Virus record (IMG/VR): IMGVR_UViG_3300038723_000138 | Coordinates: 1-21,688 of that record | Reading direction: 5' to 3' (one strand) | Source: a virus | Length of the DNA stretch: 21,688 nt | Shown: positions 1 to 21,688 of the stretch, piece by piece | Layout of the letters: every line of letters begins with the position of its first letter | Position numbering within the stretch: position 1 is the first letter of the stretch | Notes under the pieces: generated by a model | What the model was told of the DNA's origin: nothing | The model's database searches: none | Seen by the model: only the letters and a program-made list of their open reading frames with translations | Translations under genes and position numbers: made by a program

Positions 1-17
1 GTTTCCCAGTCACGATC
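1..17 (+). other. Random-amplification primer remnant
   Basis: Bases 1-17 read GTTTCCCAGTCACGATC, which matches the tag of the 'primer A/B' random PCR (SISPA-type) protocols used to amplify viral DNA. It is related to the M13 forward primer but is not identical to it. It is almost certainly not phage sequence, and it shows that the contig end is an amplification end and not a natural genome terminus. Confidence 0.85.
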
Positions 18-43
18 CGGTGGACACCACTAGAAAATAGGGT

Positions 44-75
44 GCACCCACCCCTTCATCAATGAAGGCGGGTGC
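44..75 (+). terminator. Stem-loop upstream of the first gene, possible terminator
   Basis: Outer arms GCACCC (44-49) and GGGTGC (70-75) and inner arms CCTTCAT (53-59) and ATGAAGG (62-68) can form a two-part hairpin with a small internal loop. No clear T-run follows on the plus strand, so this may be a factor-assisted terminator or a processing hairpin. The rest of 76-210 is an untranslated leader without a supported gene. Confidence 0.4.
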
Positions 76-210
76 TATTACCCACAAATTTCTAAGCCAA
101 ATCCAAATGGCTAAAATTTCTCAATCAATTTCAAACGACTTATCTAAGTCTTAATCAAAAGTTCTCTAAAAGTCCTCCTATGGGCTTTACATTAAGCCTC
201 AAGGGTATTT

Positions 211-828
211 ATGAGCCTATTAATAGTTACTCCCATGTATGGGGGAATGTGCCAAGCACCATATTTCAAATCCTGTCTTGAATTACAGGAAGCCTTCTTA
301 ACGAATGGGCTGGATTTTGATTTCTTGATCACGACCAATGAAAGCCTAATCACAAGGGCAAGAAATACATCCGTTGCTAAATTTTTAAAAACGGATTTTG
401 AATACATGATGTTTATAGATGGGGATATTGAGTTTTCCCCTGATGATGTGGCGAAGCTCTGGAATCTGGAAGCAGATGTGTGCTGTGGTGCTTATCCAAT
501 GAAAAAGATGGGTAAGGGAACAACGGCATGGAAGGATGGTGTTCAAGTGCCTTTAGAGGAATTTAAAGAAGTCACTCCGATAGATTATGCAGGAACAGGG
601 TTTTTGATGATCTCTCGTAAAGCGATTGAAAAGATGATTGAAAGTTATCCCGAAACCAAACATGAAGAATCTATTGGTGATTGTTGGGCGTTATTCGACA
701 CTGAAATCAAACATGGTGTTTATTTAAGTGAAGATTATTCCTTCTGTGATAAATGGCGTGAGATTGGCGGGGAGATTCTCCTAGACCCCTCTATTAAATT
801 AAAACACTACGGTATGTATGGATATTGA
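211..828 (+). CDS. Phage glycosyltransferase-like protein
   Basis: A 205-residue GT-A fold protein. The N-terminus (LLIVTPMYGG) has the hydrophobic strand and turn seen where sugar-nucleotide transferases bind nucleotide. A metal-binding DxD motif sits in FIDGD at residues 68-72, followed by a short acceptor region with AGTGFLMISR around residue 127. This resembles the short Anp1/GT-A-type transferases found in many phages, which would transfer a sugar from a nucleotide donor to DNA, a virion protein or a host surface glycan; the substrate cannot be read from sequence. The start is supported by AAGGG five bases upstream. The 3' end overlaps TerL by 11 bases, so it is translated with the packaging genes. 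The family call is fairly secure; the role is open. Confidence 0.72.
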   Translation: MSLLIVTPMYGGMCQAPYFKSCLELQEAFLTNGLDFDFLITTNESLITRARNTSVAKFLKTDFEYMMFIDGDIEFSPDDVAKLWNLEADVCCGAYPMKKMGKGTTAWKDGVQVPLEEFKEVTPIDYAGTGFLMISRKAIEKMIESYPETKHEESIGDCWALFDTEIKHGVYLSEDYSFCDKWREIGGEILLDPSIKLKHYGMYGY

Positions 829-3133
829 TCCTATCTCCATCCTTGATGGCGCGTTAGGTGATAACAAACTCTCTACCTACATCCCATACGGTCATCCTGA
901 CACGTTATGTCCCGAAGGTATTGTCTGGCAGAAAAAGAATGAAATAGGCGAATGGAGTGAGTGGTCTAACCACCCATGGCAGTGGGAATTCCACCAAGCC
1001 GGAAAAACGTACACACAACGAATGTTGGAATGTGCGAATCGTGTGGGCAAATGTGTGACTGGAGATCAGCTAATTGATCATCCTGACGGCACAAAGACAA
1101 AAGCCGTCGATCTTTACAACAATGGTGAGCCTTTTGATGTGCTTTCTTGGGATGGAGACAAGATTGTTTCTGCGGAGGCATGTCTACCGATAAAAAAAGC
1201 CACGCAGCCTTGTTATCGCGTTTATTTATCTAGTGGGGATTATTTTGAGTGCGCCTCTGGCCACCGCGTTTTAACTTCCCAAGGCTATGACTTCGTAGGA
1301 CGGATTCTCTCATCCTTTGCTTGCCTTCAGGCGAATGATTCGGCGTTCTTCCAGTTAATTCGTGCCTTAAGTGGTTGGCGTTACACGAAAAAACTTGCAG
1401 GTTTTCTGGTCGGTTGTCTATCGGATTACCGTTTATATGGTGAACAACTTCGTCAGGGGTTAAAAGACGACCAAGCTGGTTTTCCATCACAAGACGGTGT
1501 TCCGCAACATACCTCTGTTTTGTGCAGTGCGGGTGTTCAGGATAATAAATATACCTATAACCCTTCAGCATTTTTACTCCACCCTTCCAGTCAGGGTGGC
1601 CTGAACCGCTTCGAGGGCCGGTTCTTTGGGTTTTTATTTTGTGTTTATAACAACATTGCTGCACACCTCGGCGGCTTACGCCAAGTTTTTTTGCGACTTC
1701 TTCCTGAGTTAGTTTCTCGTTTTCTATCAGGTTGCGAACAGAATCAACATCAATACGCGGCATTACGGTCTCCAAATGGATGTGTAAACAAAATTGTAGC
1801 ATACAACGTTATTAGCGCACAACCAGTTTATGACTTCACTGTTATTCAATACGGCAATTATGTAGCTGGCGGAGCAATACATCACAACACTTACTCTGCC
1901 GCACCCGAAGTCGCTTATCACATGACGGGCTTATATCCTGACTGGTGGGAAGGACGGCGTTTTAACAAACCTGTATTAGTGTGGACAGGCTCACCCACTA
2001 ACGAAACCTCAAGAGACATTGTTCAAAAAGCCTTAATTGGTGGAACAGGTCAGGATTTAGGGACAGGGTATATACCGAAAGATTTATTTGTTGGTAAACC
2101 TAATATGAGACAGGCGGGTGTCTCTAATGTAGTTGATCAGTTTAAAGTCCGTCACATCTCTGGCGGTGTTTCGCAATGTATTTTAAAAACCTACGAACAG
2201 GGATGGAGGAAGTGGCAAGGCACACAACCTGATGTTATTTGGTTAGACGAAGAACCCGATCAGTCATCAGATCAAAAACCGATCTTTAGTGAAGCCCTAA
2301 CCCGACTCTTGACATCTCAAGGGATCATGATGGTGACGTTCACACCCTTACTGGGACAGACCGATCTCGTTATCCACTTTGAAAAGGGCGGCCCTGGTAT
2401 TTGGTTAGGCAGAGCGACTTGGGATGATGCACCCCATCTTAACGAAAGATTAAAAGCGGAGTTAATCGCTTCTTATCCTGAATGGCAACGTGAAGCCCGT
2501 ACTAAAGGTGTGCCGATGATGGGTGAGGGAAGAATCTTCACAGAGGATGAGTCAAATATTATTTGTGAGCCATTTCAAATCCCACCTCACTATGCGCGTA
2601 TTTGTGGGATTGATTTTGGTTTAGACCATCCCGCCGCAGGCGCATGGATAGCATGGGATCGAGATACGGACACGATCTATTTATACGACTGTTACCGTAA
2701 ATCAGGCGAACAGCCCTTATATCACGCAGAGGCAATTAAGCGACGAGGAAATATCCCTGTCGCATGGCCTCACGACGGAGCAGATCGAGAAAAAGGATCA
2801 GGTATAACCTTAAAAGACCAGTACCAAAAACATGGCGTGAACATGTTAGGTCGATCCGCAAGATATAAAAACGACAAAGGTGGATCACAACCTCAATGGC
2901 CTGTGATTGAAGAAATTATTGAAAGAGAAAAAACAGGTCGTTTTAAAGCGTTCTCAAATTGTATTGAGTATCTTTCAGAGAGAAGAACCTACCATACGAA
3001 AGACGGAAAAATTATTGATCGTGGAGACGACACATTAAAAGCCACTTTCTACGCAGTGATGATGAAGCGTTACGCCGCTTCTCAAACCATGATTAAAAAC
3101 AAACCAAACCTAACACCCATAATGAGAATGTAA
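818..3133 (+). CDS. terL: Terminase large subunit interrupted by an intein
   Basis: DNA-packaging motor: an N-terminal ATPase and a C-terminal RNase H-like nuclease that cuts concatemers. The precursor is 771 residues. Removing residues 79-357 (the intein) gives 492 residues, a normal TerL length. After splicing the P-loop reads ANRVGK|TYSAAPE. Walker B is DVIWLDEE (472-479), the coupling motif is TFTPLLG (507-513), and nuclease acidic residues lie in GIDFG (D599), PHDGADR (D653) and RGDD (near 737). No small terminase gene is visible in the window. The gene starts inside the end of the glycosyltransferase gene and its stop overlaps the next start (TAATG). The motor cannot hydrolyse ATP until the intein is removed, because the intein separates the P-loop Lys from its Thr. 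Confidence 0.93.
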   Translation: MDIDPISILDGALGDNKLSTYIPYGHPDTLCPEGIVWQKKNEIGEWSEWSNHPWQWEFHQAGKTYTQRMLECANRVGKCVTGDQLIDHPDGTKTKAVDLYNNGEPFDVLSWDGDKIVSAEACLPIKKATQPCYRVYLSSGDYFECASGHRVLTSQGYDFVGRILSSFACLQANDSAFFQLIRALSGWRYTKKLAGFLVGCLSDYRLYGEQLRQGLKDDQAGFPSQDGVPQHTSVLCSAGVQDNKYTYNPSAFLLHPSSQGGLNRFEGRFFGFLFCVYNNIAAHLGGLRQVFLRLLPELVSRFLSGCEQNQHQYAALRSPNGCVNKIVAYNVISAQPVYDFTVIQYGNYVAGGAIHHNTYSAAPEVAYHMTGLYPDWWEGRRFNKPVLVWTGSPTNETSRDIVQKALIGGTGQDLGTGYIPKDLFVGKPNMRQAGVSNVVDQFKVRHISGGVSQCILKTYEQGWRKWQGTQPDVIWLDEEPDQSSDQKPIFSEALTRLLTSQGIMMVTFTPLLGQTDLVIHFEKGGPGIWLGRATWDDAPHLNERLKAELIASYPEWQREARTKGVPMMGEGRIFTEDESNIICEPFQIPPHYARICGIDFGLDHPAAGAWIAWDRDTDTIYLYDCYRKSGEQPLYHAEAIKRRGNIPVAWPHDGADREKGSGITLKDQYQKHGVNMLGRSARYKNDKGGSQPQWPVIEEIIEREKTGRFKAFSNCIEYLSERRTYHTKDGKIIDRGDDTLKATFYAVMMKRYAASQTMIKNKPNLTPIMRM
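1230..1763 (-). CDS. HNH homing endonuclease encoded antisense inside the intein
   Basis: A 177-residue protein from the ATG at 1763. An N-terminal helix-turn-helix (about residues 12-45, LTQEEVAKKLGVSRRGVQQC) is followed by an HNH_3-type nuclease domain (about 68-135). Key residues are EHRLVME near 89-95, the His pair H108/H109 in VVHHINGNPIDN, N121 in PENLQ, and H131 in NANHLRH. A basic tail ends at residue 177. The start is chosen because GGAG lies six bases upstream (1773-1770); an in-frame ATG at 1802 has no such site. It would cut intein-free terL alleles and drive intein homing. Its last 24 or so codons lie opposite intein block B. All key HNH residues look intact, so it is probably active, unlike many decayed intein nucleases. 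Confidence 0.9.
   Translation of the reverse strand: MPRIDVDSVRNLIENEKLTQEEVAKKLGVSRRGVQQCCYKHKIKTQRTGPRSGSGHPDWKGGVKMLKGYRYIYYPEHPHCTKQRYVAEHRLVMENQLGRLLTPDEVVHHINGNPIDNRPENLQVFSCNANHLRHELTGRTPNHSPEGKQRMRESVLRSHSLGKLKRGGQRRTQNNPH
1793..1822 (-). promoter_or_regulatory. Candidate antisense promoter for the HNH gene
   Basis: On the minus strand TTGTGC (1822-1817) lies 18 bases before TACAAT (1798-1793), and the latter carries an extended -10 (TGC directly before it). The predicted start near 1786 leaves a leader of about 23 bases with the GGAG site before the ATG at 1763. The -35 matches consensus at only three of six positions, so this is a candidate only. It lies within the codons for the intein's C-terminal splicing block. 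Confidence 0.4.
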
Positions 3134-3504
3134 TGGCAACAGGACAAGATTTAGAAAAACATTTTGTAGTAAATGGTATGAATCCTGAAAAACGTGTTTC
3201 GTATAAAGGACTCGACATCTACCTTGCTGACTCCGGCCCTCATTACGACGTAAAAGATCGCGGCTTTACAAAAGATGAAATGGAGCAATTCGGATTAGGT
3301 TATTACATGACCGTATGGGCAATTGGTGTGCATGGAAAAGTGACAGGTTATATACCTTTATTCTTTGAAGCCTTACACGATATGGAATTATCAGATCGTA
3401 AAACAGCCCGTCTTAATTCCGCAGAACTACAAGCGAAAGGGTTTATTAACCACGCATTAAAAGTAGGCTTATTTAATAAAGAGAAGTTATATGCCGCAGC
3501 TTAG
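3133..3504 (+). CDS. Unknown small protein between terminase and portal
   Basis: A 123-residue protein I do not recognise. It is soluble, without an evident signal or membrane segment, with a conserved-looking core (KRVSYKGLDIYLADSGPHYDVKD and GYYMTVWAIGVHGKVTGYIPLFFEALHDME) and a charged C-terminal half. Its start overlaps the TerL stop by one base (TAATG) and its end overlaps the portal start by 14 bases, so it is translationally coupled on both sides. Position suggests a packaging or head accessory role, but nothing in the sequence proves that. Confidence 0.85.
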   Translation: MATGQDLEKHFVVNGMNPEKRVSYKGLDIYLADSGPHYDVKDRGFTKDEMEQFGLGYYMTVWAIGVHGKVTGYIPLFFEALHDMELSDRKTARLNSAELQAKGFINHALKVGLFNKEKLYAAA

Positions 3505-5293
3505 AAAAACTGACTTCAACCAAGTAGCGGATTATATCTGTGATGAGTTAGAGACTCGTCGTACTGATCGAAAAGACTTCGATAAAGAAATGAAGGAGAT
3601 TGATCGCCAATTAGCGATGAAGCCAGACATCTCCCATAAACTAGACGGTAACGGGCGACCTGTTCCTGATTTAGCGTGGCTACCAGAAGTTGAACTCCCA
3701 TTACAAAGCCAGACGTTAGAAGTTTTAACGGCAGATTCAAGACGCATGATGCTACCTGATTCGGGCACATGGTTTGAGTCTATCGCAATGGTCGATGATG
3801 AGTATTTAAGTAAAGTTGATTTTGAATCTTTTATACCAGGCGACGAAAACGAAGTCCCTTCTTTAATCACCCAAGACAACGCTAATCAATTAGTCACGGG
3901 TGTATTAAATCACTGGCATGGGCAGTATGACTTTGGACACCATATTGATCTAATCAACGCCGAGTCGTTTAAATATGGGATGGGGATCGGCATCCCTAAA
4001 ATGGTAACAAAGAATGTCTTAATGCACACAGCTAAGGGAGTTATAAAACAAAACCAACGCTTTCCTGTATTAATACCAGGTTCAATTAAAAACACTTATC
4101 TCGACACAAAGTTCAATGCTGTAATGTGTGAAGGGTTAGCGTTAGGGCCAAGTGAAATCTCATGTAAAAAAATGAGATTAGAAGATTTAAAGAAAGCCGC
4201 TAATAAAGGATCAAAAGACCCATTAAACGAAAATGGCGGCTGGATGCCTGCGGCACTGAAAGACTTAACGCCCGATAAAAATAATTTAGTTGAAGTAGTG
4301 GAAATGGATGGTGACTTTGTTGTTCCACGTAAAACCACTGATAATATTTTAATTGAAAACGCGATTATCACTGTTGCTATAGGTCAAGGCGATAAGAAAG
4401 TTGTCAGGATAAGATATAAGAAGTTCGACTTCCCTACTAAAATCAGATTCCCTTATCACTGTGAGCATATTGACAATCCTTACTCCACTTCTCCATTAAG
4501 AAAAGGCTCGCCGATTCAAAAAGCAGCCGTTCACGCATTAAGTAAGTATATGGAAGTGGCTGCGTTACATGCGGGTGCGATTGTTCAATATGATCGTGAC
4601 GACCAAACCTTCGCAAGTGAAGGCGGCCCACGAATACATCCTTACGCGCAATGGGGCACGACAGGCGAAACCAAAATACACCAAATTGGTGATCCGCAAG
4701 CGATGTTCAATACGTATGTTGGTCTGTTAAGCCAGTATTCTGATGTAACAGGCATTAACGCACCAAGATTAGGCGCACAAACCACCTCTCACACCACGGC
4801 GTTTGCAAAAGAAGCGGAGATCAATCGAGGCACAGTGAGAACGGTTGATTATGTCCGTAACACCCTCAAAGGCCCTTTAAATCAATGGTTATCCATTGCT
4901 TACAAGATGGGTCGTGAAGAAATGAAGAAGGATGTGATCTATATCGAGCCTTATAACGGGTTTGTTGAACTAGATAAAAACCGATTACCAGAAGAAGCTA
5001 TTTTTAATATTTATGGTTCAGGCACACCCGCAGAAGAAGCACAGAAAGAACAAAAACGCATGACTGCATTACAAACCGCGATGCAGATGGATCAATTAAA
5101 TATCCAACTAGGTAATCAACCTATTTTAGATTTAGAAAAAGGCATTGAACAGGTATTAAGAAAAGGAGAGTGGACGGATGTCGACGCTATCACCCGAACA
5201 AAAGAAGTTTCTCAAGGAGCTGAAGATCAATCCCTTATGGGCACAGATATTGGAAGCGTTGCAGAGGCCGACCTTAACGCCTTACAAGCCTAA
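3491..5293 (+). CDS. Portal (head-tail connector) protein
   Basis: A 600-residue protein that follows the terminase, as portals of T7-like and related podoviruses do, and of the usual length for that group. The N-terminal 35 residues are a charged helix (DELETRRTDRKDFDKEMKEI). A central region includes PYHCEHIDNPYSTSPLRKGSPIQ, and later GINAPRLGAQTTSHTTAFAKEAEINRG resembles the stem/clip helices of this family. The C-terminus is helical and acidic. The portal forms the dodecameric ring through which DNA enters and leaves and on which TerL docks. The start ATG lies in the end of the preceding gene; GAGAAG upstream is a weak ribosome site, so coupling probably matters. Confidence 0.85.
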   Translation: MPQLRKTDFNQVADYICDELETRRTDRKDFDKEMKEIDRQLAMKPDISHKLDGNGRPVPDLAWLPEVELPLQSQTLEVLTADSRRMMLPDSGTWFESIAMVDDEYLSKVDFESFIPGDENEVPSLITQDNANQLVTGVLNHWHGQYDFGHHIDLINAESFKYGMGIGIPKMVTKNVLMHTAKGVIKQNQRFPVLIPGSIKNTYLDTKFNAVMCEGLALGPSEISCKKMRLEDLKKAANKGSKDPLNENGGWMPAALKDLTPDKNNLVEVVEMDGDFVVPRKTTDNILIENAIITVAIGQGDKKVVRIRYKKFDFPTKIRFPYHCEHIDNPYSTSPLRKGSPIQKAAVHALSKYMEVAALHAGAIVQYDRDDQTFASEGGPRIHPYAQWGTTGETKIHQIGDPQAMFNTYVGLLSQYSDVTGINAPRLGAQTTSHTTAFAKEAEINRGTVRTVDYVRNTLKGPLNQWLSIAYKMGREEMKKDVIYIEPYNGFVELDKNRLPEEAIFNIYGSGTPAEEAQKEQKRMTALQTAMQMDQLNIQLGNQPILDLEKGIEQVLRKGEWTDVDAITRTKEVSQGAEDQSLMGTDIGSVAEADLNALQA

Positions 5294-5390
5294 ACAAGAT
5301 TCAGATCAGTTTCATAAGTTTATTTATGAAAGTGGTCGAATACGTGAAAACGAAGATTTAATTAACCAACTAAAGGTGAATTATGACTGA
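5178..5390 (+). CDS. Small overlapping protein between portal and scaffold
   Basis: A 70-residue protein whose start overlaps the portal 3' end by 116 bases in another frame. The ATG at 5178 has GGAG about nine bases upstream (AAAAGGAGAGTGGACGG), which is better than most starts here, and the stop overlaps the scaffold start by eight bases. The sequence is helical (LSPEQKKFLKELKINPLWAQILEAL) with a charged end; the function is unknown. Small genes in this place are common in podovirus-like phages, which together with the ribosome site supports real expression. Confidence 0.75.
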   Translation: MSTLSPEQKKFLKELKINPLWAQILEALQRPTLTPYKPKQDSDQFHKFIYESGRIRENEDLINQLKVNYD

Positions 5391-5958
5391 GCAAACCGTG
5401 ACTACGGAAACCGACGTAGAGTCAGTGACATCTACAGAGGAGAGTGGTGCACAGGATGATCTGGATAAATTACTCGCCGATTTTGACGAGGAAACATCTA
5501 GTCAATCCGAGCAATCGGATCAAGGGTCTGAACAGCCCACCACTTCTCTTGATGATGAAGATAAACAATTCCTTCAGAGTCTGAAAGAACAGGAAACTGA
5601 ACGACAGATAAACGAAGAAATTGATCGCATGTCAGAACATGTGCCAGAGGACGTAACTATCCCTAACGATGTATTAAGGGCAATGGTTGAGTATAAGGCA
5701 GCAAAAAACCCAAAGATTGCCGACGCATTTATGAAGCGGCATCAAAATCCCGAAGCATGGGGTAAGGTGTCTAAATCATTAGTGTCAGAAATATCCAAAG
5801 GTTTTCAAAAACAACCTGACAAAAAATCCACTCAGGATAGAGAAGCGGTGATAGCGGCTGTACAGAGTGCATCCACATCCTCGCAAGAAGAATCCCAGCC
5901 TGATTTCAGTAAAATGAATGACGCGCAATACCAGAAATGGAAAAGGGAGAACTTGTAG
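5383..5958 (+). CDS. Scaffolding protein
   Basis: A 191-residue protein with an acidic, low-complexity N-terminal half rich in Glu, Asp, Ser and Thr and a helical, charged C-terminal half ending MNDAQYQKWKRENL. It sits directly upstream of the major capsid gene, the usual place for a scaffold that nucleates procapsid assembly and then leaves the shell; the basic C-terminus is the usual capsid-binding part. No protease motif is visible. AAAGGTG lies before the start ATG, and the first codons overlap the preceding gene. The call rests on composition, size and position, as scaffolds share little sequence. Confidence 0.72.
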   Translation: MTEQTVTTETDVESVTSTEESGAQDDLDKLLADFDEETSSQSEQSDQGSEQPTTSLDDEDKQFLQSLKEQETERQINEEIDRMSEHVPEDVTIPNDVLRAMVEYKAAKNPKIADAFMKRHQNPEAWGKVSKSLVSEISKGFQKQPDKKSTQDREAVIAAVQSASTSSQEESQPDFSKMNDAQYQKWKRENL

Positions 5959-5984
5959 CGGGGATAACGTCATGGAGGTAAATC

Positions 5985-7061
5985 ATGGCTCAAACTATTT
6001 CCGCAACAGATACCGAGCTACAAAAGCCGGTAAATGCGATCTTTCAGCAGGACTTTTTAAGAAATGCTAAAGCTCGCTGCCCATATTTCATGGGCACACA
6101 AAAAGGTGAAGTAACTGAACACTCAGGCACTTCAACAATCAAATGGCGACGAATTGAGAACTTAACGCCGACCACCACTGCTTTAAGTGAATTAACGGGT
6201 ACTGCATCTTATATGCAGGGTCGTGATTCTGTTGCAGCATCTTTCACAGATGTAACCGCAACGGTAGGCAAGTATGGTCAGTTTTATATTCTTAATGAAG
6301 AAGCTGATTTGTTTAACTACAACGGTCAAACCGCTAAATTGGTTGAAACCCTTGCTATTTCAGCAGGTCGTTCACTTAACCAACTACAACGTAACGTCGT
6401 AGAAGATAACGCTACTGTTGTTTATGCAAACGGTGGTGCTGATTCTGCAGTGAATACGGTGATTGCTGTTGGTGATGTTCAAAATGTCATTAACACATTA
6501 GATCGTAACTCTGCAATGACGTTTACGCCAATGACCACAGGCTCTACCAACATCGGCACTGTTCCTGTTCTACCTGCTTATTGGGGTTTAACTCACCCTG
6601 ACGTAGCAGTGGATATTTCAGGTTTATCTGGTTTTACTTCTGTTGAGAAGTATGCAGGTCAGGTTGACACTGTAATGGGTGAATTTGGAACGCTAAGTGT
6701 TGCTGGTCAAGCTGTACGTTTTGTATCAAGTGAAGATGCTTCTATTGATACTGACGTAGGTGCGACAGGTGGTTCAGGTGTTCGTGAAACCACTAACTCA
6801 AAAGCCGATCTGTATCACACTGTTGTCTACGGTATGGACGCAGTTGGTTCTGTGGGTATGGGTGAAGAACACACTGACGGTATCTACCGAGCAGGTGATT
6901 CAATGGACTCCATTGAACTGATCTTGAAAGAGAAAGGTTCTGGCGGTACATCCGATCCGTTGAATGAAATTTCAACACTTGGTTGGAAGTCATGGCACAG
7001 TGGCGCAATCCTCAATGCAAATTGGGCACGCACCATTCGTTCCGCAGCTTCTAGCTTATAA
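5985..7061 (+). CDS. Major capsid protein, N4-gp56 family
   Basis: A 358-residue HK97-fold capsid protein. The N-terminus (QQDFLRNAKARCPYFMGTQKGEVTEHSGTST) and the segment IKWRRIENLTPTTTALSELTG (residues 50-70) are typical of the N4-gp56-like capsid family, as is YGQFYILNEEADLF near residue 96. It has the best ribosome site in the head operon: GGAGGT six bases before ATG, in keeping with the need for hundreds of copies. It is followed by a GC-rich hairpin that may cut or protect the transcript. No cleaved delta domain is apparent, in line with a separate scaffold gene upstream. Confidence 0.88.
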   Translation: MAQTISATDTELQKPVNAIFQQDFLRNAKARCPYFMGTQKGEVTEHSGTSTIKWRRIENLTPTTTALSELTGTASYMQGRDSVAASFTDVTATVGKYGQFYILNEEADLFNYNGQTAKLVETLAISAGRSLNQLQRNVVEDNATVVYANGGADSAVNTVIAVGDVQNVINTLDRNSAMTFTPMTTGSTNIGTVPVLPAYWGLTHPDVAVDISGLSGFTSVEKYAGQVDTVMGEFGTLSVAGQAVRFVSSEDASIDTDVGATGGSGVRETTNSKADLYHTVVYGMDAVGSVGMGEEHTDGIYRAGDSMDSIELILKEKGSGGTSDPLNEISTLGWKSWHSGAILNANWARTIRSAASSL

Positions 7062-7065
7062 CCAT

Positions 7066-7085
7066 GAGGGGCGTATTAGCCCCTC
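7066..7085 (+). terminator. GC-rich hairpin after the capsid gene
   Basis: Perfect 7-bp arms GAGGGGC (7066-7072) and GCCCCTC (7079-7085) with a six-base loop, five bases after the capsid stop. The trailing CATTT is a poor U-tract, so this is more likely a partial terminator or 3' stabiliser setting a high capsid-to-downstream ratio. Confidence 0.6.
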
Positions 7086-7101
7086 CATTTAGGAGACTAA
7101 T

Positions 7102-7443
7102 ATGCCCCATCTTTTAGCAGCAGGAATTGACGATTCACGTTCATTAGGACAAAAGTTTAGACGCACTGAATTACAGCAAGTCTTAAAAGCAGAAGAAATT
7201 TGGGATGATGAAAAACATGCCAACCTTCCAAAAGAGTCGCTCGATGGCCCTTGTCTTTTAGATTTAGTGAAGTCTAACTCAATCGATCTAAAGAAATACA
7301 TTGCGCCTGACGGTTCTTTTGTAATGTCAGATCGCAAACTTGACGCACCAATGAACGAAGTTGATTTACTTAAAGATCAGCTTGCGAAAATGCAAGAAAC
7401 GATTGATGAGTTGCAAAAACCTAAAACAGCAAAAGGTAAGTAA
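7102..7443 (+). CDS. Unknown small head-region protein
   Basis: A 113-residue protein following the capsid gene, with AGGAG seven bases before the ATG. The N-terminal and central parts are mixed alpha/beta (RRTELQQVLKAEEIWDDEKHANLPKESLDGPCLLDLV), and the C-terminus is a predicted coiled coil (EVDLLKDQLAKMQETIDELQ) with a lysine-rich tail. I do not recognise the family; a head completion or decoration role is possible from position alone. Its TAA stop overlaps an ATG (7443) whose frame closes after 15 codons inside the neighbouring endonuclease gene. Confidence 0.8.
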   Translation: MPHLLAAGIDDSRSLGQKFRRTELQQVLKAEEIWDDEKHANLPKESLDGPCLLDLVKSNSIDLKKYIAPDGSFVMSDRKLDAPMNEVDLLKDQLAKMQETIDELQKPKTAKGK

Positions 7444-7452
7444 TGAGCAATA

Positions 7453-8133
7453 TTAATTTATCTCAGCATAGCGCTTGCCTTTTTCAATAAGGCAAATTGT
7501 GGCAGCAGAAACACCATATTTCTTGCCTAATTCAGAATATCTTAAACCATTCTTACGAAACCTTTTACCGTTTAGGATTGTTTTTTCTTTTAAAATGGCT
7601 GATTTTATCTCTTTAACTTCTTTGTCAGACAAATTTCTGCATTTAGAGCGCATTTCGTCCCCGCGCTCAAGCCAGAGTTTTTTATTGGCATCACTCAAAG
7701 CTTTAACAACGTGAGGAGGTTTGGGCTTACCCTTGCTTTGTAAGATAGATTTTTTTATTGCGTCTTTATTAGGCTTGTGCCCGTTTTTTTTGAGGGAATC
7801 AGATATTTTCTTCTTGGTTTTATCCGAGTGCTTATAGCCTCTGTTTGTTTCTGCTGTTATACGGATGTTATAACCATTTTTTACAGAATCAAACGAACTA
7901 ATCCAGAAATCTTCTCTTTCAGAGAGACTGTATTCAGGAATGTTAGATTCAGCAGATTCCAGCACAAAAGAGGCTTCACCGTGCTTGTTCCAAGATCCTT
8001 GTAGTTTGTAATTTGGATGCTTGTTTCTTCTTAATAGGCTGCGGTGTTCATTCCATCTTTTTTTAGGTCTAGTTGTAGACCCGATATATCTTTTACCAGA
8101 GGTAATGTTGTGAATTACATATATAAAAGCCAT
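7453..8133 (-). CDS. GIY-YIG homing endonuclease, free-standing, antisense
   Basis: A 226-residue modular homing nuclease. The GIY half of the catalytic motif is FIYVI (residues 3-7, Gly replaced by Phe) and the YIG half is RYIGST (15-20). The catalytic Arg is in KKRWNEH (R26), and the acidic residue is in SEREDFWI (72-78, probably E74). NUMOD3-like DNA-binding repeats follow (HSDKTKKKISDSLKK, about 102-116, and a weaker copy after it). A C-terminal helix-turn-helix lies at about 198-222 (RYSELGKKYGVSAATICLIEKGK). It points against all neighbouring late genes and fills the gap between two of them exactly. It is no intron or intein: the flanking genes are complete, so it is an intergenic insertion. 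The start is fixed by the GIY motif directly after the Met. All catalytic positions other than the Gly look intact. Confidence 0.93.
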   Translation of the reverse strand: MAFIYVIHNITSGKRYIGSTTRPKKRWNEHRSLLRRNKHPNYKLQGSWNKHGEASFVLESAESNIPEYSLSEREDFWISSFDSVKNGYNIRITAETNRGYKHSDKTKKKISDSLKKNGHKPNKDAIKKSILQSKGKPKPPHVVKALSDANKKLWLERGDEMRSKCRNLSDKEVKEIKSAILKEKTILNGKRFRKNGLRYSELGKKYGVSAATICLIEKGKRYAEIN

Positions 8134-8139
8134 GCTAGG

Positions 8140-8168
8140 ATTATAATTGCATGAAAACTCTATTACAA
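8140..8168 (-). promoter_or_regulatory. Candidate sigma70 promoter of the GIY-YIG gene, leaderless
   Basis: On the minus strand TTGTAA (8168-8163), a 17-base spacer and TATAAT (8145-8140), a perfect -10 box. The start codon begins seven bases after the -10, so the transcript would start at or near the A of the ATG (8133) with no leader, which fits the lack of any Shine-Dalgarno sequence there. The promoter lies over the first codons of the adjacent tail gene on the other strand. Confidence 0.5.
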
Positions 8169-8849
8169 GGAGTCAATGAAGTTTTTAAGAAGAAAAGGAT
8201 TCTTGTTAATCAAGATGAATTAACTTCTTTAACAAACTCAGGACTTCAAATCTTTATTGATACTGCGATACAGAATTGGAATGAGTTTATGGATGAACTC
8301 TACCGATCTGGTAACGCCCCTTACCCTTCTGAATTAAAGGAGGGAACGATCACGCTACAAACAAATATTAGAGAGTATGATCTTGAAAATGATTTAGTTC
8401 AATTAAGATATCCTTTTTTAGACGAAACAAACGGTAGAGAAATACAAGAGTATCCTGGTGGATACATAGCGATAGTCAATACTCAGCTTGTCCCGTCTAA
8501 CTACACTGGACTTCCTCAGTATGGCGCAATCTCACCAGAGGATGACAAGATATACCTAGATCGCATCCCAACCGCTAATGAAAACGGGTTAGTGTATAAA
8601 TACCGATACGATAAAGATGTTTCTTTATCTAATGCTAACGATACGTTTCCATTTACTGATGCTGTGTTTAGGGCGGCAGTTCCGGCAGTAGCAGAGTATT
8701 GGTCAAGAGATCGACGCAATAAGTTTGATCAAGCTGTATTTGATAAGTCATTTGGTCGCGCAGCAGAGCTGTTATCTAAACGACACAATGCTAATAGCTG
8801 GATGACAAAATCAAACTATTACAATAATACCGATCCATTAAATGCCTAG
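8151..8849 (+). CDS. Tail adaptor / tail tubular protein A-like
   Basis: A 232-residue head-to-tail adaptor, the ring that joins the portal to the tail nozzle (T7 gp11-like in role). The N-terminus LLQGVNEVFKKKRI with LTSLTNSGLQIFIDTAIQNWNEFMDELY, then YDLENDLVQLRYPFLDETNGREIQEYPGGY, YKYRYDKDV, and FTDAVFRAAVPAVAEYWSRDRR are the usual order of helical bundle, strand region and helices. The N-terminus looks complete despite the antisense endonuclease gene ending only 17 bases away. The ribosome site is poor (AGGA 12 bases up), perhaps a result of that insertion. It overlaps the next gene by eight bases. Confidence 0.72.
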   Translation: MKTLLQGVNEVFKKKRILVNQDELTSLTNSGLQIFIDTAIQNWNEFMDELYRSGNAPYPSELKEGTITLQTNIREYDLENDLVQLRYPFLDETNGREIQEYPGGYIAIVNTQLVPSNYTGLPQYGAISPEDDKIYLDRIPTANENGLVYKYRYDKDVSLSNANDTFPFTDAVFRAAVPAVAEYWSRDRRNKFDQAVFDKSFGRAAELLSKRHNANSWMTKSNYYNNTDPLNA

Positions 8850-10494
8850 TTCATTCGGCCCTCAAGATAATGAGGTATTAGTTAAGTTTGGTGGTGGTTT
8901 ACATACTCGACCAGCAGAAGATGAGGTTATTGATCGAGAATGTGTGTCAGGTCAAAACTTTGACTTGGATATTGAAAAACTTGAATTAACTAATCGTGCG
9001 CCTTTTGATCTGGTTGGCACAACGCCAAACGCAGGATCAATACAAGGGTTTATTACATTACAACAATCCGATGGAACGGTTAAGTTTGCTGTTCAATCAG
9101 GCACAAAAGTATATGAGTGGGATGGTGATGCTACTTTTACTGATTTAGGTGTCACGGTAGACGCAACAGCACAGTTAAGAGGGAGGTTAGAATATAACTG
9201 GCAGTTAGAAGATAAAGTTATCATTACCGATCTCAATTTAAAAGAAAACGTCATGGAGTGGGACGGCACAACACTTCAAGATGTATCTTTTACTAAAGAT
9301 GATCCTGCTGTTGCTTTTGGTGATTTCAGGGCAAAGTATTTAGTTATACAAAATGAACGCGCTTTATATGGTAACGTATATGAGAACGGCACAAACACAA
9401 AACATTTAATTGTTGGATCGTCGAGAGCAGACTATAAACATATCTCAGTCAGTGATCGACCATCATCCAGTTTAAGCGATTCCGATCCATTCTTTTTAAT
9501 TCAGCCTGACTACAGACCGATTAACGGATTAGTTGAGGCGTATGACACAGTTGTTATTTCTAGTAATTATGGGAATCTGTTTAAATTAAACGGAACGTCC
9601 GCAAAAGATTTTTCTATGCAGCCTTTTTATCCGAGATCAGGCGCAAGCGGCGATGAGTCGTTAGTCTACGCGGGCAATGATTTCTACTACGGACGACAAG
9701 GGCGCATAGAATCTGTTTTATCTACCGAGCGTTTTGGCGATATTCAGACTGATGATCTTTCTATTGGTATTCAAGATCAAACAGAAAGTTATAAAGAATG
9801 GACTTCTGTATTTAACTCAAGAACACAAAAAGCCTATTTCTTTCCTGATTCCGAATCATTGTGTTGGGTATTTAATAAACCCATGTACGAGAGATTAAAG
9901 TTTATTGAACAGGGAACACAAGCCTCGACTAATCAAGGCGCAGGGCTTTCTCCTTGGGTGAAGTATGTCACTACTCATAGCACAGGATTCCAGCCTACTG
10001 CGATCATGAATATGCTCGATCCTGTAGACGGGCTTGAGTATATCTTTTTTGGTGATGCAAATGGCAACATCTACCGTATGGAAGGCACAGGCAGTCAGGA
10101 TGGTGGGTCAGAGGATGTTAAAACAGAGTTCATCTCTAAATTATACAAAGCACCACTTGATGCGGAAGCTTATAACATTGAAGGTTATATTAAGTATCGA
10201 GGCGGTGAAGCATTTACAGCAGAAATTCAGTTAGATTTTGATGGTGAAGCAGTGTCATCAAATATTGTCACGTTGGATTTTGCAGAGGAAACCACACTAG
10301 CCAACTATGGCGACTCAAGCAGAGTATATAGCGGATCAGTTTATTATGGACTCAAAAAAGAAGGCAGACTTATCAGACGACTATTCGGAATCGCAGGACA
10401 AGGCACAGAGTTCCAAATCAGAGTCACAGTCACAGGTTCAACCTCATTTAACATTAATGAAATCCTCCTCCGTTTCGAGGAAGCATCGTCTTAG
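8842..10494 (+). CDS. Tail tube/nozzle protein (tubular protein B-like)
   Basis: A 550-residue, strand-rich protein directly after the adaptor, the position of tail nozzle ('tubular B' or 'stabilisation') proteins in podovirus-like phages. It starts VKFGGGLHTRPAEDEVIDRECVSGQNFDLD, a motif common at the N-terminus of such proteins, and has repeated blade-like stretches (VQSGTKVYEWDGDATFTDLG, VISSNYGNLFKLNG, YIFFGDANGNIYRMEG) that suggest a beta-propeller platform. Such proteins form the distal tail and carry fibres. No enzyme motif is seen. The 3' end overlaps the following gene by 38 bases. Confidence 0.65.
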   Translation: MPSSFGPQDNEVLVKFGGGLHTRPAEDEVIDRECVSGQNFDLDIEKLELTNRAPFDLVGTTPNAGSIQGFITLQQSDGTVKFAVQSGTKVYEWDGDATFTDLGVTVDATAQLRGRLEYNWQLEDKVIITDLNLKENVMEWDGTTLQDVSFTKDDPAVAFGDFRAKYLVIQNERALYGNVYENGTNTKHLIVGSSRADYKHISVSDRPSSSLSDSDPFFLIQPDYRPINGLVEAYDTVVISSNYGNLFKLNGTSAKDFSMQPFYPRSGASGDESLVYAGNDFYYGRQGRIESVLSTERFGDIQTDDLSIGIQDQTESYKEWTSVFNSRTQKAYFFPDSESLCWVFNKPMYERLKFIEQGTQASTNQGAGLSPWVKYVTTHSTGFQPTAIMNMLDPVDGLEYIFFGDANGNIYRMEGTGSQDGGSEDVKTEFISKLYKAPLDAEAYNIEGYIKYRGGEAFTAEIQLDFDGEAVSSNIVTLDFAEETTLANYGDSSRVYSGSVYYGLKKEGRLIRRLFGIAGQGTEFQIRVTVTGSTSFNINEILLRFEEASS

Positions 10495-10987
10495 CAAAAC
10501 CTTAAAGCGATGGGTAGAATTCCGCCCTATCGAAAACGAGGATATTCGCTATTTATGGCCTGCCTATCTTGAAGGTCAACTCCCAATGTTTAAAGAAGGG
10601 TTGACTGCAAAAGACTTTAAAGAGGCGGTCGAGGTTTTTATTCTAGAAAATTATCACGGCGGATGGACTTTATTAGCAAACACTCAAAAAGGTTACATCC
10701 CTGTTGGGATGGTATTCGCAAAAGATGACGGTGTGTTTTCTGAGCCAGTAGGGAAGATAGCAGCGGTTATCTGGATGCCTTGGGCTTCAAACAGAAACAA
10801 ATATGAATCGGCAGTTAATTTTTTCAATGAAATCAGAAAAGAATTTGTATTTATTGGAAGGGCAGAAATGAAAGACAAACATTTTTATGAACACATAGCC
10901 AGACATGGGATTATTCGTCGAGTTGGAACAATCCATCTTGAAAACGAATTAATTTCTGAATGGCAAACAATTAGGCCAAAGCAATGA
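10457..10987 (+). CDS. GNAT-fold-like virion protein
   Basis: About 176 residues from the ATG at 10457. The order of elements fits a GCN5-related acetyltransferase-like fold: an N-terminal helix (NEDIRYLWPAYLEGQLPMFKEG), a strand pair (GGWTLLANTQKGYIPVGMVFAKDD, KIAAVIWMPWASNRNKYESAVNFFNEIRKE), then FVFIGRAEMKDKHFYEHIARHGIIRRVGTIHLEN, where acyl-CoA folds have the late helix. The typical Q/RxxGxG/A CoA loop is not obvious, so it may be a structural relative, as with T7 gp13-like internal proteins next to the tail genes. The frame is open upstream to an ATG at 10307, but those 50 residues are a low-complexity shadow of the nozzle gene; neither start has a good ribosome site. It overlaps the next gene by ATGA. 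Confidence 0.6.
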   Translation: MKSSSVSRKHRLSKTLKRWVEFRPIENEDIRYLWPAYLEGQLPMFKEGLTAKDFKEAVEVFILENYHGGWTLLANTQKGYIPVGMVFAKDDGVFSEPVGKIAAVIWMPWASNRNKYESAVNFFNEIRKEFVFIGRAEMKDKHFYEHIARHGIIRRVGTIHLENELISEWQTIRPKQ

Positions 10988-11910
10988 GTATAGGTGATAC
11001 ATTAGGCGGTATATTTGGTAGCGAAGAAAGCTCGGCGGCAGCTTCTAGTTTTAGCCCTGTTGGTTTTAATGCTGGTGGTATATTGGCTAATTATGCAGGC
11101 GGCACAAACAAGTTTTCTGTTGATTCATCCAAAGGCAGGAAAAAATTATTTAGTAGATTGTCTAAAACATTTTCCAGACAGGCCAATGAGTTTAAAAACT
11201 TGCTCCCTTTAGTAAAGCCTGGTTTTGGTGAATTAACCAAAACGAGAGTACAGGCTATTCGAGATGCGGCACGTAGCTCTATTGGTAATCTAGGCCAAAC
11301 CTTGCAAAACCGTCGTGTATTTGGCTCATCTTTTGGTCAAGATGCAATCTCAAGAGCTGATGCGGAGTTTGCTAAACAAGAAGCAGATGTGAAGGCGAGA
11401 TCATTCCTTGAAGAACTAGATGTCACAACTCGACTAATTGAGAAGCAATATAACAGCTCTGCTAGGGCCGTTCAGACAATTATTGATCGATTAAACATCG
11501 ACGCAAACATCGCCACCCAATTATCTTCTCAGGCTACCGCAGCACTCCAACAAAACGCAGCATTACAAGCTCAAGTAGCGCAACAAAACGCCGATAGTGG
11601 TTTGGGCGTGCTAGGTACTGCTTTAGGGTTTGGTGCTTCGTTTATTAATCCTGCAAGTGCCGCAACAGGGTTTAATGCAAGTGCCTCAATGTTAGGCGTG
11701 TCAGATATTGTTACCAAAAACATTATAAGAAGGGCGGGTAGTAAAAATGGCTTTGATTTATTTGAGTTTAACTATCATGGGGATAAAAAACGATACATTG
11801 GCGTTATTGCTCAATTAGTTGAAAAAGTGATGCCGGAAGCAGTGAGTAAAATACATAATTACAAGCGAGTGAATTATGAAATGATCGGCGTCCCGATGGT
11901 GGAGGTTTAA
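10984..11910 (+). CDS. Internal/tail protein with C-terminal S74 chaperone domain
   Basis: A 308-residue protein. The N-terminal 45 residues are Gly/Ser/Ala-rich, residues 50-200 are helical and coiled-coil-like with Gln/Ala repeats, and 205-235 are small and apolar. The C-terminus (about 240-308) resembles the intramolecular chaperone of endosialidase (peptidase S74): SDIVTKNIIRRAG, then FDLFEFNYHGDKKRYIGVIAQLVEKVMPEAVSKI and YKRVNYEMIG. The Ser-Lys pair needed for self-cleavage is present with the usual five-residue spacing (S240, K245). In this family the domain trimerises its passenger and then cuts itself off. Here the passenger looks like an ejection protein and not a fibre, which is less usual. 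ATGA overlap upstream. Confidence 0.75.
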   Translation: MSIGDTLGGIFGSEESSAAASSFSPVGFNAGGILANYAGGTNKFSVDSSKGRKKLFSRLSKTFSRQANEFKNLLPLVKPGFGELTKTRVQAIRDAARSSIGNLGQTLQNRRVFGSSFGQDAISRADAEFAKQEADVKARSFLEELDVTTRLIEKQYNSSARAVQTIIDRLNIDANIATQLSSQATAALQQNAALQAQVAQQNADSGLGVLGTALGFGASFINPASAATGFNASASMLGVSDIVTKNIIRRAGSKNGFDLFEFNYHGDKKRYIGVIAQLVEKVMPEAVSKIHNYKRVNYEMIGVPMVEV

Positions 11911-11911
11911 G

Positions 11912-13198
11912 ATGGGTTTTGAGGCAGGATTTAACTCAGGCTTTAATGCCGGATTAAACAGAAAAAAACTACAAGCTGAGATTCAGGCTCAACAATCTCA
12001 AGACAGAATAACGCTGTCGAATAACGTCAATACAAATATTAATGATGTAATGGCTTCTGCTGATACATTGACACAGAATCTTTTAGCGCAGAACACTCCC
12101 GTCGCTGATATTGAGTTACAAGTTAAGCCTTTAATTGATCAAGCTATCTCTTTATCTGAGAAATCACAGGGAATCGGTTTAAATGTAACCTCTGTTGATT
12201 CTATTCGAGCAAAACAACAAGCGATGTTATCAGCACCTTCTCAGTCAACACTGGCCCAACAAGAGCAAGATTCTTTACGTTCAGAAGAACAAATTAAGGA
12301 TGAAGTTGAGCTTTCTAATTTAGAAGAAAGAGAGACAATTAAGGCAAGAGTTAAACGAGACTTTGAGCCGAAAACAGAAGTTGAAACACTTGCATCTTTA
12401 ATGGTGAAAGAAGAACTTACACCAGAAGAAGCAGCAACTAAAAAACTTTTACAGGATAAATTAACCAAACAAAGCGGCAGCAATGTTTTGTCTCGCCCTG
12501 TCACTGTTTTAAATAGTGACGGTGAGCCTATTGTTAATTTGGTAGGAAAGAACGGTCAATTACTGCCTGTTATAGACTCCGCCACTGGCAAACCTGCCGT
12601 TAATGCAACTGAGCTTAGACAGCGAAGAACAATGAACAGGCTTGAGGGGTCAGAGAATCGTAAAGCACTAAAAGACCTTGATAAGCAGTACAAGGATTTT
12701 GCTGATAAGAGTAAGTCATTTATGAACCAAATGGATGCTTACAATTCTATGCTTGAAGATTCGACGCCTGCTGATCAGTCAGTGTTAGACCAAACACTTT
12801 CTATGGCGTATATCCGATCTATTAAGCCCTCAGGGACGATTAGCTCCAATGCAGACTTCGACAATATAGATGCGCTAAGAAGTATTCCAGAGGCGATCAG
12901 GGATGGTGTAAAAGCATCTGTGCTGTCAGGTAAAGTATTAGCTCCAAGAGTTCGTAACGCAATCACCAAGTTAATGACTGAGAAATATAATATTGCAAAA
13001 AGCAGAGAGTCGTCAGTTATAGCAAACGCAAAAAGCCGAGCAGAAGGATTAGGTGTTCAGTGGACTCCGCCCGTTTATGTGCCCTCACAAGAAGGTGTTG
13101 AGTTGGTTGATGACGAAGAACCTACAGACGGATTAACTGCGGCTGAGATACAAGAGTTGGAAGAATTAAGGCAAGCTAGAGAACGTGGCGAAATATGA
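11912..13198 (+). CDS. Helical internal virion/ejection-type protein
   Basis: A 428-residue protein, largely helical and charged, with long Gln- and Glu-rich stretches (residues 18-45 and 105-180) and an acidic C-terminus. The N-terminus FEAGFNSGFNAGLNRKK has a short Gly/Phe repeat. GGAGG lies before the start, one base after the preceding stop. The region of three successive genes between the nozzle and fibre genes, of about 300, 430 and 900 residues, is where podovirus-like phages keep the internal core or ejection proteins that leave the head with the DNA and span the cell envelope. I see no lysozyme or transglycosylase motif in it. The role is inferred from position and composition. Confidence 0.7.
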   Translation: MGFEAGFNSGFNAGLNRKKLQAEIQAQQSQDRITLSNNVNTNINDVMASADTLTQNLLAQNTPVADIELQVKPLIDQAISLSEKSQGIGLNVTSVDSIRAKQQAMLSAPSQSTLAQQEQDSLRSEEQIKDEVELSNLEERETIKARVKRDFEPKTEVETLASLMVKEELTPEEAATKKLLQDKLTKQSGSNVLSRPVTVLNSDGEPIVNLVGKNGQLLPVIDSATGKPAVNATELRQRRTMNRLEGSENRKALKDLDKQYKDFADKSKSFMNQMDAYNSMLEDSTPADQSVLDQTLSMAYIRSIKPSGTISSNADFDNIDALRSIPEAIRDGVKASVLSGKVLAPRVRNAITKLMTEKYNIAKSRESSVIANAKSRAEGLGVQWTPPVYVPSQEGVELVDDEEPTDGLTAAEIQELEELRQARERGEI

Positions 13199-15882
13199 AT
13201 CCAGCCCAAGAATTAGAAAAGCTCAGAAAAGCAAAACGCCTAGCTGAGTTAGAGAAAAAAGCACAAGACCCTAGCGTTCAAGGCTTTGTAAAAGAGCAAG
13301 GCGAAACACTTGTTAATGATGTAAGTCGTGTTGGTGAGAATCTGTTAAAAGGCACAACACCTAAAAGAGCGTTAGGTGTCGCTGCCGAAGGTATTACCGA
13401 AGGGATAGCTGCGATCACTGGCTTGCCAATGGATACATTGAAACGTGTTTTAAATGTACCTTTTGATCTCGGCATGACTGACGAGCCATTAGTAAACTTC
13501 GATCCAACACTAAGTTCCCCAGTTATTGCTGATGAAATCAGAGGCGTGTTTAGAAAGTTTGGAATTGAGCCTACTGAGGCTGAATTAGGTAATTTAACTG
13601 AGAACCTGCTTCAAATATCGGGATCAGCCGTAGCACCCACAGGCGTAGTACTAAAAGGTGCAAAAACCGCCGAAGATATAGGAAAGGCTAACAAGGTTGT
13701 TTCTACTATCGCCAAAAACCCAAAAGAATTTGTTACTGGAGAAGCTATTGCTTCTGCGGGTGGTGCTGTAGGTAGGACAGGCGCAGAGCAAGTATTTCCG
13801 GACAGCCCAATGGCGGGAATGATTGGCGAAATAGTTGGCATGCCCACTTCTGCTTTAATTGAAGCGTCATTAACTGCTGGCAAAAAATCAGTTGTGGCAG
13901 CAAAAAATAACTTTGGGGAAGAAGGCGCAATGAATGAGGCCGCGAAAGAACTCCAAAGTATTATGACAGACAGTCCAGAAGCCGCTATTAAAAATCTGGA
14001 TAATGCAACTGATACACCTATTGCGCCAGCAAAATTAACAAACGATCCTGGCTTAATTCAAAACCAAAGAGAATTAAATGCCGCTAATGCCGAAATTGAG
14101 TTAGAAAACCAACGGTTAGTAATGGAAAACCTAACTGAAAAACTGGAATCATTAAATAGCGGTGTTGATGGTAGTGAGTTTGTCAGACAGGCAAGAGTAG
14201 ATATTGAAAACTCCATCAATGAAATAGAAGATTCGGTTAATACCGCCGTTCAGAAGATGAATAACGAACTTGCGGAATTAAAAGGCGCAACCAGACAGGA
14301 TGCTTCTCGTATTGCTAGAGCAAATCTTGAGCAGTCTTACGACACTATGCATCTTAAAGAAGGTGAGTTATGGGACAATGTTGATTTGGATGTCCCCATA
14401 AAAGATAGTCAAGGCGTTGAGAATATTGATCGTGTCTTAAATGAGATAGCAGCAGAAGGCTCAACAGGACGAGAAATACCACAAGACATTGTTAAGTTGG
14501 TAGATTCTTTTCTTTACAATAGGGATTTTGTTAAGAAAACAAAAACAATTAAACAGGATTTAACTGTCAAGACATTACAGAATATGAGAAGTCGTGTCTT
14601 AGCAGAGGTAAGAAAATCATCTTCTGGCGCAAATCCTGATCCCAATAGATCGGCTTTATTATCTAGGATTCAATCTGCTTTATTAGATGATATGGTGAAC
14701 TCACCACAAACATCGCCAGAATTAACAACAGCCATCGCTCATAGTAAAAAACTAAACGACACATTTAATCGCGGAAGTATTGGCAAGTTAAGAGGCGTTT
14801 CATCAGACGGTAGTTTACGTGTTGATCCTGATCTCACCTTGTCCACGCTAATCAGTAAAGGTGAAAAAGGTGGTGTTAATTTAAGAGACTTCCTTGATGC
14901 TGATAGTTCACCACAGACAAAACAAGCGGTGGGAGAATATGTCCAGCAGTTATTCCTGGCTGATGCGGTGACTGATGGCGTAGTGGACACAAAAAGAGCG
15001 CAGAACTTTTTGCAAAACTATTCTTTTGTACTTGAACATCTGCCTCAAGTCACAACTAAATTAAACAGAGCGATTAAAAGCGGAGATGCAGTAAGCACAA
15101 TTAATGCGGAAGCAAAACTTTCAATGAAAGCATTAGAGCAATCCGCATTAAAAACCTTTTTAAATATTGAAGACCCTAAACGGGCGATTGATTTAATTAG
15201 AAAAAGCCGCACACCATCTAAAAACTTATCGGTGATGGTCGAAGCTGCAAATAAAGACCCGTCAGGCAATGCAATTAAAGGATTAAGAACGCTAATTGCT
15301 GATGACATCATTAAATCATTACAAACCAAGAAAACGGTAACAGGCACAAACATTAAAGAACTTTCAAACGCCAAAGCGCAAGATGTTTTAGGTGGTGTTT
15401 ACAGAAAGGCTTTAGCTGATACAGGTGTGTTTGATGATGATCAACTCACTTTAATTGATGAGATTGTTGCTGACTTAGACAAAAACCAACGTACAGCAAA
15501 CGCAAAACTAGGCGGCACATCTGGCACATCACAGGATGTATTGCCTTCAAAATCTGAGGTATTAGGAAAAGGCGGTAAATTATTCGCCTTACGATTTATT
15601 GCACCAATGGCAGGCAAAGGGCCAGGATCGCTCTCAGCCGCTTCAACAATAGGTAATATGTCTCAGAAAGTCACTGAGCGATTAGGAATGAGAAGCACAA
15701 ACGATCTAATTGTTAGGGCATTAACGGAAGATCGAGAACTACTAAAGATTTTACTTGAGAGAGTTCCAACACCAAAGAAAGAAGCAGAGATAGTTAAAAA
15801 ACTAAGAACACATATCTTATCTATCGAAGACAGAGAAAAAGAAAGAACAGGTAGTTTAAAGCCGAAAAAAGTAGGAGATTAA
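13195..15882 (+). CDS. Large internal virion/ejection-type protein
   Basis: An 895-residue protein, the largest in the window. It begins with a charged helix (residues 1-30), then an apolar Gly/Ala-rich part (about 55-235, with LGVAAEGITEGIAAITGLP and GMIGEIVGMPTSALIEASL) that could enter a membrane, then long coiled coils (about 285-370) and a helical remainder. No catalytic motif of peptidoglycan hydrolases is visible. The start is within an ATGA overlap with the preceding gene. The stop sits inside a perfect palindrome shared with an opposing small gene. Most likely this is the long ejection protein that forms the trans-envelope channel, but no domain is recognised with confidence. Confidence 0.7.
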   Translation: MNPAQELEKLRKAKRLAELEKKAQDPSVQGFVKEQGETLVNDVSRVGENLLKGTTPKRALGVAAEGITEGIAAITGLPMDTLKRVLNVPFDLGMTDEPLVNFDPTLSSPVIADEIRGVFRKFGIEPTEAELGNLTENLLQISGSAVAPTGVVLKGAKTAEDIGKANKVVSTIAKNPKEFVTGEAIASAGGAVGRTGAEQVFPDSPMAGMIGEIVGMPTSALIEASLTAGKKSVVAAKNNFGEEGAMNEAAKELQSIMTDSPEAAIKNLDNATDTPIAPAKLTNDPGLIQNQRELNAANAEIELENQRLVMENLTEKLESLNSGVDGSEFVRQARVDIENSINEIEDSVNTAVQKMNNELAELKGATRQDASRIARANLEQSYDTMHLKEGELWDNVDLDVPIKDSQGVENIDRVLNEIAAEGSTGREIPQDIVKLVDSFLYNRDFVKKTKTIKQDLTVKTLQNMRSRVLAEVRKSSSGANPDPNRSALLSRIQSALLDDMVNSPQTSPELTTAIAHSKKLNDTFNRGSIGKLRGVSSDGSLRVDPDLTLSTLISKGEKGGVNLRDFLDADSSPQTKQAVGEYVQQLFLADAVTDGVVDTKRAQNFLQNYSFVLEHLPQVTTKLNRAIKSGDAVSTINAEAKLSMKALEQSALKTFLNIEDPKRAIDLIRKSRTPSKNLSVMVEAANKDPSGNAIKGLRTLIADDIIKSLQTKKTVTGTNIKELSNAKAQDVLGGVYRKALADTGVFDDDQLTLIDEIVADLDKNQRTANAKLGGTSGTSQDVLPSKSEVLGKGGKLFALRFIAPMAGKGPGSLSAASTIGNMSQKVTERLGMRSTNDLIVRALTEDRELLKILLERVPTPKKEAEIVKKLRTHILSIEDREKERTGSLKPKKVGD

Positions 15883-15893
15883 TTATTAATCTC
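15875..15893. terminator. Palindrome at convergent stop codons, bidirectional terminator candidate
   Basis: GAGATTAAT (15875-15883), one central T, and ATTAATCTC (15885-15893) are perfect complementary arms; as RNA this folds into a 7-bp stem with a five-base loop. It contains the TAA of the large plus-strand gene (15880-15882) and the TAA of the minus-strand gene (15881-15879). On the minus strand a run of six T follows a few bases later, and on the plus strand CTCTTTC follows. Confidence 0.6.
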
Positions 15894-16070
15894 TTTCACT
15901 CCAACAGCGCAACCAATAACAAAAAGCTTATTTCTTAATAGGTGAAGATAGTCTTTTACGTTTCTCCATAAAACGTATTTCTCTACAGCAAACACTAATA
16001 CCGAAGCAGCATAAAGCCAATTCGGTAAGTCAAGACCGTAAATCAATATAACAGCAATGAGTAACGTCAT
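15879..16070 (-). CDS. Small antisense membrane protein
   Basis: A 63-residue protein from the ATG at 16070 (a TTG at 16097 would add nine residues). It has two apolar segments, TLLIAVILIYGLDLPNWLYAASVLVFAV, broken by a DLPNW turn, then a charged helix (EKYVLWRNVKDYLHLLRNKLF) and a last short apolar stretch. This looks like a real membrane hairpin and not a chance frame, and it alone explains the 190 bases between two plus-strand genes. It starts three bases from the divergent tail-fibre start, within CATATATG, and ends in a shared palindrome. No Shine-Dalgarno is seen. Anti-holin, superinfection exclusion or membrane-binding roles are possible; none can be shown. Confidence 0.5.
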   Translation of the reverse strand: MTLLIAVILIYGLDLPNWLYAASVLVFAVEKYVLWRNVKDYLHLLRNKLFVIGCAVGVKEINN

Positions 16071-16072
16071 AT

Positions 16073-17260
16073 ATGAGTAACTACACAAAACCTTCAATTA
16101 GTGGATATAACACGAATCCTCCGCCTGATGATGCAACAACAGGCGCGGATAATCAACTTCAATGGTCAAAACATAAGACCAAGTTAGCTGATCCTATCAA
16201 GACACTAGTTGATGATATTAACGATCAGTGCGATGCAGCATTTGGCAAATTGTTTCTTCACGCTGTTACTACCGTTACCGCAACAGGGAGTATAGACGCA
16301 ACCTACAGGGATAAATTAGTCAAAACATCCAACGCGATCACCTTGACGCTTTTAGCAGCCGCTACCGCAGGAGATGGCTTTGCTATTACATTTTATAATT
16401 CTGATAGCTCAAGCAGTCTGACGTTGGACGGTAACTCAACAGAAACGATAAATGGAAGTGAAACGTACGTTATCGCGCCAGGTGGCTCAGTCGTATTAGT
16501 TTGTAATGGTACAAATTGGGACTTGCTTGAAATAAGTAGCGGCAATAATAGCATTACTCAAAACGTAATAGCAGACCATAAAAATTTAGTATGCAAGTAT
16601 GTAACAGCATCAACAGTAGATATAGATGCGGATGCAGTTTTGCTTGAGTCAGGTGAATTGGTTTATAAAGCATCCTCAGTCAATCTAACCGTTGATATAA
16701 CAGCAAGCGGCGCGAATGGATTAGATACAGGCTCAGAAGCAAGCTCAACATGGTATTACTTATGGGTGATTTATAACGGCAGTACCGTTGCTAGTTTACT
16801 CTCTACATCATCCACCGCGCCAACGATGCCAAGTGGTTACACGAACGGTTACAAGGGGCTGGTTGGATCAGTCTATAACGACAGTGGAAGTGATTTTGAC
16901 AACTTTTATCAGTCAGGAACAAGGGTCGCTGCACCATTTGTAACAATGCTCACAAATGGCTCTGCAACAACAGCAACAGCAATAGACCTATCTGCGGTCG
17001 TTCCGCCTATTGCTAGAATAGCTACAGGCTCTTTAAGGGTGGGCGAAGCCGGAGGCACTACAAATGCTAACGCATCTATTTACGCAGACAGCGGCGGACT
17101 TCTAGAACAGGCGATATTTCACAAAGTCGCAGGAACATCGACAAGCGCAAAATCTGGCGGTTATTTTTCAAGCCTTATGGCAGATAGTCAAACCATATAT
17201 TATGCAGTCGCCGCGTCGGCAGACGATGTAGATATATATTCACATGGCTGGGAGTATTAA
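16073..17260 (+). CDS. Tail fibre/spike-like protein
   Basis: A 395-residue protein, rich in Ser, Thr, Gly and Ala, with short strands throughout. The N-terminus (NTNPPPDDATTGADNQLQWSKHKTKLADPIKTLVDDIN) resembles the virion-anchoring start of aquatic phage fibres. The middle has the 'SSSSLTLDGNSTETINGSETYVIAPGGSVVLVCNGTNW' type of strand repeat found in receptor-binding proteins, and the C-terminus is a jelly-roll-like region (SIYADSGGLLEQAIFHK to YSHGWEY). It would bind the host surface. No chaperone or hydrolase domain is seen at its end; a chaperone-like domain is found instead in the gene at 10984. The ribosome site is weak, and its upstream region faces the small antisense gene. Confidence 0.7.
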   Translation: MSNYTKPSISGYNTNPPPDDATTGADNQLQWSKHKTKLADPIKTLVDDINDQCDAAFGKLFLHAVTTVTATGSIDATYRDKLVKTSNAITLTLLAAATAGDGFAITFYNSDSSSSLTLDGNSTETINGSETYVIAPGGSVVLVCNGTNWDLLEISSGNNSITQNVIADHKNLVCKYVTASTVDIDADAVLLESGELVYKASSVNLTVDITASGANGLDTGSEASSTWYYLWVIYNGSTVASLLSTSSTAPTMPSGYTNGYKGLVGSVYNDSGSDFDNFYQSGTRVAAPFVTMLTNGSATTATAIDLSAVVPPIARIATGSLRVGEAGGTTNANASIYADSGGLLEQAIFHKVAGTSTSAKSGGYFSSLMADSQTIYYAVAASADDVDIYSHGWEY

Positions 17261-17262
17261 TT

Positions 17263-17592
17263 ATGTTTGCAATCACACCTAAAGGGATAGGTAAACAAGT
17301 AGGCTTTCGCTCAATTAAACCTGAATGGCATCTGGTTGAGGGTGAAACCTTTACAGTTGATATATTACCTGATAACCCTGTTCTTGCAGAAGATGGTAAA
17401 TCGTTACGTTCAAAAACTGATGCTGAAATGCAAACAGAAGCAGATCGTGAATCAGCGTTAAACGAACTTGAAAAACTAGACAGACAATCCATCCGTGATA
17501 TTCGTGAATGGGTTTCTAAGCAAGCTGACGCACCAGCAACGTTGGTTGAATGTGAAAACAAAGCCAAAGCTGAAAGAGCGAAGGTTAAATGA
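17263..17592 (+). CDS. Unknown protein after the tail fibre
   Basis: A 109-residue protein with GGAG eight bases before the ATG and two bases after the fibre stop. The N-terminal half is strand-like (VGFRSIKPEWHLVEGETFTVDILPDN), and the C-terminal half is a charged helix (DAEMQTEADRESALNELEKLDRQSIRDIREWVSKQAD). This layout, with a position behind a fibre gene, recalls small fibre-assembly or tail-associated proteins, but there is no clear family match. It overlaps the next start by ATGA. Confidence 0.7.
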   Translation: MFAITPKGIGKQVGFRSIKPEWHLVEGETFTVDILPDNPVLAEDGKSLRSKTDAEMQTEADRESALNELEKLDRQSIRDIREWVSKQADAPATLVECENKAKAERAKVK

Positions 17593-18158
17593 TTGAAGTA
17601 TTAACAGCACTCTCCTTATCAGGATTAGGTCGATTACAAGGCTCTGGTTCAGTTTGGTTTATGTCTGACACCGTAAGAGACATTCTTAAATATATCGGTA
17701 CAGGAATAATCCTAACGCTCTTTTTTACATGGATATGGGTAGACACGACAGGATGGACTTGGGAGTGGTTGCTTTTAATCGGAGTAGGTGCACTGTCTAA
17801 CTGGTTTGGGGAAGGTAGGGGCTTAGGCTGGTTGCATGGTTACTTAGTCAGGGGATTTCCTAAAGGCTCACCTGATGGTTGGATGAAATATATCCCAACT
17901 CATAAACTCCCTGAAGACTGGCAACAAATATTAGCCACAGCTTTAGTACGTGGTTTCTTCTGGGGAATGGTAATGATTGCCGCTGCAAAATTACTAGACC
18001 CTGCTTACTGGATATATGTGTGGGCTTATCCTCTGGCATATGCAACTGCATGTGTATGGGGTTGGTGTATGCAGGAAGGGTTTAACGATATGGACGCATG
18101 GGAGTGGATTGAATATACCCGTCATCCTTTTGCGTTTGCGGTGATGATTTCTATGTAA
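17589..18158 (+). CDS. Trp-rich membrane protein at the head of the lysis cassette
   Basis: A 189-residue protein with several apolar segments: about residues 34-50 (YIGTGIILTLFFTWIWV), 57-68, 120-135 (ALVRGFFWGMVMIAAAKLL) and 138-155 (PAYWIYVWAYPLAYATACVWGW). It is unusually rich in Trp. A second in-frame ATG lies at residue 25. It starts in an ATGA overlap with the preceding gene and precedes a coiled-coil/TM protein and the endolysin, so a role in lysis or envelope alteration is possible. Family unknown. Confidence 0.75.
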   Translation: MIEVLTALSLSGLGRLQGSGSVWFMSDTVRDILKYIGTGIILTLFFTWIWVDTTGWTWEWLLLIGVGALSNWFGEGRGLGWLHGYLVRGFPKGSPDGWMKYIPTHKLPEDWQQILATALVRGFFWGMVMIAAAKLLDPAYWIYVWAYPLAYATACVWGWCMQEGFNDMDAWEWIEYTRHPFAFAVMISM

Positions 18159-18170
18159 GGAATAATAACA

Positions 18171-18413
18171 ATGGACAGAAGAAATAACGACGAACTCATT
18201 TTATATAAACTAGATGAACTAAAAGTAAATATCGGCACTGTTCAATCAAGGCTAGATGAACATATAGAATCAACCTCTCATGTGATACATGGGAACGGCA
18301 CGCCTGGTTTAAAATCAACTGTCACAGAATTAAAAACAAAAATGACATTAATATGGGTAGGCATGTCGGCAGGGTTTGTCGCAATTATTAATGACTATTT
18401 CAATCGTGGATAA
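18171..18413 (+). CDS. Coiled-coil protein with C-terminal membrane anchor
   Basis: An 80-residue protein with AAGGA nine bases before the ATG. A charged helix (NNDELILYKLDELKVNIGTVQSRLDEHIES) leads to HVIHGNGTPGLKSTVTELKTKM and one apolar segment near the C-terminus (TLIWVGMSAGFVAIIN). The plan resembles XhlA-type haemolysin/holin accessory proteins, found next to endolysins. It overlaps the endolysin frame by 23 bases. A lysis role is inferred from shape and neighbours. Confidence 0.72.
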   Translation: MDRRNNDELILYKLDELKVNIGTVQSRLDEHIESTSHVIHGNGTPGLKSTVTELKTKMTLIWVGMSAGFVAIINDYFNRG

Positions 18414-18786
18414 ATCTAAATATTTCTCCCGCGAAGAATTAAAATGTAAATGCGGCTGTGATACTTGCGAGATGGACGAAAGCTTTTTATCTCGCCTTGA
18501 CATGCTTCGTTATCGCTACAACCAGCCGATCATTTTAAATTCAGCATATCGTTGCCCTTCACACAACAAGAGCGTAGGCGGAGTCAGTGACAGTCCTCAC
18601 ACACAAGGTTTAGGCGTTGATATTCGTTGTGACCGTCAAAACGCTTACACATTATTGAAATACATAATGATGATGCAATTTTCAGGTGTCGGGATTTCAC
18701 AAAAAGGCGACTCCCGATTTATTCACATAGATGATCAAATAGAAAACAGCAAAGGTACTCGCCCTTGTTGGCTTTGGAGCTACTAA
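18391..18786 (+). CDS. Endolysin, peptidase M15 family
   Basis: A 131-residue zinc carboxy/endopeptidase of the M15A (D-Ala-D-Ala-type) family that cuts peptide cross-links of peptidoglycan. Zinc ligands are H70 and D77 (SPHTQGLGVDI) and H112 (RFIHIDD); the substrate-side motif SAYRCPSHNKSVGGV (51-65) is conserved and the end is the usual WSY. Near the start, C19, C21, C23 and C26 (CKCGCDTC) form a cysteine cluster, as in other phage members. There is no signal peptide, so release needs the holin. I take the ATG at 18391; an in-frame TTG at 18376 would add five residues, and neither has a clear ribosome site, so coupling to the preceding gene is likely. Confidence 0.88.
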   Translation: MTISIVDKSKYFSREELKCKCGCDTCEMDESFLSRLDMLRYRYNQPIILNSAYRCPSHNKSVGGVSDSPHTQGLGVDIRCDRQNAYTLLKYIMMMQFSGVGISQKGDSRFIHIDDQIENSKGTRPCWLWSY

Positions 18787-19031
18787 TGGAAATTATCCTG
18801 GCTTTTGTTTTAACTACTAACGCAGGAATGAAAATAGACTACTCGCCAGATCACATATTCACATCTATTTCAGACTGCGCACAATTCGCCACTAACGAAT
18901 CCAGAGACTTAATTATTAAACGTTACGCGGGACGTAAAGGACTAGAGAAAGTCCATCGAGCCGTGCCAGCGTGTCGTAGATACACAAGACAAATCGCAAT
19001 GCAAATCAAATCAGAGAGTGTAGGAATATGA
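18786..19031 (+). CDS. Small exported protein of the lysis cassette
   Basis: An 81-residue protein from the ATG at 18786, which overlaps the endolysin stop by one base (TAATG). An apolar start (MEIILAFVLTTNAG) could be a signal peptide or anchor, followed by a soluble part with two cysteines (SDCAQF and PACRRY), which would suit a periplasmic disulphide. No lipobox is visible, so it is not a standard outer-membrane spanin. Position between the endolysin and the holin points to a lysis-related role. It overlaps the next start by ATGA. Confidence 0.7.
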   Translation: MEIILAFVLTTNAGMKIDYSPDHIFTSISDCAQFATNESRDLIIKRYAGRKGLEKVHRAVPACRRYTRQIAMQIKSESVGI

Positions 19032-19396
19032 TCGCAGCACTATTACCCGTTGTCGGAGAAGTCATTAAACGTGTTCTCCCTGACAAAGACGCACAAGTAA
19101 AAGCTCAGACAGAGCTTAACACCATGCTATTAGATGGCTCTCTTAAAGAATACGAGAAGCAAGCAGAAGTTATTATTACTGAAGCTAAATCAGATCACCC
19201 CTTAACATCTCAATGGCGGCCTACCACAATGCTCACATTTGTTGCATTAATTGTCGCTCATTGGTTGGGCTTTACTTCTGAAAACTTACCTAATGAGCAA
19301 GTCATGGCTTTATTAGAGATAGTTAAAATAGGTCTAGCAGGTTACGTGGTTGGGCGTTCAGGTGAAAAGATTGCAAAAGTCTGGAAGGACAAATAA
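19028..19396 (+). CDS. Holin, GTA-type 3TM family
   Basis: A 122-residue protein with a charged amphipathic N-terminal half (VKAQTELNTMLLDGSLKEYEKQAEVIITEAKS) and the SQWRPTTML segment that precedes the membrane part in the holin family first described for gene-transfer agents. Then come two apolar helices (TTMLTFVALIVAHWLGFT and VMALLEIVKIGLAGYVVG) and a basic end. It would form the pores that release the endolysin. It is the last gene of the late operon before the control region and starts within an ATGA overlap. Confidence 0.8.
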   Translation: MIAALLPVVGEVIKRVLPDKDAQVKAQTELNTMLLDGSLKEYEKQAEVIITEAKSDHPLTSQWRPTTMLTFVALIVAHWLGFTSENLPNEQVMALLEIVKIGLAGYVVGRSGEKIAKVWKDK

Positions 19397-19490
19397 GTAT
19401 TACGGAAAAGACCACTTCCACCGTAACGTGAAGCGTTACACTCGAAAAGTTAAACATAACGTCAAATACAATTTGCATAAAAGCGGTTAA
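19371..19490 (+). CDS. Possible 39-aa very basic small protein
   Basis: A reading frame from a TTG at 19371 to TAA at 19490, with AGGTG six bases before the TTG, overlapping the holin end by 26 bases. The product is rich in Lys, Arg, His and Tyr (NKYYGKDHFHRNVKRYTRKV, then KHNVKYNLHK), a composition unlike a random frame in an AT-rich stretch. There is no ATG start. A 6-bp hairpin (19423-19439, arms GTAACG and CGTTAC) falls inside it. It could be a nucleic-acid-binding peptide or not a gene at all. Confidence 0.35.
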   Translation: MQKSGRTNKYYGKDHFHRNVKRYTRKVKHNVKYNLHKSG

Positions 19491-19494
19491 TGCT

Positions 19495-19556
19495 AAATAT
19501 ATATCGCATTATATAAATACCAACCAAATATATACGTACATATATAAATTCAAAAT
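19495..19556 (+). repeat. Two imperfect 31-bp tandem repeats
   Basis: Both units start AAATATATA and share ATATAAAT at the same offset (19511-19518 and 19542-19549); 21 of 31 positions agree. Both are almost pure A/T at the conserved positions, so they could be an easily melted element or iteron-like sites. Low complexity tempers the claim. Confidence 0.5.
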
Positions 19557-19574
19557 ATACCATTTAAGGTATAT
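19555..19574. repeat. Operator-like inverted repeat 1
   Basis: Arms ATATACC (19555-19561) and GGTATAT (19568-19574) with a six-base spacer ATTTAA. It shares the core TACC-N6-GGTA with a second copy 95 bases downstream, as expected for a dimeric regulator's binding sites. Confidence 0.55.
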
Positions 19575-19610
19575 AGCAAATTCACTATTTTTATGTCGTG
19601 ATTCCATACG

Positions 19611-19641
19611 AAATGGCGCAATACTAATTAAATGGCGCAAT
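19611..19641 (+). repeat. 12-bp direct repeat AAATGGCGCAAT, two copies
   Basis: Exact copies at 19611-19622 and 19630-19641, 19 bases apart start to start, just under two helical turns. In a G/C-poor stretch, two GGCGC cores are distinctive. They lie between the two inverted repeats. Confidence 0.6.
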
Positions 19642-19649
19642 TAACTATA

Positions 19650-19667
19650 TGTACCATATACGGTACA
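19650..19667. repeat. Operator-like inverted repeat 2
   Basis: Arms TGTACC (19650-19655) and GGTACA (19662-19667), spacer ATATAC. The core TACCAT-N4-GGTA matches inverted repeat 1, which reads TACCATTTAAGGTA. It lies about 60 bases before the phosphoesterase start. Confidence 0.55.
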
Positions 19668-19725
19668 ACTCTACACCGTGAGAGTTTAAAGACAACGGCA
19701 TCTCCCACTATATAGGAGTCCTGTT

Positions 19726-20880
19726 ATGCAGGCATACAAAGAGTTACTTCCTTACGCTGAAACAGAAAAGGAAAAGCAAGTATTAAACCTTCTTATCGAG
19801 GGTAAGAGTCAAAGAACTATTGCAAGTCTCGCTGGTAAAAGCAGATCAGCAATTCAAGACACATTAAAACGTGTCAAAATCAGGGCGGCTAATAAAGACC
19901 CTGAACTCCACAAAGGAAAACAGCCCGAAGGATATGAGATAAAAGGCGTATCAACTCTCTATGATGACGAGGGGAACGCTAAGTTACAATGGGTTAAAAC
20001 ATCTCAAGACAAGGAAGAACAGGATAGACTCTTTAAAGAAGCGGCAGATGCGTTTAAGGATGAGATCAAACCTTGTAAACCTGTTAAATCACCCAAGCTC
20101 ACTGAGAAAGAACTATTAAATCTCTACGTCATCACTGATTACCATATCGGGATGCTGGCATGGGACGAGGAAGCCGGAGAGAATTGGGACACTAATATAG
20201 CAGAACAACTATTATATAAATGGTTCGAGAAAGCCATCTCATTAAGCCCTGACAGCGAGACAGGGATATTATGTAACTTGGGCGACTTTGTTCACTACGA
20301 TGGACTAGAAGCCATTACACCCGCCCACCATAATGTATTAGATGCTGATTCACGCTTCCAAAAATTAGTCAGGGTAACAATCAGGCTATTCAGAAGAATC
20401 ATTGAGGACTTGCTTAAAAAGCATAAAAAAGTCCACGTAATCATGGCTGAGGGTAATCATGATCCCGCATCAAGCATCTGGCTAAGAGAGTGGTTAGATG
20501 CTTTCTACGCCAAAGAAAAACGGGTATTTATCGACGTATCACCCGATCCTTATTATTGCTATGAGCATGGTCAAACATCACTCTTTTTTCATCATGGACA
20601 TAAGCGAAAACTAGACAATGTTGACTCCGTATTCACAGCTAAATTTAGAGATGTATTCGGACGGACTAAATATTCATACGGTCATCAAGGGCATTTACAC
20701 AATCGCCAGGTTAAAGAATCGAATCTTATGATCTTGGAACAACACAGAACACTAGCCGCTAAAGACGCCTACGCCTCAAGAGGTGGTTGGATGTCAGGCA
20801 GAGAAGCGCAATGTATTTCATATCATAAAGAATATGGAGAAGTAGGTAGAGTAGTTATCAACCCTGAGATGGTTAAATGA
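19726..20880 (+). CDS. HTH-metallophosphoesterase
   Basis: A 384-residue fusion. Residues about 12-50 form a helix-turn-helix (EKQVLNLLIEGKSQRTIASL, then AGKSRSAIQDTLKRV), like those of LuxR or resolvase-type DNA-binding domains. After a charged linker comes a calcineurin-like phosphoesterase: DYH (D138, H140), GDFVHYD (D187), EGNHD (N244, H245), FFHHGH (H290) and GHQGHLH (H320-H325), a complete two-metal set. A DNA-linked nuclease, phosphatase or repair role is plausible. AGGAG lies seven bases before the ATG, after the repeat-rich region, so this is the first gene of a new operon. The domain pair is found in many aquatic phages; the substrate is not known to me. Confidence 0.85.
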   Translation: MQAYKELLPYAETEKEKQVLNLLIEGKSQRTIASLAGKSRSAIQDTLKRVKIRAANKDPELHKGKQPEGYEIKGVSTLYDDEGNAKLQWVKTSQDKEEQDRLFKEAADAFKDEIKPCKPVKSPKLTEKELLNLYVITDYHIGMLAWDEEAGENWDTNIAEQLLYKWFEKAISLSPDSETGILCNLGDFVHYDGLEAITPAHHNVLDADSRFQKLVRVTIRLFRRIIEDLLKKHKKVHVIMAEGNHDPASSIWLREWLDAFYAKEKRVFIDVSPDPYYCYEHGQTSLFFHHGHKRKLDNVDSVFTAKFRDVFGRTKYSYGHQGHLHNRQVKESNLMILEQHRTLAAKDAYASRGGWMSGREAQCISYHKEYGEVGRVVINPEMVK

Positions 20881-21146
20881 TCAAAGACATCAAAGATCGA
20901 GAGCCTAACGAAGCTACGATAAGAGTGTTAGAACAGTGGTTACAGGATGCAAAGGACGGAAGAATCAGATCAATAGTCGCCTTATTTGGGTGGGATGACG
21001 ACACATGGACTCACGGTTGGGCTATGGATAGGCGAAATACCAGGCGAAGAATGTTAGGGGAAATATCCATGCTTCAATACGATATGCTAACCAATGTCAG
21101 TTTTGAAGATGGCGATAGTATAATCAGTCAGGCATTTGAAGAATGA
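20877..21146 (+). CDS. Unknown small protein
   Basis: An 89-residue protein with an ATGA overlap at both ends. The middle, IRSIVALFGWDDDTWTHGWAMDRRNTRRRMLGEISMLQYDML, is well formed, with aromatic and charged residues and no membrane segment. Small proteins of this type recur next to phosphoesterase genes in aquatic phages, but I know no function. Confidence 0.78.
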   Translation: MIKDIKDREPNEATIRVLEQWLQDAKDGRIRSIVALFGWDDDTWTHGWAMDRRNTRRRMLGEISMLQYDMLTNVSFEDGDSIISQAFEE

Positions 21147-21433
21147 TCAAAACCCTCAAAATCTGCACTAGAGACTATAACGTAGAATATAAAGACCTAT
21201 CCGCTTGGGGGTATAACTACTTCCATAAAAAGCTCATCCAAGTATCAAAACACGCCGACAAACATCAAAAAGCCACCATCCTATTCCACGAAGCCTTGCA
21301 TGGTATCTGTGCTGAATACGGCCTAGCTTTAGACAATGAAGAAATGACAGTCAGACTCCTAGAAACTGCTATTGTGAAGTTCTTTCAGGATAATCCTAAA
21401 TTTACCAAAGAGTTTTTAGAGAGTACTAAGTAA
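21143..21433 (+). CDS. Small HExxH metalloprotease, ImmA/IrrE-like
   Basis: A 96-residue protein with the zinc motif HEALH (residues 49-53) followed by GICAEYGL and a downstream acidic pair (DNEEMTVRLLETAI), as in minimal ImmA/IrrE-type gluzincins. Related proteins cleave phage or ICE repressors; here a role in switching or in removing a host regulator could be guessed, but no repressor gene is in view. It starts in an ATGA overlap and is the last plus-strand gene of the window. Confidence 0.75.
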   Translation: MIKTLKICTRDYNVEYKDLSAWGYNYFHKKLIQVSKHADKHQKATILFHEALHGICAEYGLALDNEEMTVRLLETAIVKFFQDNPKFTKEFLESTK

Positions 21434-21478
21434 CTATATATAAGGTAGGAATTTTAGAGAAAATAAAGTATAATACTG

Positions 21479-21577
21479 TTAAAATGCCGCCCATAGGTAA
21501 TTGATTATATTAAAAATAACACATACATGAGCGGCAGGGTGATCATACCATGAAGAATTAGGATTAGGGCTATCCAT
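21479..21577 (-). CDS. Possible 32-aa minus-strand small protein
   Basis: An ATG at 21577 preceded by AGG five bases up, running to TAA at 21479. The product begins MDSPNPNSSWYDHPAAHVCV and ends with an apolar aromatic stretch (IFNIINYLWAAF) that could sit in a membrane. It starts six bases after the stop of another minus-strand frame, which would make a two-gene operon facing the plus-strand genes. Short length keeps confidence low. Confidence 0.38.
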   Translation of the reverse strand: MDSPNPNSSWYDHPAAHVCVIFNIINYLWAAF

Positions 21578-21583
21578 CACTAC

Positions 21584-21688
21584 CTATAGGGGTATGTCTT
21601 TATCAGCTAACCATCGTCTGATTTGATCATCTGTTACTGGCTTAATACCACATTCACAAGGAACGAAATCAACAGGCATGCCAAGACA
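21584..21688 (-). CDS. Possible minus-strand gene entering from beyond the window
   Basis: Open from the window edge (21688) to a TAG at 21584-21586, 34 codons, reading ...GMPVDFVPCECGIKPVTDDQ and then IRRWLADKDIPL. The CEC pair and the helical end look protein-like. An internal ATG at 21679 would make a complete 31-residue protein; otherwise it is the C-terminus of a longer gene. With its neighbour it marks a change of coding strand at the end of the window. Confidence 0.42.
   Translation of the reverse strand, partial: CLGMPVDFVPCECGIKPVTDDQIRRWLADKDIPL

Follow-up and report, generated by a model that had tools for sequence, protein, structure and literature searches.

In inteins such as PI-SceI and PI-PfuI, the endonuclease is an in-frame domain that lies between the two halves of the Hint domain. 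The intein described here, which interrupts the terminase large subunit gene (terL) of a 21.7-kb virus record (IMGVR_UViG_3300038723_000138, analyzed over its whole stretch of 21,688 nucleotides and called the window below), resembles these inteins in its class-1 residues, its Hint fold, its insertion into a conserved active site, the empty sites of its relatives, and the placement of an endonuclease between the Hint halves. Unlike in these inteins, the endonuclease does not belong to the intein polypeptide: a separate HNH gene, with expression signals of its own, encodes it on the opposite strand. In 2009, Dassa et al. reportedly described fractured genes, i.e., split inteins with intervening free-standing endonuclease genes. 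There too an independent endonuclease gene is tied to intein halves, but the host gene is divided into two ORFs, whereas the window's host gene is a single contiguous 771-aa ORF that overlaps the antisense gene, and a split intein or fractured gene was rejected on that ground.

Antisense homing endonuclease genes are known from the nuclear rDNA group I introns Dsq.L2066 and Dir.S956-2 (PMC9548176). These introns share with our locus the pairing of a splicing element with a separately expressed homing endonuclease gene on the opposite strand. However, they are eukaryotic, splice as RNA, encode a His-Cys endonuclease, and carry it in a peripheral loop that needs no open frame, whereas in the window intein both strands must be open reading frames. 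The ShiLan domain of mycobacteriophage methylases harbors a hidden HNH endonuclease, encoded out of frame but on the same strand (PMC11855218). As at our locus, an open insertion within a phage gene conceals the HNH, and the HNH domain is homologous to ours (about 39-43% identity), but it comes without a splicing domain or a detectable RBS; the window locus, with its HNH on the opposite strand and a Hint domain present, is not of that type. The rDNA introns and the ShiLan HNH are the nearest known systems. An earlier note on this DNA, which recognized the arrangement from the letters alone, knew of no described case, and our search of the open-access literature, a body that excludes preprints and most subscription papers, turned up no account of an intein with an antisense endonuclease gene. 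The neighboring 'HNH' and 'DNA helicase' annotations of Streptomyces phage BRock, considered as a nested case, turned out to be merely adjacent genes.

The intein-bearing terL gene lies at 818-3133 on the plus strand and encodes 771 aa, assigned to the terminase large subunit by PHROG and to Terminase_6N/6C, which were found in the C-extein (1889-3130, plus strand). The N-extein (818-1051, plus strand) ends within the Walker A motif, ANRVGK/T (a slash marks the insertion point throughout), which is broken between K and T by the 279 residues of the intein (1052-1888, plus strand; Cys1 to Asn279, +1 Thr). The junctions read GK/CVTGDQ...GAIHHN/TYSAAP, and the DNA of the empty site reads ...GTGGGCAAA/ACTTACTCT.... 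As the earlier note had proposed, intein-bearing and intein-free terL alleles were compared. Some 50 close relatives of the TerL have no insert at precisely this position, where most of them read RVGK/T, so that the insertion is precise relative to intein-less alleles, as in class-1 inteins.

The splicing blocks that the earlier note had read in the sequence hold up. All class-1 residues are present in the window intein (Cys1, His71, His278-Asn279, and Thr+1), and a comparison of 48 diverse inteins shows no variation at Cys1, the block B His, the block F Asp (Asp261), or Asn279. The block B motif is CASGH, i.e., the His is present while Ala replaces the usual Thr of TxxH. The Pfam Intein_splicing match is weak (E 4e-4, under its cut-off), and the TIGRFAM intein score is also below its cut-off. 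In the AlphaFold (AF2) model, residues 1-90 and about 245-279 have pLDDT values of 92-98, while most residues between fall below 50, so that the Hint fold is predicted to be intact and the insert disordered. The N-terminal Hint half (1052-1321, plus strand, with block A Cys1 and block B His71) is modeled at a pLDDT of about 92-98 and the C-terminal half (1784-1888, plus strand, with block F Asp261 and His278-Asn279) at 96-97; the segment between them (1322-1783, plus strand, residues about 91-244), which lies opposite the HNH gene, is predicted to be mostly disordered. The confident part of the model resembles RecA and DnaB inteins in structure (VIA Z 19, rmsd 1.9 over 125 residues), with a VIA Z of 19.2 to the Mtu RecA intein, in keeping with the Hint fold of a class-1 intein. 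No nuclease family was found in the intein polypeptide with Pfam or TIGRFAM, in line with the earlier reading of the spacer and at odds with a large intein carrying an in-frame endonuclease. Used as a query, the intein matched nothing in annotated phages. Together, the splice residues and the predicted fold suggest that the TerL precursor undergoes protein splicing.

The antisense gene runs from 1763 to 1230 on the minus strand, wholly inside the intein, and encodes a 177-aa HTH-HNH protein. The longest ORF extends over 1230-1802 (minus strand), but the conserved start with a Shine-Dalgarno sequence is the ATG at 1763, so the view that the complement of 1763-1230 encodes a complete nuclease with its own Shine-Dalgarno stands. 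Pfam assigns the product to HNH_3 (E 1e-9) with an N-terminal HTH (E 2e-4), and PHROG places it in HNH families. It thus has both the catalytic motif and the DNA-binding domain of an HNH homing endonuclease, and the catalytic residues are invariant in 50 nucleases. The protein is modeled with a pLDDT of 86, and the fold search returned no significant PDB match, with I-HmuI among the weak ones.

An assembly inversion within 1230-1802, which would have undone this description, was ruled out: a second contig (L001) is identical to the window over 303-6130, and homologous contigs, about 150 others, keep the arrangement. A chance open frame was ruled out as well, by synonymous shuffling and by free HNH controls. 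When the codons of the window HNH were shuffled synonymously, the intein frame acquired 7.4 stops on average and none of 2000 shuffles was stop-free, against zero stops observed. Across loci, the same procedure gave an expected mean of about 3-9 stops in the antisense frame where none was observed, and the probability of no stop ranged from <0.0005 to 0.03 per locus for loci with a full-length aligned HNH (four loci shortened by an alignment offset carry no information). The corresponding frame contains 2-17 stops in nine HNH relatives that stand free or lie in introns. A group I or group II intron was rejected, because the window had no Rfam hit even at E values up to 1, and the absence of a group I ribozyme core at that threshold also sets the locus apart from group I introns with an antisense endonuclease gene.

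The earlier note had called for a search for the nested frame in relatives, where its absence or breakage would have counted against the idea; it is widely intact. Among the best 80 HNH relatives in IMG/VR, retrieved by a search that scored the HNH frame alone and was blind to the intein, all 80 lie antisense within one long intein-bearing ORF (most 600-900 aa, some clipped by a contig end) and in the same relative frame, with HNH codon position 1 opposite intein position 1, 2 opposite 3, and 3 opposite 2. HNH ORFs are open throughout these 80 loci. Three additional searches yielded 101 loci, 99 of them nested in the same way and the remaining two being weak matches. The total is 180 loci in about 150 distinct contigs (counted by contig name), forming 76 clusters at 80% HNH identity, and the plus frame is stop-free in all of the approximately 150 contigs. 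In one relative (L002), the whole arrangement is kept with both frames open, although the HNH is only 51% and the intein 33% identical to those of the window. A scan of genome contigs gave one weak relative only.

An independent search used a block-G DNA pattern that carries no HNH information and retrieved 17 loci, of which 14 have an antisense HNH, one is clipped by a contig end, and two occupy the same terL site as mini-inteins (L161, about 146 aa; L164, about 134 aa), with neither strand encoding an HNH. These results place the HNH in the slot that the endonuclease domain occupies in other inteins. Insertions in this class fall at two main sites of the same P-loop, GK/T and, three codons upstream, NR/SGKT. 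A further antisense-HNH intein was found in a 3022-aa ORF (L163, also listed as L245; 3-9068, reverse complement), where it interrupts a helicase-like P-loop (GDG/C...HHN/TGLGK), and the class therefore extends beyond terminases. The recurrence of the class, its two adjacent P-loop sites, the non-TerL host, and the annotated cultured examples discussed below had escaped the earlier note. By eye, one terminase ORF (L149, 5947-8565, reverse complement) appears to contain two inteins, an antisense-HNH intein at Walker A and, further along, a second with a LAGLIDADG-like in-frame domain.

Six separate sequence pairs were used to compare selection on the two strands. In the Hint flanks, changes are most frequent at the third codon position of the intein; in the overlap they peak at intein position 2, the third position of the HNH codons. 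This shift in codon position between flanks and overlap is strongly significant (chi-square p about 2e-46). dN/dS is 0.07-0.28 for the HNH frame and 0.02-0.25 for the Hint flanks. For the intein frame within the overlap it is 1.4-3.6; overlapping frames bias such ratios, so this value shows just that the frame is not conserved there. Within the overlap, it is the HNH protein that selection conserves, and the intein frame facing it is held open and no more, which is consistent with its predicted disorder. The suggestion that the intein serves as a coding shelter for the nuclease is supported by this combination of disorder and lack of constraint.

Upstream of the HNH start, the window has a candidate extended -10 element, TATGCTACAAT, at 1803-1793 (minus strand), with a weak -35 (TTGTGC) 18 bases upstream of the -10 hexamer. 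The ATG at 1763 is preceded by TTGGAGACCGTA, including a Shine-Dalgarno-like TGGAG at approximately 1771-1775 (minus strand), a match of 4 bases only. A standard promoter scan of 1000-3200 found nothing. Promoters were scored by their match to TTGACA and TATAAT at a spacing of 16-18, with a bonus for TG, and intein codons shuffled synonymously served as the control. The window's score of 9.5 is not significant alone. Nevertheless, across 74 clusters (partly related and so not fully independent), 40% score at least 10 upstream of the HNH start versus 5.6% of shuffles (p about 1e-18), and 43% have a Shine-Dalgarno match of at least 5 bases versus 11% of shuffles (p about 7e-13). By these scores, a clear promoter or Shine-Dalgarno is missing from about half of the clusters. 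The over-representation of both signals and the purifying selection on the HNH frame support separate expression of the nuclease from the minus strand, as the earlier note had supposed. In the L103 family, the HNH start region is immediately preceded by TATGCTATAAT, an extended -10 of unusual quality within intein coding DNA.

The distribution of the element indicates movement between hosts. HNHs sharing 60-76% identity are found in TerLs with about 40% identity or less, or with no detectable similarity, and because HNH similarity so far exceeds TerL similarity, lateral spread is indicated. For the C-extein of the window's TerL, identity is 66% to intein-less relatives and no more than 60% to intein-bearing ones. 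In a tree with the sampled free relatives, the antisense HNHs group into a single separate clade (support 90/89), so a single origin of the HNH-intein association is possible, though not proved. The HNH enzyme very probably spreads the insert. Cleavage of the empty terL site by the HNH would fit the empty sites, the incongruence, and the function of the family, and homing to exactly this P-loop site may likewise be proposed.

We considered whether the overlap might be fortuitous, with the HNH as the sole gene, TerL either disrupted or joined in some other way (by an intron or a bypass), and the plus frame open by chance. The missing protein-level constraint on the intein frame in the overlap and the intein profile scores under their cut-offs speak for this, but the absence of stops where 3-9 are expected, the strong purifying selection on the Hint flanks with their invariant splice residues, the Hint fold at Z 19, the lack of any Rfam intron match up to E 1, and the mini-inteins at the same site make it extremely unlikely. 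Another explanation is that the HNH is a decaying leftover of past homing. Many inteins pass through endonuclease decay, and the two mini-inteins without an HNH could be read in that way. Nevertheless, an HNH frame with the low dN/dS found in all six pairs, invariant catalytic residues, and ORFs open throughout would hardly be expected of a decaying gene, and we regard this as very unlikely.

A somewhat better case can be made for domestication, in which the HNH is expressed antisense but has lost homing and, e.g., aids terminase cutting or regulates terL by antisense transcription. An antisense transcript could indeed interfere with terL, and HNH proteins adjoining terminases can act in packaging, as with the GVE2 HNH (PMC5304195) and the HK97 case discussed in PMC10448857. 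In opposition to this, the element is sporadic, with close relatives lacking it, HNH and TerL similarities are incongruent, and the same class occurs in the helicase-like P-loop of L163; we therefore hold domestication to be unlikely. We consider it highly probable that the element is a mobile intein whose homing depends on a separate antisense HNH protein in the usual slot of the in-frame endonuclease.

Under this mobile-intein explanation, TerL would be translated from the plus strand with the intein, which the Hint halves would then splice out, and the peptide opposite the HNH gene would be a disordered linker whose sole requirement is to contain no stops. On the minus strand, a promoter and a Shine-Dalgarno sequence, both located within the DNA that codes for the intein's C-terminal portion, would drive production of the HNH protein. 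In a mixed infection, this protein would cut intein-less terL alleles at the P-loop codons, and repair of the cut terL would copy the whole intein together with its antisense gene. This is the most likely course, and its translation, splicing, and minus-strand HNH steps are supported by sequence, fold, selection, and expression signals. It is also likely, if less firmly so, that such inteins are a wide and previously undescribed class, each with an overlapping antisense endonuclease gene that has its own promoter, moving among highly diverged terminases and at least one other P-loop ATPase.

In such an element, the two functions of a mobile intein are separated onto the two strands of one piece of DNA, which also provides a clear example of two long protein genes that overlap antisense and are under separable selection. 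The arrangement suggests a route by which an intein could gain a nuclease without protein fusion, and thus a possible answer to how inteins acquire endonucleases: an independent gene inserts, and an open frame suffices.

Cultured phages carry the element as well. The HNH is present at 94-100% identity in the Pectobacterium phages Taid, Pappous, Ymer, Abuela, Sabo, Koroua, and Amona and in Dickeya phage Setonix, and in Taid and Ymer the antisense frame was read directly inside the intein-bearing TerL ORF. In these two (L057/L268), a 754-aa 'hypothetical protein' beside the portal gene is the intein-bearing TerL, and the antisense HNH is unannotated. The Ymer-genus paper annotates the large terminase by hand and mentions neither the intein nor the HNH (PMC11445585). 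Pseudoalteromonas phage PHS3 (KX912252, L267) has the same architecture as the window, with an intact 708-aa intein-bearing TerL frame at 2164-4287 open on the strand opposite the HNH. Its record differs in that the HNH is annotated, no intein is, and TerL is cut off at the HNH (2161-3336) because the antisense HNH was taken for the gene at this place. The overlap explains why terminases are mis-annotated in isolates, and probably also in metagenomes, with TerL cut short or labeled 'hypothetical' and the HNH overlooked. With cultured carriers available (Ymer, Taid, and other Pectobacterium phages, and PHS3), splicing, antisense expression, and homing are directly testable.

Two minor observations concern the rest of the record. 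Positions 1-17 of the window read GTTTCCCAGTCACGATC, which we take to be a random-amplification library primer; L001 opens with the identical 17 bases, and the first bases of the record are probably a library artefact. Elsewhere, between virion genes, 7453-8133 (minus strand) encodes a free-standing GIY-YIG endonuclease with a NUMOD3 motif, which is probably a second homing endonuclease gene of this phage.
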